In this document: positions 1-64,000 of the stretch, in pieces
Layout: each line of letters opens with the position of its first letter
Numbering within the stretch: the stretch's first letter is position 1
From: Microcella sp.
GTDB taxonomy: Bacteria; Actinomycetota; Actinomycetes; Actinomycetales; Microbacteriaceae
Length of the DNA stretch: 64,000 nt
Direction of reading: 5' to 3'
Assembly (NCBI RefSeq): GCF_019739195.1
Contig: NZ_JAHHDS010000003.1
Location: forward strand, 1,798,001 to 1,862,000
The notes under the pieces: generated by a model
Told to the model about the DNA's origin: nothing
Databases searched by the model: none
The model's input: the letters and a program-made list of their open reading frames with translations, nothing else
Program-made: the position numbers and the translations under genes

Positions 1-358
1 CGGCGAGCGTCTCGCCCGGTTCGCCCACCTTGATCTTCACGGTGCGGCAGTCGCCGAACAGGCTGAGGGTGTGCGCGATGCGGTCGAGCGGAACGGCTGG
101 CAGTGTTGCATTGACAGGGATGCTCGCTCTCACGGCGGGCACCGTCGAGTCGCGCCAGCCGAAGTCGAGGGCCGCGGCAAGCCAGGTGCTGGCTTCGTCA
201 TCGGCGTATTCGACGAAAGGACTGAACTCGCTCCATCCGCTCGGGCCGTCGAGCAGCACAGCCTCGCGGCGGTCCACGCCGCGGAACCGCGTCACGAGCG
301 GAACACTCACCACGTGGGCGCGGCCCAGCACGTCGTCGAGCTCGGGCAGAGCATCCAT
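1..358 (-). CDS. menC: o-succinylbenzoate synthase MenC (N-terminal part, cut by window edge)
   Basis: MenC dehydrates SHCHC to o-succinylbenzoate in menaquinone synthesis and belongs to the enolase superfamily. The minus strand is open from an ATG at 358 to the window edge (119 codons). It begins MDALPEL and carries the stretches PLVTRFRGVDRREAVLL, PSGWSEFSPFVEY and SIPVNATLPAV, then VKIKVGEPGE, whose K-x-K is the usual catalytic lysine pair of the superfamily. These match the short actinobacterial MenC form. It is divergent from menB across a 121-bp gap that holds one copy of a 78-bp repeat. The C-terminal metal-binding half lies outside the window. Confidence 0.88.
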   Translation of the reverse strand, partial: MDALPELDDVLGRAHVVSVPLVTRFRGVDRREAVLLDGPSGWSEFSPFVEYADDEASTWLAAALDFGWRDSTVPAVRASIPVNATLPAVPLDRIAHTLSLFGDCRTVKIKVGEPGETLA

Positions 359-378
359 GCCCCCAGTCTGTCGGTTCT

Positions 379-456
379 TGTTCGCAACTCATGCGGAACC
401 GACCGATGTGCGGTGTTTTTCGCGCACAACTCCCGCGACAGCCTGAGTTGCGAACA
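379..456. repeat. 78-bp repeat with inverted ends, copy 1
   Basis: The left end TGTTCGCAACTCA is the reverse complement of the right end TGAGTTGCGAACA. A second element of exactly the same length and with identical ends lies at 47240-47317. The first 13 and last 18 bases are shared, and TGCGGT occurs at the same offset in both centres; the rest of the centre differs. It sits between the divergent menC and menB genes, and its right end is 11 bp from the menB minus-10 box. It may be a small non-autonomous mobile element or a shared operator. Confidence 0.7.
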
Positions 457-479
457 GGGCGCGCGCGTAGGCTGGCGGC

Positions 480-1394
480 ATGGCCGAGCCGTTTGTGTCT
501 GAGACCTTTGACGCCGCACGCTGGGTGGTCGCGCCCGGCTTCGAGAATCTCACCGACCTCACGTACCACCTCGACACGAGTGGCCGGATCGCCCGCATCG
601 CGTTCGATCGGCCCGAGGTGCGCAACGCCTTCCGTCCGCACACGGTCGATGAGCTGTACCGGGCGCTCGATGACGCGCGCCAGAACCCGCAGGTGGGCGT
701 CGTGCTGCTGACAGGCAATGGCCCGAGCGCGAAAGACGGCGGGTGGGCGTTCTGTTCGGGGGGCGATCAGCGCATCCGGGGGCGCGGCGGGTACCAGTAC
801 GCGGAAGGGGAGACGGCCGAGACGGTCGAGCCGGGGCGCGCGAGTCGCCTCCACATCCTCGAGGTTCAGCGCCTTATCCGCTTCATGCCGAAGGTCGTGA
901 TCGCCGTCGTTCCCGGCTGGGCGGCCGGCGGCGGGCACTCGCTGCACGTCGTGTGCGACCTGACGATCGCGAGCCGCGAGCACGCGCGCTTCAAGCAGAC
1001 CGACGCCGACGTGGGCTCGTTCGACGCGGGTTACGGCAGCGCCTACCTCGCGAAGCAGGTCGGGCAGAAGGTGGCGCGCGAGATCTTCTTTCTCGCCCGT
1101 GAGTACGACGCGCAGCGCGCCTACGAGATGGGCACGGTCAACGCCGTCGTGCCGCACGATTCGCTCGAGTCGACGGCGCTCGACTGGGCCGAGACGATTC
1201 TCACGAAGAGCCCGACGGCCATTCGCATGCTCAAGTACGCCATGAACCTGACCGACGACGGAATGGTCGGCCAGCAGCTCTTCGCGGGCGAGGCCACGCG
1301 GCTCGCCTATGGCACTGACGAGGCCGTCGAGGGTCGCGACAGCTTCCTCGAGAAGCGCGCGCCCGACTGGTCGCCGTTTCCCTGGCAGTACTGA
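480..1394 (+). CDS. menB: 1,4-dihydroxy-2-naphthoyl-CoA synthase MenB
   Basis: MenB is a crotonase-fold cytosolic enzyme that closes the ring of o-succinylbenzoyl-CoA (Dieckmann condensation) to give DHNA-CoA. The 304-residue length is typical of actinobacterial MenB. Visible family motifs are SGGDQ at 93-97, the oxyanion-hole stretch GWAAGGGH at 146-153 and TDADVGSFDAGYGS from about 174. The ATG at 480 lies 6 bases after TAGGCT (468-473), so the transcript is probably leaderless. It is divergent from menC and convergent with a TetR gene; a 22-bp palindrome after the stop is the likely terminator. Confidence 0.95.
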   Translation: MAEPFVSETFDAARWVVAPGFENLTDLTYHLDTSGRIARIAFDRPEVRNAFRPHTVDELYRALDDARQNPQVGVVLLTGNGPSAKDGGWAFCSGGDQRIRGRGGYQYAEGETAETVEPGRASRLHILEVQRLIRFMPKVVIAVVPGWAAGGGHSLHVVCDLTIASREHARFKQTDADVGSFDAGYGSAYLAKQVGQKVAREIFFLAREYDAQRAYEMGTVNAVVPHDSLESTALDWAETILTKSPTAIRMLKYAMNLTDDGMVGQQLFAGEATRLAYGTDEAVEGRDSFLEKRAPDWSPFPWQY

Positions 1395-1471
1395 GCGGGG
1401 GATGCTGACCTCCGGTCTGACCAGTTCCAGATTCGCTCCAAAAGGGCTGAACAGTGAAGCCTGAACGCCGG

Positions 1472-1493
1472 TTTGCCCCAGATCTGGGGCAAA
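1472..1493. terminator. bidirectional palindromic terminator between menB and the TetR gene
   Basis: A perfect 22-bp palindrome, TTTGCCCC followed by AGATCT and GGGGCAAA, lies 78 bp after the menB stop and 7 bp after the stop of the convergent TetR gene. The A/T ends beside a GC-rich stem suit termination in both directions. The same CCAGATCTGG core occurs twice more near 3254-3316, so this is a locally re-used sequence. Confidence 0.6.
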
Positions 1494-1499
1494 ATGGCG

Positions 1500-2123
1500 C
1501 TAGGCCTCGAGGCCTGCGCCCACGCGGTCGAGCACCCCGGCGATGAGCATCTCGCGCGCGGCGGGGTCGGGCACGAAATCGCGCAGGATTACCGCGAGGC
1601 CGTGCGCACTCGCCTGCGCGAGCATCATGCGGCTCGCCACGCGGCTCTCGTCGACTGCGCCAGGCGGCTCGAGTTCGAGCACGATGTCGCGCACGAGGTC
1701 GGCCGCATTCGGGTCGTCGGGCCGATCGGGCGGTGTCGTCATGGGCATCGACACGAGCGAGAACAGCTGCGGCTCTGCGAGCGCGAAGGCGATGTACGAC
1801 TCTCCGACCTCGCGCAGCCGGTCGATCGGCGGGTGCCCGACAGCCGCGGCGAGCCGGGCGAACATGTCGCGCGCCATGATCTCGCGCGCCCGCTGGGCGA
1901 CGGCCGCGATGAGGTGATCGCCGCTCGGAAAGTGCCGGTAGACGGCCGCCGCGCTCACGCCGCACGCTGCCGCGATGCGCCGCACCGTGACGCCTTCGAG
2001 CGCTTCGGCCCGAGCCAAAGCTTCGCCGGCGTCGACGAGCGCCTCGCGCAGGGCGCCGTGGTGGTACGCGGTGCGTTCCGGGCGAGACCGCGCTGACCCC
2101 GCAGCCTTCCGCGCACTCGACAT
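1500..2123 (-). CDS. TetR-family transcriptional regulator
   Basis: A TetR/AcrR-type DNA-binding protein of 207 residues from the ATG at 2123. The N-terminal helix-turn-helix reads EGVTVRRIAAACGVSAAAVYRH, with the typical AVYRHF recognition helix. The ligand-binding half contains FALAEPQLFSLV, as in WHG-type TetR C-terminal domains. A GTG at 2138 would add five residues. A near-perfect palindrome (2121-2141) covers the start codon and suggests autoregulation. It is divergent from a serine hydrolase gene, its likely target; the ligand is unknown. Its stop faces menB across the 1472-1493 palindrome. Confidence 0.85.
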   Translation of the reverse strand: MSSARKAAGSARSRPERTAYHHGALREALVDAGEALARAEALEGVTVRRIAAACGVSAAAVYRHFPSGDHLIAAVAQRAREIMARDMFARLAAAVGHPPIDRLREVGESYIAFALAEPQLFSLVSMPMTTPPDRPDDPNAADLVRDIVLELEPPGAVDESRVASRMMLAQASAHGLAVILRDFVPDPAAREMLIAGVLDRVGAGLEA

Positions 2124-2141
2124 GTTGACAGTGTACACATG
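2121..2141. promoter_or_regulatory. probable TetR operator overlapping the regulator start codon
   Basis: A 21-bp dyad starts CATGT and ends ACATG, with centre at 2131; 8 of 10 base pairs around the centre are symmetrical. It contains GTGTACAC. It covers the ATG of the TetR gene and lies 63 bp upstream of the divergent hydrolase start, a position from which one protein could repress both genes. Binding is inferred, not shown. Confidence 0.5.
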
Positions 2142-2203
2142 AGTGCGCTAGACATGACCTGCCGATGTTAACGGCGATAACACCAGCCGAGAGGAACCCG
2201 CGC

Positions 2204-3235
2204 ATGGCGACACGAGAGCAGCGCATCCACCGCCTGATCGAGAAGAGCGCGGCCGACCGCCGTACCGGCGAGGTGCTGTGGCGCGTCGTTACCCCCGACG
2301 GTGCGCTCGACGTCGCGCACGGCGATCTCGACCGGCCGTTCTTCGTCGCAAGCGTGAGCAAGCTCTTCACGGTCGTGTGCCTCGCCCAGCTGCGCGACGA
2401 GGGCACGCTCGACTGGGATGCTCCGATCGCGAGCTACCTGACCGACCTCGACCTCAGCGACCTTGCCGTTGACAGCGGCCGCGACGTCAGCGCCGAGATC
2501 ACCGTGCGCGAGGTCATGGGCCACACGGCGGGTCTCGCCGACTACTTCGAAGGCAAGCGCCCCGACGGCCCGACAACACTTGAGCGCGCCATGCAGAGCG
2601 ACTTCGGCTGGGGCGAGGCCGAGGTCATCGAGTGGACCCGCGCGATGGCCCCCGCCCGCCGCGGCCGCGGCCTCTACAGCGACACCGGGTTCCAGCTGCT
2701 CGACGGCGTCGTCGAGCGCCTCGACGGGCGCACGTTTGCCGATTCGGTGCGCGCGCGCATCACGGCTCCCCTCGGTCTCGACCACACCTACGTGTTCACT
2801 ACTGACACGCTCGACCGCTTCGACGAGATGGCGGTGATCCGGCACAGCGATCGCGAACTCCGTCTGCCGCTGTTGCTCGCCTCATGCGGAGGTCAGGGTG
2901 CCGTGGTCTCAACCCTCCGCGACGGGGTCGCCTTCGTACAAGCGTTCTTCGACGGCCGACTGTTCGACGCGGCCCTCCTCGACGAGATGCTCACCGACTG
3001 GCACCGCATCTTCTCACCGCTCGAGTACGGCACGGGTGTCATGCGCTTTCGCTTACCGGCCGTGCTCACGGGCTTTCGCTCGTTCGAGTTTCAGGGGCAC
3101 TCCGGCGCCTCCGGGGTGGTCTTCTATCGGGATGCTCGCAGCGGCGTCATCGTCGTCGGCACGGTCAACCAGCTCGCGCAGCGGCAGTTGCCCTACCAGT
3201 TGATGATCCGCACGGCCGCGGTCGCAGCATCCTGA
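2204..3235 (+). CDS. serine hydrolase, beta-lactamase class C / penicillin-binding-protein-like
   Basis: A 343-residue protein of the beta-lactamase (DUF/AmpC-like) superfamily. The nucleophile motif S-V-S-K is at 50-53 (FVASVSKLF), the Y-S-D triad at 158-160 (GLYSDTGF) and the third motif is HSGASG near the C-terminus. No signal peptide is visible, so a cytoplasmic esterase or peptidase role is as likely as antibiotic resistance. The chosen ATG (MATREQ) follows GAGAGGAA; an upstream in-frame start at 2165 has no ribosome site. It is divergent from the TetR gene and probably controlled by it. Confidence 0.82.
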   Translation: MATREQRIHRLIEKSAADRRTGEVLWRVVTPDGALDVAHGDLDRPFFVASVSKLFTVVCLAQLRDEGTLDWDAPIASYLTDLDLSDLAVDSGRDVSAEITVREVMGHTAGLADYFEGKRPDGPTTLERAMQSDFGWGEAEVIEWTRAMAPARRGRGLYSDTGFQLLDGVVERLDGRTFADSVRARITAPLGLDHTYVFTTDTLDRFDEMAVIRHSDRELRLPLLLASCGGQGAVVSTLRDGVAFVQAFFDGRLFDAALLDEMLTDWHRIFSPLEYGTGVMRFRLPAVLTGFRSFEFQGHSGASGVVFYRDARSGVIVVGTVNQLAQRQLPYQLMIRTAAVAAS

Positions 3236-3253
3236 GCCCCCGACGCTCCCCGA

Positions 3254-3327
3254 GGCCCAGATCTGGGCCAACAGGGCGTATCACCCCCGGGATAGCGCCC
3301 CTTTGCCCCAGATCTGAAAAGGGGGGC
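3254..3327. terminator. triple-hairpin intergenic region between the hydrolase and menE
   Basis: Three stems follow each other. The first is the perfect 16-bp palindrome GGCCCAGATCTGGGCC at 3254-3269. The second runs from GGGCGTATC at 3274-3282 to GATAGCGCCC at 3291-3300 with one bulged base. The third is GCCCC at 3305 pairing with the G-run ending at 3327, again containing CCAGATCTG. They probably terminate the hydrolase transcript and separate it from the leaderless menE promoter at 3342. Confidence 0.5.
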
Positions 3328-3353
3328 GCAGGTGGGCGGGGTAGCGTGAGCGC

Positions 3354-4493
3354 GTGACTCGTCCGCTCGCCGTCGTCGACACTGCTGATCCGCTCGCGTG
3401 CCTGGTGGCACTGCGCGAGGCGCTGAGCGGCGACGGCCCCGCCGTGCTGTTCCGCGGCGGGGGAGTCAACCCTGTGCACACGGCCCCGCTCACAGTCGAG
3501 AAGCGCATCGCGCTCGTCGTCGAGACGAGCGGAACGACCGGCCGACCCAAGCGCGTGGCGCTGAGCGCCGACGCCGTGCTCGCCAGTGCGGCCGCGACCG
3601 AGAGTGCGCTCGGCGGCCCTGGGCAGTGGCTGCTCGCGCTGCCGGTGCAGTACATCGCGGGCAGCAACGTGCTCGCACGCTCGCTCGCCGCGGGTACGAC
3701 ACCGATGCCCGTGCCGCCCGGCAGGCTGACCGCCGAACGCGTGATCGGGGCCGTCGCCGCCATGGAGGCCTCCGCACCGCACTACACCGCCCTGGTGCCC
3801 GCGCAGTTGAGCCGCCTCGTCGACGAGGCTGAGGCAGACGACCACCTGCGGCGCGCGCTCGCGGGTTTCGACCGCATCCTCGTGGGCGGGCAGGCCACCC
3901 CCGCACCGCTCGTCGAGCGGGCCACCGCGCTCGGCTGGCACCTCACGCGCACTTACGGCTCGAGCGAGACCTGCGGCGGCGTCGTCTACGACGGTGTGCC
4001 GGTCGGTCAGGCGCAGGTTCGCATCGTCGACGGCCGCGTCGAGCTGGGCGGGCCGACGCTCGCCGAGTACTACCTCGATGACCCCGAGCGCACCGCGGCC
4101 ACCTTCGTCGAGCACGACGAGGCGCGCTGGTACCGCACTGATGATGCCGGTGAGCTCGAGAACGGCGTGCTGCGCATCACCGGGCGCCTTGACGACACGA
4201 TCGTGACGGGCGGCCTCAAGGTGCGCCTCGGCGACGTCGAGCGCATCGTGCGCGAGCAGCCCGGGCTCGCCGACGCCGTCGTCATCGCGGGCCACGACCC
4301 CGAGTGGGGCGAGGTGCCCGTGGTCGTCACGACGGCGAGGCCCGCGCTCGCCGACCTTCGCCGAGCTGTCGGTGCCGTGCTGCCTCCCGAGGCGCGTCCC
4401 GATCGCATTCTGACGGTGGATGCTCTCCCTCTGCTGCCGAGCGGCAAGCCCGACCGGCTCGCGCTGACTCGCCGCGTGACTCAGGGTCACTAA
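3354..4493 (+). CDS. menE: o-succinylbenzoate-CoA ligase MenE
   Basis: MenE is an acyl-adenylating (ANL superfamily) enzyme that activates o-succinylbenzoate with ATP and CoA before the MenB step. The protein has 379 residues, the short form usual in actinobacteria. The P-loop-like motif TSGTTGRPKR is at 58-67, the A5 region reads RTYGSSETCGG, WYRTDDAGEL and ITGRLDDTIVTGG carry the ATP and hinge residues, and the catalytic lysine is K365 in LPSGKPDRL. The GTG start is 6 bases after TAGCGT (3342-3347), which suggests a leaderless transcript. menA follows after 10 bp. Confidence 0.93.
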   Translation: MTRPLAVVDTADPLACLVALREALSGDGPAVLFRGGGVNPVHTAPLTVEKRIALVVETSGTTGRPKRVALSADAVLASAAATESALGGPGQWLLALPVQYIAGSNVLARSLAAGTTPMPVPPGRLTAERVIGAVAAMEASAPHYTALVPAQLSRLVDEAEADDHLRRALAGFDRILVGGQATPAPLVERATALGWHLTRTYGSSETCGGVVYDGVPVGQAQVRIVDGRVELGGPTLAEYYLDDPERTAATFVEHDEARWYRTDDAGELENGVLRITGRLDDTIVTGGLKVRLGDVERIVREQPGLADAVVIAGHDPEWGEVPVVVTTARPALADLRRAVGAVLPPEARPDRILTVDALPLLPSGKPDRLALTRRVTQGH

Positions 4494-4503
4494 ACTCACG
4501 CTC

Positions 4504-5481
4504 GTGGCCACGACGAAGAAGGCGCGCGCGAAGAAGCCCGCCAACAAGAAGACCAAGCGCACCAACCCCGCGAAGTCGACCGCGGCATCCGGCAACCCAG
4601 CCAAGGTGCAGAAGGCGACCGCCCGCGACTGGATCGCCGGCGCGCGACTGCGCACGCTGAGCCTCGCGATCTCGCCGGTGGCGATGGGTACCGCCGTGGC
4701 GTACTACACGCTCGGGTACAACCTCGCGATCGCGCTGCTGTGCCTCGGCGTCGCGATGTTTCTGCAGATCGGCGTCAACTACGCCAACGACTACAGCGAT
4801 GGCGTGCGGGGCACCGATGCCTACCGCGTCGGTCCGAGCCGCCTGACGGGCTCGGGGGCTGCGAAGCCCCGCACGGTGCTGACCGTCGCCCTCGTCTTTT
4901 TCGCGCTCGCTGCGGCGGCGGGCATCGCGATCGTGGTGCTTACCGGCATCTGGTGGTTGCTCGCGGTGGGAGCGGTCGCTCTTGTCGCGGCCTGGTTCTA
5001 CACGGGCGGCAAGCGGCCCTACGGCTATGCGGGGCTCGGCGAGCTCGTCGCCTTCGTCTTCTTCGGGCTCGTCGCGACCGTCGGCACGACCTACGTCATG
5101 ATCGAGCAGGCGCCGCTCGAGTCGATTCTCGCGGGCGTCATCGCCGGGTTCTTCGCGGCGGCGATTCTGCTCGTCAACAACATCCGTGATCGCGAGCAGG
5201 ATGCCCGGGTCGGCAAGAAGACGCTGGCCGTGCGCATCGGCGACCTTCCGTCGCGCATTGTCTTCACTGTGTTGCTCGCGGGCGTCTACGGTGTGCTCGT
5301 GCCCTTCGCGCTGCTGTTCGAGTGGGCGCCTCTCGTCTACTTCACCCTGCTCATTTCGGCGCCGGTCGCGCTCATCGTGCTGCTGGCGCGCACGCCGGGC
5401 GAGCTCGTGCTCGCGCTCAAGCTCACGTCGCTCGGCGCTCTGCTCACCGGGCTCGGGCTCGCGGCGGCGATCGCCTTCTAG
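4504..5481 (+). CDS. menA: 1,4-dihydroxy-2-naphthoate polyprenyltransferase MenA
   Basis: MenA is a UbiA-superfamily membrane enzyme that attaches the polyprenyl chain to DHNA. It has 325 residues and about eight to nine hydrophobic segments. The first Asp-rich motif is NDYSDGVRGTD at 95-105 and the second region is NNIRDREQDARVGKKTLAVR. The first 40 residues form an unusual Lys/Ala/Thr-rich basic tail (ATTKKARAKKPANKKTK) that is likely cytoplasmic. The GTG at 4504 lies 7 bases after TAAACT (4491-4496). Its TAG overlaps the stop of the convergent histidine-kinase gene inside the shared tetranucleotide CTAG. Confidence 0.93.
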   Translation: MATTKKARAKKPANKKTKRTNPAKSTAASGNPAKVQKATARDWIAGARLRTLSLAISPVAMGTAVAYYTLGYNLAIALLCLGVAMFLQIGVNYANDYSDGVRGTDAYRVGPSRLTGSGAAKPRTVLTVALVFFALAAAAGIAIVVLTGIWWLLAVGAVALVAAWFYTGGKRPYGYAGLGELVAFVFFGLVATVGTTYVMIEQAPLESILAGVIAGFFAAAILLVNNIRDREQDARVGKKTLAVRIGDLPSRIVFTVLLAGVYGVLVPFALLFEWAPLVYFTLLISAPVALIVLLARTPGELVLALKLTSLGALLTGLGLAAAIAF

Positions 5482-6605
5482 GCGGGCAGCGGCAAGAGCA
5501 CCGAGACCTCGAGGCCGGGGTCGACGGTGCGGGCGCGCACCTCGCCGCCGTGGGCTTCGACGATCGCGTGGGTGATCGCCAGACCGAGCCCGGCGCCGCC
5601 CGCGATGCTGACGCGAGGGCTCGTGCGTGCGGTGCTGCCGCGCCACCCGGCCGTGCCCAGGTGCTGCAGGTCGTCGGCGTCGACGCCGGGGCCCTCGTCG
5701 CGCACGACCACTGCGGCGCGCCCCTCGACGGCCCCGACGGTCACGGTGACCTCGGCACCGGCCGGCGAGTGCTCGATCGCGTTCACGAGCACGTTGATGA
5801 GGGCACGGCTGAGCTCGCGCGAATCGACCTCGACCGTCACGCCCTGACTCTCGCCGAAGCGCACTCGCACGTCGTGCCGGGCCGCGAGCTCGGTGTAGTC
5901 GGCGACGACATCGCTCGCAAGGTCGGTCAGTGAGACGCGCTCGGGCGTGATCGCGAGCGTGCCCGCGTCGATGCGCGAGAGGGCGAAGAGGTCGTCGATG
6001 AGCGAGTGCAGCCGGGTGACGTGGCCGCCGAGTTGGCGGGCGTGACGCTGCGGGTCGGGCGACATGCCGTCTTCGAGCGTCTCGGCGATGGCGCGGATGC
6101 TCGCGAGCGGCGCCAGCAGGTCGTGCGCGATGCGCGCGACGAGGTCTCGGCGAGCCTGCTCTGCGCGCACCGACGCCTCTCGGGCCGAGCGCAGTCGCGC
6201 GCTCGACTCCACCAGCTCACCCTGCACCGCGTGCAGTTCGGCGGTCGTGCGCGGGGCCGGCAGCACCGCCTCGCCGGCACCGAGTCGTCGGGCGTCGCGG
6301 CCCAGGTGGCGGGCATCCCGTGACAGCGTCGTCGCCAGCAGCACCGCCATGACGACCGAGACCACGCCGCTCGCGGCGGTCACCGCGAGCGCCACCGCCG
6401 TGTCGTCGTCGGAGATGTACATGCCGCTCGCCGTGAGTGCGATGCCGCCGGCGACGGCGGCGACCGCGGCCGCGACGATGACGACCACGTGCACGATCAG
6501 GGGGGCCCGGCGGGCGAGCCGCAGCAGCACCGCGGCGATCAGCCCGGCGACGAGCGCAGAGCCCGCCGAGGTTGCGATGATCTGCAGGTAGTCCATGCCG
6601 GTCAT
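5478..6605 (-). CDS. sensor histidine kinase (two-component system)
   Basis: A membrane sensor kinase of 375 residues. The first third holds about four hydrophobic segments with little extracytoplasmic sequence, so it probably senses within or near the membrane. The H box is ARIAHDLLAPLASIRA, the N box ALINVLVNAIEHSP, the G1 box VVRDEGPGVD and the G2 box GGAGLGLAI. The start ATG at 6605 overlaps the response-regulator stop as ATGA, indicating translational coupling. The order on this strand is thioredoxin, ccdA, regulator, kinase, which suggests a redox or envelope stress input. The stop overlaps that of menA. Confidence 0.9.
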   Translation of the reverse strand: MTGMDYLQIIATSAGSALVAGLIAAVLLRLARRAPLIVHVVVIVAAAVAAVAGGIALTASGMYISDDDTAVALAVTAASGVVSVVMAVLLATTLSRDARHLGRDARRLGAGEAVLPAPRTTAELHAVQGELVESSARLRSAREASVRAEQARRDLVARIAHDLLAPLASIRAIAETLEDGMSPDPQRHARQLGGHVTRLHSLIDDLFALSRIDAGTLAITPERVSLTDLASDVVADYTELAARHDVRVRFGESQGVTVEVDSRELSRALINVLVNAIEHSPAGAEVTVTVGAVEGRAAVVVRDEGPGVDADDLQHLGTAGWRGSTARTSPRVSIAGGAGLGLAITHAIVEAHGGEVRARTVDPGLEVSVLLPLPA

Positions 6606-7351
6606 CGCGGCACCGCCGGCGACGTCAGGGCGGCCGAGCTGAGTCGGTAGCCGACCCCCCACACGGTCTGGATGATCTCCGGAGCCCCCGGGTCGGCTTC
6701 GAGCTTCTCGCGCAGGCGTCGAACGTGCACGGTGATGGTCGAGACGTCGCCCACCGTCCACCCCCAGACGTCGGCGAGCAACTGTTCTCGCGTGATGGTG
6801 CGGTCAGGCCGCCGCACGAGGTAGTCGAGCAGGTCGTACTCGCGAGCGGTGAGGGCCAGTGCTCGGGTGTCGAGCCGCGCCTCGCGACGTGCCGCGTCAA
6901 CCCGAAGGCGACCGAGGGCGACCTCGCCCGTCGGCTCGGGCCCCGGGCTCGCGCGCCGCATGAGACCTTCGGCCCGCAGCACGAGCTCGCGCGGCGAGAA
7001 GGGCTTGGCGAGGTAGTCGTCGGCACCCGCCTCAAGCCCCTCGATACGGTGCTCGGGCTCGCCGAGCGCCGTGAGCATGATGATCGGCACGGCCGAGGTC
7101 TCACGTAGTCGACGCGCCACGGTCAGGCCGTCGACGCCGGGAATCATGCGGTCGAGCACGACGAGGTCGGGCGGTCGCGCACTCGCGAGCTCGAGCGCCG
7201 TGACCGAGTCAGGCGCCACATCGACAACGCTACCGGCGGCGGTGAGGTAGGCCGCCGCGATCTCGAGCAACGTCGGATCGTCGTCGACCACGAGCACCCG
7301 TCGACCGTCGAGCGGTCGATCAGCGGCGCCCGTGTGCGACGCGTCAGCCAC
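6602..7351 (-). CDS. OmpR/PhoB-family response regulator
   Basis: A 249-residue DNA-binding response regulator. The receiver domain shows the acidic pocket VDDDP, the phospho-acceptor aspartate in VVLDRMIPGVDG, the threonine in MLTAL and the lysine in AKPF. The C-terminal winged helix ends in TITVHVRRLREKLE and IQTVWGVGYRL. It is co-transcribed with the kinase (4-nt overlap) and its start lies inside the end of ccdA (8-nt overlap), so the four genes probably form one unit. The target genes are unknown. Confidence 0.92.
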   Translation of the reverse strand: MADASHTGAADRPLDGRRVLVVDDDPTLLEIAAAYLTAAGSVVDVAPDSVTALELASARPPDLVVLDRMIPGVDGLTVARRLRETSAVPIIMLTALGEPEHRIEGLEAGADDYLAKPFSPRELVLRAEGLMRRASPGPEPTGEVALGRLRVDAARREARLDTRALALTAREYDLLDYLVRRPDRTITREQLLADVWGWTVGDVSTITVHVRRLREKLEADPGAPEIIQTVWGVGYRLSSAALTSPAVPR

Positions 7352-8087
7352 CGCGCAGCACGCCTTCGAGGTCGGCGATCGGGTCGTACCAGCCCAGGTC
7401 GAGGATGAGTGTCTGCAGCGCCTTGTCGGCCCCGATGATCACGACGATGCCGACGATGATGAAGAGCACGCCCATCGACCGCCTGAACCAGCCGCGAGGG
7501 TCGGCGAGCCAGCCGAGACGCCGCGCGGCGGTGCGCCCGGCCAGCGCGATGAGCAGCAGCGGCACCGCGAGGCCGATCGCGTAGAGCGTGACGTAGAGCA
7601 GGCCTTCGGCGAACGAGACGGGCAGCACCGTCGCGACGATGAGCGCGTACGTTGGGCTGCAGCTGCTGAACACTGGTCCGAGTGCGGCGCCCGTCAACAC
7701 GTCGCCCCAGACCGACTGCCGCTGCACCGACGAGTCGAGCACCTTGTTGCTGCGGGTGCCGAGCCCGAGGCGCGTCGAGAGCGACTCCCACAGCGCCGGG
7801 AACAGCAGGTTGATGCCGAGCAGAATGACGATGACGCCCGAGATGATCTGCCAGACCTGCGTCGGCACTCCGAGCAGCGCCGTCGTCGCCTTGAGCAGCA
7901 GCGTGAAGGCGATGACGCTCACCGCGAGTGACGCGGCGATGACGAACGGGCGCCAGCGCGCCCGGCGTGAATCCTCGCCGTCGGCCACGATCGAGCCGCC
8001 GACGATGACCGGCAGCAGCGGCAGCACGCACGGCGCAGCGACCGTGAGCACGCCCGCGGCCAGGCTGACGAAGATCAGGCCTTCCAC
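7344..8087 (-). CDS. ccdA: CcdA/DsbD-like cytochrome c biogenesis membrane protein
   Basis: CcdA-type proteins carry reducing equivalents from cytoplasmic thioredoxin across the membrane. This one has 247 residues and six predicted membrane helices. The two redox cysteines are C20 (in APCVLPLLPV) and C143 (in FSSCSPTYA), at the positions normal for the family. The adjacent upstream gene encodes a thioredoxin-like lipoprotein that would be its extracytoplasmic partner. No cytochrome c maturation genes are visible in the window, so the acceptor may be another thiol system. Confidence 0.9.
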   Translation of the reverse strand: MEGLIFVSLAAGVLTVAAPCVLPLLPVIVGGSIVADGEDSRRARWRPFVIAASLAVSVIAFTLLLKATTALLGVPTQVWQIISGVIVILLGINLLFPALWESLSTRLGLGTRSNKVLDSSVQRQSVWGDVLTGAALGPVFSSCSPTYALIVATVLPVSFAEGLLYVTLYAIGLAVPLLLIALAGRTAARRLGWLADPRGWFRRSMGVLFIIVGIVVIIGADKALQTLILDLGWYDPIADLEGVLRGG

Positions 8088-8096
8088 GCCGGCGAC

Positions 8097-8573
8097 CTAG
8101 GGTGCCGCGGCGAGCAGCGCCGCGAGTGTCGTGTCGTCGTAGAGCACGCCCTTGGCCAGGGCGTCGCCCTCGTCATCGACGTAGACGATCGTGGTCTGCA
8201 GGGTCACGCCGTAGCGCTGCCGCAGCTCGGTCGCCGTGTCGAAGTCGACTTTGAAGACCGTGAAGTTGTCGGGAATCTGGTTGGCGAGAATGTCTTCTTC
8301 GAGCGCACGGCACTTCGGGCACCACGAGGCGTGGAAGAACAGCACCTTGGTGCCGGCTGTCTCGGCGATCGCACCGTCGTAGTACTCGACGTAGTCGCCG
8401 GGCTGCACGGCCGGCTCAGCCTCAACGGGCATCTCGTCGGTCGGAGTCGGGTCGGGCGTCGTCGGCGCAGAGACAACAGGAGGTGTTTGCGCTGCGTCCG
8501 GGCCCCCGCCCGTCGCGCACCCCGCCAGCAGCATGGTGGCCGCAATGGCGGCGATGAGTGTCATGTTGCGCAT
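8097..8573 (-). CDS. thioredoxin-family lipoprotein
   Basis: A 158-residue secreted thiol-disulfide protein. The signal peptide ends in the lipobox MLLAGC (acylated C19), followed by a Pro/Thr-rich linker to about residue 50. The thioredoxin active site is W84-C-P-K-C88, and YGVTLQTTIVY supplies the region of the usual cis-proline loop, although the conserved proline appears replaced by threonine. The ATG at 8573 has AGAGG 8 bases upstream; a second ATG at 8564 is possible. It sits 9 bp upstream of ccdA, which suggests that CcdA keeps it reduced. Confidence 0.87.
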   Translation of the reverse strand: MRNMTLIAAIAATMLLAGCATGGGPDAAQTPPVVSAPTTPDPTPTDEMPVEAEPAVQPGDYVEYYDGAIAETAGTKVLFFHASWCPKCRALEEDILANQIPDNFTVFKVDFDTATELRQRYGVTLQTTIVYVDDEGDALAKGVLYDDTTLAALLAAAP

Positions 8574-8683
8574 TCCCCGCACCTCTCGTTGTTTCTGGCC
8601 GACGATGCCCGACCGATGACTTGACTGTAGGTGCGGGCAACGGCCGCGCACAGGGCGAGACGATTACAGATTCTTACGGCTCG

Positions 8684-8980
8684 TCAGCTCTCGGCCGAGT
8701 CGCTGCGCACTGCGGCGTCTTCGGCATCAGCATCCGGATCGATCGAGGGTCGGGCGCGACGGGAGGCCAGATCGAGTGCGACGGCATCACGCAACCGCCC
8801 CAAGAAGATGTACGACAGGGTGAGCGCAATGATGGCGGCGACCAGCGTGACGACCACGATGGCGGCGAACCCGACCACATCCACCGAGGCGAGCGGCGTC
8901 GGCAGAACGAGGTAGAGCACGGTGAAGGCCGCGGCGAAGACGCCGAGGCGCACCAGCGTGTACTGAATCCAGGGGCTCAC
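8684..8980 (-). CDS. DUF4229-type two-helix membrane protein
   Basis: A 98-residue protein with two hydrophobic segments (about 10-30 and 36-61), then LGRLRDAVALDLASRR and an acidic, Ser/Ala/Asp-rich tail. This architecture matches the actinobacterial DUF4229 family, whose function is not known to me. The GTG start lies 6 bases from a minus-10-like TAGACT on the same strand (8987-8992), so the message is probably leaderless. It is divergent from the PLDc_N-type gene, and the two promoters lie within 60 bp. Confidence 0.8.
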   Translation of the reverse strand: MSPWIQYTLVRLGVFAAAFTVLYLVLPTPLASVDVVGFAAIVVVTLVAAIIALTLSYIFLGRLRDAVALDLASRRARPSIDPDADAEDAAVRSDSAES

Positions 8981-9040
8981 GACTGCAGTCTACGAGGCCC
9001 TTCTCGGGGCCTGCCCAGACCCCCGGCGTAGACTGCGAGC

Positions 9041-9397
9041 ATGACCAGGTTCCTCATCGTGCTGCTCGTGATTGCCATTGCGTTCACGATTTACACGTTC
9101 GTGGACGTGCTGCTCACCGAGCGTTCGCGCGTGCGGGCGTTTCCGAAAGCGCTGTGGGCGTTCGTGGTCGTCTTGTTGCCGGTCATCGGCGGCCTGCTCT
9201 GGCTGTTCGTCGGCAAGGCGCGGCGCACGGCCGGCTCGATGGCCCGCCCCGTCGCCCCCGACGATGACCCCAGCTTTCTCAGCACCCTGAGCAGTGACGA
9301 GATAACGAGGCGCGCCGAGCAAGACGAACGACTGCGTCGGCTCGAGCAAGAGCTCGCCGATCTCGACGATGACACCCCCGCCGACCCCGAGCGCTGA
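9041..9397 (+). CDS. PLDc_N-domain small membrane protein
   Basis: A 118-residue protein with two membrane helices (about 3-24 and 39-58) separated by the basic loop ERSRVRAFPKALWA. The WLFVGKARR after the second helix resembles the phospholipase D N-terminal (PLDc_N) domain. A charged, probably coiled C-terminus follows. No catalytic HKD motif is present, so it is not a phospholipase itself. TAGACT ends 6 bases before the ATG (leaderless). Its last 29 bp overlap the start of menD in another frame, so the two are translationally linked. Confidence 0.82.
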   Translation: MTRFLIVLLVIAIAFTIYTFVDVLLTERSRVRAFPKALWAFVVVLLPVIGGLLWLFVGKARRTAGSMARPVAPDDDPSFLSTLSSDEITRRAEQDERLRRLEQELADLDDDTPADPER

Positions 9398-11060
9398 GAC
9401 CGCCTCGCCGGCCAGCGCGGCGGCGGGCGCACTGCTCGATGAGCTCGTGCGGCGCGGTGTCGCCGACATCGTGCTGAGCCCCGGCTCTCGTTCGCAGGCT
9501 CTCGCGCTCACGGCCGCCGCGCTCGCTCGCACGGGTGCCGTCTCGCTGCACGTGCGCATCGACGAGCGCGTCGCCGGGTTCACCGCGCTCGGCCTTGCTG
9601 TCGAGAGCGGGCGCCCGGTCGCGATCATCTGCACCTCGGGCACGGCCGTCGCCAATCTGCACCCCGCGGTGCTCGAGGCGCACCACAGCGGGGTCGGCAT
9701 CATCGTGCTCAGCGCCGACCGGCCCGCTGAACTGCGCGGCATCGGCGCGAACCAGACCACGCAGCAGCCGGGCATCTTCGGCGACCTCGTGCGTGCCGAC
9801 TGGGATGTTCCGGCGCCCACCGGCGCCCCCGGCGAGCTCGACGACGCGCGCGAGCTCGCGGTGCTGGCCGTGCGCGCCAGCCTTGACGGGCCCGTGCACG
9901 TCAATCTCGCCTACCGCGAGCCCCTGAGCGGGCCGATCTCGATCGACACGGGCCTCGCGCTCGGCGAACCGCCCGTGAGTGACGCGGTCGCGGCTACCGT
10001 GCTCGATCTCCACCCAGACGACGCCACGGTCGTCATCGCGGGCCACGGCGCCGGCCCCCGCGCCGAACAGCTGGCCGTCGATCTCGGAGCCCCCCTCATC
10101 GCCGAGGTGTCGAGCGGCGCGCGCTTCGGCCGCCACGCCGTCGTCGCCTACCGCGACGTGCTGCGCGGGCCGCACGGCGAGGCCGTCGGGCGGGCCATCG
10201 TGCTCGGGCACCCGACGCTCAGCCGTGAGGTGCCGCAGCTGCTCGAACGCGGCGACGTCGACGTCATCGTCGTGCGCACGCCGGGGGTCGAAGACTACAA
10301 CCCCGGGCGCCGCGCCCGCGTCGTCGACGACGTGCGCGTGCTGGGCACCCCCGACCCCGCGGTTGTGCGGCGCTGGGTGGGCGGCTGGGTGAGCATGTCG
10401 CGCGCCGTGCTCGAGAGCGACGCACCCGATGACCCCGCTCCCGACCTGTCGCTCGCGGTGTCGAGCGACCGCGGCGTGCGCGCCGCCTTCGCGCAGGCCG
10501 AGCTCGCCGTTCTTCGCGCCCCGATCGACCGGCGGATGCTCGCGCGGGCTCTGTGGGCATCCACCTGGCCGCACGATCGCCTGGTGCTGGCAGCGTCGCG
10601 CCTCATCCGCGTCGCCGACGCGATCGTGCCCGGCAAAGCCATCAGGGTGCATGCCAATCGGGGGCTCGCGGGCATCGACGGCACCATCTCGACCGCGACG
10701 GGCATCGCGCTCGCCGCGGCGCGCGACGGCTCGACGGGCACGACGCGAGTGCTCGCGGGTGACCTCGCGGTGCTGCACGATGCGGGGGCCTTGCTCGTGC
10801 CCCTGCCGGAGGGCATCCGCCTGCACGTCATCGTCGGCAACGACGGTGGCGGCACGATCTTCGATGCCCTCGAGGTGGCGCAGACCGCCGACCCCGACGA
10901 TTTCGCCACCGTCATGCGCACGCCGCACCGCGCCGACTTCGCGTCGCTCGCCGCGGCGGGCGGCTGGGCCTATCGCCGCGCAACCACCCGCGCCGAGCTC
11001 GACGACGCGCTGACCGCCCCTGAGTCTCTGCTGCTCGTCGAGGTGCCGCTCGAGCCGTGA
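9369..11060 (+). CDS. menD: 2-succinyl-5-enolpyruvyl-6-hydroxy-3-cyclohexene-1-carboxylate synthase MenD
   Basis: MenD is a thiamine-diphosphate enzyme that joins isochorismate and 2-oxoglutarate (SEPHCHC synthase). It has 563 residues, the family length. Early motifs are DIVLSPGSRSQ and the ThDP-activating glutamate in HVRIDERVAGF; CTSGTAVANLHPAVLEA and SADRPAELRGIGANQTT follow. The ThDP/Mg motif near the C-terminus reads IVGNDGGGTIFDALE, with ND where many homologues have NN. The ATG overlaps the preceding gene by 29 bp. The PPK2 gene follows 26 bp downstream with its own minus-10 box. Confidence 0.94.
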   Translation: MTPPPTPSAETASPASAAAGALLDELVRRGVADIVLSPGSRSQALALTAAALARTGAVSLHVRIDERVAGFTALGLAVESGRPVAIICTSGTAVANLHPAVLEAHHSGVGIIVLSADRPAELRGIGANQTTQQPGIFGDLVRADWDVPAPTGAPGELDDARELAVLAVRASLDGPVHVNLAYREPLSGPISIDTGLALGEPPVSDAVAATVLDLHPDDATVVIAGHGAGPRAEQLAVDLGAPLIAEVSSGARFGRHAVVAYRDVLRGPHGEAVGRAIVLGHPTLSREVPQLLERGDVDVIVVRTPGVEDYNPGRRARVVDDVRVLGTPDPAVVRRWVGGWVSMSRAVLESDAPDDPAPDLSLAVSSDRGVRAAFAQAELAVLRAPIDRRMLARALWASTWPHDRLVLAASRLIRVADAIVPGKAIRVHANRGLAGIDGTISTATGIALAAARDGSTGTTRVLAGDLAVLHDAGALLVPLPEGIRLHVIVGNDGGGTIFDALEVAQTADPDDFATVMRTPHRADFASLAAAGGWAYRRATTRAELDDALTAPESLLLVEVPLEP

Positions 11061-11086
11061 GAACAGCGGCGGGTAGCATCCGAGTC

Positions 11087-11911
11087 ATGCGCGAACTGCT
11101 GAGACCCCCTGCCGATCTGCGTCTCAACGACATAGACACCTCGTCGACGCCCGGATTCGACGGCGACAAGAAGGCGGCCGAGGCAGCGCTCGCCGACGGC
11201 GCCGAGCGGCTCAGCGAGGTGCAAGAGCGGCTGTACGCGGCGAGCAAGGCGGGCTCGACCCAGCGCGTTCTGCTCGTGATTCAGGCGATGGATACCGCCG
11301 GCAAGGGCGGCATCGTACGCCACGTTGTCGGGGCGGTCGACCCGCAGGGCATTCAGCTCGCCGCCTTCAAGAAGCCGACGGAGGAAGAGCTCGCCCACCA
11401 CTTCTTGTGGCGAGTCGAGAAGCAGCTGCCGGCGCCCGGCATGATCGGCGTCTTCGACCGTTCGCACTACGAAGACGTGCTCATCGGGCGCGTGCGCCAG
11501 CTGGCCCCCGCCGCCGAGATCGAGCAGCGCTACGACGACATCGTGCAGTTCGAGCGCCGCGTCGTCGACAGCGGCATCGCGCTCGTCAAGGTGATGCTGC
11601 ACATCAGCGCCGACGAGCAGAAAGAGCGTCTCGCCGAGCGCCTCGACCGACCCGACAAGCACTGGAAGTATCGCCCGGGCGACATCGATGAACGGATGCT
11701 CTGGAACGACTACCAGCAGGCCTACGAGCTCGCCATCACGCGCACCGACACCGACGACGCCCCCTGGTACGTTGTGCCCGCCGACCGCAAGTGGTACGCA
11801 CGGCTCGCCGTGCAGACCCTGCTGCTCGACGCGCTCGAGAAGATCGACCCGCAGTGGCCTGCGGCCGACTTCGACGTCGAGGCCGAGAAGAAGCGCCTCG
11901 CGGCTACGTAG
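11087..11911 (+). CDS. polyphosphate kinase 2 family protein (polyphosphate:nucleotide phosphotransferase)
   Basis: PPK2 enzymes move phosphate between polyphosphate and nucleoside mono- or diphosphates. The 274-residue protein has the Walker A-like IQAMDTAGKGGIVRHV, the lid module region FKKPTEEELAHHFLWR and the Walker B-like GVFDRSHYEDVLIGRV. These stretches match the single-domain class that acts on AMP or ADP, which I cannot resolve further. The ATG at 11087 lies 7 bases after TAGCAT (11074-11079). An alternative GTG at 11057 would overlap the menD stop. It precedes the accessory islet at 11.9-13.4 kb. Confidence 0.9.
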   Translation: MRELLRPPADLRLNDIDTSSTPGFDGDKKAAEAALADGAERLSEVQERLYAASKAGSTQRVLLVIQAMDTAGKGGIVRHVVGAVDPQGIQLAAFKKPTEEELAHHFLWRVEKQLPAPGMIGVFDRSHYEDVLIGRVRQLAPAAEIEQRYDDIVQFERRVVDSGIALVKVMLHISADEQKERLAERLDRPDKHWKYRPGDIDERMLWNDYQQAYELAITRTDTDDAPWYVVPADRKWYARLAVQTLLLDALEKIDPQWPAADFDVEAEKKRLAAT

Positions 11912-11914
11912 CAA

Positions 11915-12172
11915 CTACCGGTAGATCTCGCGCCGGTTCCCCGCCCGCACGATGAGCACCGTGAGCACGTCGTCGAAGACGTCGTAGACGATTCGATAGT
12001 CACCAACACGCAGTCGCCACGCGATCTCTTCACCGACCAGTTTCGTGCAGCCTGGCGGGCGCGGGTCATCGCCGAGCTTTTGGATAGCGGCGAGAAGGCG
12101 CTCACGGGCGGGGCGCGGAAGCTTCTTCACCTGGCGCGCAGCGGAAGTGGTGAATTCGACGCTGTAGGTCAA
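11915..12172 (-). CDS. relE: RelE/ParE-family toxin
   Basis: An 85-residue protein with the RelE fold signature: KKLPRPARERLLAAIQKLGDDPRPPGCTKLVG, then WRLRVGDYRIVYDV and the C-terminal VLIVRAGNRREIYR. RelE toxins cleave mRNA at the ribosome. The start is TTG at 12172, inside the antitoxin stop (TTGA), so translation is coupled to the antitoxin. It is convergent with PPK2, only 3 bp away. The gene is intact, with no frameshift visible. Confidence 0.9.
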   Translation of the reverse strand: MTYSVEFTTSAARQVKKLPRPARERLLAAIQKLGDDPRPPGCTKLVGEEIAWRLRVGDYRIVYDVFDDVLTVLIVRAGNRREIYR

Positions 12173-12441
12173 GAAGCCAGCTCGGCTCGCAGTTCATCGA
12201 GGGTCACGCGAGCCCCGTCGTCCGCGGCTTTCGCGTCGCGGTAGGCGGCAAGATCCTGCGCATGCTCGAATGCTTCGAGTGCCTCGAGGTCAGCCACGCT
12301 GATGACGACCGCGGCGAGCTTGCCATTGCGGGTCACGCCGATGCGCTCGCCCGCATACATCGCTCGGCCGAGCACATCGGCCAACTGACTGCGCAGTTCG
12401 CGCGTCGAAACCTCGTTAGTCACTGTGTCCATGAGGACCAT
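12169..12441 (-). CDS. relB: Phd/YefM-family antitoxin
   Basis: A 90-residue antitoxin. The N-terminal DNA-binding part reads VSTRELRSQLADVLGRAMYAGERIGVTRNGKLAAVVIS, which is diagnostic of Phd/YefM proteins, and the C-terminal half (AYRDAKAADDGARVTLDELRAE) should neutralise the toxin. The start is the ATG at 12441 or the ATG at 12432. It overlaps the toxin gene by 4 nt. Autoregulation through its own promoter is usual for the family; no clear palindrome was identified upstream. Confidence 0.9.
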   Translation of the reverse strand: MVLMDTVTNEVSTRELRSQLADVLGRAMYAGERIGVTRNGKLAAVVISVADLEALEAFEHAQDLAAYRDAKAADDGARVTLDELRAELAS

Positions 12442-12752
12442 TGTATGCGAATTGGCTTTGTGTACACAACGTGAATACGTTGTCGGTCAGGCGCCAAACT
12501 CACGTGATTCTGACCCCATCCGACGCAGCCCTCCGAAGCCTGGTCTCCTCAACGATCGTCTATTGAGACATCGGGCCGACCCTCCGCGCGCCCGGGCCTG
12601 AATCCGAAGAAGGCTGCGTGACGGTTACGGGGCCATGTCCTCCAAAGTGCCGACTGCGGGCGGGTTTCTCTGGGGCTTAGCGTGATGCCTGATCGACGCT
12701 CACATCTCGTGCTCGCCGGCCTCCACCCCCCTTGGCAGCGCGGAGTAGTCAC
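12442..12752. other. gene-free stretch with one half of a direct-repeat pair
   Basis: No credible gene is seen on either strand. The base composition is less GC-rich than the surroundings. At 12543-12597 it holds a segment starting GGTCTC, with GATCGTCTATTGAGAC and a GCGCCCGGGC end, that resembles 13243-13298 about 700 bp further on. The truncated secreted-protein gene lies between the two segments, so they may mark the edges of a past insertion or deletion. Confidence 0.45.
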
Positions 12753-13199
12753 ATGGTCGTTTGGTCCCAATCTCTTCGTCTTGTCGGCATGGCCTCAGCC
12801 GTCGCCCTGGTCGCCGGCTTAGCCATGATGCCCGGCACCGAGCAAGTCGCTGTCGCGGCGCCGGTGGAACCGGTCGACATTCTCCTTGACGAGGAGCGAG
12901 AGGCCCCCCTGGTGGAGGCTCTTGACTACGTTGCACCGCTTCCCACTTTTCCTGAGGGTCGTTTCGACATCGATGAACCGGTGTTGCTGTCCGAAGACGT
13001 CATCAAGAAGGCCGCCGGGGTGCGCGCCTCTGCCGAGGATGATCTCTTGGCGCAGGCCGAAGGGCTTCCGGTGGTGGAGAGGGATGTGATTCGGCCTGGG
13101 TTTAATGCCTGTCCGGTTTCCTGTCCGACGCGGTCGCCGGCAGGGGTGATTCTTGGTCAGCGTCGTAGGACTGCTCGACTGAATCACACCGGGTTTTAG
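12753..13199 (+). pseudogene. N-terminal remnant of a secreted protein, possibly a large RHS-type surface protein
   Basis: From the ATG at 12753, 148 residues are read. A signal peptide (MASAVALVAGLAMMPG, AVAAP) is followed by an acidic stretch with DYVAPLPTFPEGRFDIDEPV and LLAQAEGLPVVERDVI. The last 30 residues lose this character and the frame stops at once. The style resembles the extreme N-terminus of large actinobacterial RHS/YD-repeat secreted proteins, but that assignment is from memory and weak. No continuation of the gene is visible in any frame downstream. It is probably a broken gene inside the accessory islet. Confidence 0.5.
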
Positions 13200-13242
13200 T
13201 GCACGGGGAGTTCTCCCAACAACCGCTGTCAGATCTAGCGCG

Positions 13243-13298
13243 GTCTCAGAAGCGATCTTCTATTGAGACCCCGCGCTGAGCCGACGACACGCCCGGGC
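13243..13298. repeat. second half of direct-repeat pair, forming a hairpin
   Basis: GGTCTCAGAAG pairs with CTTC and TGAGACC across a CGAT loop with a 3-nt bulge, giving an 11-bp stem that could act as a terminator. The segment resembles 12543-12597. Further partly complementary words (CTCAGAAGTC near 13316 and GACTTCTCAG near 13345) follow up to 13394, where the menF stop lies. Between 13199 and 13395 no gene is seen. Confidence 0.5.
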
Positions 13299-13394
13299 GA
13301 TGAGTCTCAGAAGTCTGTCTCAAGTCTCCGAGTAGTGAGAGACGACTTCTCAGGCTCTCCTGACGGCGGCTAGCGCGGTAGGACGAGCCCAGCC

Positions 13395-14657
13395 TTAGCG
13401 GAGAGCGTCGGCGATGGGCCGGAACTTCATGCGGGTCTCGGCGAGCTCGGAGTCGGGATCGGAGTCGATGACGATGCCCGCGCCGGCATATGCCGTGAGT
13501 GCGCCGTCGTCGTCGATGCGCGCGCAGCGCAGGGCGATGACCCACTCGCCGTCGCCGTCTTGGTCGATCCAGCCGACGGGGCCGGCGTAGCGTCCGCGAT
13601 CGAAAGGCTCGAGCTCGCCGATGAGCTCGAGCGCAGCATCCCGAGGCGAACCGGCGACCGCCGCGGTCGGGTGTAGCGCCGCGACCAGATCGAGCGCACT
13701 CGCCCCGTCGCCCAGCTGCATCTCGATGTCGGTCGCGAGGTGCCACAGGTTGGGCAGCTTGAGCGTGAAGGGCAGCTCGCTCGCGGTGATCGCCCGCACG
13801 TGCGGCTGCAGGGCGTCGAGCACGCTGCGCACCGCGAAGGCGTGCTCGTCGAGGTCTTTCTGGCTCGTTGCGAGCGTGGCGGCCGCGGCGGCATCGTCGG
13901 CCGACCCCGCGCCGCGGGCCGTGCTGCCCGCGAGCACTCGTGCGCTCGCCTCGTGCGCGTGCACGCTCACGAGCGTTTCGGGGCTCGCGCCGATGAGGCC
14001 GTCGACCGCGAAGGTGAGGCAGTCGGGGTAGCGGTCGGCGAGTTCGCTCAGCAGGGCGCGCCGGTCGGCATCGGGCGGGATGCTCGCCACAGCATCGCGC
14101 GCGATCACCACCTTCTCGACCCGCCCGTCGCGGATCGCCTGCACAGCACTGCCGACGACCGCCGTGAAGCCTTCGCGGCTCAGCGAGGCCGCGGCGAGGG
14201 TCGCGCGAGGCCGCTCGCCGATCGGCGCGGCGTTCGGGGGCTCGGTCACCGTGTCGTCGCCCTGCACCGTGATGCGGGTGACCCAGCTCACCCCGTCGCG
14301 CCGGCCGACGATCAACTGCGGAACGACGAGCACGCTCGCCGCAGTCGACGAGTCGGCGAACGCGAAGGTGCCGAACGCCACGAGTCCGCAGCCCGCGAGG
14401 CCCACGCCGTCTTTCACGTCGGCCGCGGCTGAGATGCCCCGCCAGGCCTCCGCAGCCTCGGTCAGCCGATCGGGGCCCGAGAACTCGAGCCGCAGCAGCT
14501 CACCGATGCCGATGATGCCGTCGTCTCGACGCAGAGCGACGAGCGGGTCGCGCAGGTCGGCAAGCTCCAGCAACACCTCGTGCGGATGCGCTGTCGCGGT
14601 CACCGCCCGCAACGCCACCGGGGGCACAGAGACCGCGGGCGCGGCGGATTCAGGCAC
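13395..14657 (-). CDS. menF: isochorismate synthase
   Basis: Isochorismate synthase converts chorismate to isochorismate, the first step of menaquinone synthesis. From the GTG at 14657 the protein has 420 residues. The chorismate-binding domain shows IRDGRVEKVVIARD with the catalytic lysine, then GASPETLVSV, LAGSTARG, LHPTAAVAGSPRDAAL and the end motif GRYAGPVGWID. A siderophore-type enzyme would share these motifs, but the menD, menG and menA neighbours point to menaquinone. The start is 6 bases from a TACCCT box (leaderless). It is divergent from menG. Confidence 0.9.
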   Translation of the reverse strand: MPESAAPAVSVPPVALRAVTATAHPHEVLLELADLRDPLVALRRDDGIIGIGELLRLEFSGPDRLTEAAEAWRGISAAADVKDGVGLAGCGLVAFGTFAFADSSTAASVLVVPQLIVGRRDGVSWVTRITVQGDDTVTEPPNAAPIGERPRATLAAASLSREGFTAVVGSAVQAIRDGRVEKVVIARDAVASIPPDADRRALLSELADRYPDCLTFAVDGLIGASPETLVSVHAHEASARVLAGSTARGAGSADDAAAAATLATSQKDLDEHAFAVRSVLDALQPHVRAITASELPFTLKLPNLWHLATDIEMQLGDGASALDLVAALHPTAAVAGSPRDAALELIGELEPFDRGRYAGPVGWIDQDGDGEWVIALRCARIDDDGALTAYAGAGIVIDSDPDSELAETRMKFRPIADALR

Positions 14658-14738
14658 CTGCTCAGGGTACTCCGCGCCCGACAGTCCCCCAGGTCGCTCA
14701 CGGCGAACCCCGGGCCGACGCTCACTAGACTCGATCCT

Positions 14739-15476
14739 GTGACGAGGGCCGATCTGTCGAAGACTCCGCGAGACGTCGCCGCGATGTTCGACGGTGTCGC
14801 CCGCGGCTACGACCGCACGAACGCCGTGCTGTCGGTGGGCAACGCGGCGCTGTGGCGCATCGCGACCGTCAAGGCGGTCGACCCGAAGCCGAGCGAGCGC
14901 ATTCTCGACATCGCCGCCGGCACGGGCACCAGCTCGGTCGCGCTCGCCAAGACGGGTGCCGAGATCATCGCGCTCGACTTCTCGCAGGGCATGGTCGACG
15001 AGGGTCGACGCCGGCACCCCGACCTCACCTTCGTGCAGGGCGATGCCGAGAAGCTGCCGTTCGGCGACGCCGAGTTCGACGCCGTGACGATCAGCTTCGG
15101 CCTGCGCAACGTGCAGCACCCCGAGGTGGCGCTCGCCGAGATGCTCCGCGTGCTCAAGCCCGGTGGTCGCGTCGTGATCTGTGAGTTCTCACGCCCACCG
15201 TTCGCCCCTCTGCGTGCGGCCTACCAGGCCTACCTCAAGCACGTCATGCCGCTCATCGCGGGCGCGGCGAGCTCGAACCCCGACGCCTACCGCTACCTGT
15301 TCGAGTCGATCGAGGCGTGGCCGTCGCAACCGGTGCTCAGTGAGTGGCTGCGCACCGCCGGCTTCACGACCGTCGGGTACCGCAATCTGTCGGCGGGCGT
15401 CGTGGCACTGCACCGCGGCCGCAAGCCCGCCGTCGCTCCGTCGGCCCCGCGCCCCAAGAGATCGGCGAACCGTTGA
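14739..15476 (+). CDS. menG: demethylmenaquinone methyltransferase MenG/UbiE
   Basis: MenG methylates demethylmenaquinone with S-adenosylmethionine, the last step of the pathway. It has 245 residues from the GTG at 14739. The N-terminus DVAAMFDGVARGYDRTNAVL and the SAM motif ILDIAAGTGTSS are typical of UbiE/MenG, followed by GDAEKLPF, ISFGLRNVQ and LKPGGRVVICEFSRP. TAGACT at 14726-14731 ends 7 bases before the start, so the message is probably leaderless. The stop TGA overlaps the TTG start of the polyprenyl synthase as TTGA. Confidence 0.94.
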   Translation: MTRADLSKTPRDVAAMFDGVARGYDRTNAVLSVGNAALWRIATVKAVDPKPSERILDIAAGTGTSSVALAKTGAEIIALDFSQGMVDEGRRRHPDLTFVQGDAEKLPFGDAEFDAVTISFGLRNVQHPEVALAEMLRVLKPGGRVVICEFSRPPFAPLRAAYQAYLKHVMPLIAGAASSNPDAYRYLFESIEAWPSQPVLSEWLRTAGFTTVGYRNLSAGVVALHRGRKPAVAPSAPRPKRSANR

Positions 15477-16537
15477 CCCGCCTTCCACCGCTCGCCCGCC
15501 GCAGCAAGACGCTCAGCGCATCGCTCGGCCTCGGCGAGAAGCTCTTCGCCTCGAGCGAGGAACGTCGTTTCGCCGACGCGATCGAGACCGGCCTCGTCGA
15601 GGTCGAAGAGGGCCTGCTGCGCGAGGTCGCCTTCGCCGACGACATGGCCGATGTCACGTCGCGCTACTTGCTCGAAGCGGGGGGCAAGCGCATCCGCCCT
15701 GTGCTCACGCTGCTGACGGCGCAGCTCGGCGAGGGCAACAACCCCTCCGTCATCACCGCCGCGCAGGCCGTCGAGATCACGCACCTCGCATCGCTCTATC
15801 ACGACGACGTCATGGACGAGGCCGAGATGCGCCGCGGTGTCCCCTCGGCGCAGAGCGTCTGGGGCAACTCGGTCGCGATCCTCACGGGAGACCTGCTGTT
15901 CGCTCGGGCGAGCAAGCTCGTCGCGAGCCTCGGCGAGGGGGCCATCAAGCTGCAGGCCGACACCTTCGAGCGGCTGTGCCTCGGGCAGCTGCACGAGACC
16001 ATCGGCCCGCGCATCGACGACGACCCGATCGAGCACTACCTGCGCGTGCTCGCCGACAAGACGGGCTCGCTCATCGCCGCCGCGGCGCAGATGGGCGTCA
16101 TCTTCTCGAAGGCGCCCGAGCACTACGCGGCACCCGTGGTCGCCTTCGGCGAGAAGATCGGCGTGGCCTTCCAGCTCATCGACGACGTGATCGATCTGGC
16201 CGAGCCCGAGTCGGAGACCGGCAAGCCTCAGGGAACCGATCTGCGCAGTGGGGTGGCGACACTGCCCCTGCTGTTCTTGCGAAGAGCAGCGCGCACGGAT
16301 GTCGATGCCGCCGCGCTGCTCGCCCGCATCGAGCTGCACGTCGAGATCGACGGAGACGAGACCGAGCTCGCCGCGGCGATCGCCGAGCTGCGCGCGCACG
16401 ATGTGACGACCGAGACCCTCGACGAGGCGCGCCGCTGGGCCGACGAGGCCGTCGCCGCCCTCGAGCCGCTGCCCGACGGGCCCGTCAAGCTCGCCCTGAC
16501 CAAGTTCGCCGAGGCCGTGGTCGACCGCAGCACGTGA
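15473..16537 (+). CDS. trans-polyprenyl diphosphate synthase
   Basis: A long-chain prenyl diphosphate synthase that would supply the menaquinone side chain for MenA. It has 354 residues. The first Asp-rich motif is DDVMD (in LYHDDVMDEAEMRRG) and the second is DDVID (in FQLIDDVIDLAEPE); GGKRIRPVL and KTGSLIAAAAQMG are also present. The TTG start overlaps the menG stop by 4 nt and is therefore translationally coupled. Chain length cannot be judged from sequence alone. fpr follows 49 bp downstream. Confidence 0.92.
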   Translation: MTRLPPLARRSKTLSASLGLGEKLFASSEERRFADAIETGLVEVEEGLLREVAFADDMADVTSRYLLEAGGKRIRPVLTLLTAQLGEGNNPSVITAAQAVEITHLASLYHDDVMDEAEMRRGVPSAQSVWGNSVAILTGDLLFARASKLVASLGEGAIKLQADTFERLCLGQLHETIGPRIDDDPIEHYLRVLADKTGSLIAAAAQMGVIFSKAPEHYAAPVVAFGEKIGVAFQLIDDVIDLAEPESETGKPQGTDLRSGVATLPLLFLRRAARTDVDAAALLARIELHVEIDGDETELAAAIAELRAHDVTTETLDEARRWADEAVAALEPLPDGPVKLALTKFAEAVVDRST

Positions 16538-16586
16538 GCGTCGCTGACCGCGCCCGCCTCCTCGCACAGAAAGCACCCCACCCCGC

Positions 16587-17939
16587 ATGACCAAGCTCAG
16601 GCTCGCCATCGTCGGTGCCGGACCAGCCGGCATCTACGCCGCCGACATCCTGCTCAAGCACGAGCGCTCGTTCGACGTCTCGATCGACCTCTTCGAGCAG
16701 CTGCCCGCCCCCTACGGCCTCGTGCGCTACGGCGTCGCCCCCGATCACCCGCGCATCAAGGGCATCATCAACGCTCTGCGCGAGGTGCTCGACTCGGGTG
16801 ACATTCGCATCTTCGGCAACGTGCGCTACGGCGCCGACATCACGCTCGACGACCTCAAGCGCCACTATCACGCGGTCATCTTCTCGACGGGGGCGATTCG
16901 GGATGCTGCGCTCGAGATTCCCGGCATCGACGCGCTCGGCAGCTACGGCGCCGCTGACTTCGTCAGCTGGTACGACGGCCACCCCGACGTGCCGCGCGAA
17001 TGGCCGCTCGAGGCCGAGTCGGTCGCGGTCATCGGCAACGGCAACGTCGCGCTCGACGTGGCCCGCATGCTCGCCAAGCACCCCGAAGACCTGCTGCCGA
17101 CCGAGGTGCCCGACAACGTCTACGCCGGCCTCGTCGCCTCGCCGGTCACCGACGTGCACGTGTTCGGCCGCCGGGGCCCGATGCAGGTGAAGTTCACCCC
17201 GCTCGAGCTGCGCGAACTCGGCGAGCTGCGCGATGTCGACATCGTCGTGCACGAGGAGGACTTTGATTACGACCAGGCTTCGCGCGATGCGATCACCTCG
17301 AACAAGCAGATCACGGTCATCGACCGCATCTTCACGCAGTGGCGCTCGCGCGAGACCGGTAGCGCGTCCCGTCGTCTGCACCTGCACTTCTACGCCAAGC
17401 CTCTCGAGGTGCTCGCCGACGACGAGGGCCGCGTGGCGGGCTTCCGCTACGAGCGCACCGAGCCCGACGGCGCCGGCGGGGTGCGCGGAACGGGTGAGAT
17501 TCGAGAGGTTGCGGTGCAGTCGGTCTACCGGGCGGTGGGCTACTTCGGCTCGCCCCTCGACGGCATCCCCTTCGACGAGCGCCACGGCGTCATTCCGAAC
17601 CACGAGGGCCAGGTGCTCGGCGACGACAACCGCCAGTTGCCGGGTGTATACGCCACGGGCTGGATCAAGCGCGGCCCGGTCGGCCTCATCGGCCACACGA
17701 AGAGCGACGCCATGGAGACGATTCAGCACCTCGTGGTTGACCAGGGCTCATGGTGGAGCCCGAGCGACCCCGACGAGCAGTCGGTCGTCGACCTGCTCGA
17801 CAGCCGCGGAGTGCTCTACACAAACCTCGACGGTTGGCACCGACTCGACGCCCACGAGGTCGCGCTGGGCAAGCCTCAGGGCCGCGAGCGCATCAAGGTC
17901 GTGCCGCGCGACGAGATGATCCGCATCTCGCGAGACTAG
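16587..17939 (+). CDS. fpr: FAD-dependent ferredoxin-NADP reductase, FprA type
   Basis: A 450-residue adrenodoxin-reductase-like flavoprotein that moves electrons between NADPH and ferredoxin. The N-terminal FAD motif is VGAGPAGIYAAD, then PAPYGLVRYGVAPDHPRIKG. The NADP-binding motif is VIGNGNVALDVARML, followed by GRRGPMQVKFTPLELREL. The C-terminal ATGWIKRGPVGLIGHTKSDA closes the FAD site. The length matches FprA of actinobacteria. It is probably in the same transcript as the polyprenyl synthase. Its TAG shares CTAG with the convergent gene downstream. Confidence 0.93.
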   Translation: MTKLRLAIVGAGPAGIYAADILLKHERSFDVSIDLFEQLPAPYGLVRYGVAPDHPRIKGIINALREVLDSGDIRIFGNVRYGADITLDDLKRHYHAVIFSTGAIRDAALEIPGIDALGSYGAADFVSWYDGHPDVPREWPLEAESVAVIGNGNVALDVARMLAKHPEDLLPTEVPDNVYAGLVASPVTDVHVFGRRGPMQVKFTPLELRELGELRDVDIVVHEEDFDYDQASRDAITSNKQITVIDRIFTQWRSRETGSASRRLHLHFYAKPLEVLADDEGRVAGFRYERTEPDGAGGVRGTGEIREVAVQSVYRAVGYFGSPLDGIPFDERHGVIPNHEGQVLGDDNRQLPGVYATGWIKRGPVGLIGHTKSDAMETIQHLVVDQGSWWSPSDPDEQSVVDLLDSRGVLYTNLDGWHRLDAHEVALGKPQGRERIKVVPRDEMIRISRD

Positions 17940-18406
17940 CCCGGCCACCGCGGGCGAGCCCTCTGCGTGAGCTCCATGTCGGGCAGTCGATGGGGTGCGC
18001 ATCGCACGGCCTGAGTCAGGGCAATGTCGATCGACACGCACCACCGTGTGCCTGAATCGTAGGCATCGTCAGACCAATGAATCGTCGCTGCACCGGCGTA
18101 TCGGAGTCGATGCGCACGTGATGGCCGACTGACATGCGGAGGTTCAGGGGAGTCGAGACGATCGATGACTTCGTAGAATTCCAGGGCGCTCACGCAAGCG
18201 AGCGGGCCACCGTGACTCCACGCTGACCGCACTGATGCCGGCAGGTCGCTCGACCCGTACCAACCGCGGCAGAGTCGTTTGAGCCAGCCGAATTGGACTC
18301 CGAAGCGAATGTCGTCGGCGCTCCACCCCTCTGCAAGCAATTCAGCTCGAGAGGCAATGCCGCCGTTGGCCGAGATGTACTCGTCGAACGTTCGAAACCG
18401 CGGCAT
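17936..18406 (-). pseudogene. truncated AbiEi-like / type IV antitoxin-domain protein
   Basis: A 156-residue product from the ATG at 18406. Its N-terminus (FDEYISANGGIASRAELLAEGWSADDIRFGVQFGWLKRLCRGWYG) matches the winged-helix AbiEi-antitoxin-type domain that usually precedes a Vsr/DUF559-like nuclease domain in actinobacterial proteins of about 280-300 residues. Here the protein ends after IDIALTQAVRCAPHRLPDMELTQ and a short Arg/Pro tail, directly against the fpr stop, so the nuclease part is missing. It may be a decayed gene or a regulator-only version. No partner gene is adjacent. Confidence 0.6.
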
Positions 18407-18523
18407 ACAGAGGAGTGTGCGGGTGCTCGACGATCTCGCGTGCCCCGCGCTCGGCGTCGGTCGATCATCGCTTGTTCTCTGTGCTCTGTGGAGGACGGGG
18501 GTTGCGGGACCCGCCCCCGCCCG

Positions 18524-18591
18524 CCTTCCACAACTTCGGAGTGGGAGTCGCGAGGTATCGAGACTTTTCCCCCTTCCGAAGTTGTGGAAGG
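18524..18591. repeat. 17-bp perfect inverted repeat element
   Basis: CCTTCCACAACTTCGGA at 18524-18540 is exactly complementary to TCCGAAGTTGTGGAAGG at 18575-18591, with a 34-nt centre that can partly pair (GTGGGAGTC with GACTTTTCCCCC). It lies in the 212-bp gap between the truncated AbiEi-like gene and the DUF1801 gene, where no coding frame is credible. The arms are longer than a normal terminator needs, so it could be a miniature mobile element or a REP-like sequence. Confidence 0.6.
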
Positions 18592-18618
18592 CATCCAGGG
18601 TGGGGCGGTGGACCTGGC

Positions 18619-19029
18619 TCAGACGGCGGAGTCGGCCGTTACCGTCCAGCCGAGGGCGATGAGTTCGTCGAGCACCTCGAGATCGAGCTGCTCGAGCCGG
18701 TTGACATAGACGCAGGCGACCGACGCGCTGTGCGGGCCGAGTCGAGCGAGCAAAGCGGGAGCGTCTGGATGCTCGGTCAGGCCGTAGAGCGTGAGCTTGG
18801 CCTTGCGCGGCGAGAAGCCCGTGCGCGGCCAGATTCCCTCGGTGCCGCTCGCGTACTGGTAGCGGTAGGTACCGAAGCCGACAATCGACGGACCCCACAT
18901 GACCGGCTCGGCCCCGGTCGCCCGGCGATAGATTTCGACGAGCTCGGCACCTTCAGCCGCACGGCGCGGGTCGAGCGTCGACAAGAACTCGTCGACAGGA
19001 ACCTCGGTCGGCAGCGTCTTCTGCGTCAT
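18619..19029 (-). CDS. DUF1801 domain protein
   Basis: A 136-residue protein with the features of the DUF1801 (YdhG-like) family: a DEFLSTLDPRRAAEGAELVEIYRRATG start, PVMWGPSIVGFGTYRYQY, and FSPRKAKLTLYGL followed by LLARLGPHSASVACVYVNRLEQLD. The family fold is small and its reaction is not established. It has no signal peptide or membrane segment. The start lies 6 bases from a TACGGT box on the same strand, which again suggests a leaderless message. It ends at the 18524-18591 inverted repeat. Confidence 0.85.
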   Translation of the reverse strand: MTQKTLPTEVPVDEFLSTLDPRRAAEGAELVEIYRRATGAEPVMWGPSIVGFGTYRYQYASGTEGIWPRTGFSPRKAKLTLYGLTEHPDAPALLARLGPHSASVACVYVNRLEQLDLEVLDELIALGWTVTADSAV

Positions 19030-19062
19030 GCGAGAACCGTACGCGCGCTGGGCGGGCGGCCG

Positions 19063-20553
19063 CTACTGCAGAGCCGCTGTGACGCGAGCCAGGTCGTCGA
19101 AGGCGCGCATGTGGGCGGGGCGGCGCAGCCACTCATCGAGCGTCAACTCGCGCGAGTTCTCACGATAGGTCTGCTCGATCGCTCGGAGCTCTCGAATGAT
19201 CGACTCGCCGCGCACCATGACCGATACCTCGAGGTTGAGGCTGAACGAGCGCATGTCCATGTTGCTCGACCCGATGATGGCCACCTGGTCGTCGATCGTG
19301 AAGTGCTTGGCGTGCAGCACGGTCGGCGAGCGGTAGAGCCAGATGCGTACCCCGGCCCGCAGCAGCTCTTCGTAGTACGAGCGCTGTGCGTGGAAGACGA
19401 GCGTCTGGTCGCCGACCTCTGACACGAAAAGCTGCACGTCGAGCCCGCTCTGCGCCGCGGTTGTGATCGCGTAGAGCATCGACTCGTCGGGCACGAAGTA
19501 CGGGGAGCAGATCTGCACCTGCTCTTGCGCTGCATAGACGAGTGAGTTGAAGAGGCGCAGGTTGTTCTCACCCTCGAACGCGGGGCCGCTCGGCACTACC
19601 TGAGCGTCGAGCCCTTGACCAGGATCGACATCGGGCGAGATGACAGCTTCGCGCAGCAGCAGCTCGTCGGTTTCGGCGTACCAGTCGGTCGCGAACAGGG
19701 CCTCGATGCCGGCCGCGATCGGGCCGTCGAAGCGCACCATGAGTTCTCGCCACTCGAGCCGCGAGCCGTCGCGGCGGGAGCGCCGATGGTAGCCGCGCTC
19801 GACGAGGTTCTGCGACCCGGTGAAGGCTATCGAACCGTCGACGATCAAGAACTTGCGGTGATTGCGCAGATCAGGACGCTGCCACTGGCCGCGCCACGGC
19901 CTGACCGGCAGCATCGCGAAGTGTTCGGCGCCGATCGCGTCGAGCCGACGGCGAAGTCTTCGGTAGCCGGGAACCCGCACCGAGGCGATGTGGTCGTACA
20001 GCACACGCACCTTAACGCCGCGCGCGACGGCGGCACCCAGGGCGGCGAAGAACCGCTCGGTCTCATCGTCGACAGACATGATGTAGAACTCGACGTTGAC
20101 CAAACGGGTCGCCGCGTCGACCGCCTCCGTCATGGCAGAGATCGACGAAGAGTAGTCGGTGTACAACCTGGCCGTGTTGCCGCCCACGAGAGGCATCGCG
20201 CCCAGGTTGCGGTTCAGTTCGACGATCGGCTCGAGCCAGGGCGGCCAGGGGGAATCCTTGCTGACGCGATCCATGCCGTCAGTGGTCTCGAGGATGTAGG
20301 TGTTGATCTCGTCTTGCTGCTCCCGACGTCTCTTCGGCAGCCGACGGGAACCCAGCAGCAGGAAGAGTAGGAAGCCGATGAGCGGCAGGATGTAGATGAG
20401 CAGTAGCCAGGCGAGGGCGCTCGGGGGTCGACGGTTGCGCGGCACAACCACCAGAGCAGTGATGGCAATGCCCAGCGCGGCCAGGAGCACGAGGCCTGTC
20501 ACGATGAGGACAATCCACGCCTCAGTGCCGCTGAGGGCGACGTCGTCAGTCAT
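19063..20553 (-). CDS. cls: cardiolipin synthase, phospholipase D type
   Basis: A 496-residue membrane phospholipid enzyme. Two N-terminal membrane helices (about 13-35 and 42-66, the PLDc_N domain) precede two phospholipase D half-domains. The two HKD motifs are NHRKFLIVDGSIAFTGSQN and HAKHFTIDDQVAIIGSSNMD. The motif order and length fit ClsA-type cardiolipin synthases, which condense two phosphatidylglycerols. TAGACT on the minus strand (20560-20565) lies 6 bases before the ATG. It is not obviously in an operon. Confidence 0.92.
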   Translation of the reverse strand: MTDDVALSGTEAWIVLIVTGLVLLAALGIAITALVVVPRNRRPPSALAWLLLIYILPLIGFLLFLLLGSRRLPKRRREQQDEINTYILETTDGMDRVSKDSPWPPWLEPIVELNRNLGAMPLVGGNTARLYTDYSSSISAMTEAVDAATRLVNVEFYIMSVDDETERFFAALGAAVARGVKVRVLYDHIASVRVPGYRRLRRRLDAIGAEHFAMLPVRPWRGQWQRPDLRNHRKFLIVDGSIAFTGSQNLVERGYHRRSRRDGSRLEWRELMVRFDGPIAAGIEALFATDWYAETDELLLREAVISPDVDPGQGLDAQVVPSGPAFEGENNLRLFNSLVYAAQEQVQICSPYFVPDESMLYAITTAAQSGLDVQLFVSEVGDQTLVFHAQRSYYEELLRAGVRIWLYRSPTVLHAKHFTIDDQVAIIGSSNMDMRSFSLNLEVSVMVRGESIIRELRAIEQTYRENSRELTLDEWLRRPAHMRAFDDLARVTAALQ

Positions 20554-20598
20554 GGCCGCAGTCTAGTGACGCAGGTTCATCCGCCGCGGCTCGAAGCG

Positions 20599-21087
20599 TC
20601 AGCGAAAATTGACGAACTGCAGCGCGACGTCGAGGTCTTTGCCCTTGAGCAGCGCCATGGTCGCCTGCAGGTCGTCACGGCTCTTCGACTGCACCCGCAG
20701 CTCGTCGCCCTGAATCTGACTCTTGACGCTCTTCGGCCCCTCGTCGCGGATGATCTTCGAGATCTTCTTCGCGTCGTCGCTCGAGATGCCGTTCTTGAGC
20801 CCGACCTCGATGCGGAACTCTTTGCCGCTCGCGTAGGGCTCACCCGTGTCGAGGCTGCGGATGCCGATGCCGCGCTTGATCATCTTCGACTCGAGCACCT
20901 CGAGCACGGCCTTGACGCGCTCTTCGGCGCTCGCCTTGAGCAGCAGCTTCTCGCCGCTCCATTCGATCGACGCGCCGACTCCCTTGAAGTCGTAGCGCTG
21001 GGCGATCTCCTTCTGAGCCTGGTTGACGGCGTTGTCCGCCTCCATCTTGTCGACCTTGCTCACGATGTCGAATGATGAATCAGCCAT
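20599..21087 (-). CDS. YajQ-family nucleotide-binding protein
   Basis: A 162-residue cytosolic protein with the YajQ/DUF520 signature: [51 protein letters not shown] and the end ALQFVNFR. Members of the family bind nucleic acids, GTP/ATP or cyclic di-GMP in some bacteria; which applies here is unknown. The ATG is 6 bases from a TACGAT box. It is divergent from the lytic transglycosylase with only 15 bp between start codons, so the two promoters must overlap the opposite coding region. Confidence 0.93.
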
Positions 21088-21102
21088 GCGACCATCGTAA
21101 CC

Positions 21103-21888
21103 ATGACCCCCGCCGCGATCGCCCGAATGAGCATCGGGCTTGCGCTCGGAGCTCTCGTGGTCGCTGCCCTGGTGCTCTTGCTGCTGCGCCCCTCGGCGCC
21201 GACACCGACGGATGCTGCGCTCGAGCCCACCGCGACCCCCGCGCCGCGCTGGGCAGAGCCGGCGCCCCTCCCTCCCACGTCGGCGGCACCGACCCGGCCC
21301 GGAGTCTCGGGCCTGGTCGACCCGGCCTGGGTCACCGCCGTCGCCGCGGATTCGGGCATTCCCGAGCGGGTGCTCGCCGCCTACGCGGGCGCCGCGATCT
21401 CGAAGAACGCCGAGCGCCCCGACTGCGACCTCGGCTGGAACACACTCGCGGGCATCGGCTGGGTCGAGTCGCGCCACGGCACCTACGGCGGAGCATCCGT
21501 CGCCGATGACGGCACCGTCAGCCCGCCCATCATCGGCATTGCACTCGACGGTTCGACGACCAACATCATCACCGACACCGACGGGGGAGAGTTCGACGGC
21601 GACGCCGAGTTCGACCGGGCTTTGGGTCCGATGCAGTTCATTCCGGGCAGCTGGGCCAACTGGTACGTCGACGCGAGCGGTGACGGCATCGCCGACCCGC
21701 ACAACATCGACGACGCGGCGCTCGCCGCGGCCAACTATCTGTGCCGGGCGGTGCCGACCCTCGGCGACGAGGCCTCCTGGCGTGGGTGCATCGCCGCCTA
21801 CAACGACGCGAGCAGCTACCTCGACGCCGTGGCTACCGCCTCGCAGGGCTACGCCGCTGCGGCCGAGCGGTCGTCGACCTCACAATGA
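21103..21888 (+). CDS. membrane-anchored lytic murein transglycosylase
   Basis: A 261-residue protein with an N-terminal membrane helix (about 9-28), a Pro/Thr-rich linker to residue 70 and an SLT-like lytic transglycosylase domain. Catalytic-site features are the glutamate in IGWVESRHG, then [15 protein letters not shown] and [14 protein letters not shown], the typical order for MltB/SLT_2 actinobacterial enzymes. It should cleave peptidoglycan glycan strands. Its last 56 bp overlap the end of the convergent LacI gene. The ATG has no strong ribosome site. Confidence 0.88.
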
Positions 21889-22870
21889 GCTCGAACGGCA
21901 GGGGCGTGTTCTCGTCATCGAGATCGTCGCTGCCGCTCGGCTGCAGCTCTTCCATGAGCAGCTCGACGGCGCGCTCGCCCTGCAGGCCCGGGAATTGCGC
22001 CACGGTCGAGAGCCCGAAGAAGTCGGCGAGCTCGTGGTCGTCGATGCCGATGATCGAGAGCTCACCCGGCACGTCGAGGCCCATGTCGCGCGCCGCGAGA
22101 ATCGCGCCGATGGCCATCTCGTCGCTCGCCGCGACGATGGCCGTCGGGCGCAGGCGAGGGTTGCCGAGCATCTGCTTGGCTGCGGTGTAGCCGCTCTCCA
22201 TCGTGAAGACGGCAGGAAAGTAGAGGTCGCGCTCAGGAATCAGCCCGGCACCGCGCAGTGCGGCCTCGTAGCCGAGGCGCCGATTGGTCGGCAGGTGGAA
22301 CGCGAGCTCGCGATCGACGTCGCCTCCAATATGACCGATGCGCGTGTGCCCGAGCGAGAGCAGATGCTCGGTCGCGAGCTTCGTGACCGCGACGTCGTCG
22401 ATGCTGAGCGTGCGCACGCCCCGCAAGGGTCCGCCCACGCCGACGAGCGGCTTGCTCAGCGCATGCAGCGAGGTGATCTCGGCGACCGTGAGTTCCAGGC
22501 TCACGGCGATCACAGCATCCACCCGTTGCCGCAGCAGGTGATCGGTGAAGACCTTCTCGCGCTCGCGATCGTCGCCCGAGAGGTTGTAGAGGGTCAGGTC
22601 GTAGCCGTACTGCATGAGGCGGCGCTGCGCACCCTCGATAACCGAGGTGTAGAACCAGCGGTTCAAGAAGGGAACGACGACGCCGATGTTGCGCGTGCGC
22701 CCCGTCGCGAGGCTCGAGGCGCTGGCCGAGACGACGTAGCCGAGCTCGGCGGCGGCGGCTTCGACGCGCTCACGGGTCGTGGCCGCGACGTGCCCGCGAC
22801 CGCTGAGAGCGCGCGACACGGTCGCCGTCGAGACTCCCGCACGACGGGCGACGTCGTCGATGCCGACCAT
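21833..22870 (-). CDS. LacI-family transcriptional regulator
   Basis: A 345-residue LacI/GalR repressor. The DNA-binding domain is at the N-terminus ([33 protein letters not shown]), with the minor-groove hinge helix region [16 protein letters not shown]. The periplasmic-binding-like sensor follows, with [11 protein letters not shown]-type and [13 protein letters not shown] segments. It resembles the second LacI protein at 53806-54828. It is a candidate regulator of the maltodextrin locus 4 kb away, whose two operators fit LacI consensus. Its 3' end overlaps the lytic transglycosylase gene by 56 bp. Confidence 0.92.
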
Positions 22871-23025
22871 GTGTCGTCGCCTCGCTCTCTCCCCTCTGGC
22901 CAGAATAACCGCACGCGGACCCGACGACGGATGCGGGGCGGCGAGCGTGGTATCGCCGACCCCGCCGCTCTTGTATTCTTGTGAGGCGCCTCCGGTCGGT
23001 GACCACACGGGTCGGGCGCGCACCT

Positions 23026-23110
23026 GGCGAGTTACCCAAGCGGCCAAAGGGATCTGACTGTAAATCAGACTGCTCAGCATTCGGGGGTTCGAATCCCTCA
23101 CTCGCCACCA
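23026..23110 (+). tRNA. tRNA-Tyr (anticodon GTA), CCA encoded
   Basis: A class II tRNA with a long variable arm. The acceptor GGCGAGT pairs with ACTCGCC, the anticodon stem TCTGA/TCAGA frames the loop CTGTAAA (anticodon GTA), and the T loop is TTCGAAT. The discriminator A is at 23107 and the CCA end at 23108-23110 is encoded. The last A of CCA is also the first base of the next gene's ATG. Confidence 0.97.
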
Positions 23111-23955
23111 TGACTCCTCCACCGAACGCGACCGCCGAGTTGCTCTCGCTGGCGCGCGCCGTCGCTCTCGAGGCAGGCACCCTCGTGCTCGAGGCGCGGC
23201 GCGGGGTCGTCGAGGTCGCCGACCGCAAGTCGTCGTCGGTCGACGTCGTCACGCAGGTCGACCGCGACGCCGAAGCACTCATTCGCGGCCGCCTCGCCGA
23301 AGCGCGGCCCCACGACGGCTTCTTCGGTGAAGAGAGCGGCGGAGCGTCGGGCTCGAGCGGACTCACCTGGGTCGTCGACCCCATCGATGGCACCGTCAAC
23401 TTTCTCTACGGCATTCCGCACTATGCCGTGAGCATCGCCGTCGTCGAAGGCGAGGCCGACCCGCAGCGCTGGCAGGCGCTCGCCGGGGTCGTCGTCAACC
23501 CGGCGACAGGTGAGCTCTTCTCGGCCGCTGCGGGAGACGGCGCCTTTCTCGGCGATCGTCCGCTGCAGGTCAACCCTCCGGTCGATCTCTCGCAGGCGCT
23601 CGTTGCGACAGGCTTCGCCTACGCGGCGCAGACGCGTGCCGAGCAGGGCGCGGCCGTTGCGCGCCTGCTGCCTCAGGTACGGGATGTTCGGCGCATGGGC
23701 ACCGCATCGCTCGACCTCTGCGCGGTGGCGAGCGGTCGTGTCGACGCCTATTTCGAGCGCACGCTGAGCCCCTGGGATCACGCCGCGGGTGCCATTGTCG
23801 CCGCCGAGGCCGGCGCCCGTGTCACGGGCCTGCCGGGCATGCGCGCCGACCACCGGTTCTTGCTCGCGGCGCACCCGGAACTCGCGGTCGCGCTCGAGCG
23901 GGTGCTCGGCGAGGTGGAGGCCGTGCCGAGTGAGGCGGCCAGTGACTCGTCGTGA
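23110..23955 (+). CDS. inositol-monophosphatase family protein
   Basis: A 281-residue Mg-dependent phosphatase of the IMPase/FBPase/CysQ superfamily. The metal site is visible as EESGG (about 74-78), WVVDPIDGTVNFLYG (the DPxDGT motif) and the late SPWDHAAGAIVAAEAGARVT with WDxAAG. The substrate could be inositol phosphate, histidinol phosphate or PAP. The ATG begins on the final A of the encoded tRNA-Tyr CCA, so translation must start on a tRNA read-through or a processed leaderless RNA; the next in-frame start is far inside the domain. Confidence 0.9.
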   Translation: MTPPPNATAELLSLARAVALEAGTLVLEARRGVVEVADRKSSSVDVVTQVDRDAEALIRGRLAEARPHDGFFGEESGGASGSSGLTWVVDPIDGTVNFLYGIPHYAVSIAVVEGEADPQRWQALAGVVVNPATGELFSAAAGDGAFLGDRPLQVNPPVDLSQALVATGFAYAAQTRAEQGAAVARLLPQVRDVRRMGTASLDLCAVASGRVDAYFERTLSPWDHAAGAIVAAEAGARVTGLPGMRADHRFLLAAHPELAVALERVLGEVEAVPSEAASDSS

Positions 23956-24098
23956 CCGCACCTCGGTACGAACTGCGAATTGTGCTCACCGACTTTCGCT
24001 GTCGACGCGCAGCCGTTAGTCTTTACCAATCCGTGATAATCGCGCTCTGCGAGGCGACCACTGATCCGAGCAACTGACATCTGAGGCTGACGACGACC

Positions 24099-25241
24099 GT
24101 GACGAACGAGTTCCCGTGGGCCGCAGAGGGTTCTGACCAGAATTCCCCTGCGACCGCGAACGACGCTCTCGAGTCGCTCGGCTTCTCCTTCACCGAGGAA
24201 TCCTCTGCTCAGACTCCCGTCGAGACGAGCTCAGCCGACGTGCCGACCGCCGCACTTGAGCAGCTGCCCTCTGGCCACTCGACCGACCTCGTGCCACTGA
24301 GCCGTCGCGCCTTGCGCGAAGCCGAGCGGTCGAAGCCGAGCTCGCGACGAGGCCGTGGCCCGGCCGCGAGCGAGCCCGTCGCCGCGACGTCACCGAGCGT
24401 GAGTGCGACCGAGACGGTGACGCCGACCCCCGTGCGGCGTGCGCCCGCCGCGCCGCCCGTGGCGGCAGCTGCCACGCGGCCCGCCTCCTCGCGCCCCTCG
24501 CTGCGCCGGCGTATTGCCCAGAAGACCTTCCCGCCCGTCGTCATGCTCGCCGCGGCCGCCCTGCTCGTCGGCACGTCAGTGCCCGCGACGGCGCTGTTCG
24601 ACCCCGACGCGCCTCCGGCATCCACGGTCATGGCATCGATCGCGATGTCAGACGAGGCCGCCATCGATCCTGAACTCACCGAAGAGCAGGTTGTCGAGGT
24701 CGAGGCGGGCGCAGACCTCACCGCGGTCGTCGCGTCGCGCGACGAGTGGAGCGTGACCTCGTACGCCGAGATGCTGCGCCTCAAGTACGGCAGCCGTGAC
24801 TTCTCCTACTCCACGAGCGGCTCGGGCGCCGTGCGCTGGCCGTTCCCCGCCGCCGTGCCGATCAGCTCGGGCTTCGGCGAGCGCGTCGCGCCGTGCCGCT
24901 ACTGCTCGAGCTACCACCAGGGCCTCGACTTCAACCCCGGCGCTGGCACGCCGATCTTCGCGATCGCTGACGGCGTCGTCATCAAGGCCGAGCACAGCGG
25001 CGGCTTCGGCAACCACGCCATCATCGAGCACACCATCAACGGCCAGCGCGTCACGAGCACCTATGCGCACATGACGACGGCCAGCTCGCCTCTGGTCGTC
25101 GGGCAGCAGATTCTCGTCGGCGACTTCGTCGGCACGGTCGGCAGCACCGGCACGTCGACCGGCGCCCACCTTCACTTCGAGATTCGCATCGACGACATCG
25201 CGATCGACCCGTTCGCCTGGTTGCAGGCTAACGCGAGCTAG
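24099..25241 (+). CDS. M23-family peptidoglycan endopeptidase, membrane-anchored
   Basis: A 380-residue protein. The first 140 residues are low-complexity Ser/Ala/Pro/Arg sequence and probably cytoplasmic. A membrane helix follows (VVMLAAAALLVGTSVPATAL, about 149-168). The C-terminal M23 (LytM) domain has the zinc motif HQGLDF, then GVVIKAEHSGGFGNHAIIEH and the catalytic HLHFEI. Two cysteines (CRYCSSYHQG) sit just before the domain. It should cleave peptide cross-links in the wall. I looked for a ydaO-type leader upstream and did not find one. The GTG start is inferred from the frame. Confidence 0.88.
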   Translation: MTNEFPWAAEGSDQNSPATANDALESLGFSFTEESSAQTPVETSSADVPTAALEQLPSGHSTDLVPLSRRALREAERSKPSSRRGRGPAASEPVAATSPSVSATETVTPTPVRRAPAAPPVAAAATRPASSRPSLRRRIAQKTFPPVVMLAAAALLVGTSVPATALFDPDAPPASTVMASIAMSDEAAIDPELTEEQVVEVEAGADLTAVVASRDEWSVTSYAEMLRLKYGSRDFSYSTSGSGAVRWPFPAAVPISSGFGERVAPCRYCSSYHQGLDFNPGAGTPIFAIADGVVIKAEHSGGFGNHAIIEHTINGQRVTSTYAHMTTASSPLVVGQQILVGDFVGTVGSTGTSTGAHLHFEIRIDDIAIDPFAWLQANAS

Positions 25242-25290
25242 ACCCGCCCGGCGCTCGCGCGCTGAGCGGGCCGCTCCAGACGGCGGGGCT

Positions 25291-26994
25291 CTAGCCGAGC
25301 ATCCACACCGTCGTGTCGACCGGAAGGGTGCGACCGTCTAGGGGACCACTCGCGAGTACCACCTCGCCCGCCGGCAGCTCGATCGCGGCAGCGCCCACGT
25401 TGGCGATGACGGTGATCGAGCCATTGCGCAGAGCGACGACGTCGGCGTCGAAGCGCTCGAGCCACTGCACCGAGCCCATTCCGAGGTCGTGCTCGGCACG
25501 CAGCCGCAGTGCGTCGCGGTAGAGCTCGAGCGTTGACCCGGGCACACCGTGCTGCACGTCGCGCGCGTAGTGCGCGAACAGGGCGGGCTGCGGCAGCCAG
25601 CTGTCGCCCGAGCTGTTGAACCCGAACGCCGGCGCGGCCGACTCCCACGGAATCGGCACTCGGCATCCGTCACGGCCGTAGACCTCGCCGTTGGTGCGGT
25701 GGAAGGTCGGGTCTTCGCGCACGTGGTCATCGAGCTCGATGACCTCGGGCAGGCCGAGCTCTTCGCCCTGGTAGAGATAGGCGCTGCCCGGCAGGCTGAG
25801 CATGAGCGCAGTCGCGGCGCGGCCGCGGCGCAGGCCCAGCTCGTCGTCGGGCTTGTCTTCGGTCTTGGGGCCGATGCCGCTCGCGGGCGCCGCGCCGTAG
25901 GTCGACAGGCCGTAGCGGCTCGGGTGGCGCACGACGTCGTGGTTCGAGAGCACCCACGTGCTCGGGGCACCGACGCCCGTGAAGGCGGCGATCGACTCAT
26001 CGATCACCGAGCGCAGCCGCGCAGCTTCCCACGGAGTGCCGAGGTAGCTGAAGTTGAAGGCCTGGTGCATCTCGTCGGGGCGCACCCAGAGGGCGGCCTT
26101 TTCGAGCGGTTCGACCCACGCCTCGGCGCACAGCACGCGGTCGCCGCTGTACTCGGCGAGCACCCGGTGCCAGTCGCGATAGACCTCGTGCACCTCGGGC
26201 TGCGCCCAGTAGGGCACGTCGTCGGGCGACGAGATGGCGTCGGCGAGCCCACTGGCCTCGGCCTTCTCGACGATGTCAGGTAGGCCCTCTTTCTTCATGA
26301 GGCCGTGCGCGACATCGACTCGGAACCCGTCGACCCCTCGGTCGAGCCAGAACCGCAGAATCTGCCGGAACTGCTCCCAGACCCAGGGGTTCTTCCAGTT
26401 GAAGTCGGGCTGCGAGCTGTCGAAGATGTGCAGGTACCAGGGGCCCGGCGTGCCGTCGGCCTCGGTGATGCGGGTCCACGCGTTGCCGCCGAAGACCGAC
26501 TGCCAGTTGTTCGGCGGCAGCTCGCCGTGCTCGCCCTTGCCCTCGCGGAACATGAAGCGGTCGCGCTCGACCGAGCCCGGCCCGGCTGCGAGCGCCTGCT
26601 GAAACCAGGGATGCTCGCTCGAGCAGTGGTTGGGCACGAGGTCGACGATCACGCGCAAGCCCAGCTCGTGCGCGCGGTCGCGCATCACGTCGAAGTCGTC
26701 GAGGGTGCCGAAGATGGGGTCGACGTCGCAGTAGTCGCTCACGTCATAGCCAGCGTCGCGCTGCGGCGAGCGGAAGAACGGCGACAGCCAGACGGCGTCG
26801 ACACCGAGGTCGGCGAGCGCCGGCAGCCGCTCGGTGATGCCGGCGAGGTCGCCGATGCCGTCGCCGCTCGCGTCGGCGAAAGATCGCGGGTAGATCTGGT
26901 AGATGACCGCTGAGCGCCACCATTCGGCTCCGGGGGTCGAGGTCTCGTCGTGCTCGACGGCGCGCGCCGAAGGGATCGTCGTGTGGTGAGGCAT
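25291..26994 (-). CDS. GH13 alpha-glucosidase / oligo-1,6-glucosidase
   Basis: A 567-residue intracellular glycoside hydrolase of family 13. Conserved regions are YQIYPRSFADASGDGIGDLAGI, DLVPNHCSSEHPWF (region I), GFRVDVAHG with the nucleophile aspartate D227, CAEAWVEP with the acid/base glutamate, and LSNHDVVRHPSRYG. The QIYPRSFAD/SGDGIGDL block is typical of alpha-1,4 or alpha-1,6 glucosidases rather than amylases. It is divergent from malE across two LacI operators and is probably repressed with it. A GTG at 27003 is an alternative start. Confidence 0.92.
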   Translation of the reverse strand: MPHHTTIPSARAVEHDETSTPGAEWWRSAVIYQIYPRSFADASGDGIGDLAGITERLPALADLGVDAVWLSPFFRSPQRDAGYDVSDYCDVDPIFGTLDDFDVMRDRAHELGLRVIVDLVPNHCSSEHPWFQQALAAGPGSVERDRFMFREGKGEHGELPPNNWQSVFGGNAWTRITEADGTPGPWYLHIFDSSQPDFNWKNPWVWEQFRQILRFWLDRGVDGFRVDVAHGLMKKEGLPDIVEKAEASGLADAISSPDDVPYWAQPEVHEVYRDWHRVLAEYSGDRVLCAEAWVEPLEKAALWVRPDEMHQAFNFSYLGTPWEAARLRSVIDESIAAFTGVGAPSTWVLSNHDVVRHPSRYGLSTYGAAPASGIGPKTEDKPDDELGLRRGRAATALMLSLPGSAYLYQGEELGLPEVIELDDHVREDPTFHRTNGEVYGRDGCRVPIPWESAAPAFGFNSSGDSWLPQPALFAHYARDVQHGVPGSTLELYRDALRLRAEHDLGMGSVQWLERFDADVVALRNGSITVIANVGAAAIELPAGEVVLASGPLDGRTLPVDTTVWMLG

Positions 26995-27122
26995 GTGCGC
27001 CACTTTATGACACCCAGCCGTCGCGTGGGACCGGTTCCATGCACGGAGCGCACTTTTCTGCCGTTCTGGGCCTGCTCATGGGCGATCTCACTCTCTGCAT
27101 AACGAATTCGTGACAAGGGCTC

Positions 27123-27136
27123 TGGAAGCGCTTGCA
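27123..27136. promoter_or_regulatory. LacI-type operator 1 of the maltodextrin locus
   Basis: TGGAAGCGCTTGCA has the central palindrome AAGCGCTT expected for a LacI/GalR-family repressor. It lies between the divergent alpha-glucosidase and malE genes, 37 bp (centre to centre) from an identical second site. The regulator is probably the LacI protein at 21833-22870 or a homologue elsewhere. Confidence 0.8.
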
Positions 27137-27159
27137 GAATAGCCCGCCCTGTGGCCTAA

Positions 27160-27173
27160 TGGAAGCGCTTGCA
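27160..27173. promoter_or_regulatory. LacI-type operator 2 of the maltodextrin locus
   Basis: An exact second copy of TGGAAGCGCTTGCA, 118 bp upstream of the malE start. Two identical sites separated by 37 bp would allow cooperative repression of both divergent promoters. Confidence 0.8.
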
Positions 27174-27291
27174 CTCCGCGAGCACACCAAGAGATCGGCT
27201 CCACGTCTCTCGGGCGACGACGCACCGACGGTGCAGGGTCGCACTCGAGTGCCGCCGTCGGGGCCGTCCGCACACGAAAGGGTGACCACCG

Positions 27292-28518
27292 ATGAAGGTG
27301 ACATCACGCAGCTTGATGATGACGGGAGCGATGGCCGCAGCAACGGCGATCGTTCTCTCCGGATGCGCGGCCGCTGAGCCCGAGGCTCCGATGTTCGAAG
27401 GCTCGCTCACGGTCTGGGTCGACGCCGACCGCGCCGGCGTTCTCGAAGACATCGCCGCGCAGTTCGAAGAGGAGCGCGGCGTCACCGTCGAGCTCGTCAC
27501 GAAAGACTTCGGCGCGATCCGCGACGACTTCATCACCCAGGCCCCGACCGGCAACGGCCCCGACATCATCGTCGGCGCTCACGACTGGCTCGGCAAGCTC
27601 GTGCAGAACGGCGTCGTCGCGCCGCTCGAGCTCGGCGACAAGGCCAGCGAGTTCCAAGAGGTCGCGATCACGGCCATGAGCTACGAGGGCCAGAACTACG
27701 GTCTGCCCTACTCGGTCGAGAACATCGCCATGCTGCGCAACGTCGACCTCGCGGCCGACGTGCCCGCCACGTTCGACGACCTCATCGCCGCTGGCGAGGC
27801 CTCGGGCGCCGAGTACCCCTTCCTGGTCGGCCTCGACCCGGCAGCTGCCGACCCCTACCACCTGTACCCGCTGCAGGCGTCGTTCGGTGCTCCTGTCTTC
27901 GAGATCACGGCTGACGGCACCTACGACCCGACCGCTCTCGCGCTCGGCAACGAGGGCGGTGAGGCCTTCGCCATCCAGCTCGCCGAGTGGGGCGCTGCCG
28001 GCATTCTGAACACGAACATTTCGGGCGACATCGCTCGCGAAGAGTTCGTCGCCGGAAAGTCGCCGTTCTTCCTGACCGGACCGTGGAACCTACCGGCCAT
28101 CCAAGAGGCCGGCATCAACTACTCGATCGACCCGATCCCCTCGGCCGGTGGCGAGACCGCGTCGCCGTTCGTCGGCGTGCAGGGCTTCTTCATCAGCTCG
28201 CGCAGCGAGAACACCCTCGCGGCCAACGAATTCCTCGTGAACTACATCGGCACTGAGGCCGTGCAGACCGCGCTCTACGAGGTCGGCGGCCGTGCGCCCG
28301 CACTGCTGACCGCCTTCGAAGCAGCGAAGTCGAACGCCGACGTCGCTGCCTTCGGCGAGGTTGGTGCCAACGGCAACCCGATGCCGAACGTGCCCGCGAT
28401 GGACGTCGTGTGGTCTGACTGGGGTTCGACCGAGGTCGCGATCATCAACGGCCAGGGCGACCCGGTCGAGCTGTGGCGCGCGATGGTCGAGAGCATCCAG
28501 TCGAAGATCGACGGCTAG
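27292..28518 (+). CDS. malE: maltose/maltodextrin ABC transporter substrate-binding lipoprotein
   Basis: A 408-residue family 1 extracellular solute-binding lipoprotein. The signal peptide ends with the lipobox IVLSGC (C25). The mature part begins EAPMFEGSLTVWVDADRAGVLEDIAAQFEEERG and contains GPDIIVGAHDWLGKLVQNG and YGLPYSVENIAML, which closely follow the MalE pattern. It captures maltodextrins for the MalF/MalG channel encoded next. A large hairpin at 28537-28586 separates it from malF, which usually lets the binding protein be made in excess. Confidence 0.92.
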   Translation: MKVTSRSLMMTGAMAAATAIVLSGCAAAEPEAPMFEGSLTVWVDADRAGVLEDIAAQFEEERGVTVELVTKDFGAIRDDFITQAPTGNGPDIIVGAHDWLGKLVQNGVVAPLELGDKASEFQEVAITAMSYEGQNYGLPYSVENIAMLRNVDLAADVPATFDDLIAAGEASGAEYPFLVGLDPAAADPYHLYPLQASFGAPVFEITADGTYDPTALALGNEGGEAFAIQLAEWGAAGILNTNISGDIAREEFVAGKSPFFLTGPWNLPAIQEAGINYSIDPIPSAGGETASPFVGVQGFFISSRSENTLAANEFLVNYIGTEAVQTALYEVGGRAPALLTAFEAAKSNADVAAFGEVGANGNPMPNVPAMDVVWSDWGSTEVAIINGQGDPVELWRAMVESIQSKIDG

Positions 28519-28536
28519 CAGCCTCTCGCAACAGTT

Positions 28537-28586
28537 GGTGCCGGGACCTGCCGGAGCGCTCAGCGCCCCGGTAGGCTCCCGGCACC
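28537..28586 (+). terminator. hairpin between malE and malF
   Basis: GGTGCCGGGA at 28537-28546 pairs perfectly with TCCCGGCACC at 28577-28586, and the inner CCTGCCGGAGCGC/GCGCCCCGGTAGG nearly pairs too. No T run follows, so it is likely a partial terminator or an mRNA-stabilising stem between the binding-protein gene and the permease genes. Confidence 0.65.
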
Positions 28587-28620
28587 GCCACGGTGCCGCG
28601 ACGACGATGTTCGGAGAACC

Positions 28621-30234
28621 ATGAGCCACCCCAGCCCGGCGAGTCCGCTCGCCGCCCCCACGCCCCCCGCTCCCGCTGGCAGTCTGAAGCCGCCGCGGTC
28701 GAGCAGCAGCACGCGGGGCATCTTGATCAAGATCGCGCTTCTCAGCATCATCGATGCCATCGCGGTCTTCGGCCTCTTCATGCTCTTCCTGCAGGAGTCG
28801 TGGATTCCGTTCGCGATCGTGCTCGCCGTCACGGTGCTCGTCAACTGGATCTATCTCACGCCCGGCTGGCTGCCGGCCAAGTACCTGACCCCGGGCCTCC
28901 TCTTTCTCGCGGTCTTCCAGATCTTCGTCGTGGTCTACAGCGGGTACATCGCGTTCACCAACTACGGTGACGGCCGCAACGGCACGAAAGACGACGCGAT
29001 CAGCACCATCCTGCTGACGGCGCAGGAGCGCGTGCCCGACTCGCCCACCTACCGCGTGACCGTTCTCGAGCAGTTCGGCGAGTACTTCTTCCTCGTCACC
29101 GACCCCGAGGGCGAGGTCTCTCTCGGCAGCGCCGACAGCCCGCTCGAGCGCATCACCGACTTCGGCACCGACTCGACGGGCCGTGCCGACTCGGTGCCGG
29201 GCTTCACAACTCTCGGCTTCGCCGATCTGCTCGGCAACCAGCGCGCGATCACCGATCTCGCCGTGCAAGTCAGCGATGACCCGAACGACGGTGCCCTGCG
29301 CACGCCGGATGGATCGAACGCCTACCTCTATCTCTCGTCGCTCAGCTACGACGCCGCGACCGACACGTTCGTCGATCGGCAGGGCGCGGTCTACCGCGAC
29401 GGCGGAGACGGCGCCTTCGTCAACGACAGCGGTCGCGAGCTGATTCCGGGGTGGACGATCACCGTCGGCTTCGACAACTTCATCAAGGCCTTCACGACTG
29501 AGAACATCCGCGGCCCGCTCATCAGCGTCACGATCTGGACCTTCGCCTTCGCGATTCTCTCGGTGGCCACGACCTTCGCCCTCGGGCTTTTCCTCGCCAT
29601 CGTCTTCAACAAGCCGAACATGCGGGGCAAGAAGGCCTACCGGCTCATCATGATCTTGCCCTACGCCTTTCCGGGCTTCCTGTCGGGGCTCGTCTGGCTC
29701 GGTCTTTTCAACGAAGACTTCGGCTATATCAACCAGGTGCTGTTCGGCGGGGCGGCGATTCCGTGGCTCAACGACCCCTGGCTGGCGAAGTTCAGCGTGC
29801 TGCTGGTGAATCTGTGGCTCGGTTTTCCCTACATGTTCCTCATCTGCACGGGGGCACTGCAGTCGATTCCCGAAGAGCTCACCGAAGCCGCCACGGTCGA
29901 TGGTGCTCAGCCATGGGCGGTCTTCCGGCTGATCAAGTTCCCGTTGCTGCTGGTGTCGGTCGCGCCGCTGCTCATCTCGTCGTTCGCCTTCAACTTCAAC
30001 AACTTCAACATCATCTACATGCTCACGGGCGGCGGCCCGCGCGACGTCAGCGCCGGGGTCGATGCCGGCGCGACCGACATTCTCATCACGCTCGTCTACA
30101 AGGTCGCCTTCGGCGAGGGCACGGGGCGCGACTACGGCCTCGCCAGCGCCTTCGCCATTCTGATCTTCTTCATCGTCGCGACGGTGTCGATCATCAGCTT
30201 CCGGCAGACCAAAGCCCTCGAGGAGCTGAACTGA
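28621..30234 (+). CDS. malF: maltose ABC transporter permease MalF
   Basis: A 537-residue inner-membrane permease. As in the enterobacterial MalF, three N-terminal helices come first and a large extracytoplasmic insert lies at about 100-280 (TYRVTVLEQFGEYFFLVTDPEG, DSVPGFTTLGFADLLGN). Five more helices follow. The EAA loop that contacts the ATPase is EELTEAATVDGAQPWAVFRLIKFP. It forms the channel with MalG. malG follows after a 1-nt gap. No MalK-type ATPase gene is present in this locus. Confidence 0.93.
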   Translation: MSHPSPASPLAAPTPPAPAGSLKPPRSSSSTRGILIKIALLSIIDAIAVFGLFMLFLQESWIPFAIVLAVTVLVNWIYLTPGWLPAKYLTPGLLFLAVFQIFVVVYSGYIAFTNYGDGRNGTKDDAISTILLTAQERVPDSPTYRVTVLEQFGEYFFLVTDPEGEVSLGSADSPLERITDFGTDSTGRADSVPGFTTLGFADLLGNQRAITDLAVQVSDDPNDGALRTPDGSNAYLYLSSLSYDAATDTFVDRQGAVYRDGGDGAFVNDSGRELIPGWTITVGFDNFIKAFTTENIRGPLISVTIWTFAFAILSVATTFALGLFLAIVFNKPNMRGKKAYRLIMILPYAFPGFLSGLVWLGLFNEDFGYINQVLFGGAAIPWLNDPWLAKFSVLLVNLWLGFPYMFLICTGALQSIPEELTEAATVDGAQPWAVFRLIKFPLLLVSVAPLLISSFAFNFNNFNIIYMLTGGGPRDVSAGVDAGATDILITLVYKVAFGEGTGRDYGLASAFAILIFFIVATVSIISFRQTKALEELN

Positions 30235-30235
30235 C

Positions 30236-31213
30236 ATGACGAACCCCTTCAACCCCGCCGACGGTGCTGAGGTCAGCAGTCGGCTGAACCCGATGGTCGC
30301 GGGGGCGACCACGACCCCGGGCGAGCGACCGGCGCGCGTGATTCCCAAACGCCGCCGTCGCGGCCCCTGGTTCTGGTTCCGCGACACGGGGTGGCGTCAC
30401 CTCATCGGTCTCGTCATGCTCGTCTTCGCAGCCTTCCCGCTGCTCTACGTGCTGTCGGCCTCGCTCAACCCGACAGGAACACTCGTCGGGTCGAACACGC
30501 TCTTCCGCACGATCGACTTCGGCAACTACATCGAGCTGTTCCAGCTGCCACAGCAGCCCTACGCCGCGTGGTTCATCAACACCATGGTCATCGGCCTCGT
30601 CGCGGCCGCGGGCACCGTCTTCCTCGGCGCGCTCGCCGCCTACGCCTTCTCGCGCATGCGGTTTCGTGGGCGTCGCGTCGGGCTGCTGACGCTGCTGCTC
30701 GTGCAGATGTTTCCGCAGATTCTCGGCGTCGTCGCCATCTTCCTGTTGCTGAGCGGCATCGGCGAGGTCTTCCCGCAGATCGGCATCGGCACGCAGGCCG
30801 GCCTGATCCTCGTCTACCTGGGCGGCGCGCTCGGCGTCAACACCTACCTCATGTACGGCTTCTTCAACACGGTGCCGGTGTCGATCGACGAGGCGGCGAA
30901 GATCGATGGCGCGAGCCATGCCCGCATCTTCTTCACGATCATCCTGCGACTGGTCGCGCCGATTCTCGCGGTCGTCGGGCTGCTCTCGTTCATCGGCACG
31001 ACGAGCGAGTTCGTCATCGCCTCGATCGTGCTGACCGACCCGCAGACCCAGACTCTGGCGGTGGGCCTCTACCAGTTCGTCTCGCAAGAGACCTCGTCGA
31101 ACTGGACGCTGTTCTCGGCCGGAGCCGTGCTCGCGGCGATTCCCGTCATGGCGCTCTTCCTCTATCTGCAGAAGTACATCATCGGCGGCCTCACCGCCGG
31201 GTCGGTCAAGTGA
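30236..31213 (+). CDS. malG: maltose ABC transporter permease MalG
   Basis: A 325-residue permease with six membrane helices and a basic N-terminal tail (PKRRRRGPW). The EAA motif reads DEAAKIDGASHARIFFTIILRLVAP. Sequences such as LIGLVMLVFAAFPLLYVLSASLNP and the ending YLQKYIIGGLTAGSVK are typical of MalG. It is the partner of MalF. The following GH13 gene starts with GTG inside its stop (GTGA), so the two are translationally coupled. Confidence 0.93.
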   Translation: MTNPFNPADGAEVSSRLNPMVAGATTTPGERPARVIPKRRRRGPWFWFRDTGWRHLIGLVMLVFAAFPLLYVLSASLNPTGTLVGSNTLFRTIDFGNYIELFQLPQQPYAAWFINTMVIGLVAAAGTVFLGALAAYAFSRMRFRGRRVGLLTLLLVQMFPQILGVVAIFLLLSGIGEVFPQIGIGTQAGLILVYLGGALGVNTYLMYGFFNTVPVSIDEAAKIDGASHARIFFTIILRLVAPILAVVGLLSFIGTTSEFVIASIVLTDPQTQTLAVGLYQFVSQETSSNWTLFSAGAVLAAIPVMALFLYLQKYIIGGLTAGSVK

Positions 31214-33045
31214 GCACGCCAGCTCTCGCCCTCGAACCGCACCACGACGGCTCGCCGCTCTACGTCTCGACGCAGACACCCGCTCTCGGCGACGCGGTGC
31301 AAGTGCGGGTGCGCATCCCGCTCGGCTACGGGCCGGTCGCGGCCGTACGCACGCGGTCGAACCCCGATCACGAGCCGCGGTGGTCAACGGCGACCCTGCT
31401 CGGCGAGCGCGACGGCGCCCAGTGGTGGCAGGCCGAGGTCGAGGTGGGCAACCCGGTGCACGGCTACCGCTTCGCGATCGAGCGCGCCGACGGGAGCGTC
31501 GCCTGGTTGTGCAACGCGGGGCTCAGCGACATCGAGACGCGCGACGACGACGACTTCAAGCTCGTCACGCATCCGCCCGCGCCGGCCTGGGGAGCCGAGA
31601 CCGTCATGTACCAGGTGTTCCCCGACCGCTTCGCCCGCTCGGCCGCCGCCGATACCCGAGCGCTACCGGAGTGGGCCGAGCCCGCCGACTGGCAGGACGA
31701 GCCGATCTACCAGGGCCCCTCGACGCCGCTGCAGTTCTACGGCGGCGACCTCGACGGTGTGACTGAGCACCTCGACCACCTCGAGCGGCTCGGGGTGAAC
31801 CTGCTCTACCTCACCCCGTTCTTTCCTGCTCGCTCCAACCATCGCTATGACGCTCACCGGTTCGACCAGGTCGACGAGCTGCTCGGCGGCGACGAGGCGC
31901 TTGCGCGATTGACGGCGGCAGCACACGAGCGCGGAATCCGCGTCATGGGCGACCTCACGAGCAACCATTCGGGGGATGCCCACGAGTGGTTCCGTGCCGC
32001 GCACGGCCAGCCCGGCACCGCCGAGAGCGAGTTCTACTACTGGCTCGACGACGAGCAGCAGACCTACGAGTCGTGGCTCGGCGTGCCGAGCCTGCCCAAG
32101 CTCAACTGGAACTCGCTCGAGCTGCGTCGGCGCTTCATCGAGGGCCCCGACTCGGTGGTGGCGCGCTGGATGAAGCCGCCGTTTGACCTCGACGGCTGGC
32201 GCATCGACGTCGCCAACATGACGGGGCGCTTCGGCGACGATGACCTCAACGAGGCGGTGCGCCGCACGATTCGCCAGACCATGATCGAGGTCGACGCCGA
32301 CACCCTGCTGCTCGCCGAATACACGAACGACGCGGCGAAAGACCTGCAGGGTGACGGCTGGCACGGGGCGATGACCTACGCCAACTTCACGCGGCCCGTG
32401 TGGGCGTGGCTCAGCAGCGCCGGACCGATCGAGTGGTTCTTCGGCCTGCCGTACCCCGTCATGCCGCAGTACACGGCGCGGCAGGTTCATCACGCTCACC
32501 GCCGGTTCACGGCCGCCATGCCGTGGCGCACGCGCATCCACGGCATGAACGCTCTCGACACTCACGACACGGCGCGCTTCGCCAATCGCGCGCTTCCCGG
32601 GGCGGTTCCGGTCGCCGCAGGCCTGTCGATGACACTGCCAGGAATTCCCGTCGTCTTCGCGGGCGACGAGCTCGGCACGACGGGCGAGAACGGCGAGCAC
32701 TCGCGCACCACCATGCCGTGGGATCGACTCGGCGACTACGACGAGCAGATCGAGCTCTACGCCTCGCTCGTGCGGCTCCGGCGCGAGCATCCGTCGCTCA
32801 GCCACGGTGGCATGCGCTGGCTGAACGTCGACGACGACAGCCTGCTCTTCGTGCGCGAGAGCGCCGACGAGAGCGTGCTCGTGCTCGCGGCCCGCGACGA
32901 CGTCGACGTGACCCTGCCGACGGGCGCGATCGCGGGTAGGGGCGAGCGGCTGATCGGCACCGGCACCCTCGACGGCACGCGCGTGCGCTCGACCGGAATG
33001 GCCTTCACCGCGTGGCGACTGCCGGGAGTGAGGCCCTTCGACTAG
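31210..33045 (+). CDS. GH13 maltodextrin hydrolase (neopullulanase / maltogenic amylase-like)
   Basis: A 611-residue glycoside hydrolase of family 13. The first 125 residues form a beta-rich N-terminal domain of the CBM34 type. The catalytic barrel starts at MYQVFPDRFARS. Catalytic residues are the nucleophile D333 (GWRIDVANMTG), acid/base E370 (LLAEYTND) and D453 (DTHDTARFAN). No signal peptide, so it acts on imported dextrins. It is coupled to malG by a 4-nt overlap. Product specificity (maltose versus glucose) is not readable from sequence. Confidence 0.9.
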   Translation: MSTPALALEPHHDGSPLYVSTQTPALGDAVQVRVRIPLGYGPVAAVRTRSNPDHEPRWSTATLLGERDGAQWWQAEVEVGNPVHGYRFAIERADGSVAWLCNAGLSDIETRDDDDFKLVTHPPAPAWGAETVMYQVFPDRFARSAAADTRALPEWAEPADWQDEPIYQGPSTPLQFYGGDLDGVTEHLDHLERLGVNLLYLTPFFPARSNHRYDAHRFDQVDELLGGDEALARLTAAAHERGIRVMGDLTSNHSGDAHEWFRAAHGQPGTAESEFYYWLDDEQQTYESWLGVPSLPKLNWNSLELRRRFIEGPDSVVARWMKPPFDLDGWRIDVANMTGRFGDDDLNEAVRRTIRQTMIEVDADTLLLAEYTNDAAKDLQGDGWHGAMTYANFTRPVWAWLSSAGPIEWFFGLPYPVMPQYTARQVHHAHRRFTAAMPWRTRIHGMNALDTHDTARFANRALPGAVPVAAGLSMTLPGIPVVFAGDELGTTGENGEHSRTTMPWDRLGDYDEQIELYASLVRLRREHPSLSHGGMRWLNVDDDSLLFVRESADESVLVLAARDDVDVTLPTGAIAGRGERLIGTGTLDGTRVRSTGMAFTAWRLPGVRPFD

Positions 33046-33090
33046 GTGCTAATCTTCTCTGGTGCCGATCGCGTTCGCGCGCCCGGCAAC

Positions 33091-33162
<72 letters not shown>

Positions 33163-33193
33163 CTGGACACTCCTTCGCGGGGGTGTCTTGCCC

Positions 33194-33267
33194 GGCGGGG
33201 TAGCTCAGGTGGTTAGAGCACACGGCTCATAATCGTGGTGTCGCGGGTTCGAGTCCCGCCCTCGCTA
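33194..33267 (+). tRNA. tRNA-Met (anticodon CAT)
   Basis: A 74-nt cloverleaf: acceptor GGCGGGG/CCTCGCT with two G-T pairs, anticodon loop CTCATAA (anticodon CAT) on stem CACGG/TCGTG, T loop TTCGAGT. The first base pair can form, so it looks like an elongator rather than an initiator tRNA. CCA is not encoded. Confidence 0.95.
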
Positions 33268-33282
33268 CCGTTTCTCCCATCT

Positions 33283-33873
33283 CTACCAGCCGCTGTCGCC
33301 GAGCTCGCGCATCGCGTCGAGACGCTCGCGCAGGTCGAGCAGGTCGGCCGCGACGCCCTCCATCGCGATGCGTCGCTCATCGGCCGACTGGTTCGCGAAC
33401 TCGTGCTCGGCGAACAGACGCGCCTTCGTGAGCTCGGTGAGCGTGTCGTCTCGCGCCGTCTCGACCAGTCGGGCGATCGCGCTGTCGTCGGTGCGCATTC
33501 GGCGCAGGCGCTGCACCACGCCGCGCGCGGTACGTGCGCGCAGCTCGAGTCGAGAGAGCTCGCGCTCGGCATCGTGTCGCCTCCTGCCGCGGCCGCGCAC
33601 GGGGTGGGCGGCGGCCTCGGCGTCGAGGCGCTCGGCCGTCGCGCTGAGCTCGGCAATGAGCGAGTCGACAGCCTCGCGGGCGAGCGTCGTGACCTCGTCG
33701 GTGCTCCAGGGGCGAGCATCCCGCAGCGTCGACATGATGACGCCGTTCTTGACCGCGAGACGCAGCGCTGATCGCGCGACGAGCACGCCCTCGCTCACGT
33801 GCTGCTCGAGAATCTCGCGCGAGAACTGAGCATCGGCGGCGTCGGCGGCCGGGGAAGGGGGCAGGAATCGCAT
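33283..33873 (-). CDS. conserved-looking cytoplasmic protein of unknown function
   Basis: A 196-residue protein from the ATG at 33873 (MRFLPPSP). It has no signal peptide or membrane segment. Almost the whole length is predicted helix rich in Arg, Glu, Leu and Ala, with a basic patch (HPVRGRGRRRHDAERE) in the middle and coiled-coil-like ends (AADLLDLRERLDAMRELG). I do not recognise the family. Its codon use looks like that of its neighbours, so it is a probable resident gene. It ends 15 bp from tRNA-Met, convergent with it, and starts 200 bp from the divergent 27-residue peptide gene. Confidence 0.75.
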   Translation of the reverse strand: MRFLPPSPAADAADAQFSREILEQHVSEGVLVARSALRLAVKNGVIMSTLRDARPWSTDEVTTLAREAVDSLIAELSATAERLDAEAAAHPVRGRGRRRHDAERELSRLELRARTARGVVQRLRRMRTDDSAIARLVETARDDTLTELTKARLFAEHEFANQSADERRIAMEGVAADLLDLRERLDAMRELGDSGW

Positions 33874-33983
33874 GGGGTCTCTCTGCGTCACGAGGCGCGT
33901 GCTCAGCCTAGAGCGCCGCTGCTGCGAGCAGGCCGCGATCAGCTCCGCGCAGAATTGTTCGCGACACGCCGAAACCACAACAT

Positions 33984-34032
33984 CTAGGGGAATGACATCG
34001 GTGTCATTCCATGTATATAGTGAGACCCCTAG
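33984..34032 (+). promoter_or_regulatory. promoter with nested dyads for the 27-residue peptide gene
   Basis: A strong minus-10 TATAGT lies at 34016-34021 with ATGACA at 33992-33997 (18-bp spacer) as minus-35. Two dyads overlay it: GGAATGACA (33989-33997) with TGTCATTCC (34002-34010), perfect across TCGG, and an outer pair CTAGGGG (33984-33990) with CCCCTAG (34026-34032). The AT-rich consensus promoter is unlike the TANNNT boxes elsewhere in the window. The dyads look like operator sites for a dimeric regulator, or alternative RNA stems if transcription starts further upstream. Confidence 0.6.
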
Positions 34033-34072
34033 CCGCCGGGGGCGGAGAATTGCAATCACGAGGAGGTCCGAC

Positions 34073-34156
34073 ATGGACAACGACAACGAGACCATCGGTG
34101 GCTACGCCGTGCCCGTCGACCCGATGGACATGCTGCAGTGCGAGAGCTGCCAGTAG
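34073..34156 (+). CDS. 27-residue Cys-containing peptide, unknown function
   Basis: An ATG at 34073 with a full ribosome site (AGGAGG, 6 bases upstream) opens a 27-codon frame. It starts MDNDNETIGGYAV, has PVDPMDM in the middle and ends LQCESCQ. It is acidic (five Asp/Glu in the first half), has two cysteines two residues apart near the end and no basic residue. It has its own consensus promoter and a strong terminator at 34195-34234, so it is transcribed alone and probably at a high level. Possible roles are a ribosomally made precursor peptide, a metal or redox microprotein, or a Cys-sensing leader. The adjacent phosphotransferase-like gene may be related in function. Confidence 0.65.
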   Translation: MDNDNETIGGYAVPVDPMDMLQCESCQ

Positions 34157-34194
34157 CAGCCCGCTGACTGCACCCGCGGTCACCCAGCTTCAGT

Positions 34195-34234
34195 CGAAAC
34201 CCCGGACCGCCGATGATGGCGGGCCGGGGTTTCG
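34195..34234 (+). terminator. strong hairpin terminator after the 27-residue peptide gene
   Basis: CGAAACCCCGGACCGCC at 34195-34211 pairs with GGCGGGCCGGGGTTTCG at 34218-34234 across a 6-nt loop, with one mismatch in 17. The stem ends in A/T pairs followed by TTTCG. It ends the peptide transcript and separates it from the phosphotransferase-like gene 33 bp further on, although read-through is possible. Confidence 0.85.
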
Positions 34235-34266
34235 CATGACCGGGCCACCGGCTCGAAGGAGGGTTC

Positions 34267-35202
34267 ATGAGCATCGCCGCTGATGCCGTGACCGTCGACG
34301 CCCGTGCGCGCCTGGCGAGTGATGCCGAAGTGCTCGACCGCGTGCACCGCACCCTCGGCCCCGTCGAGGTGGTCGACGAGCATTGGGGCACCGATCGCGC
34401 ATCGCGCGTGCTGCACGTCATGACACGGGGCGGTGAGCAGGCGGTCGTCAAATGGCATCGGGATGCTGCGCCCCACCACCGCGAATCGACAGCTCTGCAG
34501 CAGTACGCCGTGGCGCTCGGCGGCGATGCCCCGCGCGTCGCCCTCAGTGACCCGGCCCTGCGCCTGCTCGCTCTTTCGCGCCTGCTCGGCGAGGCCGCTG
34601 CCGGCACGCCGCACGAGCGCGACGCCGACATCCACCAGCGTGCTGGCGACCTGCTGCGCCGGCTGCACGATGCCGAGCCCCCACGACGGCACGCGCTCTT
34701 CGGCCCGTCGATCGCCGCCGAGTTCGAGCGCTGGAGCGTCGCAGCCGAAAAGCTCTGGGGCGATGGCAGCGATCCGGCCGACGCGCGCGGCCAGCGGCTC
34801 GCCGACGAACGCGCTCGGGCTCGCGAGTGCATCGTCGCGGCCATGGACCTCGGCGAGTTCGACCACGTTCCCGTGCACGGGCGCTTCGAGCCCCGGCACT
34901 GGATCATCGACCCCGGCGGGCGGGTGCGCCTCATCGACTTCAGCCAGCTGCGGTTCGAGCCGCGCATCACCGACCTGGTGTGGCTCGAGTACGGGCCGTG
35001 GCGCGACGAGCCGTGGCTGCGGGCCGCCTTCCTGCACGGCTACGGCCGCATTCCGACCGAGCGCGACGAGCTCGCGCTGCGTGCCATCGCGGCGACGCGG
35101 GGTCTCGAGCTGCTCGTGCGCGGCGAGGCGCGCGGTCACGCCGCCGAGCGCACCCTGGGCCGCGGCATGCTCGACCGCCTGCTCGGCGCGACGCTCTTCT
35201 AG
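34267..35202 (+). CDS. APH-fold phosphotransferase-like protein lacking catalytic residues
   Basis: A 311-residue protein of the aminoglycoside-phosphotransferase superfamily. The N-lobe includes VKWHRDAAPHH, which could hold the ATP lysine, and the C-lobe includes HQRAGDLLRRLHDAE. The catalytic loop reads H204-G-R206-F-E-P-R-H211-W, where active kinases have H-G-D and an Asn five residues later; the metal-binding Asp, D224 in RLIDFSQ, is kept at the normal 18-residue spacing. The base Asp is Arg and the Asn is His, so phosphotransfer is doubtful. GGAGGG precedes the ATG. Position suggests a link to the 27-residue peptide. Confidence 0.85.
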   Translation: MSIAADAVTVDARARLASDAEVLDRVHRTLGPVEVVDEHWGTDRASRVLHVMTRGGEQAVVKWHRDAAPHHRESTALQQYAVALGGDAPRVALSDPALRLLALSRLLGEAAAGTPHERDADIHQRAGDLLRRLHDAEPPRRHALFGPSIAAEFERWSVAAEKLWGDGSDPADARGQRLADERARARECIVAAMDLGEFDHVPVHGRFEPRHWIIDPGGRVRLIDFSQLRFEPRITDLVWLEYGPWRDEPWLRAAFLHGYGRIPTERDELALRAIAATRGLELLVRGEARGHAAERTLGRGMLDRLLGATLF

Positions 35203-35229
35203 ACCGCACCGCAGCATCCGCCCGCCACT

Positions 35230-35288
35230 GTGCCTCTTGCGCGCGAGTGAGCCCGTTCGCGACAGGCACACTCGCGCGCAACGGGCAC
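35230..35288 (+). terminator. long hairpin between the APH-like gene and the dehydratase operon
   Basis: GTGCC, a 2-nt internal loop and TTGCGCGCGAGTG (35230-35249) pair with CACTCGCGCGCAA, 2 nt and GGCAC (35269-35288), giving 18 base pairs around a 19-nt loop. It follows the APH-like stop by 27 bp and precedes the next promoter. No T run follows. It may also be a regulatory palindrome. Confidence 0.55.
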
Positions 35289-35323
35289 TCTCGGCGGCAA
35301 GGGGGCGCGCCTAGACTGGTCGG

Positions 35324-35773
35324 GTGCCCGTGAATCCTGAACTGACCGAGCGCGCGTTCGCTCCGACCGCGCCCTACCTGGTGGGCCGCGAGAAGGTGCG
35401 GGAGTTCGCGCGCGCCGTGCTCGCCACCGCGCCCCTGCATCACGACCCCGAGGCGGCTCGTGCCGCCGGCTTCGCCGACGTCGTCGCGCCACCCACGTTT
35501 CCGATCGTCATCTCCGAGGCGACGCTGCAGCAGCTGCTGGCCGAGCCCGATGCGGGCATCGACTTCAGTCGAGTGGTGCACGGCGACCAGCGCTTCAGCT
35601 ACTCGCGCCCGATCGTGGCGGGCGATGAGCTCACCGCGACGTTGCGGGTCACGAGCATCAAGACGCTCGGCGGCAACAGCATGGTCACGAGCGAGTCGGC
35701 CATGACCGACGCTGCGGGCGCGCACGTCGTCACGAGCATCTCGACGCTCGTCATCAGAGGAGACGAGTCATGA
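35324..35773 (+). CDS. MaoC-like dehydratase subunit A (HadA-like, hotdog fold)
   Basis: A 149-residue hotdog-fold protein equivalent to the non-catalytic HadA/HadC subunits of actinobacterial FAS-II (3R)-hydroxyacyl dehydratases. It has AFAPTAPYLVGREKVREFARAVL, then DVVAPPTFPIVI and VVHGDQRFSYSRPIVAGDELTATLRV, the typical FAS1-like dehydratase pattern without the catalytic YAxxSGDxN motif. The GTG is 6 bases after TAGACT (35312-35317), suggesting a leaderless message. Its stop overlaps the next gene's ATG (ATGA), as expected for an HadAB pair. Confidence 0.88.
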   Translation: MPVNPELTERAFAPTAPYLVGREKVREFARAVLATAPLHHDPEAARAAGFADVVAPPTFPIVISEATLQQLLAEPDAGIDFSRVVHGDQRFSYSRPIVAGDELTATLRVTSIKTLGGNSMVTSESAMTDAAGAHVVTSISTLVIRGDES

Positions 35774-36186
35774 GCCTTCTCGACGGCCTCGAGGTCGGCC
35801 AGGTCGTGGCCGAGCGCACCGTGCACCTGACGCGCGACAGCCTGGTGCGGTACGCCGGGGCCAGCGGCGACTTCAACCCCATCCACTATCGCGACGATGT
35901 CGCGGCGCAGGTCGGGCTGCCGGGCGTTCTCGCTCACGGCATGCTGACGATGGGCGTGGCCGTGCAGCCCGTCATCGACTGGGCGGATGCTCGCGGCTGG
36001 GTCAGCGACTACCAGGTGCGCTTCACTCGTCCGGTCGTGGTCGACCCGGCGCTCGGCGCCGACCTGACGATCACGGCGAAGGTTGCGGCAGTGGAAGACG
36101 ATGCAGCGCGCATCGACCTCACCGTGACGTTCGGCGGCCAGACCGTGTTGGGCAAGGCGCAGGTGCGCGTCACGACTCTGGCGTGA
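35770..36186 (+). CDS. MaoC-like dehydratase subunit B (HadB-like, catalytic)
   Basis: A 138-residue hotdog-fold enzyme. The hydratase-2 motif is complete: RYAGASGDFNPIHYRDDVAAQVGLPGVLAHGML, with the catalytic Asp and His. Together with the upstream subunit it should dehydrate (3R)-hydroxyacyl-ACP or -CoA. It overlaps both neighbours by 4 nt (ATGA with HadA and GTGA with murB), so the three genes are one translational unit. The HadAB-murB order is common in actinobacteria. Confidence 0.9.
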   Translation: MSLLDGLEVGQVVAERTVHLTRDSLVRYAGASGDFNPIHYRDDVAAQVGLPGVLAHGMLTMGVAVQPVIDWADARGWVSDYQVRFTRPVVVDPALGADLTITAKVAAVEDDAARIDLTVTFGGQTVLGKAQVRVTTLA

Positions 36187-37295
36187 CCGACATGCAGCTC
36201 GCCGAGCTCACCACCTTGCGCGTCGGCGGCCCCGCCGATCGGCTCGTCGAGGCGACGACCGACGACGAGTTGGTCGAGGCCGTGCTCGAAGCCGATGCCG
36301 CCGGCCGTGAGTGGATCGTGCTCGGCGGCGGCTCGAACGTGCTCGTCGGCGACGAGGGCGTGCCCGGCACGGTCGTGCTCGTGCGTTCGCGCGGCATCGA
36401 ACGACTGCCCGACGTGGAGGGCTCGCGTCGACCGGTGCGGCTGCGCGTGCAGGCGGGCGAGCCGTGGGATGAGCTCGTGGCGTTCACCGTCGATCAGGGC
36501 TTCGCCGGAATCGAAGCGCTCAGCGGGGTGCCCGGGTCGACGGGCGCCGCACCGATTCAGAACATCGGCGCTTACGGGCAAGAGCTCGCCGAGAGCCTCG
36601 TGGCGGTCGAGGTGCTCGACATCGCATCGGGCGAGCGCCGCCGCGTGCCGGCACCCGAGCTGCAGCTTGGCTACCGCACGAGTGCGATCAAGCAGGGGTG
36701 GGCCGCGATCGTGCTCAGCGTCGACCTCGCGCTCGAGCGCGTTGAGGGCGCACGCAGCCGGCCGGTCGCGTACGCGCAGCTGGCCGATGCGCTCGGCGTC
36801 GAGATCGGCGACCGCGCACCGCTCGTCGGAGTGCGAGCCGCGACGCTCGCGCTGCGGGCGAGCAAGGGCATGGTGCTCGACGAGAACGACCCCGACTCGG
36901 TGAGCGCCGGCTCGTTCTTCACCAACCCGATCGTCAGTGAGAGCTTCGCCCGCACGCTGCCGGCAGACGCACCGAGGTGGCCGCAACAGCCCGAGCCGCC
37001 CTCGCTCGCCGTGCCACTGGGTGCTGAGCCCGCGAGCCCGCCGCCGCCCGTCGAGTCGACGGTGAAGCTCAGCGCCGCCTGGCTCATCGAGCACTCGGGC
37101 ATCACTCGAGGGTTCGCACTACCTGGCTCTGCAGCATCCGTCTCGAAGAAGCACACCCTGGCCTTGACGAACGCGAGCGGTCGCGCGACCGCTGCCGAGA
37201 TCGCGCAGCTCGCGAGCTATATCCAGACGCGCGTCATGAGCGAGTTCGGGGTCGTGCTGCACCCCGAGCCGGTCTTCATCAACCAGACTCTTTAG
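36183..37295 (+). CDS. murB: UDP-N-acetylmuramate dehydrogenase MurB
   Basis: MurB reduces UDP-GlcNAc-enolpyruvate to UDP-MurNAc in peptidoglycan synthesis. The 370-residue protein has the FAD-binding elements TTLRVGGPADRLVEA, WIVLGGGSNVLVGDEG and SGVPGSTGAAPIQNIGAYGQE, and the catalytic serine block SAGSFFTNPIVS. It ends GVVLHPEPVFI with the conserved glutamate. This is the type I layout of actinobacteria. The GTG overlaps the HadB-like stop; an ATG 9 bases later is an alternative. Its stop overlaps that of the convergent response regulator. Confidence 0.94.
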   Translation: MTDMQLAELTTLRVGGPADRLVEATTDDELVEAVLEADAAGREWIVLGGGSNVLVGDEGVPGTVVLVRSRGIERLPDVEGSRRPVRLRVQAGEPWDELVAFTVDQGFAGIEALSGVPGSTGAAPIQNIGAYGQELAESLVAVEVLDIASGERRRVPAPELQLGYRTSAIKQGWAAIVLSVDLALERVEGARSRPVAYAQLADALGVEIGDRAPLVGVRAATLALRASKGMVLDENDPDSVSAGSFFTNPIVSESFARTLPADAPRWPQQPEPPSLAVPLGAEPASPPPPVESTVKLSAAWLIEHSGITRGFALPGSAASVSKKHTLALTNASGRATAAEIAQLASYIQTRVMSEFGVVLHPEPVFINQTL

Positions 37296-37918
37296 AGCAG
37301 CCCGCGCTGCATCGCGAGCGTCACGGCGCGCGTGCGGTCGTTGACGCCGAGTTTCTCGAAGGTGCGCAGCAGGTGCGTCTTCACGGTCGACTCGCCGAGA
37401 AACAGGCGTTCGCCGATCTCGCGGTTCGAGAGACCTTCGGCCACGAGGCGCAGCACCTCGGTCTCGCGCGGGGTCAGCGCGGCGGGCGAGGGCTCGCGCA
37501 TGCGGGCGACGAGCTGCGCCGCGATCGCAGGTGACAGCGCCACTTCACCCGCGGCCACCGACCGCACGCCCGCGATGAGCTCATCGGCGGGTGCCGCTTT
37601 CAGCAGGTAGCCACTCGCCCCCGCTTCGATCGCCGAGAGGATGCTCGCGTCAGACTCGTAGGTCGTGAGCACGAGCACGCGCACCTCGTCGGCTTGCGCG
37701 CGAATCGCGGCGGTCGCGGCGTCGCCCGTGAGGCGGGGCATCCGCACGTCCATGACCACGAGGTCGGGCCGCAGCGCGAGCGCCTGCTCGACCGCGTCTT
37801 CGCCGTCGACCGCTTCGCCGACGACTTCGATGCCCGGCTCGGCCGCGAGCAGCGCCACGATGCCGGCGCGCACGACAGCGTGGTCGTCGGCGACGAGCAC
37901 GCGGATCACTTCGCTCAC
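37292..37918 (-). CDS. NarL/LuxR-family response regulator
   Basis: A 208-residue regulator. The receiver domain has VADDHAVVRAGIVALL, the acceptor aspartate in LVVMDVRMPRL, LTTYESD and the lysine in GYLLKAAP. The LuxR-type helix-turn-helix reads LTPRETEVLRLVAEGLSNREIGERLFLGESTVKTHL. It overlaps the kinase gene by 4 nt and is the last gene of an ABC exporter operon, so it probably controls that exporter. A palindrome at 40956-40973 is a candidate binding site. Confidence 0.93.
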   Translation of the reverse strand: MSEVIRVLVADDHAVVRAGIVALLAAEPGIEVVGEAVDGEDAVEQALALRPDLVVMDVRMPRLTGDAATAAIRAQADEVRVLVLTTYESDASILSAIEAGASGYLLKAAPADELIAGVRSVAAGEVALSPAIAAQLVARMREPSPAALTPRETEVLRLVAEGLSNREIGERLFLGESTVKTHLLRTFEKLGVNDRTRAVTLAMQRGLL

Positions 37919-39063
37919 GCCGTCACCCCCGCAGCGGGCAACTCGGCGACGAGGGTCGTGCCTGCGCCGGGTGAGCTCTGCACCGACATCGTTCCGTGCA
38001 CGAGCGCGAGGCGATCGGTCATTCCGGAGAGCCCGAAGCCGTCGCGCGCGGTCGTGGGGTCGAACCCGATGCCGTCATCCGTGATCTCGACGCGCACCCG
38101 ATGCGTGTCGCCCTCGGGCGCGGTCACCGTGATGGCGATGCGGGATGCTCGCGCATGCTTGCGCGCATTGCCGAGCGCCTCTTGCACGCAGCGCAGCACC
38201 ACGACTTCGGTCTCGCGGTCGAGCGCGAGCTCGGCGGCCACGGTGCACGTCACCTCGACGCCGGTCTCGCGCGAGAATCGCTCGGCCAGCCGGTGCAGGG
38301 CCGATGCCAGGTCGGTGGTGTCATCGCCGAGGGCCGCGCTCGAGGCGACGAGCGCGCGCGTCTCGGCGAGCGTCGCCCGCGCGTTCTCTTCGATGATGCG
38401 TAGCGTCTCGCTGTCGCCGAGCTCGCGCCGGGCGCGCTGAGCGAGCATGACGAGCCCCGTGAGGTCTTGCGCGATCGTGTCGTGCAGCTCGCGGGCGAAG
38501 TGCTCGCGCTCAGCGGTCGCTCCCGCCTCGCGGTGCAACGCCTCGATCTGCGATTGCGCACCCTGCAGCTCGGCCAGCAGGCGACCGTTGCGGTCGCCCA
38601 GCTCGGTCATGTGGGCGATCCAGAAGCCCATGGCGAGGCTGAAGCCGAGCGAGATGACCATCGTGAAGGCGGTCTGCAGCAGGGCGTCGGGTGTCGTACC
38701 CAGGCTCACCAAGAACCCCAACGTGACGCCTGCCGAGATGACGATGTTCTGCACCACCGCCCGGCGGATCGACGAGCAGAACACCCAGGCGATCGGGTAG
38801 GCGATGCCCTGCGAGATGGCGAGCGTGGGTGAGGCGGCGACCATGAGCGTCACGGCGACGGCGACGGCCGCTACGAAGACCGGAGCCCCGCGCGGGTCGT
38901 CGACGCGCGGCAGGCCGAGGCTGAACCACCCTGCAACGAGCAGCGCGATGCCCGCCCCACCGAGCACGGCATCGACGGCATCATTCGCTGTGATGACGAG
39001 CATGACGCCGAGCAGCACCGCCATGCCCAGCACGGCGGCGCTCCACACTCGACGGGCGGTCAT
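37915..39063 (-). CDS. DesK/NarX-type sensor histidine kinase
   Basis: A 382-residue kinase with five or six N-terminal membrane helices (about 8-130) and little extracytoplasmic sequence. A short coiled coil (DRNGRLLAELQGAQSQIEALHREAG) leads to the HisKA_3 motif EREHFARELHDTIAQDLTGLVMLAQ. The ATPase domain has VQEALGNARKHARAS, GIGFDP and GFGLSGMTDR. The architecture is that of DesK-like kinases that often sense membrane stress or antibiotics. The ATG at 39063 is preferred over a start 18 bases upstream. It is co-transcribed with the regulator. Confidence 0.92.
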   Translation of the reverse strand: MTARRVWSAAVLGMAVLLGVMLVITANDAVDAVLGGAGIALLVAGWFSLGLPRVDDPRGAPVFVAAVAVAVTLMVAASPTLAISQGIAYPIAWVFCSSIRRAVVQNIVISAGVTLGFLVSLGTTPDALLQTAFTMVISLGFSLAMGFWIAHMTELGDRNGRLLAELQGAQSQIEALHREAGATAEREHFARELHDTIAQDLTGLVMLAQRARRELGDSETLRIIEENARATLAETRALVASSAALGDDTTDLASALHRLAERFSRETGVEVTCTVAAELALDRETEVVVLRCVQEALGNARKHARASRIAITVTAPEGDTHRVRVEITDDGIGFDPTTARDGFGLSGMTDRLALVHGTMSVQSSPGAGTTLVAELPAAGVTA

Positions 39064-39129
39064 GCGCCCGAGCCTAGCCACGGGTGACCGACTCGGTCAG
39101 GGCCAGACTCGGGCGCAGCATCCTGACCC

Positions 39130-40002
39130 TCACGAATCTTTGCGGATCCAGCGGAAGGTGAGGCTCGTGATGACGAGGCCGACGACCAGCCAGATCGCGA
39201 GCACGAGGGCGATGCCCGGCAGATCCCACGACTCGTTCTGCTCGAGCACGACGAGCTCGTCGGGCAGGAACACGCTGCGCATGCCCTGCGCCATCCACTT
39301 GAGCGGGAACACCGAGGCCACATTCTGCAGCCACTCGGGCAGGTCGCTGAAGCGCAGATAGACGCCCGAGATGAACTGCAGCACGAGCGTGATCGGAATC
39401 ACGACGGCCGTGGCGCTCTTGCCGCTGCGCGGCACAGCACTCAGTGCGATGCCCAGAATGGCCGAGCAGAACACGCCCAGCGTGAAGACCCACGCGAACG
39501 TCACCCAGTTCTCGGCGTTCTCGGGCAGTGGCACCTGGAACACCGTGAAGCCCAGCAGCAGCAGCACGCCGGCCTGCAGCAGACCCGTCGTGAACGACTG
39601 GCCGAGCTTGCCGATGAAGTAGCTCACGACCGGCAGGGGTGATCCGGCGAGACGCTTGAGCGTGCCGTCGCTCTTCTCCATCGCGATGTCGATCGCGAGG
39701 TTCTGCAGGCCGCTCAGCAGCACACCCGCTGCGAGCATGGCGGGTAGGAAGAACCACGCGGCGGTGATCTCGTCGCCGTCGGCGGTTTGCCCGAAGCTCG
39801 CCTCGCTGAACGAGACGGAGAAGATCGTGAGCATCACGACCGGGAAGAGGAAGGTGAAGAACACCGTGTCGCCCTGCCTGAAGTAGGCGCGCACTTCGTA
39901 GCCGATGCGCAGCAGCCCCAAGCGAATGGCACGGCCGATGGAGGATTCGGTGCGGGATGCCCGGGCCGGGCTCATCGTCGAGCTCGACTCTGTCGTGCTC
40001 AT
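39130..40002 (-). CDS. ABC-2 type exporter permease
   Basis: A 290-residue membrane protein with six hydrophobic segments. The N-terminus has GYEVRAYFRQGDTVFFTFLFPVVMLTIFSV, and further segments are FLPAMLAAGVLLSGLQNLAI, VVSYFIGKLGQS and LQFISGVYLRFSDLPEWLQNVASVFPLKWMAQGMR, the usual ABC-2 permease features. It partners with the ATPase encoded just upstream (4-nt overlap). The substrate is unknown; antibiotics or lipids are typical for this class. Confidence 0.9.
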   Translation of the reverse strand: MSTTESSSTMSPARASRTESSIGRAIRLGLLRIGYEVRAYFRQGDTVFFTFLFPVVMLTIFSVSFSEASFGQTADGDEITAAWFFLPAMLAAGVLLSGLQNLAIDIAMEKSDGTLKRLAGSPLPVVSYFIGKLGQSFTTGLLQAGVLLLLGFTVFQVPLPENAENWVTFAWVFTLGVFCSAILGIALSAVPRSGKSATAVVIPITLVLQFISGVYLRFSDLPEWLQNVASVFPLKWMAQGMRSVFLPDELVVLEQNESWDLPGIALVLAIWLVVGLVITSLTFRWIRKDS

Positions 40003-40898
40003 CGTGCTGCCTCCGTCTCGTTCAGTTCGTCAGCGCTCAGGTCGCTCGCGTGCTCGTGCCCGACCAGGTCGAGGTAGACGTCTTCCAGACTCGGCCTGAT
40101 GACCTCGAGCGAGCCGGGCTCGGCGCCCAAACGGTTCACGAGCTCGGTGACGAGGGTTGCCGGGGTCGTGGTGCGCTGCTCGCGGCGCTCGCCGTTCTCG
40201 AGCCAGCGCACGAGCGGCACGCGCGACTCGCGCCCGCCGATCTCGTCGATCGGCGCGAGGTCGACCATGCGACCGCCCGCGATGATGCCGGCCCGGTCAC
40301 CCAGCTGCGCGGCCTCGTCGAGGTAGTGGGTGGTGAGCAGAATGCTCGTGCCCTCGCTCTGCAGCGTGCGGATCAGCTTCCAGAAGCTGCGGCGGGCCTC
40401 AGGGTCGAAGCCCGTCGTCGGCTCGTCGAGAAAGAGCAGCTCGGGCGCGCCGACGATGCCGACGGCCACATCGACGCGGCGGCGCTGGCCGCCCGAGAGC
40501 TTGCGGATGAGTGACCCAGCCTTCTCTTCGAGCCCGACCGCGGCGATGACCTCGTCGACGTCGCGAGGGTTCGGGTAGAGGGCCGCGAAGTGCCGCAACT
40601 GCTCGGCGACAGTGACGTTGCCGCTCTCGCCGCTCGACTGCAGCACGATGCCGATGCGGGCCTTCCAGTCGAGACCGCCTCGGCCGGGGTCGGTGCCCAG
40701 CACGCGGGCGTCGCCGCTCGTGCGGTCGCGGTAGCCCTCGAGAATTTCGATGGTGGTCGATTTGCCGGCCCCGTTCGGGCCGAGCAGCGCGAAGGTCTCG
40801 CCGCGGTGAATATCGAAGGTGATGCCGTCGACGGCGGTGAAGTCGCCGTACGTCTTGCGCAGGTCTCGCACTTCGACGACGTTCTTGGGTGTTGTCAT
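39999..40898 (-). CDS. ABC exporter ATP-binding protein, DrrA/ABC-2 type
   Basis: A 299-residue ATPase. Walker A is GPNGAGKST, the Q loop is IVLQSSGESG, the signature is LSGGQRRRVDVA and Walker B is LLFLDEPTTGFD; the H loop is TTHYLDEA. The C-terminal 80 residues form a DrrA-like extension. It is the first gene of the operon ATPase, permease, kinase, regulator on the minus strand. A palindrome 58 bp upstream of its ATG is a likely control site. Confidence 0.93.
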   Translation of the reverse strand: MTTPKNVVEVRDLRKTYGDFTAVDGITFDIHRGETFALLGPNGAGKSTTIEILEGYRDRTSGDARVLGTDPGRGGLDWKARIGIVLQSSGESGNVTVAEQLRHFAALYPNPRDVDEVIAAVGLEEKAGSLIRKLSGGQRRRVDVAVGIVGAPELLFLDEPTTGFDPEARRSFWKLIRTLQSEGTSILLTTHYLDEAAQLGDRAGIIAGGRMVDLAPIDEIGGRESRVPLVRWLENGERREQRTTTPATLVTELVNRLGAEPGSLEVIRPSLEDVYLDLVGHEHASDLSADELNETEAAR

Positions 40899-40955
40899 GC
40901 CCCCACTCTGCTCGCCAGACCTGAATGCGACAACGGCCGGTCGGCCCGACTCTGG

Positions 40956-40973
40956 GTCCACCGATCGGTGGAC
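40956..40973. promoter_or_regulatory. 18-bp perfect palindrome between the ABC operon and lsr2
   Basis: GTCCACCGATCGGTGGAC is a perfect dyad 58 bp upstream of the ABC ATPase start. A third half-site, TCCACCGAT, follows at 40980-40988. It lies in the divergent region between the exporter operon and lsr2 and could be the site of the NarL-type regulator in that operon. Confidence 0.6.
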
Positions 40974-41063
40974 GGAGCATCCACCGATATTCATGAATTG
41001 CCGCCGGAATTCGATAAAGTGACGTCGCGCATAAAGTCGCGCAATGTGAGGGGGAGAAATTCC

Positions 41064-41399
41064 ATGAAGCGCATTACGACTGAACTGGTCGACGACCTCG
41101 ACGGCACCGTCATCGGGCCTGCCGACGGCGGCACCGTCACCTTCGCCCTCGACGGCGCGAGCTACGAGATCGATCTCGGCCGCGCCAACCAGCAGGCGCT
41201 GCGGGATGCTCTCGCGCCGTTCATCGCGAAAGCGCGCTCGACGGGCCGTCGTGCGAGCGCGGCGCCCCGCAAGCGGTCGGCCGCCAACGGTGACACCGCC
41301 GCGGTGCGCGAGTGGGCGCAGCGCAACGGCTACACGGTCGGCGATCGCGGCCGTATTCCGGCCGAGATTCGCGAGGCCTACGCTGCCGCCCAGCGCTGA
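41064..41399 (+). CDS. lsr2: Lsr2-family nucleoid-associated protein
   Basis: Lsr2 is the actinobacterial H-NS analogue, which silences AT-rich and foreign DNA. The 111-residue protein has the dimerisation domain DDLDGTVIGPADGGTVTFALDGASYEIDLG and a C-terminal domain with VREWAQRNGYTVGDRGRIPAEIREAY, where RGR is the minor-groove AT-hook-like motif. Between them is a basic linker. GGGGGAGA lies 8 bases upstream of the ATG. The region just upstream is AT-rich, with ATAAAGT repeated twice, and may be subject to its own control. Confidence 0.95.
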   Translation: MKRITTELVDDLDGTVIGPADGGTVTFALDGASYEIDLGRANQQALRDALAPFIAKARSTGRRASAAPRKRSAANGDTAAVREWAQRNGYTVGDRGRIPAEIREAYAAAQR

Positions 41400-41482
41400 C
41401 GGCTCACCTCTCACCGTTTGCGACACGTCGCACGCTTTCGTCAGTACGAGGTGTCTGAAACAGTGCGACGCGCGACGGCGAC

Positions 41483-42151
41483 CTAGCGCACGAGCACGAG
41501 CGAGAGCCCGATCGCGACCATGACGACGGCGATGCCGGCGTCGAGCCACCGCCACGCGCGAGGGGTCGACAGCCAGCGTGAGAGGTAGCGGGCGCCGAAG
41601 CCGAGCGCGGTGAACCAGGCGACGCTCGCGGCCATCGCTCCGGCGCCGAACACCCAGCGCGCATCGCCGTGCGTGCCGGCAATCGACCCGAGCAGAAACA
41701 CGGTGTCGAGGTAGACGTGCGGGTTGAGCCAGGTCAGCGCGAGCGCGGTGAGCACGACGGTTCGTAGCCGTGCCTGAGGGGGAGCGACGGCGGTCGCGGC
41801 AACCGTCGTCGCGCCAGGTTCGGCAGGGCCCGGCTCGGGGGCGCCCGGCTCCTCCACCACGAGCGCGGCACGAGGGCGCCAGGCGCGGCGCGCGGCGAGC
41901 ATCCCGTACCCGATGAGAAAGGCCGCACCCACCCAGCGCACGACCTCGACGAGCCAGGGAATCACCGAGAGTACCGCGCCGATGCCCGCGATGCCCGCGG
42001 CGATGAGCACGGCGTCTGACACCGCGCACACGATGACGACGGCGAGCACGTGCTCACGCCGGATTCCCTGCCGCAGCACGAAGACGTTCTGCGCGCCGAT
42101 GGCGATGATGAGCGAGAGGCCGAGCCCGAAGCCGGCGAGTAGTACTGACAT
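41483..42151 (-). CDS. lysE: LysE/ArgO-family amino-acid exporter
   Basis: A 222-residue membrane protein with six hydrophobic segments. It has the LysE motif [24 protein letters not shown] at the start and [18 protein letters not shown] in the second half. An Ala/Pro/Glu-rich loop ([14 protein letters not shown]) separates the two halves. The family exports lysine and arginine. The ATG at 42151 is preferred to a GTG at 42160. It is divergent from a LysG/ArgP-type regulator, the classic lysE-lysG arrangement. Confidence 0.92.
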
Positions 42152-42224
42152 GAATGCCACGGTACGGCGAGTTCTCTGATGAATTCCAGTTCATGATTCT
42201 TCAGAGTCATTAGCATTGCTGTTC

Positions 42225-43115
42225 ATGACGATCTCGCTCGAACTGGCACACACGATCGCCGCGATTATTGACGAGGGCACCTTCGAGAGTGCAGCGCGTC
42301 GTTTGCGCGTGACCCCGTCCGCGATCAGCCAGCGTGTTCGGGCGCTCGAGCAGCAGCTCGGTCGCGTGGTGCTGGTGCGGTCGAAACCGGTACGGGCGAC
42401 GGAGGCGGGGACAGCGATTGTGCGTCTCGCCCGTCAGCTCGCCCTGCTCGAGCACGACGCGATGGCTGAGCTCGGTCTCGACGACGGCGGCACCAGTTCG
42501 CTCGCCATCGCCGTCAATGCCGATTCGCTCGCCACATGGTTTCTCCCCTCGTTGACCGCGGTCACCCACTCGCACGCGGTCGTCGTAGATCTTCACCGCG
42601 ACGACCAGGACCGCACCACTGAACTGCTGCAGTCGGGCACGGTCATGGCGGCGGTGACGTCGCAAGCCGAACCGGTCGCCGGCTGCAGCAGTCGACCGCT
42701 CGGGTCGATGCGCTACGAGCCCTTTGCCGCGCCCGCCTACCTCGAGCGGTACAGATCAGATTCGACGGGCAGCGGATGGCTGCGCGATGCCCCCCTGGTG
42801 CAATTCGACCGCAACGACCAGTTGCAGCACACGTTCCTGGTATCCAAGGGGATCGACCCGGGCGACCCTCCCCGGCACGTCATTCCTGCCACACATGAGT
42901 TCGCCCAGGCGGTCGTGCTCGGCCTGGGCTGGGGCATGCTGCCCGAGGCCCAATCGGCAACCGAGGTGACGCGGGGAGCCCTCGTCAGGCTCCACGGCGA
43001 CCCGATCGATGTGCCGCTCTACTGGCAGCAGTGGAATCTCGGATCGCCCGTCATGACGGCCATCGCCGATGCCGTTGTTGGAGCCGCAACACGCTCGCTG
43101 CGCCCGCCGTTGTGA
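42225..43115 (+). CDS. lysG: LysR-family regulator of LysG/ArgP type
   Basis: A 296-residue LysR-type activator. The helix-turn-helix is at 1-60 (GTFESAARRLRVTPSAISQRVRALEQQLGRVVLVR). The effector domain includes LAIAVNADSLATWFLPSL, matching ArgP/LysG. These proteins bind lysine or arginine and switch on the exporter gene. It is divergent from lysE, with 73 bp between starts. A TTG 9 bases upstream is a weaker alternative start. Its stop is 2 bp from the convergent aspC stop. Confidence 0.92.
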   Translation: MTISLELAHTIAAIIDEGTFESAARRLRVTPSAISQRVRALEQQLGRVVLVRSKPVRATEAGTAIVRLARQLALLEHDAMAELGLDDGGTSSLAIAVNADSLATWFLPSLTAVTHSHAVVVDLHRDDQDRTTELLQSGTVMAAVTSQAEPVAGCSSRPLGSMRYEPFAAPAYLERYRSDSTGSGWLRDAPLVQFDRNDQLQHTFLVSKGIDPGDPPRHVIPATHEFAQAVVLGLGWGMLPEAQSATEVTRGALVRLHGDPIDVPLYWQQWNLGSPVMTAIADAVVGAATRSLRPPL

Positions 43116-43117
43116 CG

Positions 43118-44332
43118 CTAGTCGGTGCCGAAGAGCGCCTGCAGGCGCTGGATGCCCTCCAGCAGGTCGGCGTCGCCGAGTGCGTAGCTGAAGCGCAGGT
43201 AGCCGCTGGGCCCGAAGGCCTCACCGGGCACGGCCGCGACTTCTGCGTGCTCGAGAGTCAGGTCGGCGAGCTCGAGCGAGGTCGCGGGAGTCGAGCCTTT
43301 CCACTCGCGGTTCAGCAGGCCCGTCACGTCGGGATAGACGTAGAACGCCCCCGTCGGCGTCGGAGTGACCATGCCCGGAATGCGGTTGAGCTCGGCGACG
43401 GCCACGCGGCGCCGCCGGTCGAAGGCCTCGCGCATCGTCGAGACCGCATCTTGAGGCCCTGTGAGGGCGGCGATCGCGGCGCGCTGCGAGATGTTGGCGA
43501 CGTTGCTCGACAGGTGCGACTGCAGGTTCGACGCCCCGGCGATGACGTCGGCAGGGCCGACCATCCACCCCACGCGCCAGCCGGTCATGGCGTAGGTCTT
43601 GGCGACGCCGTTGACAAGAATGCACTGCTCGGCGAGCTCGGGCACGGCCTCGACGATCGAGACGGCGCGCACGCCGTCGTAGGTGAGCGCCTGGTAGATC
43701 TCATCGCTGATGACCCAGATGCCGTGCTGCAGCGCCCACTCGCCGATGGCCTTCGTCTGCTCAGGGCTGTAGACCGAGCCGGTCGGGTTCGAGGGGCTCA
43801 CGAAGAGCAGCACCTTGGTGCGCGGGGTGCGAGCGGCCTCGAGCTGCTCGACCGTGACGAGGTAGTTCTGGTCGGCGCCGGCGAAGACCTCGACCGGAAC
43901 ACCGCCGGCGAGACGCACGACCTCGGGGTAGGTGGTCCAGTACGGCGCGGGCAGCAGCACCTCGTCGCCCTCGTCGACGATCGTCGCGAAAGCCTGAAAG
44001 ACGGCCTGCTTGCCGCCGTTGGTAATGATGACGCGGCCGGCGCTCGTCTCGAGCCCCGAGTCGCGCGCCGTCTTCTCGGCGACAGCCTCGCGCAGCTCGG
44101 GAAGCCCGGCGGCGGGCGTGTACCGGTGGTTCTTCGGGTCGCGCGCGGCGGCGACGGCGGCCTCGACCACGTGGTCGGGGGTCGCGAAGTCGGGCTCGCC
44201 CGCGGCGTAGCTGATGACGGGCCGGCCAGCGGCCTTCAGAGACTTGGCCTTGGCGTCGACCTTGAGGGTCGCAGATTCGCTGATGGCGGCGATGCGGCGG
44301 GCGATGCGTGCAGAGTCGGCGGTCACGGCCAC
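43118..44332 (-). CDS. aspC: pyridoxal-phosphate aspartate aminotransferase
   Basis: A 404-residue class I aminotransferase. The PLP lysine is K245 ([16 protein letters not shown]), with SNPTG at 181-185, [13 protein letters not shown] around 208-220 and the active-site YAAGEPDF at 42-49. It fits the Ib subgroup of aspartate aminotransferases that also act as prephenate aminotransferases. The GTG at 44332 is used; a second GTG two codons later is possible. It is divergent from tRNA-Trp, which is the common actinobacterial order next to secE. Confidence 0.93.
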
Positions 44333-44396
44333 GATTCTACGGCGGCCGCGCGGCGGGTGGGCGAGCGCCGGGGCGAGTGGATGCTCGCCCGCCGAT

Positions 44397-44424
44397 TTGC
44401 AGAGCATCCGGTGTCGCTTACACT
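44397..44424 (+). promoter_or_regulatory. sigma-70-type promoter for tRNA-Trp and secE
   Basis: TTGCAG at 44397-44402 and TACACT at 44419-44424 with a 16-bp spacer fit a housekeeping promoter 61 bp upstream of tRNA-Trp. A small hairpin, CATGC-TTCG-GCATG, lies at 44448-44461 in the leader. Confidence 0.6.
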
Positions 44425-44485
44425 GGGAGACGGTAGTTGATTCCTGCCATGCTTCGGCATGCCCGGGATCAGCCGCTCACCGCAG

Positions 44486-44558
44486 AGGGCGGTGGCTCAA
44501 TTGGTAGAGCAGCGGTCTCCAAAACCGCAGGTTGCAGGTTCGAGTCCTGTCCGCCCTG
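44486..44558 (+). tRNA. tRNA-Trp (anticodon CCA)
   Basis: A 73-nt cloverleaf: acceptor AGGGCGG/CCGCCCT, anticodon loop CTCCAAA (anticodon CCA) on stem GCGGT/ACCGC, T loop TTCGAGT. The 3' CCA is not encoded. secE starts about 110 bp downstream and is probably on the same primary transcript. Confidence 0.97.
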
Positions 44559-44669
44559 CACAGTCGCCGGCTCGGCGCACCTCTCGACGTGTCGAGAGCG
44601 TGCGCCGGGTGAGGCGGTGTGCACCACCAGACCGAGAAATCCGTGCGAGCGACGAAGGTAGAGCATCAC

Positions 44670-44957
44670 GTGAGCAGTGTGATCGACGACCAGGGCGGCG
44701 AAGATGTCGTCGCCAAGGCGAAGCGTGACCGTGCTGAGAAGCGCGGACCCTTCGGTCGTTTCGCGCTCTTCATCCGCCAGGTGCTCAATGAGCTCAGCAA
44801 GGTGGTCACCCCCACCCGCCGCGAACTCATCACCTACACGCTCGTCGTGCTGGTGTTCGTGATCATCATGATGGCGATCGTGTCGGGCCTCGACATCGTG
44901 TTCGGCTGGCTCGTGTCGTTCGTCTTCGGAGACGGATCGGCTGTGCTCGGCCAGTAG
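44670..44957 (+). CDS. secE: preprotein translocase subunit SecE
   Basis: SecE is the essential small subunit of the SecYEG translocon. From the GTG at 44670 it has 95 residues. The conserved cytoplasmic helix reads FALFIRQVLNELSKVVTPTRRELITYT, followed by the single membrane helix (LVVLVFVIIMMAIVSGLDIVFGWL). An upstream GTG at 44643 would add nine residues. The position between tRNA-Trp and nusG confirms the identity. Confidence 0.93.
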   Translation: MSSVIDDQGGEDVVAKAKRDRAEKRGPFGRFALFIRQVLNELSKVVTPTRRELITYTLVVLVFVIIMMAIVSGLDIVFGWLVSFVFGDGSAVLGQ

Positions 44958-45002
44958 GCCAGCACCCCGACCGCTCACCCGCACTGCAAGGAAAGAGAAA
45001 CC

Positions 45003-45953
45003 GTGACTGAGAAGCTGCCCAGCGAGCTCGACCTCTCGACTGCCGCCGAGCAGTCGTCTGAAGAGGACGAGGCTCAAGAGGGCAACACGATCGACGCCCA
45101 GCTGCACTCCGCCGACCCGGCCGAGCACAACGCGATGCACATCGAGGAGGAGAGCAGCGAGCCCGACTTTGAAGGCCTGCTCGACGCCCTTGAGGCCGCT
45201 GTCGACCCCGAAGCAGACTCGATCGTCGACGACGCGCTCGACATCGACTCGGCCGATGAGGCCGAGGCTGCTGCCGAGGCAACGCACGACGAGGCCGATG
45301 ACGAGAGCCGTGACGCCGAGGCCGACGAGGCCGAGGTCGACCCCTATGAAGACTTCAAGCTCGAACTGCGCATGAAGCCGGGCAAGTGGTACGTCGTGCA
45401 CTCGTACGCGGGCTTCGAGAAGCGCGTCAAGCAGAACATCGACAACCGCACCATCTCGATGAACATGGAAGAGAGCATCTTCGAGGTTCAGGTTCCGATG
45501 GAAGACGTCGTCGAGATCAAGAACGGTCAGCGCAAGCTCGTCACGCGCGTGCGGATTCCCAGCTACGTGCTCGTGCGCATGGAGCTGAACGAAGACAGCT
45601 GGTCGGTCGTGCGGCACACGCCGGGCGTCACGGGCTTCGTGGGCAACGCCCACAACCCGACCCCGTTGCGCTTCGACGAGGCCTTCCAGATGCTCAAGTC
45701 GACCGTGCAGATCGCGGAGGCTCCGGCCAAGGCGGGCGGCTCGAAGGGCGGCGGCCTCGCGGCTCGCGTCATTCCTGCCGAGATCGACTTCGAGGTCGGC
45801 GAGACCATCACCATCAAGGAGGGCTCGTTCGCCGGGCTCCCCGGCACGATCAGCGAGATCAAGCCCGAGAGCGGCAAGCTCACCGTGCTCGTCTCGCTCT
45901 TCGAGCGCGAGACCCCGGTCGAGCTGTCGTTCGACCAGGTCACCAAGCTCTAA
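45003..45953 (+). CDS. nusG: transcription termination/antitermination protein NusG
   Basis: NusG binds RNA polymerase and couples it to Rho or the ribosome. The protein has 316 residues against about 180 in Escherichia coli because of an N-terminal acidic extension of about 120 residues (runs such as [13 protein letters not shown]). The NGN domain starts at [21 protein letters not shown], then [17 protein letters not shown] and [11 protein letters not shown]. The KOW domain is [23 protein letters not shown]. Such extensions are common in actinobacteria. A short AAGGAAAG precedes the GTG. Confidence 0.95.
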
Positions 45954-46042
45954 TACCGATAGATGACCGCGGCACGCAACGGGCGTGCAGGCGGGAGCGC
46001 AGCATCCACCTGGATGCTGCTCGACACGAAAGAAGAAGAAAA

Positions 46043-46474
46043 ATGGCACCGAAGAAGAAGGTCACGGGTCTGATCAAGCTGCAGATCCAGGCCGGCGCCG
46101 CCAACCCCGCCCCGCCCATCGGGCCGGCGCTGGGTCAGCACGGCGTCAACATCATGGAGTTCTGCAAGGCCTACAACGCGGCGACCGAGTCGCAGCGCGG
46201 CAACGTCATCCCCGTCGAGATCACCGTCTACGAAGACCGTTCGTTCACGTTCATCTTGAAGACGCCGCCGGCCGCCGAGCTCATCAAGAAGGCTGCGGGC
46301 GTGCAGAAGGGGTCGTCGACTCCTCACACGGTCAAGGTCGCCAAGCTCACCAAAGAGCAGGTGCGCTCGATCGCCGAGCAGAAGCAGGTCGACCTCAACG
46401 CCAACGACATCGAGGCAGCGGAAAAGATCATCGCGGGCACTGCCCGTTCGATGGGGATCACGGTGGAGGCGTAA
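46043..46474 (+). CDS. rplK: 50S ribosomal protein L11
   Basis: L11 (143 residues) sits at the GTPase-associated centre of the 50S subunit. The sequence [42 protein letters not shown] is the family signature start, and the RNA-binding C-terminal domain has [25 protein letters not shown]. It is 2 bp upstream of rplA and expected to be co-expressed with it. Confidence 0.97.
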
Positions 46475-46476
46475 TC

Positions 46477-47166
46477 ATGGCATTCAAGTCAAAGGCATAC
46501 CGGGCCGCGGCCGACAAGATCGAAGAGGGCAAGTTCTACTCCCTCGACGAGGCAGTGGCCGTCGCGAAAGAGACCGGTTCGAAGAACACCAACTCGACCG
46601 TCGAGGTCGCCCTCAAGCTCGGGGTCGACCCGCGCAAGGCCGACCAGATGGTGCGCGGCACCGTCAACCTGCCGCACGGCACGGGCAAGACCGCTCGCGT
46701 CATAGTCTTCGCGACCGGCCCTGCGGCCGAGGCCGCGATCGCGGCGGGCGCTGACGAGGTCGGCGGCGCCGAGCTCATCGAGAAGGTTGCCGGAGGCTAC
46801 ACCGCCTTCGACTCGGCCGTCTCGACGCCCGAGCTCATGGGCCAGGTCGGCCGTCTCGGAAAGGTGCTCGGCCCCCGCGGCCTCATGCCCAACCCGAAGA
46901 CCGGCACCGTGACCCCGGATGTGGCCAAGGCTGTCACCGACATCAAGGGCGGCAAGATCGAGTTCCGCGTCGACAAGCACGCCAACGTGCACTTCATCGT
47001 CGGCAAGACGGCGTTCACGCACGAGCAGCTGAGCGAGAACCTCAAGGCTGCGCTCGACGAGGTCATGCGGCTCAAGCCGTCGAGCTCGAAGGGCCGCTAC
47101 CTGCAGAAGGGCTCGGTCTCGACCACGTTCGGCCCGGGCATTCCGCTCGACGTCAACGCTGTCTAG
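46477..47166 (+). CDS. rplA: 50S ribosomal protein L1
   Basis: L1 (229 residues) forms the mobile stalk at the ribosomal exit site and usually represses its own operon. Motifs include [62 protein letters not shown] and [17 protein letters not shown]-rich terminator hairpin follows 19 bp after the stop. Confidence 0.97.
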
Positions 47167-47185
47167 TTCGACAGCCCTACCCGTG

Positions 47186-47209
47186 AAGGCCCCGCTTCGG
47201 CGGGGCCTT
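47186..47209 (+). terminator. terminator of the rplK-rplA operon
   Basis: AAGGCCCCGC and GCGGGGCCTT form a perfect 10-bp stem around a TTCG loop 19 bp after the rplA stop. Only a short CTT run follows, as is usual in GC-rich actinobacteria. Confidence 0.85.
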
Positions 47210-47239
47210 CTGCGTGTGCCCAACGACACTCGCGACTCG

Positions 47240-47317
47240 TGTTCGCAACTCAGGCTGACGGTTCATCGGTGCGGTATCACCACTGCACATCTGTCGTCTC
47301 AGCCTGAGTTGCGAACA
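47240..47317. repeat. 78-bp repeat with inverted ends, copy 2
   Basis: It has the same length (78 bp) and the same ends as the copy at 379-456: TGTTCGCAACTCA on the left and CAGCCTGAGTTGCGAACA on the right. Here the inverted match is longer, since TGTTCGCAACTCAGGCTG and CAGCCTGAGTTGCGAACA are fully complementary (18 bp). TGCGGT is at the same internal offset as in copy 1. It sits between the rplA terminator and the acetyltransferase start 21 bp away. Confidence 0.75.
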
Positions 47318-47337
47318 GCGCCGGGCAGAATGGGGGG

Positions 47338-47910
47338 ATGCTCGAGACCACTGCGTCGATCCGACGAGCCCGGGCGGCGGAGTCCGGGGCGCTACACGAC
47401 CTCGCGGCGCTGACCTTTCCGCTCGCGTGCCCGCCGTCGACGACCGAGGCGGCGAAGGCTGAGTTCATCGAGCAGCATTTGAGTCGGGCGGCCTTCGAGC
47501 AGTACCTCGCTGACCCGCACCGGCTCGTGCTCGTCGCCGACAAGGGCGACGAGCTCGTGGGCTACGCGATGCTCGTGCACGGTGAGCCGGCCGACCCTGA
47601 CGTCGCGGGCGCGGTGCAGCATCGCCCCACCGCCGAGCTGAGCAAGCTCTACGTGCATCCCGAGCTGCACGGCGGCGGAGTCGCCTCGGCGCTCGTCGAG
47701 CACGCGCTGCAGGCCGCGGTCGATGAGGGTGCTGTGAGCGTGTGGCTCGGCGTGAACATCCACAACGCCCGCGCGAACCGGTTCTACGAGAAGGCGGGCT
47801 TCGCGATCGTCGGCACCAAGGGGTTCAGGGTCGGCGAGACGATCGAAGACGACTTCGTGCGTGAGCGCCAGCTGGTGTTCACGGGCGTCACTCGCGGGCG
47901 ACCTCGATAG
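47338..47910 (+). CDS. GNAT-family N-acetyltransferase
   Basis: A 190-residue GNAT acetyltransferase. The acetyl-CoA-binding core has LSKLYVHPELHGGGVASALVEHAL (motif A with the HxGGG-type loop) and VWLGVNIHNARANRFYEKAGF (motif B). The substrate is unknown. The ATG lies directly after a G run that may serve as a weak ribosome site, and it is 21 bp from the 78-bp repeat. Its last 23 bp overlap the end of the convergent oxidoreductase gene. Confidence 0.88.
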   Translation: MLETTASIRRARAAESGALHDLAALTFPLACPPSTTEAAKAEFIEQHLSRAAFEQYLADPHRLVLVADKGDELVGYAMLVHGEPADPDVAGAVQHRPTAELSKLYVHPELHGGGVASALVEHALQAAVDEGAVSVWLGVNIHNARANRFYEKAGFAIVGTKGFRVGETIEDDFVRERQLVFTGVTRGRPR

Positions 47911-48853
47911 CGATCTTTCCACGCGTGTGACCCTCGTCGATCAGTCGGTGGGCTTCGGCGAGCTGTTCGAGTGGCACGATGCGGTCGAGGTGCACGCGCA
48001 GGTCGCCCGCGTCGAACATGCGGGTCAGCACCGCGAGGGTCGCGGCGCTCGGCGACAGCTTGTAGGTCGTTGCGCGCACGCCGGCAGCCGCAGCCTCGTC
48101 GAGCATCGACGGCCAGCTGCCCGTCGGCGCATTCACGATGAGGCCGCCGGGCCGCAGGGTCTTCAGCGAGCGCGAGCCCGTGTCATCACGAACATTGCCG
48201 ATGAGGTCGATGACGACATCGTGCTGCGAGACCTCGTCGTCGAAGCGTGACGTCGAGTAGTCGATGACGCGGCTCGCCCCGAGCTCGCGCACGAACGACA
48301 CATTGCGTGTCGAGCAGGTGGCTGTGACGGTCGCGCCGAAGTAGGCAGCGAGCTGCACGGCGAAGTGGCCGACACCGCCCGCTCCGGCATGGATCAGCAT
48401 CTTCTGGCCATGGTGGGCCCGAGCGACGTCGACCACCATGCCCCACGCGGTGAGGGCGGCGAGTGGCACGGCGGCCGCCTCGGCGAAGCTCAGGCTCGTC
48501 GGCTTGGGCGCGAGGAACATCTCGGGCACCGAGGCGTACTCGGCGTGCGTGCCATCGAATCGCGGCACGAGCGTCATGCCGTAGACCGCGCGACCCGGCT
48601 GCAGGGCGTGGGCCTCGTAAGCGGGCTGCTCGACGATACCCGCAAGATCGTGGCCGAGGATCACCGGATACGAGCGGATGGCCCTCGCGGCCCCCCGTCC
48701 GGCCCGCGTCTTCGCATCGATCGGGTTGATGCTCGACGCGAGAACGCGCACGAGCACCTCCGCCCCCGCCCGTACCGGAATCGGCCACTCGGCCTGCTCG
48801 ATCACGTCGGGCCCCCCGGCCCCTGTCGCCACCATCGCGCGCATCGTCGTCAT
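47888..48853 (-). CDS. NADP-dependent medium-chain oxidoreductase (quinone reductase-like)
   Basis: A 321-residue zinc-independent MDR enzyme of the quinone oxidoreductase family. It has an alcohol-dehydrogenase-like N-terminus (PVRAGAEVLVRVLASSINPIDAKTRAG) with PVILGHDLAGIV, and the cofactor fold HAGAGGVGHFAVQLAAYFGATVTATCSTRN. The catalytic-zinc cysteines of true dehydrogenases are missing. Its substrate may be an enone or quinone. GGGGAGGAAA is an excellent ribosome site just upstream of the ATG. The opposite direction holds the GGGGAC hairpin cluster. Confidence 0.88.
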   Translation of the reverse strand: MTTMRAMVATGAGGPDVIEQAEWPIPVRAGAEVLVRVLASSINPIDAKTRAGRGAARAIRSYPVILGHDLAGIVEQPAYEAHALQPGRAVYGMTLVPRFDGTHAEYASVPEMFLAPKPTSLSFAEAAAVPLAALTAWGMVVDVARAHHGQKMLIHAGAGGVGHFAVQLAAYFGATVTATCSTRNVSFVRELGASRVIDYSTSRFDDEVSQHDVVIDLIGNVRDDTGSRSLKTLRPGGLIVNAPTGSWPSMLDEAAAAGVRATTYKLSPSAATLAVLTRMFDAGDLRVHLDRIVPLEQLAEAHRLIDEGHTRGKIAIEVARE

Positions 48854-48945
48854 CGCGGGTTTCCTCCCCTTGCTTGGCGTCCAGTGAACACGATGCGGGG
48901 GTCGGGCGTGTTAACGCCGTGTCACGGTGCGAAGAAAGTGAATCG

Positions 48946-49047
48946 ACTGGTCCCCCTTTCTGGGGACCGGTTCACCCCCAGAGGGGGGACTGCGAAGGGT
49001 GTTCGCTTAACGCACACTGGATGCATGGGGGACACAACCGGTCCCCC
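48946..49047. promoter_or_regulatory. cluster of GGGGAC hairpins upstream of the 36-residue microprotein
   Basis: Three short hairpins follow each other. ACTGGTCCCC pairs with GGGGACCGGT (48946-48971), CCCCC pairs with GGGGG across AGA (48975-48988), and GGGGGAC pairs with GTCCCCC (49027-49047). Counting both orientations, GGGGAC occurs five times within about 100 bp. A single protein could recognise the repeated word, or the leader RNA could fold. The cluster lies between the oxidoreductase and the microprotein gene. Confidence 0.55.
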
Positions 49048-49118
49048 ACAGTGCGGACACCCTGACCCGAACAGGGCCTGCCCGCACTGAACCCGAACTC
49101 CGACCCGAGGTGATAGCC

Positions 49119-49229
49119 ATGATCTCCATTCCCCTGGTGATGATCGCGTCGGTGACCGGCTTCTTCGGCCTCATGGCCGCTATCGCCGGCGCCGGCGGGC
49201 GTAAGTCGCGCGGTGCGCACCGCGCCTGA
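49119..49229 (+). CDS. 36-residue single-pass membrane microprotein
   Basis: An ATG at 49119 with GAGGTG 7 bases upstream opens a 36-codon frame. It begins MISIPLVMIASVTGFFG, continues with a hydrophobic stretch to about residue 25 (LMAAIAGAGG) and ends RKSRGAHRA with a basic tail. It thus looks like a one-helix membrane peptide with a cytoplasmic positive C-terminus. It has its own hairpin terminator (49250-49284). The two-component system that follows and the GGGGAC cluster before it suggest a stress-regulated membrane peptide. Homologues are unknown to me. Confidence 0.6.
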   Translation: MISIPLVMIASVTGFFGLMAAIAGAGGRKSRGAHRA

Positions 49230-49249
49230 GCCGCCCGAACCGGCTCCCC

Positions 49250-49284
49250 GAGCCCCGGCCCGCTTCCCCTCGCGGCCGGGGCTC
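49250..49284 (+). terminator. terminator after the 36-residue microprotein gene
   Basis: GAGCCCCGGCC at 49250-49260 pairs perfectly with GGCCGGGGCTC at 49274-49284 around a 13-nt loop, 20 bp after the microprotein stop and 77 bp before the response-regulator start. A short GACTTG follows. Confidence 0.8.
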
Positions 49285-49361
49285 GACTTGTCTCCGCCCG
49301 CGAGCGACCTCGCATGGCCGCCTCCAAGCAGGCTCATAGGTTCTTCGGGCTGACTGTGATC

Positions 49362-50102
49362 ATGGCTGACGACACGCTCCCCGAGGTACCCCGGCTCACA
49401 CGCCCCGACGGTTCGCCCGTGCGTGCTCTCGTCGTCGATGACGAGCCCTCGCTCGCCGACCTGGTCTCGATGGCGCTGCGGTACGAGGGGTGGGATGTTC
49501 GCACCGCGCTCACCGGACAACAAGCGCTGCAACACGGCCGCGAGTTCGCGCCCGACGTCGTCGTGCTCGACATCATGCTGCCCGACCTCGATGGCCTCGA
49601 GGTGCTACGGAGACTGCGCGCTGACGGCACCGACGTACCGGTGCTCTTCCTCACCGCGAAAGACTCGGTCGATGACCGCGTCGTCGGGCTCACGGCGGGC
49701 GGCGACGACTACGTCACCAAGCCCTTCAGTCTCGAAGAGCTCGTTGCCCGACTGCGCGGCCTGATCCGCCGCAGCGCGCTCGTCGTGAGCGAGCGGGCCG
49801 ACCCCGAGATTCGCGTCGGTGACCTGGTGCTCAACGAGGAGAGCTACGAGGTGCGGCGAGGAGACACTGAGGTCGAGCTCACCGCGACCGAGTTCGAGCT
49901 GCTGCGCTACCTCATGCGCAATCCGCGTCGCGTTCTCAGCAAGGCGCAGATTCTCGATCGCGTCTGGAGCTACGACTTCGGCGGCCGGTCGAGCATCGTC
50001 GAGATCTACATCTCGTACCTGCGCAAGAAGATTGACAGCCTCGGCCCCGCGATGATCCACACGGTGCGCGGCGTCGGCTATCTCATCAAGCCGGTCAGCT
50101 GA
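49362..50102 (+). CDS. OmpR/PhoB-family response regulator
   Basis: A 246-residue regulator from the ATG at 49362. The receiver has VVDDEPSLADLVSMAL, the acceptor aspartate in VVLDIMLPDLDG, FLTAKDS and the lysine in VTKPFS. The DNA-binding wing has LTATEFELLRYLMRNPRRVLSKAQILDRVW, IVEIYISYLRKKID and VRGVGYLIKP. It resembles the TcrA/PrrA-like actinobacterial regulators. The kinase follows with a 1-nt overlap (TGATG). The start is selected because the longer frame lacks a ribosome site. Confidence 0.92.
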   Translation: MADDTLPEVPRLTRPDGSPVRALVVDDEPSLADLVSMALRYEGWDVRTALTGQQALQHGREFAPDVVVLDIMLPDLDGLEVLRRLRADGTDVPVLFLTAKDSVDDRVVGLTAGGDDYVTKPFSLEELVARLRGLIRRSALVVSERADPEIRVGDLVLNEESYEVRRGDTEVELTATEFELLRYLMRNPRRVLSKAQILDRVWSYDFGGRSSIVEIYISYLRKKIDSLGPAMIHTVRGVGYLIKPVS

Positions 50103-51577
50103 TGGCGAGCGGCTGGTCGCTGCGCCAGCGACTGGTCGCAGGCATCCTGGTGCTGCTCATGATGGCGACCCTCGCGATCGGCGTGCTCAGCGTCTTCTTC
50201 GTGCGCGCGAATCTGGTGGCCCAGCTCGACGAAGAGCTGCGCATCACGACGAGCCGCCTCGAGCGCATCGCCGCACCCGGGCGCGGCCCCGCCTCGAGCT
50301 TCGAGGGGCCTGGACTGCCCCTCGGCTCGCTCATCGGTGTCGTGCAGAGCGATGGCTCGGCCGTCGCGGCGTACCTCGACGACAACGCCGTGGTGCGCGA
50401 GCTCTCGCCCCTGCAGGTTCGAGTGCTCGCCGCCCGTACCTCTGGCGAGCCCGACACCGTGCGGCTGCCGAATGGTCTCGGCGAGTTCCGCGTACTCACG
50501 ACGGCGACCGACAGCGAGACGCTGCTGATCGTGGGCATCTCGATGCGCGAGGTCACGACGACGGTCGCGCGACTCGGGGCCGTCATAGCCGCCATCCTCG
50601 GCGGAATCCTCATCGTCGCCGCCATCCTCGGCCGCGAGGTCGTGCGGCTCGGTCTGCGCCCGCTCACGCGCGTGCGCGAGGCCGCGACTGCCGTGACGGC
50701 CTTGCCGCTCGATCGCGGCACGGTCGCGCTCGCCGAACGACTGCCGACGCTCGACACCGACCCGAGCACCGAAGTCGGCCAGCTCGGCGCGGCCTTCACC
50801 CGCATGCTCGAGCACGTGCAGAGCGCGTTCGACGCCCGACAGGCGAGCGAGCAGAAGGTGCGGCAGTTCGTCGCCGACGCAAGCCACGAACTGCGCACCC
50901 CGCTCGCGGCCATCCGCGGCTACAGCGAGCTGACCCGCCGCACGGGGCACGAGCTTCCCGACGATATTCGCCACGCCCTGTCGCGCATCGAGTCGGAGTC
51001 GGTGCGCATGTCAGAGCTCGTCGACGACCTACTGCTGCTCGCCCGGCTCGATGAGGGCCGAGAGCTGCGCCGTGACCCGGTCGACCTCGCCTCGGTCGTC
51101 GCTGATGCGCTGGCGGATGCTCGCGCGACCTCGCCCGCCCACGACTGGGTCGAGCGCCTGCCGAGCACGCCCGTCATCGTCGCCGGCGACCAGCACCGGT
51201 TGCACCAGGTGGTCGCCAACCTGCTCGCCAACGCGCGCATTCATACCCCTGAGGGCACGCGCGTGACGGCCGCACTCGGCGTGCTCGAGCGACGCGCGAT
51301 CATCACCATCACCGACACCGGCCCGGGCATTCCGCCTGACGTGCAGCCCGTGCTCTTCGAGCGCTTCGCGCGCGCCGACACCTCGCGCTCGCGCGCGACG
51401 GGCTCGACCGGGCTCGGCCTCGCGATCGTCTCGGCGGTGGTGCAGGCGCACGACGGCGAAGTCACCTTCTCGTCACGACCGGGGGAGACCGTCTTCCGCG
51501 TGAGCCTGCCGCTCGGCCGGCCGCAGGGCGCTCACCCTGCCGCCGCCAGCGCCGGTTCTGCTGCGTCGAGCACGTAG
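50102..51577 (+). CDS. sensor histidine kinase with HAMP domain
   Basis: A 491-residue kinase. Two membrane helices (about 11-34 and 156-178) enclose an extracytoplasmic sensor of about 120 residues; a HAMP domain (LTRVREAATAVTALPLDRG) follows. The H box is ASHELRTPLAAIRGY, the N box VVANLLANARIHTP, G1 is ITDTGPGIPP and G2 GSTGLGLAI. It is co-translated with the response regulator. The C-terminal tail is Ala/Ser-rich. The signal is unknown. Confidence 0.92.
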   Translation: MASGWSLRQRLVAGILVLLMMATLAIGVLSVFFVRANLVAQLDEELRITTSRLERIAAPGRGPASSFEGPGLPLGSLIGVVQSDGSAVAAYLDDNAVVRELSPLQVRVLAARTSGEPDTVRLPNGLGEFRVLTTATDSETLLIVGISMREVTTTVARLGAVIAAILGGILIVAAILGREVVRLGLRPLTRVREAATAVTALPLDRGTVALAERLPTLDTDPSTEVGQLGAAFTRMLEHVQSAFDARQASEQKVRQFVADASHELRTPLAAIRGYSELTRRTGHELPDDIRHALSRIESESVRMSELVDDLLLLARLDEGRELRRDPVDLASVVADALADARATSPAHDWVERLPSTPVIVAGDQHRLHQVVANLLANARIHTPEGTRVTAALGVLERRAIITITDTGPGIPPDVQPVLFERFARADTSRSRATGSTGLGLAIVSAVVQAHDGEVTFSSRPGETVFRVSLPLGRPQGAHPAAASAGSAASST

Positions 51578-51586
51578 TCTCGACGC

Positions 51587-52432
51587 ATGCGCATCGCCGT
51601 CACCGGGTCAGCCGGCAAGCTCGGGCAGGCCGTCGTCGCCCACCTGGTCGAGACCGGGCACTCCGTGACCGGGCTCGACGCCGTCGGCGCACCGGGTGAG
51701 GGGTTCGTGCGCGTCGACCTCACCGACACCGGGCAGGTGCTCGATGCGCTGGCCGGGGTCGAAGAGCGCTATGACGGGCTCGACGCAGTCGTTCACCTGG
51801 CAGCGAGCCCTGCGCCGGGCATCCGCCCCGATACGGTGCTGCTGCAGGACAACCTGGCGATGACGATCGCCGTCTTTCAGGCTGCTCGCCGAGCCGGCAT
51901 CGCCCGCATCGTGCACGCCTCGAGCGAGACCCTGCTCGGGCTGCCGCTCACCGAGCCGCCCCCCGCGGTGCCGATTGATGAGGGCCAGCCGACTCGCCCG
52001 AACTTCATGTACGCGGTCGGCAAGCACCTCGAAGAAGAGCTCGGCCGCAAGCTCTGCCGCATCGACCCTGCCCTCTCGATCACGGGGCTGCGGTTCAGCA
52101 ATGTGATGGCGCCCGACGACTATGCCGAGTTCGCGTCGTGGCAAGACGACCCGGCGGTGCGCCGCTGGAACCTCTGGGGCTACATCGACCGTCGCGACGG
52201 CGCGCACGCGGTCGAGCGAGCGCTGGCCGTGCGCGGCCCCGGCTACGAGACCTACATCATCGCGGCCGCCGATACCGTCATGCGTCGCGATTCGGCCGAG
52301 CTCATGGCGGCAGAATTCGCGGATGCTCCGCTCACGCGCCCGCTGGTCGGCCGCGAGACCCTGCTCTCGATCGACGCCGCGCGGCGCGACCTCGGCTACG
52401 CGCCGAGCCACTCGTGGCTCGACCACGCCTGA
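51587..52432 (+). CDS. NAD-dependent epimerase/dehydratase (SDR family)
   Basis: A 281-residue extended short-chain dehydrogenase. The Rossmann motif is VTGSAGKLGQAVV at the N-terminus, and the catalytic pair is Y and K in NFMYAVGKHLEEEL. LAASPAPG and HASSETLLGLP are further SDR landmarks. The substrate is probably a sugar or sugar nucleotide but is not identifiable. TAGTCT (51575-51580) lies 6 bases before the ATG, so the message is probably leaderless. It follows the kinase after 9 bp. Confidence 0.88.
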   Translation: MRIAVTGSAGKLGQAVVAHLVETGHSVTGLDAVGAPGEGFVRVDLTDTGQVLDALAGVEERYDGLDAVVHLAASPAPGIRPDTVLLQDNLAMTIAVFQAARRAGIARIVHASSETLLGLPLTEPPPAVPIDEGQPTRPNFMYAVGKHLEEELGRKLCRIDPALSITGLRFSNVMAPDDYAEFASWQDDPAVRRWNLWGYIDRRDGAHAVERALAVRGPGYETYIIAAADTVMRRDSAELMAAEFADAPLTRPLVGRETLLSIDAARRDLGYAPSHSWLDHA

Positions 52433-52448
52433 CACTCGACCCCTGGTT

Positions 52449-52477
52449 TTGGACTGCAGGCTCGCGTGACGTATGCT
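52449..52477 (+). promoter_or_regulatory. promoter of the rplJ-rplL operon
   Basis: TTGGAC at 52449-52454 and TATGCT at 52472-52477 with a 17-bp spacer form a near-consensus housekeeping promoter. Transcription would start near 52484 and give a leader of about 275 nt before rplJ. Confidence 0.7.
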
Positions 52478-52483
52478 GGCCTC

Positions 52484-52758
52484 TTGCCATAGACCGCCGG
52501 TTGTCGTCATGCCTGCTCGCAGACACTGTTTGCTCGCAGAACATGATGACCGAAGGTTCGCACGCTTCTCTCGAAGCGGACGACGGCCCGCGCAGGTGTA
52601 CAGAACTGATACCGAGCATCCCGCTCTCTGACGGGGTGATCGAAGAGGCTCGTGCGCATGCGCAGGGGCCTTTCGTCATGTGTGCCGGGTTCGCGCCGCT
52701 CCTCGAGCAGCGCTCCGCGCGGTCGTGGTGAGACCCACGACAAACATTGAGGAGCACC
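52484..52758 (+). promoter_or_regulatory. ribosomal protein L10 leader
   Basis: This 275-nt untranslated leader contains ATAGACCGCCGGTTG near its start and CGCGCAGGTG near 52590. Both are characteristic of the L10(L12)4-binding leader that lets L10 repress its own operon. No credible gene is seen on either strand of the stretch 52433-52758 apart from short shadow frames. The ribosome site GAGGAG precedes rplJ. The assignment is from remembered leader features and position. Confidence 0.6.
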
Positions 52759-53274
52759 ATGGCGAACAAGGAAGCATCGGTCGCCGAGCTGAAGGAACTG
52801 TTCTCCAGCTCGACTGCCGTTCTGCTCACCGAGTACCGCGGTCTCACGGTCGCGCAGCTGAAGACGCTGCGCAGCACTCTCCGTGCAGACGCGTCGTACG
52901 CCGTGGTGAAGAACACGCTGACCAAGATCGCGGCGAACCAGGCAGGCATCGATTCGCTCGATGACATGCTGGCTGGTCCCTCCGCGCTGGCGTTCGTGCA
53001 CGGAGACCCCGTGACCGTCGCCAAGGCCCTGCGTGACTTCGCCAAGGCGAACCCCAACCTCGTGGTGAAGGGCGGCTACCTCGACGGTAAGCCTCTCGAC
53101 GCCGCCGAGGTCACCAAGCTCGCCGACCTCGAGAGCCGAGAGGTGGTGCTGGCGAAGCTTGCCGGCGCCGTCAAGGCCTCGCTGTTCGGCGCCGCCTACA
53201 TGTTCAACGCACCGCTGGCTCAGGCCGCGCGCGCGGTGGACGCACTGCGGCAGAAGCAAGAGTCGGGCAACTAG
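52759..53274 (+). CDS. rplJ: 50S ribosomal protein L10
   Basis: L10 (171 residues) anchors the L7/L12 stalk. It begins [38 protein letters not shown] and contains [17 protein letters not shown] and LAGPSALAF. The C-terminal helices that bind L7/L12 end [17 protein letters not shown]. It is the first gene of the rplJ-rplL operon and probably binds the leader for feedback control. Confidence 0.97.
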
Positions 53275-53328
53275 TTCCAGCTGTCCGGTCGACGACCAAC
53301 CACACCAACCCTGCAAGAAGGAGAAATC

Positions 53329-53718
53329 ATGGCCAAGCTCAGCACTGACGACCTCATCGAGGCGTTCAAGGAGCTCTCGCTCATCGAGCTCAGCGAGTTC
53401 GTCAAGAAGTTCGAAGAGGTCTTCGAGGTCACCGCAGCGGCGCCCGTCGCCGTGGCCGCGGCCGGCCCCGCCGGTGGCGGCGCCGCCGCCGAAGAGGTCG
53501 AGGAGAAGGACTCGTTCGACGTCGTTCTCGAGGCCGCTGGCGACAAGAAGATCCAGGTCATCAAGGAGGTGCGCGCCCTCACCAGCCTCGGCCTCGGTGA
53601 GGCGAAGGCTCTCGTTGACGGCGCCCCCGGTGTCGTGCTCGAGGGCGCGAACAAGGAGGCCGCCGAGAAGGCCAAGGCTCAGCTCGAAGAGGCTGGCGCC
53701 ACCGTCACCCTCAAGTAG
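53329..53718 (+). CDS. rplL: 50S ribosomal protein L7/L12
   Basis: L7/L12 (129 residues) forms the stalk that recruits translation factors. The N-terminal dimerisation region is [30 protein letters not shown], an Ala/Gly/Pro-rich hinge follows, and the C-terminal domain reads [45 protein letters not shown] precedes the ATG. A terminator follows at 53735-53773. Confidence 0.98.
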
Positions 53719-53734
53719 TCACCGACTGCTCACC

Positions 53735-53773
53735 GAAAGCCCCGCCCGTCGTCAGACGGCGCGGGGCTTTCGT
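53735..53773 (+). terminator. terminator of the rplJ-rplL operon
   Basis: CGAAAGCCCCGC at 53735-53746 and GCGGGGCTTTCG at 53762-53773 are perfectly complementary. The centre holds a second small stem, CCGTC-GTCA-GACGG. The stem ends in AAAG/CTTT, a typical strong terminator. It is also in position to end the convergent LacI gene. Confidence 0.9.
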
Positions 53774-53805
53774 GCGTGCTGGCTCGTGGTGCCATACGTT
53801 GGGAT

Positions 53806-54828
53806 TCAGCGCTGGGCGGGGCGCTGCGCGGCGGTACTGGTGCGCACGGTGAGGGCGGTCGGCAGCAGCACGTGCTCATCGGGCGGCGGAGCGTCTGCGT
53901 GCTCGAGCTGACTGAGCAGCAGTTCGACGGCGCGCGCTCCTTGGCCACCGGGCTCTTGCACGAGCGTGGTGAGGCCGAACATGCCGGAGAGCGGATGACC
54001 GTCGACTCCGATCACCGACAACTCGCCAGGAACGGAGATGCCCAGCTGGCGTGCCGCCACCATGACGCCAATGGCGATCTCGTCGCAGCCGGCGAAGATC
54101 GCAGTCGGTCGCGTGCGCGGATCGCCAAGAACGGCGAGCCCGACCGTGAAGCCGCCCTCGATCGAGAAGTCGGCCTCGCGGAAGTCATCGTCAATCGAGA
54201 TGCCGGCGTCGGCGAGCGCGCGGCAGAAGCCCGTGTAGCGCTGCGAGTGCACACGGAAGTCCATCTGCTCGTTCTGGTCGCCGCCGATGTGCAGAATGCG
54301 CTTGTGACCGAGGCTGATGAGGTGCTCGGTGGCGAGCCGTGCCGTCTCGACGTCATCGATCGACAGAGAGGGAATGCCGTCGATGCGCCCGCCGATGCCG
54401 ACGAGCGGCTTGCCGAGCGACTGCAGCATCTGCACCTCGTGCGGGCTCAGGTCGATGGTCACCGAGATGACCGCGTCGACGCGCTTGCGCACGAGGAAGT
54501 AGTCGAACACCCTGCGACGAAGGTCACGGTCGGTACTCAGCCGGTACAGCGTGAGGTCGTAGCCGGCGCGGATCAGCGCGGCCTCGATGCCCTCGAGCAC
54601 TTCGGCGAAGTACCAGCGGTTGATGTAGGGGATGACGACGGCGACATTGCGCGTGCGGCCGGTGACGAGGCTCGCCGCCGTGCTCGACACGACGTAGCCG
54701 AGTTCAGCCGCCGCCGATTCGACGCGTCGCCGCGTGTCTTCTGAGACGTAGCCACGGCCACTGAGAGCGCGCGAGGCCGTCGACTTCGACACCCCGGCGA
54801 TGCGCGCCACGTCAGCGAGGATGCTCAT
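53806..54828 (-). CDS. LacI-family transcriptional regulator
   Basis: A 340-residue LacI/GalR repressor from the ATG at 54828. The DNA-binding domain is [32 protein letters not shown] with the hinge ASLVTGRTRNVAVVIP. The sensor domain has IFAGCDEIAIGVMV and VIGVDGHPLSGMFGL. It is a paralogue of the LacI at 21833-22870, but with a different recognition helix (KSTASRA against TATVSRA). It is divergent from a sugar ABC operon that has two LacI-type operators of matching spacing, so it is the likely local repressor. Confidence 0.93.
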   Translation of the reverse strand: MSILADVARIAGVSKSTASRALSGRGYVSEDTRRRVESAAAELGYVVSSTAASLVTGRTRNVAVVIPYINRWYFAEVLEGIEAALIRAGYDLTLYRLSTDRDLRRRVFDYFLVRKRVDAVISVTIDLSPHEVQMLQSLGKPLVGIGGRIDGIPSLSIDDVETARLATEHLISLGHKRILHIGGDQNEQMDFRVHSQRYTGFCRALADAGISIDDDFREADFSIEGGFTVGLAVLGDPRTRPTAIFAGCDEIAIGVMVAARQLGISVPGELSVIGVDGHPLSGMFGLTTLVQEPGGQGARAVELLLSQLEHADAPPPDEHVLLPTALTVRTSTAAQRPAQR

Positions 54829-54938
54829 GGCCTCGGGCCCTCCATTGGACGTCGGCGAGTGGGTGGACTGCGAACTGCGGCGGCGCAGACTCATCACGGT
54901 CGCGCTGTCGCGTCAGTGTAGCCCGTTTCGACGGTCTG

Positions 54939-54952
54939 TGGAACCGGTGCCA
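54939..54952. promoter_or_regulatory. LacI-type operator 1 of the second sugar locus
   Basis: TGGAACCGGTGCCA is a near-perfect palindrome (outer bases extend it to GTGGAACCGGTGCCAC) with the central CG step normal for LacI family sites. It differs from the maltodextrin operators (TGGAAGCGCTTGCA) at the core, in line with a separate repressor. It lies 111 bp upstream of the LacI start. Confidence 0.8.
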
Positions 54953-55082
54953 CGTGAGAACGGTCTCACGGCCCCAGCGCACGGTCGGCGACCCTGGGTG
55001 CTCGCGGAGAGTTCCGCAACGGATCGATAACGGGCCTGGCCGAACGGGTTGCGCGCTGGTCGGGCGTGACGTACCGTGACCC

Positions 55083-55096
55083 TGGAACCGGTTGCC
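55083..55096. promoter_or_regulatory. LacI-type operator 2 of the second sugar locus
   Basis: TGGAACCGGTTGCC shares the core AACCGGT with operator 1, 144 bp away, and lies 106 bp upstream of the binding-protein start. Paired sites at this distance allow looping between the divergent promoters. Confidence 0.75.
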
Positions 55097-55201
55097 GATG
55101 TCGCGCCATGGCGGGGCGTCGCAGCCGACCTCCACCACCCGCACCAACACCACCACGCGCGTCGCCTGACGTGCTGACCGACCTCAATGAGGAGGAAACA
55201 C

Positions 55202-56554
55202 ATGAGTTCCACCCTCCGACGCAGGCTCATTGCGCCTGCAGCGGCACTTGGTGCCCTCAGCCTGGTACTTGCCGGCTGTGCGGCCGCGACCGAAGAGCCG
55301 GGAGCCGGCGGCGACGCCGACTGCGCGGCCTACGAGCAGTACGGAACCTTCGAGGGCGAGAGCGTTGAGCTCTACGCGACGATCATCGACGTCGAGGCAG
55401 ACGCCATGGTCGAGTCGATCGCCGACTTCGAGGCCTGCACGGGCATCGAGGTCGAGTACGTCGGCACGCAGGAGGCGGAGACGCAGATCAACGTGCGTGC
55501 CGCTGCCGGTGACGCCCCCGACCTGATGATCATTCCGCAGCCGGGTCTGCTGCAGCGCCTCGTGGCCGACGGCTACGTCGTTGCCGCCCCGTCGGCTGTC
55601 GAAGACAACGTCGACGAGTTCTGGAGCGAGAGCTGGAAGGGCTACGGCACCATCGACGGCACCTTCTACGCCGCGCCTCTCATGGCGAGCGTCAAGGGCT
55701 ACATCTGGTACTCGCCCTCGGACTTCGAGGAGAACGGCTACGAGATTCCCACCACGTGGGACGAGATGGTCGCGCTGACCGATCAGATGACCGAGCGCAA
55801 CGAGGGCCCCTACCGCCCCTGGTGCGTCGGCTTCGGCTCGGGTGACGCCACCGGCTGGGTCGGCACTGACTGGGTCGAAGACGCTGTGCTGCGCACGGCG
55901 GGCCCCGAGGCCTACGACCAGTGGGTGACGGGCGACCTCGCCTTCAGCAGCCCCGAGATCACGGAAGCCTTCGACCTCGTCGGCGACATCCTGCTCAACC
56001 CCGAGTACGTCAACGGCGGCTTCGGTGGAGTCGACTCGATCGTCTCGACCAGCTTCCAGGATGGCGGCCTCGCGATTCTCGACGGCAACTGCTCGATGCA
56101 CCACCAGGCTTCGTTCTACGAGGCACAGTGGGGCGACGGCGTGACGGTTGCTCCGGATGGAGACATCTGGGCCTTCCTGACCCCGCCGATCGCTGAGGGC
56201 GACCCCTCGGCCGTCACCGGCGGTGGCGAGTTCGTCGCGGCCTTCAACGACCGCGAGGCGACTGCCGCGCTGCAGGCCTACATGTCGAGCGACACGTGGG
56301 CGAACAACCGCATCGCGCTCGGTGGCGTCATCTCGGCGAACAAGGGTCTCGACCCGTCGCTCGCCGGTTCTGACCTCGCCCGCCAGTCGGTTGAGATCCT
56401 CCAGGGCGAAGACACGATCTTCCGTTTCGACGCCTCTGACCTCATGCCTGCCGAGGTCGGTACCAGCTCGTTCTGGACCGGCATGGTCGACTGGGTCAGC
56501 GGAAACCGCAGCACGGATGAGCTGCTGACGTTCATCGACAGCACCTTCCCGTAA
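55202..56554 (+). CDS. sugar ABC transporter substrate-binding lipoprotein (alpha-glucoside type)
   Basis: A 450-residue family 1 binding protein. The signal peptide ends in the lipobox LVLAGC (C26). The mature domain starts with an acidic, Cys-containing stretch (GGDADCAAYEQYGTFEGESVEL) and has the AglE-like features FEACTGIEVEYVGTQE and APDLMIIPQPGLLQRL. Four further cysteines, such as those in DFEACTG and PWCVGF, could make disulfides outside the cell. An excellent ribosome site (GAGGAGGA) fits high expression. It is followed by a hairpin and then two permease genes. Confidence 0.92.
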   Translation: MSSTLRRRLIAPAAALGALSLVLAGCAAATEEPGAGGDADCAAYEQYGTFEGESVELYATIIDVEADAMVESIADFEACTGIEVEYVGTQEAETQINVRAAAGDAPDLMIIPQPGLLQRLVADGYVVAAPSAVEDNVDEFWSESWKGYGTIDGTFYAAPLMASVKGYIWYSPSDFEENGYEIPTTWDEMVALTDQMTERNEGPYRPWCVGFGSGDATGWVGTDWVEDAVLRTAGPEAYDQWVTGDLAFSSPEITEAFDLVGDILLNPEYVNGGFGGVDSIVSTSFQDGGLAILDGNCSMHHQASFYEAQWGDGVTVAPDGDIWAFLTPPIAEGDPSAVTGGGEFVAAFNDREATAALQAYMSSDTWANNRIALGGVISANKGLDPSLAGSDLARQSVEILQGEDTIFRFDASDLMPAEVGTSSFWTGMVDWVSGNRSTDELLTFIDSTFP

Positions 56555-56595
56555 CAAGCCTGGCGGCCTCGTGCCGCCGTGGTGACTGACACAAA

Positions 56596-56631
56596 CCTGG
56601 CCCATCGAGTTCTCTTGCTCGGTGGGCCAGG
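56596..56631 (+). terminator. hairpin between the binding-protein and permease genes
   Basis: CCTGGCCCA at 56596-56604 pairs perfectly with TGGGCCAGG at 56623-56631. It lies 41 bp after the binding-protein stop and 60 bp before the first permease. This mirrors the hairpin between malE and malF in the other locus and should lower permease expression relative to the binding protein. Confidence 0.7.
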
Positions 56632-56690
56632 TCGTCAGGTAGCGTGTGTCTCGAACCACGTGTTGCTCAAAACCAATGGAGGTTTAACGC

Positions 56691-57677
56691 ATGACGTCGG
56701 AATTCTTCTCCGATCTCGCTGCGAAGTTCGGGCTCATGTTCTTGGGGCTCGCCGTCTTCGCCGCCGCGGTCGGTGTCATTCTCTTCCTCGCCGATCGGGC
56801 CCCGAAACGGGGCCGTGACGTCTGGCAATTGCTCGCGTTCCTCGCTCCCGCGATGATCCTGCTGGGCGTCGGCCTCGTCTACCCGGCGATCAACACCGCG
56901 GTGCTCTCGTTCTTCAACCGCAACAGCTCTGAATTCGTCGGCTTCGACAACTACGTGTGGATGTTCACAGAGCCGACCATTCTCACCACTCTCGGCAACA
57001 CCCTCATCTGGGTGGCGCTCGTGCCCACCCTCTCGACCGTTTTCGGTCTCGCCTACGCGGTCTTCATCGACAAGAGCAAGGGCGAGAAGGTTCTCAAGTC
57101 GCTCGTGTTCATGCCGATGGCCATCTCGTTCGTCGGGGCCGGCATCATCTGGCGCTTCGTCTACGAGTACCGCGCCGTGGGGTTCAGCGAGCAGATCGGC
57201 ATCTTGAACCAGATTCTTGTCTGGCTGGGTCAAGAGCCGCAGCAGTTCTTGCAGAACTCGCCCTGGAACACGTTCTTCCTCATCGTCGTGATGGTCTGGA
57301 TCCAGACCGGTTTCGCGATGGTGCTGCTGTCGGCCGCCATCAAGGGCGTGCCCGTTGAGATCATCGAGGCCGCCCGTCTCGATGGCGCTAACGCCTGGCA
57401 GCAGTTCTGGAACGTGACCGTCCCGGGAATCCGCAGCACGCTCGTGGTCGTCGTCACGACGATCTCCATCGCGACACTGAAGGTCTTCGACATCGTGCGC
57501 GCCATGACCGGCGGAAACTTCGACACCTCGGTCGTCGCGAACGAGATGTACACGCAGGCGTTCAACCGCGGCGAGTTCGGGCAGGGCTCAGCCCTCGCGC
57601 TCGTGCTCTTCGTCATGGTGCTGCCGATCGTCGTCTACAACGTGCGCGTCATGCGCAAGCAGAAGGAGATCCGATGA
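56691..57677 (+). CDS. sugar ABC transporter permease (MalF/AglF type)
   Basis: A 328-residue permease with about eight hydrophobic segments. An extra pair of N-terminal helices precedes the usual six. The EAA loop reads EIIEAARLDGANAWQQFWNVTVPG. It lacks the large extracytoplasmic insert of the MalF at 28621-30234. GGAGG lies 9 bases before the ATG. The stop overlaps the next gene by 4 nt. Confidence 0.92.
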   Translation: MTSEFFSDLAAKFGLMFLGLAVFAAAVGVILFLADRAPKRGRDVWQLLAFLAPAMILLGVGLVYPAINTAVLSFFNRNSSEFVGFDNYVWMFTEPTILTTLGNTLIWVALVPTLSTVFGLAYAVFIDKSKGEKVLKSLVFMPMAISFVGAGIIWRFVYEYRAVGFSEQIGILNQILVWLGQEPQQFLQNSPWNTFFLIVVMVWIQTGFAMVLLSAAIKGVPVEIIEAARLDGANAWQQFWNVTVPGIRSTLVVVVTTISIATLKVFDIVRAMTGGNFDTSVVANEMYTQAFNRGEFGQGSALALVLFVMVLPIVVYNVRVMRKQKEIR

Positions 57678-58645
57678 GCGACGCGACCACGCGGGCCGAC
57701 GACAAGCTCGATCGACCCCTCGGCCAGAAGACCCCGACGACTGCGGCTGAAAAGGCGCAGGCGGAGCGCGAGCCCAGCAAGACCCGACGCGTCAAAGAGC
57801 GACTGACGTCACCGTGGGCGACCGCCGCGGCGATCCTCATCGCGACGCTGTGGACCATTCCGACCTTCGGTCTGCTCGTCTCGTCGTTCCGCACGCCCGA
57901 AGAGATTCGCTCGAACGGCTGGTGGAACATCTTCGTCAGCCCGAGCTTCACGCTCGAGAACTACTTCGAGGTGCTCACCGTGTCGGGCGCCTCGTCGGCC
58001 AACCTCGGCCAGTACTTCGTGAACTCGCTCGTCATCGCGATTCCGGCGGCGCTCTTCCCGATCGCGATCGCGACGATGGCTGCCTACGCCTTTGCGTGGA
58101 TCAAGTTCAAGGGTTCTGGGGCGCTGTTCGTGCTCGTGTTCGCCCTGCAGATCGTGCCGCTGCAGATGGCCCTCGTGCCGCTGCTGCAGATCTTCTCGCA
58201 GGTGCTCGGCATCAGCGGCACCTTCCCGGCTGTCTGGATCGCGCACACGATCTTCGGCCTGCCGCTGTGCATCTTCCTGCTGCACAACTTCATCAGTGAG
58301 ATTCCCGGCGAAGTGATCGAAGCGGCACGGGTCGATGGTGCGAACCACACCCAGATCTTCTTCCGCATCATCATTCCGCTGTCGCTGCCGGCGCTCGCCT
58401 CGATCGGTATCTTCCAGTTCTTGTGGGTCTGGAACGACCTGCTCGTCGCCCTCGTGTTCTCGGGTGGCACGGCTGACGTCGCTCCTCTCACACAACGACT
58501 GGCCGAACTGGTCGGCAACTTCGGGCGCAACACCGAGCGACTGCCCGCCGCGGCCTTCATCTCGCTCATCATTCCGCTCGTCGTCTTCTTCAGCCTGCAG
58601 CGCTACTTCGTGCGCGGCCTTCTGGCGGGGTCGACGAAGGGCTGA
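57674..58645 (+). CDS. sugar ABC transporter permease (MalG/AglG type)
   Basis: A 323-residue permease with a hydrophilic N-terminal tail of about 45 residues and six membrane helices. The EAA loop reads EVIEAARVDGANHTQIFFRIIIPLSLPA and the end is YFVRGLLAGSTKG, as in MalG-like proteins. It is coupled to the previous gene by ATGA. No ATPase gene follows, so the transporter probably uses a shared MsmK/MalK-type ATPase encoded elsewhere. Confidence 0.92.
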   Translation: MSDATTRADDKLDRPLGQKTPTTAAEKAQAEREPSKTRRVKERLTSPWATAAAILIATLWTIPTFGLLVSSFRTPEEIRSNGWWNIFVSPSFTLENYFEVLTVSGASSANLGQYFVNSLVIAIPAALFPIAIATMAAYAFAWIKFKGSGALFVLVFALQIVPLQMALVPLLQIFSQVLGISGTFPAVWIAHTIFGLPLCIFLLHNFISEIPGEVIEAARVDGANHTQIFFRIIIPLSLPALASIGIFQFLWVWNDLLVALVFSGGTADVAPLTQRLAELVGNFGRNTERLPAAAFISLIIPLVVFFSLQRYFVRGLLAGSTKG

Positions 58646-58691
58646 TCCGCTTCACATCGAGAACCCCGGCGGTGCCGCCTAGGCTCAGCGC

Positions 58692-60569
58692 ATGAGCATG
58701 GGTGGTGGCCGCCGGGGTTCACGGGTGTCGAGCGGCGATGTCGAGGCACAGCGAGCGGCGAACGCCGAGGCTCCGCGCATCCCCCATCTGCTGCCGCGCA
58801 TCGCGCAACTGTTCCAGCCGCACCGGGCAGCGCTCATCCTCACGATCTCTCTCGTGCTCGTGTCGGCCGCGCTCAGTGTCGCACCCCCGCTTCTCACCCA
58901 ACAGGCTTTCGACGTGGGCCTCTTCCCGCCGGAAGGCGGGCCGAACGTGCCGGTGCTGCTGCAGATCGTTGGCCTCATGCTCGCGCTCTGGGTGGTCTCG
59001 GCCGGTCTCGGCATCGCTCAGACGCACCTGACGGCCACGATCGGCAACAGTGTGATGGCGCAGCTGCGCGTGCGGCTCTTCGCCCATCTGCAGTCGATGG
59101 AGCTCGGGTTCTTCACCCGCACCAAGACGGGCGTGATCCAATCGCGCTTGCAGAACGATGTCGGCGGGGTCGCCGGGGTGCTCAGCAATACCGTCTCGAG
59201 CGTCATCGGCAACACGGTGACGGTCATCGCCGCGTTCATCGCGATGCTGCTGCTGAGCTGGCAACTCACGATCGTCGCGGTCGTGCTGCTGCCCGTTCTC
59301 GTCGTGGCGCAGCGGCGGGTCGGTCAGGTGCGCGCGCGCATCGCGACCAAGACGCAAGAGTCGCTGAGCGACATGACCGCGATCACGCAAGAGGCCTTGA
59401 GCGTCTCGGGCATTCTGCTGGCCAAGAGTTTTTACCGTCAAGAGAGCGAGGTCGAGCGCTACCGGCGCGAGAACGACACTCAGCGCGGCCTGCAGGTGCA
59501 ACTCGCCATGAGCGGGCAGTGGTTCTTCGCCCTGGTCAACGTGTTCCTCTCGGTGATCCCCGCCGTCGTGTACCTCGTGGCGGCGTGGCTGCTGCAGATG
59601 GATGTCGCGGTCACCGCGGGCACGATCGTCGCCTTCACGACCGTGCAAGCCCGCCTCACCTTTCCGCTCATGGGCCTCATGCGCGTGGCGCTCGACCTGC
59701 AGACGAGCGGGGCTCTCTTCGCCCGCATCTTCGAGTACCTCGACCTGCAACCCCGCATCGTCGAAGCGCCCGATGCCCGACAGATCGATGAGGCGCAGCG
59801 CGGGCGCGTGCGGTTCGATGACGTCGTCTTCCGGTACCCCGACGCGGCAGACGACAGCACGCCGACGCTCGACGGCGTCTCGTTCTCGGTCGAGCCCGGT
59901 CAATTCGTTGCCTTCGTCGGCCCCTCGGGTGCGGGCAAGACGACGATCTCGTACCTCGTGCCGCGGCTGCACGATGCGACGAGCGGCGCCGTCGAGGTCG
60001 CGGGCGTCGACGTGAAGGCTCTGCGCCAGCAGAGCCTCATCGACCACGTGGGCATCGTCAGTCAAGAGACCTATCTGTTTCACGCGTCGATCGCCGACAA
60101 CCTGCGGTACGCGAAACCCGATGCGACGGATGCCGAGCTCGAGGCCGCGTGCCGTGCGGCGAGCATCCACGACACCATCGACAGCTTTCCCGATCGCTAC
60201 GAGACGATTGTCGGCGAGCGCGGATATCGCCTGTCGGGCGGCGAGAAGCAGCGTGTCGCGATCGCGCGGGTGCTGCTGAAAGACCCACCCGTACTCATTC
60301 TCGACGAGGCCACGAGCGCGCTCGACTCGGTGTCAGAGCGTGTCGTTCAGGCCGCTCTCGACACCGCGAGCCGGGGCCGCACGACAATCGCGATCGCGCA
60401 CCGTTTGTCGACCGTCAGCGCGGCCGACGTCATTCACGTCGTCGATCATGGCCGCATCGTCGAGAGCGGCACCCATGGCGAGCTCATCGAGCTCGGGGGC
60501 GTCTACGCCCGGCTGGTCGCCCAGCAGTCAGCAGACTACGACCGGTCGGCGAGCAGCTCGGCCATGTAG
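58692..60569 (+). CDS. ABC transporter half-molecule exporter (ATPase fused to membrane domain)
   Basis: A 625-residue type IV exporter half. The membrane domain (about 30-330) has six helices and the coupling stretch GFFTRTKTGVIQSRLQND. The ATPase has Walker A GPSGAGKTT, the Q loop VSQETYLF, signature LSGGEKQR, Walker B VLILDEATSALD and the H loop AHRLS. It may work as a homodimer for drugs or lipids. TAGGCT (58680-58685) is 6 bases before the ATG (leaderless). Its last 34 bp overlap the end of the convergent DUF305 gene. Confidence 0.92.
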   Translation: MSMGGGRRGSRVSSGDVEAQRAANAEAPRIPHLLPRIAQLFQPHRAALILTISLVLVSAALSVAPPLLTQQAFDVGLFPPEGGPNVPVLLQIVGLMLALWVVSAGLGIAQTHLTATIGNSVMAQLRVRLFAHLQSMELGFFTRTKTGVIQSRLQNDVGGVAGVLSNTVSSVIGNTVTVIAAFIAMLLLSWQLTIVAVVLLPVLVVAQRRVGQVRARIATKTQESLSDMTAITQEALSVSGILLAKSFYRQESEVERYRRENDTQRGLQVQLAMSGQWFFALVNVFLSVIPAVVYLVAAWLLQMDVAVTAGTIVAFTTVQARLTFPLMGLMRVALDLQTSGALFARIFEYLDLQPRIVEAPDARQIDEAQRGRVRFDDVVFRYPDAADDSTPTLDGVSFSVEPGQFVAFVGPSGAGKTTISYLVPRLHDATSGAVEVAGVDVKALRQQSLIDHVGIVSQETYLFHASIADNLRYAKPDATDAELEAACRAASIHDTIDSFPDRYETIVGERGYRLSGGEKQRVAIARVLLKDPPVLILDEATSALDSVSERVVQAALDTASRGRTTIAIAHRLSTVSAADVIHVVDHGRIVESGTHGELIELGGVYARLVAQQSADYDRSASSSAM

Positions 60570-61210
60570 TCGAGCTCTTTCTGCTGCAGCTGCACCATGC
60601 CCTGCGCGAGCTGGGTAACGAGCGGGTTGCTGCTGCGAGCGATCACGGCCTCGGCCATCTCGACGCCGCCGATATGGTGCTCGATCATCAGCTCGAGATA
60701 AAGCCGCTCGGCCTCGACGCCCGTCGCGTTCTGCAGGGCTTGCATCTGTTCGAACGAGGCGACGCCGGGCATGGGCTCACCGGGCACGTGGTCGCCGTGG
60801 CCGTCGTGACCCGCCGAGCCGTCGATGACGGGCCGCGCCAGCCACTCCATCTCGTCGGTCGACGAGGTCTGGGGCAGGCCCCACATCGCGAGCCACGCGA
60901 ACATCTGACCCTGCTGCTGGGTCTGCGCAGTCGCGATGTCGAGCGCGAGCAGGCGAATCTCGGGGTCGTCGGTGCGGTCGCGCACGAGCAGCGACATCTC
61001 GACCGCCTGGCCGTGGTGCACCTTCATGTCGCGGGCGAACCCGGCTTCAGCGCTCGACTCGCCCGGCGTCGGCGTGCCCGAGGCGGTGACGCGGCCGACC
61101 AGCACGCCGATGACGAGGGTCACGAGCACCAGCAGACTGACCACGACGAGCAGTCGTGCGCGGCCGACGGGCGCCGGCGCGGTGGGGTCGGTCGACTCGA
61201 CAGCCGTCAT
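60536..61210 (-). CDS. DUF305 (ferritin-like helical) exported protein
   Basis: A 224-residue protein with an N-terminal membrane helix (about 20-41) followed by an exported helical domain. The paired histidine motifs MKVHHGQAVEMSLL and MIEHHIGGVEMAEAVI are the hallmark of DUF305, and a His/Gly/Asp-rich loop (GHDGHGDHVPGE) lies between them. Members are often linked to copper and metal handling. It lies 2 bp downstream of the DUF3105 gene and is probably co-transcribed with it. Confidence 0.9.
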   Translation of the reverse strand: MTAVESTDPTAPAPVGRARLLVVVSLLVLVTLVIGVLVGRVTASGTPTPGESSAEAGFARDMKVHHGQAVEMSLLVRDRTDDPEIRLLALDIATAQTQQQGQMFAWLAMWGLPQTSSTDEMEWLARPVIDGSAGHDGHGDHVPGEPMPGVASFEQMQALQNATGVEAERLYLELMIEHHIGGVEMAEAVIARSSNPLVTQLAQGMVQLQQKELDYMAELLADRS

Positions 61211-61212
61211 GG

Positions 61213-61884
61213 TCAGGAGATCTTGCCTTCGCCGTCGAGAGCCTGGCTGCAGAGCGCGCCGGGCTCAGGAGCATTGGGCGACTCGCGGTACTTGATGATG
61301 AACTCGCGCAGGCGCGGGTCGTCGACGCCGTCGAGCGCAACCTGCACGCCCCAGGCGCTCGCCACGACCGGGGCATCGAGCCCCTCGAACGGCGAGAGGA
61401 TCATGTAGGTGCTCGGCATCGCGTCGCGCAGCGCGTCGAGATCGCCGCCCGTCACCTGCTCGGGGTCGTAGGTGACCCAGACGGCACCGTGCTCGAGCGA
61501 GTGCACGGCGTACTCCGCCGGCACAGGCTGCTCGTAGATGCCGCAGTTGAGCCAGCTCGGGTTGTGCGGGCCGCCGGCCGGGGGAGTCATGGTGTACTCG
61601 ACGGCGCTCTGCACGTGCAGGGCCTCGATGTCGTCGAAGGTCTCGAGCCCAGCGATCTCGATCGTGTCGGGGTCGACCGGCGGGGTCGCCGACGTGACGA
61701 CCACGGTGACCAGGGTGCCGACAATGAGCACACCGGCGGTGGCGCCCGCGACGATGCCGATGAGGCGGTTGCGCTTCTCTTTCGCCTGCTTCGCCTTGAG
61801 GGCGGCGACCTTTTCGGCACGGCGCTTCTCGCGCTGCTGCTTGATCGTGAGGCTCTCGTCGGCGGTCTTGTCGGTCTCGGCCAC
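61213..61884 (-). CDS. DUF3105 exported protein
   Basis: A 223-residue protein from the GTG at 61884. A charged N-terminal stretch (QREKRRAEKVAALKAKQAKEKRNR) precedes a membrane helix (about 41-64). The exported DUF3105 domain contains PPAGGPHNPSWLNCGIYEQPVPAEYAVHSLEHGAVWVTYDPE, with conserved His and Cys that could bind a metal, and ends GALCSQALDGEGKIS. DUF3105 and DUF305 genes are often neighbours; the function is unclear. An AGGAG lies 8-12 bases before the start. Confidence 0.88.
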   Translation of the reverse strand: MAETDKTADESLTIKQQREKRRAEKVAALKAKQAKEKRNRLIGIVAGATAGVLIVGTLVTVVVTSATPPVDPDTIEIAGLETFDDIEALHVQSAVEYTMTPPAGGPHNPSWLNCGIYEQPVPAEYAVHSLEHGAVWVTYDPEQVTGGDLDALRDAMPSTYMILSPFEGLDAPVVASAWGVQVALDGVDDPRLREFIIKYRESPNAPEPGALCSQALDGEGKIS

Positions 61885-62074
61885 GGGGCGGGCTCCTGTC
61901 GGGGGGTTCGGGCAGGGGTCGGTGCAGTACAGAAATCGGTCTAAGACTGCCAGAAGACACACAGGGGATGCTGTGAAGACTTCTCGATCTCTCTCGCCCT
62001 GGGGCCCGGTGCGGGGGTACTGTGATGCCACCTGTGTCCCTCGCGCGCGCCAGCGCCCCGAGTAGAGGAACTGC

Positions 62075-64000
62075 ATGACGCTCGCTGCGGAAGAACCGGG
62101 GAACGACCCCGCGGCGGGCCGGCATGCGCGGCGGAGGCGCACGGGGCTGAGCATCCAGTCGAGCGTGCTGCTCATGCTGCTGGGAGTCAGCCTGGCCTCG
62201 AACGTGCTCGTCGGCGTCATCGGCTACGTCAACGCGACCGATTCTCTGCGCGACGCGGCCTTCGAGCGCCTGGTCGAAGTGCGCGACTCGCGTGCCCGAG
62301 AGATCAGCCGGCTTTTCTCAACGATCGAGAACAGCGTCGTCGTTCACTCGCGCGGGCAGAGCGTCGTCGACGCCACCCTCGCCTTCACGCAAGGCTTCGA
62401 CGAGCTCGGCGACATCGAGCTCACCGACGAGCAGACCGCGCTGCTCGACAGCTACTACTCTGACGTGTTCGGCCCACGGCTGAGTGAGGCGACCGGCTCG
62501 GTGGCGAGCGTCGAGAGCTTCGTGCCGAACACCGCGGCGGCCCGCTATCTGCAAGTGCTGTACACCGCGCCGCACGACTCGTTCGACGCGGCGATCGCCG
62601 TCGACGACGCGGGCGATGGCAGCACGTGGTCGGCTGCGCACGCGGAGTATCACGACTACTTTCGGTCGATGACAGAGTTACTCGACTATGAAGACGTGCT
62701 GCTGCTCGACGCAGAGGGCCGGGTGGTCTACAGCGCGTTCAAGGGCGTCGACCTCGGCACCAACGTGCTGAGCGGCCCCTACCGGTTCTCGAACCTGTCG
62801 GCCGCCTACGGCTCGGCCATGGGCAGCAATCTGCTCGGCGAGGTGAGCTTCACCGACTTCGAGGCCTACCCCCCGTCACTCAACCTTCCTGCCGGGTGGG
62901 CGGTGACGCCCATCGGCTCGGGCGGCGAGCTCATCGGCGCCATGGCGATCGAGCTGCCGATCGAGCGGCTCAGCAGCGTGATGACGGCCGACGGCGACTG
63001 GAGCCAGGGCGGTCTCGGCGAGACCGGCGAGGCCTACCTGGTGGGCACGGACACCCTGATGCGCTCGCCGTCGCGCTTGCTACAAGAGAACCCGGAACAG
63101 TTTGCCGAGGTCGCCCGCGCCGCCGGCATCGCCGACGACACCATCGATCTCGTGCTCGCGCGAGAGACCACGCTGGGTGTGCTGCCCGTGCGGTCGGCCG
63201 CCGTCGAGTCGGCTCTGGCCGGCGGTGAGGGAACCACGATCTCGGCGAACTACCTCGGTCGCGACACGCTCGCCGCGTTCGGGCGGGTCGAGGTCGACGA
63301 TCTCGACTGGGTCGTCATCGCCGAGCTCGACACGAGCGAGGCCTTTGCGCCCGTCACCGAGTTCACGCGCAACCTCATCATCTCGTCGGCCGTGCTCGCG
63401 CTGGTCGTGTCGGTGCTCTCGTTGCTGCTCGCGCGCGTTTTCGTGCAGCCCCTGCGGCGTCTCTCGGCCGCCGCGCAGCGCATCGCGGCCGGAGAGACCG
63501 GCGTGACCGTCGACGCGGGGTCGAGCGACGAAATGTCGAGCGTCTCGGCGGCGTTCAACGACATGAGCCGCAGCCTGCAGGTCAAAGCTGAGCTGCTCGA
63601 CCAGCAGCAGGCAGAGAGCGAGCGGCTGCTGCGCGCGCTCATGCCCGAGCCGGTCATCCGTCGCTATCGCGAAGGGGTGCAGACGATCGCGGAGGATCAC
63701 CGCGATGTCTCGGTCATGTACGCCGACATCGTCGGATTCGATGCCTACAGCAGCACGCTCGACTCAGAAGCGACTCTCGAAGCACTCAACGAGCTCGTGC
63801 GGCAGTTCGACGAGGCCGCGACCGCGATCGGCGTCGAGCATGTGCGCACGGCGACGAAGGGCTATCTCGCGAGCTGCGGCCTCACGGTGCCGCGCATCGA
63901 CAACGCGCGCCGCATCGTCGACTTCGCGCTCGAGCTGCAGCGCATTCTCGACCGGTTCAGCGCCCAGTGGGGAGTTGCGCTTCACCTGCGCGCGGGCCTC
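62075..64000 (+). CDS. membrane sensor with cyclase-homology domain (3' end cut by window edge)
   Basis: The plus strand is open from the ATG at 62075 to the window edge (642 codons). A membrane helix (about 28-50) and an extracytoplasmic Cache-like sensor (to about 430) are followed by a second helix (about 433-455), a HAMP domain (QPLRRLSAAAQRIAAGETG) and a class III cyclase domain from about 540. The first metal Asp is D551 (MYADIVGF). The second metal motif, normally with an Asp, reads VRTATKGYLASCGL with K595 in its place, so cyclase activity may be lost or altered. AGAGGAAC precedes the ATG. Confidence 0.85.
   Translation, partial: MTLAAEEPGNDPAAGRHARRRRTGLSIQSSVLLMLLGVSLASNVLVGVIGYVNATDSLRDAAFERLVEVRDSRAREISRLFSTIENSVVVHSRGQSVVDATLAFTQGFDELGDIELTDEQTALLDSYYSDVFGPRLSEATGSVASVESFVPNTAAARYLQVLYTAPHDSFDAAIAVDDAGDGSTWSAAHAEYHDYFRSMTELLDYEDVLLLDAEGRVVYSAFKGVDLGTNVLSGPYRFSNLSAAYGSAMGSNLLGEVSFTDFEAYPPSLNLPAGWAVTPIGSGGELIGAMAIELPIERLSSVMTADGDWSQGGLGETGEAYLVGTDTLMRSPSRLLQENPEQFAEVARAAGIADDTIDLVLARETTLGVLPVRSAAVESALAGGEGTTISANYLGRDTLAAFGRVEVDDLDWVVIAELDTSEAFAPVTEFTRNLIISSAVLALVVSVLSLLLARVFVQPLRRLSAAAQRIAAGETGVTVDAGSSDEMSSVSAAFNDMSRSLQVKAELLDQQQAESERLLRALMPEPVIRRYREGVQTIAEDHRDVSVMYADIVGFDAYSSTLDSEATLEALNELVRQFDEAATAIGVEHVRTATKGYLASCGLTVPRIDNARRIVDFALELQRILDRFSAQWGVALHLRAGL

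Follow-up and report, generated by a model that had tools for sequence, protein, structure and literature searches.

The window, a 64,000-nucleotide stretch of a Microcella sp. genome, contains a 27-codon reading frame that runs from an ATG at 34073 to a TAG at 34156 and encodes MDNDNETIGGYAVPVDPMDMLQCESCQ, a peptide with two cysteines at its end. The features of this locus, in window coordinates, are as follows:

34073 to 34156, plus strand: peptide gene (27 residues, CESCQ end), a probable detached C-terminal redox tail of NrdA by homology, co-occurrence and selection
34061 to 34066, plus strand: ribosome-binding site AGGAGG, 6 nucleotides 5' of the ATG
34016 to 34021, plus strand: −10 box TATAGT, from the promoter scan and coordinates
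33975 to 33990, plus strand: NrdR-like box 1, CCACAACATCTAGGGG, 12 of 16 positions matching the NrdR consensus
34008 to 34023, plus strand: NrdR-like box 2, TCCATGTATATAGTGA, 11 of 16 positions matching this consensus, with a poor left half and overlapping the −10 box
33989 to 34010, no strand: perfect 9-bp dyad GGAATGACA-N4-TGTCATTCC between both NrdR-like boxes (dyad search, minimum length 8)
34195 to 34234, plus strand: strong GC-rich hairpin 3' of the peptide gene, without a U-run, a probable terminator (folding against shuffles)
34267 to 35202, plus strand: gene for an APH-like kinase (PF04655, under the cut-off) with the peptide gene on one side and MaoC-type genes on the other, a neighbour outside the system

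Rechecking of the coordinates bore out the original prediction as to the 27-codon frame, the AGGAGG 6 nucleotides upstream, the TATAGT −10 box and the lack of basic residues (K/R/H = 0). Between 33000 and 35500 the promoter scan returned ATGACA-18 nt-TATAGT as the sole site, against 0.1 expected in shuffles. Nested dyads had also been proposed, and of these the inner one stands as a perfect 9-bp repeat that is mostly kept in the promoters of relatives and comes in addition to the boxes at the stand-alone copies, while the outer one (CTAGGGG...CCCCTAG) is present over 7 bp only and its exact form is not kept in relatives. Similarly, the strong stem behind the gene is real but comprises 16 pairs with 1 internal mismatch rather than the proposed 17 bp (−37.1 kcal/mol, z −4.6, with 0 of 200 shuffles equally stable), and it lacks a U-run, which explains the absence of an entry for it in the terminator scan. 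The 27-codon gene is real and is kept by purifying selection, with a pN/pS of 0.20 overall and 0.10 for codons 11–27 across 29 of the 30 stand-alone copies from the Microbacteriaceae search (L030, of another length, was left out). The central dyad, GAATGACA-N4-TGTCATTC (33989–34010), has a single near match elsewhere in the genome, with 2 mismatches (L319, 1566–1585), 5' of a gene that appears WhiB-like by eye.

A search of 199 Microbacteriaceae genomes (cut-off E <= 1) detected the peptide in 96 of them, 93 with strong and 3 with weak matches, mostly in at least 2 copies per genome. These copies lie either directly behind nrdA (operonic) or apart from it (stand-alone, as in the window), and in 25 chosen rows both kinds have in common an invariant P-x-DPM and invariant Cys positions (C23 and C26, a CxxC pair). 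Conservation of PVDPMDM and CESCQ, suggested earlier as a check, is thus found for P-x-DPM and both cysteines in these rows, and not for the second M or the E of CESCQ, which vary. Among the best 80 of 343 stretches that matched in genome_contigs, the commonest of the three neighbours tested was a gene that we take to be MaoC-type, in the flank of 66 loci; the kinase gene occurs in 17, all Microcella-like, and nrdA or nrdB was found in the flanks of 0 of these 80 loci, some of which are short contigs.

The second copy in the Microcella genome itself (L002) is a 31-codon ORF between nrdA and nrdB that overlaps the nrdA stop as TAATGA. The adjoining NrdA has an ATP-cone and no Cys pair at its C-terminal end; aligned with solved class I structures, it keeps the three catalytic Cys positions. 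A protein query and PF02867 found no other RNR large subunit in the genome (class III being outside the search), and this one is class I; as PF02867 was silent in 3 of 14 control genomes, including Corynebacterium glutamicum, genome and phage-record searches with this family can overlook a subunit. The genome also has a gene with an ATP-cone whose start looks NrdR-like by eye.

Across the family, the occurrence of the peptide follows that of NrdA. Strong matches were obtained in 91 of the 91 NrdA genomes among the 199 and in 0 of the 100 that have only a class-Ib-like subunit (∼30% identical to the query), counts that are not phylogenetically independent. The link holds within two genera of mixed state, where G052 carries the peptide and G122 does not, and G068 carries it and G132 and G185 do not. 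Weak matches (E 0.05 to 0.95) occur in 3 class-Ib-like-only genomes; in one such genome, G141, the weak match reaches 5.7e-4 with the profile of the wider search described below and lies in a 16-residue frame. Eight family genomes gave no RNR match, and the peptide is present in 2 of these (G113 and G172). The class-Ib-like proteins end in a CVSCML tail of their own in all 9 read, out of the 100 genomes.

The nrdA 3' ends were read in 89 of the 91 genomes (G022 and G101 were left out), with one lying at a contig end (G183). A separate tail ORF follows nrdA in 83 of the 88 assessable cases and none follows in 5, a covalent tail being found in none of the 88; G009, a draft MAG counted within the 83, is ambiguous, as its NrdA frame continues through the tail region without a stop. 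The distance from the nrdA stop to the tail motif ranges from 20 to 144 nucleotides, in differing frames. Long open frames (to 1475 aa) in some genomes were considered as possible tail-bearing NrdAs and rejected, since in the opened loci the tail is in another frame or behind the NrdA stop. The five genomes without a tail after nrdA (G015, G053, G123, G138 and G177, the last an 88% complete draft) all have tail copies elsewhere, with 1 match in each of four and 3 in G123, two of which were located. Four of the five are on our NrdA tree, at three separate places, with L052 on a long branch of unsure position. If the enzyme needs its tail, then in these genomes the tail can only act in trans.

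The stand-alone copies and nrdA also appear to have a promoter arrangement in common. Box 1 has the consensus ACACTAcATgTaGtGG in the promoters of 29 relatives, and the box scores given above refer to a base consensus that we take to be that of NrdR. The pattern ACATNTNGNG-N22-25-TATATAGTG has just 2 matches in the 2.88-Mb genome, one before nrdA and one before the peptide gene, and its reversed control has 0; the arrangement is the same at both, with a box spacer of 17 bp at the peptide gene and 16 bp at nrdA (hand count). A slightly wider two-box pattern matches 28 of the 30 stand-alone loci, the two that miss (L019 and L020) having a near variant, and 0 of 80 viral tail copies. Where nrdA has no operonic tail behind it, the two-box pattern precedes the tail copies of three genomes (G053, G138 and G177); in G015 it is absent and a near-perfect single box was seen by eye. 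The available text of PMC12051234 describes NrdR sites as pairs of 16-bp boxes with a permitted spacing of 14–17 bp, a layout to which the pair at the peptide gene conforms, with box 2 weak and the base consensus being our own assumption.

The origin of the peptide is suggested by more distant relatives. A profile built from 25 tails gave 26 matches in 297 genomes from the order and 6 in 296 from the phylum, counts that include the genome studied here and weak matches. Fourteen loci from these searches were read; in 10 of them (L072–L081), from other families, the tail is fused to the end of NrdA, which there terminates in ...CPVDPMERLQCESCQ or a near variant, and the remaining 4 are weak matches that lack the Cys part and show no NrdA match. 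The other matches in the order were assessed by frame length alone (458 to 1108 aa, except 16 in G141). In a tree built from the C-terminal halves of 38 NrdA proteins, midpoint-rooted and with several forks open, the fused rows fall 10 of 10 on one side of a branch with 98/99 support. The peptide has no family match in Pfam or NCBIfam, in agreement with the original prediction, which knew of no described family with this sequence; it is, nonetheless, homologous to the end of a known protein, and the redox microprotein proposed there as one option was right in kind, the match being to the CxxC tail of RNR.

In known enzymes this tail is located on NrdA, in all class I RNRs according to the accessible part of PMC6187632, which also describes the role of the pair in class I, and 'almost exclusively' according to that of PMC9669993; the general role of CXXC tails is treated in PMC3483043, likewise seen as an excerpt. 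In the Microbacteriaceae the same sequence block with its Cys pair, fused in the relatives from other families (NrdA/NrdE tails), is a separate peptide. Given that fused tails are the rule in these partial sources, the separation of the tail from NrdA is most simply explained by a single fission in the Microbacteriaceae line.

Homology, separation, co-occurrence, a shared promoter pattern, selection and five genomes with the tail elsewhere only are established at the level of sequence, and together they make it highly probable that the peptide is a detached, trans-acting redox tail of class Ia RNR. NrdA keeps the three catalytic cysteines; according to this model, the Cys pair needed to reduce the active-site disulfide again after each turnover would reside on a free peptide of ∼21–33 residues. 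The peptide is usually encoded between nrdA and nrdB, with a further copy in a transcription unit of its own that would be of NrdR type, as in the window. The reduced peptide would enter the NrdA active site, exchange its dithiol for the disulfide and leave, and the oxidised form would then be reduced by thioredoxin or a related redoxin. The extra NrdR-controlled copy may tune the supply of the tail to dNTP demand.

Several points stand against this reading. Once detached, a tail would have to be locally concentrated or to dock on the enzyme, and not all extra copies have the two-box promoter (30 of the 37 tail copies tested overall match the wider pattern). In other class I RNRs, an isolated tail can act across subunits, and the tail of yeast R1 reportedly acts in trans (about 2007). 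A (K/R)GFG motif, often double, was observed near the end of detached-tail NrdAs (e.g. L032, L036 and L059; G015 has RGFAGF), and it also precedes some fused tails. The retained motif may therefore be a putative docking site, to which the acidic peptide would perhaps bind.

Alternatively, only the tail after nrdA could be catalytic, becoming linked to NrdA through a frameshift, readthrough or ligation, with the stand-alone copy as a spare. Several tail ORFs do overlap the nrdA stop as TAATGA or ATGA; the variable offset and differing frames noted above, the five genomes without any tail after nrdA and the strong selection on the stand-alone copies nevertheless render this very unlikely. Slightly less likely still is a role of the stand-alone peptide as a regulator or inhibitor of RNR, for instance as a competitor of the operonic tail for NrdA or thioredoxin. 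Such a role would suit a second, separately controlled copy and its carriage on mobile elements, but not the P-x-DPM and Cys positions common to operonic and stand-alone tails, nor the five genomes whose only copies are away from nrdA. That the frame is a leader or attenuator, or that it encodes a precursor of a ribosomally made peptide, with an effect on the following gene, can be dismissed almost entirely despite the short ORF, own promoter, hairpin and two cysteines, as 63 of the 80 loci (some of them short contigs) showed no kinase gene downstream, the peptide has its homologues in NrdA ends and other copies, including those on phages and plasmids, lie in other surroundings. Both forms of this idea had been put forward in the original prediction: a Cys-sensing leader, which here would serve the kinase, is not supported, that gene being found in only 17 of 80 loci, and the relatives of the supposed precursor peptide are fused NrdA C-termini, with no conserved modifying-enzyme gene adjoining among the three neighbours tested (MaoC-type 66/80, kinase 17/80).

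The detached redox tail can be compared with several known arrangements. In the split class II enzyme NrdJa/NrdJb of Pseudomonas aeruginosa, as presented in the accessible parts of PMC4520616 and PMC5704485, the reductant-relaying Cys part is also on a second polypeptide; there, however, it is the zinc-finger cysteine-rich domain of a B12 enzyme, whereas here it is a 27-residue class Ia peptide in several copies. For Stackebrandtia class II NrdJd, the same portion of PMC5704485 asks if the C-terminal Cys of one subunit can serve the active site of another, and reports that two mutants, one altered in the active site and the other at the C-terminus, gave activity when mixed, and more of it with dTTP; there, unlike the free peptide described here, the tail has stayed on its subunit. 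The NrdA of Aeromonas phage Aeh1 is likewise in two pieces, nrdA-a and nrdA-b, a split that the available text of PMC3653736 ascribes to an inserted element in a phage gene, with no mention in that text of free-standing extra tail copies.

The literature searched, to which most subscription papers did not belong, yielded no description of a class I RNR whose tail is detached. The detached tail would be, as far as that literature extends, a new variant of class Ia RNR; the wording 'almost exclusively' in the available part of PMC9669993 implies that tail-less class I sequences may be known already, with the detached tail unnamed. The arrangement, if confirmed, contradicts the stated rule that the class I redox tail is on the large subunit in about half of the sampled Microbacteriaceae genomes. 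It suggests that one part of an essential, drug-targeted enzyme is detachable in these bacteria, and would offer a case in nature where the tail step can be titrated apart from catalysis. Tiny misnamed or unannotated ORFs in hosts, phages and plasmids would also be accounted for.

The tail is also encoded by mobile elements, among them phages and plasmids of these hosts. In IMG/VR, 324 stretches encode it, and among the best 80 of these (L171–L250) the frames span 27 to 262 aa, 78 being without an nrdA or nrdB match in the flank and 2 having nrdB. Named phages of the family's hosts with a tail are Clavibacter phages CN1A and CMP1 and Pontimonas phage phiPsal1 (E 0.03 to 0.2), and in CN1A and phiPsal1, the two opened, the motif and the ORF can be seen clearly. 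Further matches of this search were a Pseudanabaena phage (E 0.02) and two Sulfolobus virus records (E 9). Plasmid records matching the tail number 19 (E 3e-4 to 0.1). An RNR large subunit was found in 0 of 9 chosen phage and viral records searched whole, of which seven are contigs and may be fragments, with PF02867 able to miss a subunit.

We tentatively suggest, as a possibility somewhat short of an even chance, that the tail is a diffusible protein cofactor, an electron carrier of ∼25 residues whose concentration, beside that of NrdAB, would set RNR flux, and that phages and plasmids raise dNTP supply by adding to the host enzyme just this peptide, free of NrdR boxes. Were this so, the peptide gene would be among the smallest auxiliary genes known.

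Two viral contigs, L181 and L196 (116,681 and 120,518 bases), encode a tail and nrdB, with no RNR large subunit found in either; these phages possibly supply NrdB and the tail and use the host NrdA. In phiPsal1 the tail gene follows the holin gene and is unannotated. A Leifsonia plasmid (L251, 4983–5084) carries a tail gene of 102 bases under the misnomer 'ribonucleotide-diphosphate reductase subunit beta' (WP_223361114.1). In G126, in probable mobile elements recognised by eye from the ORFs around it (L057, 5139–5420, and L058), the tail forms the end of a longer frame that has an additional N-terminal part, the ORF in L057 comprising 93 residues.
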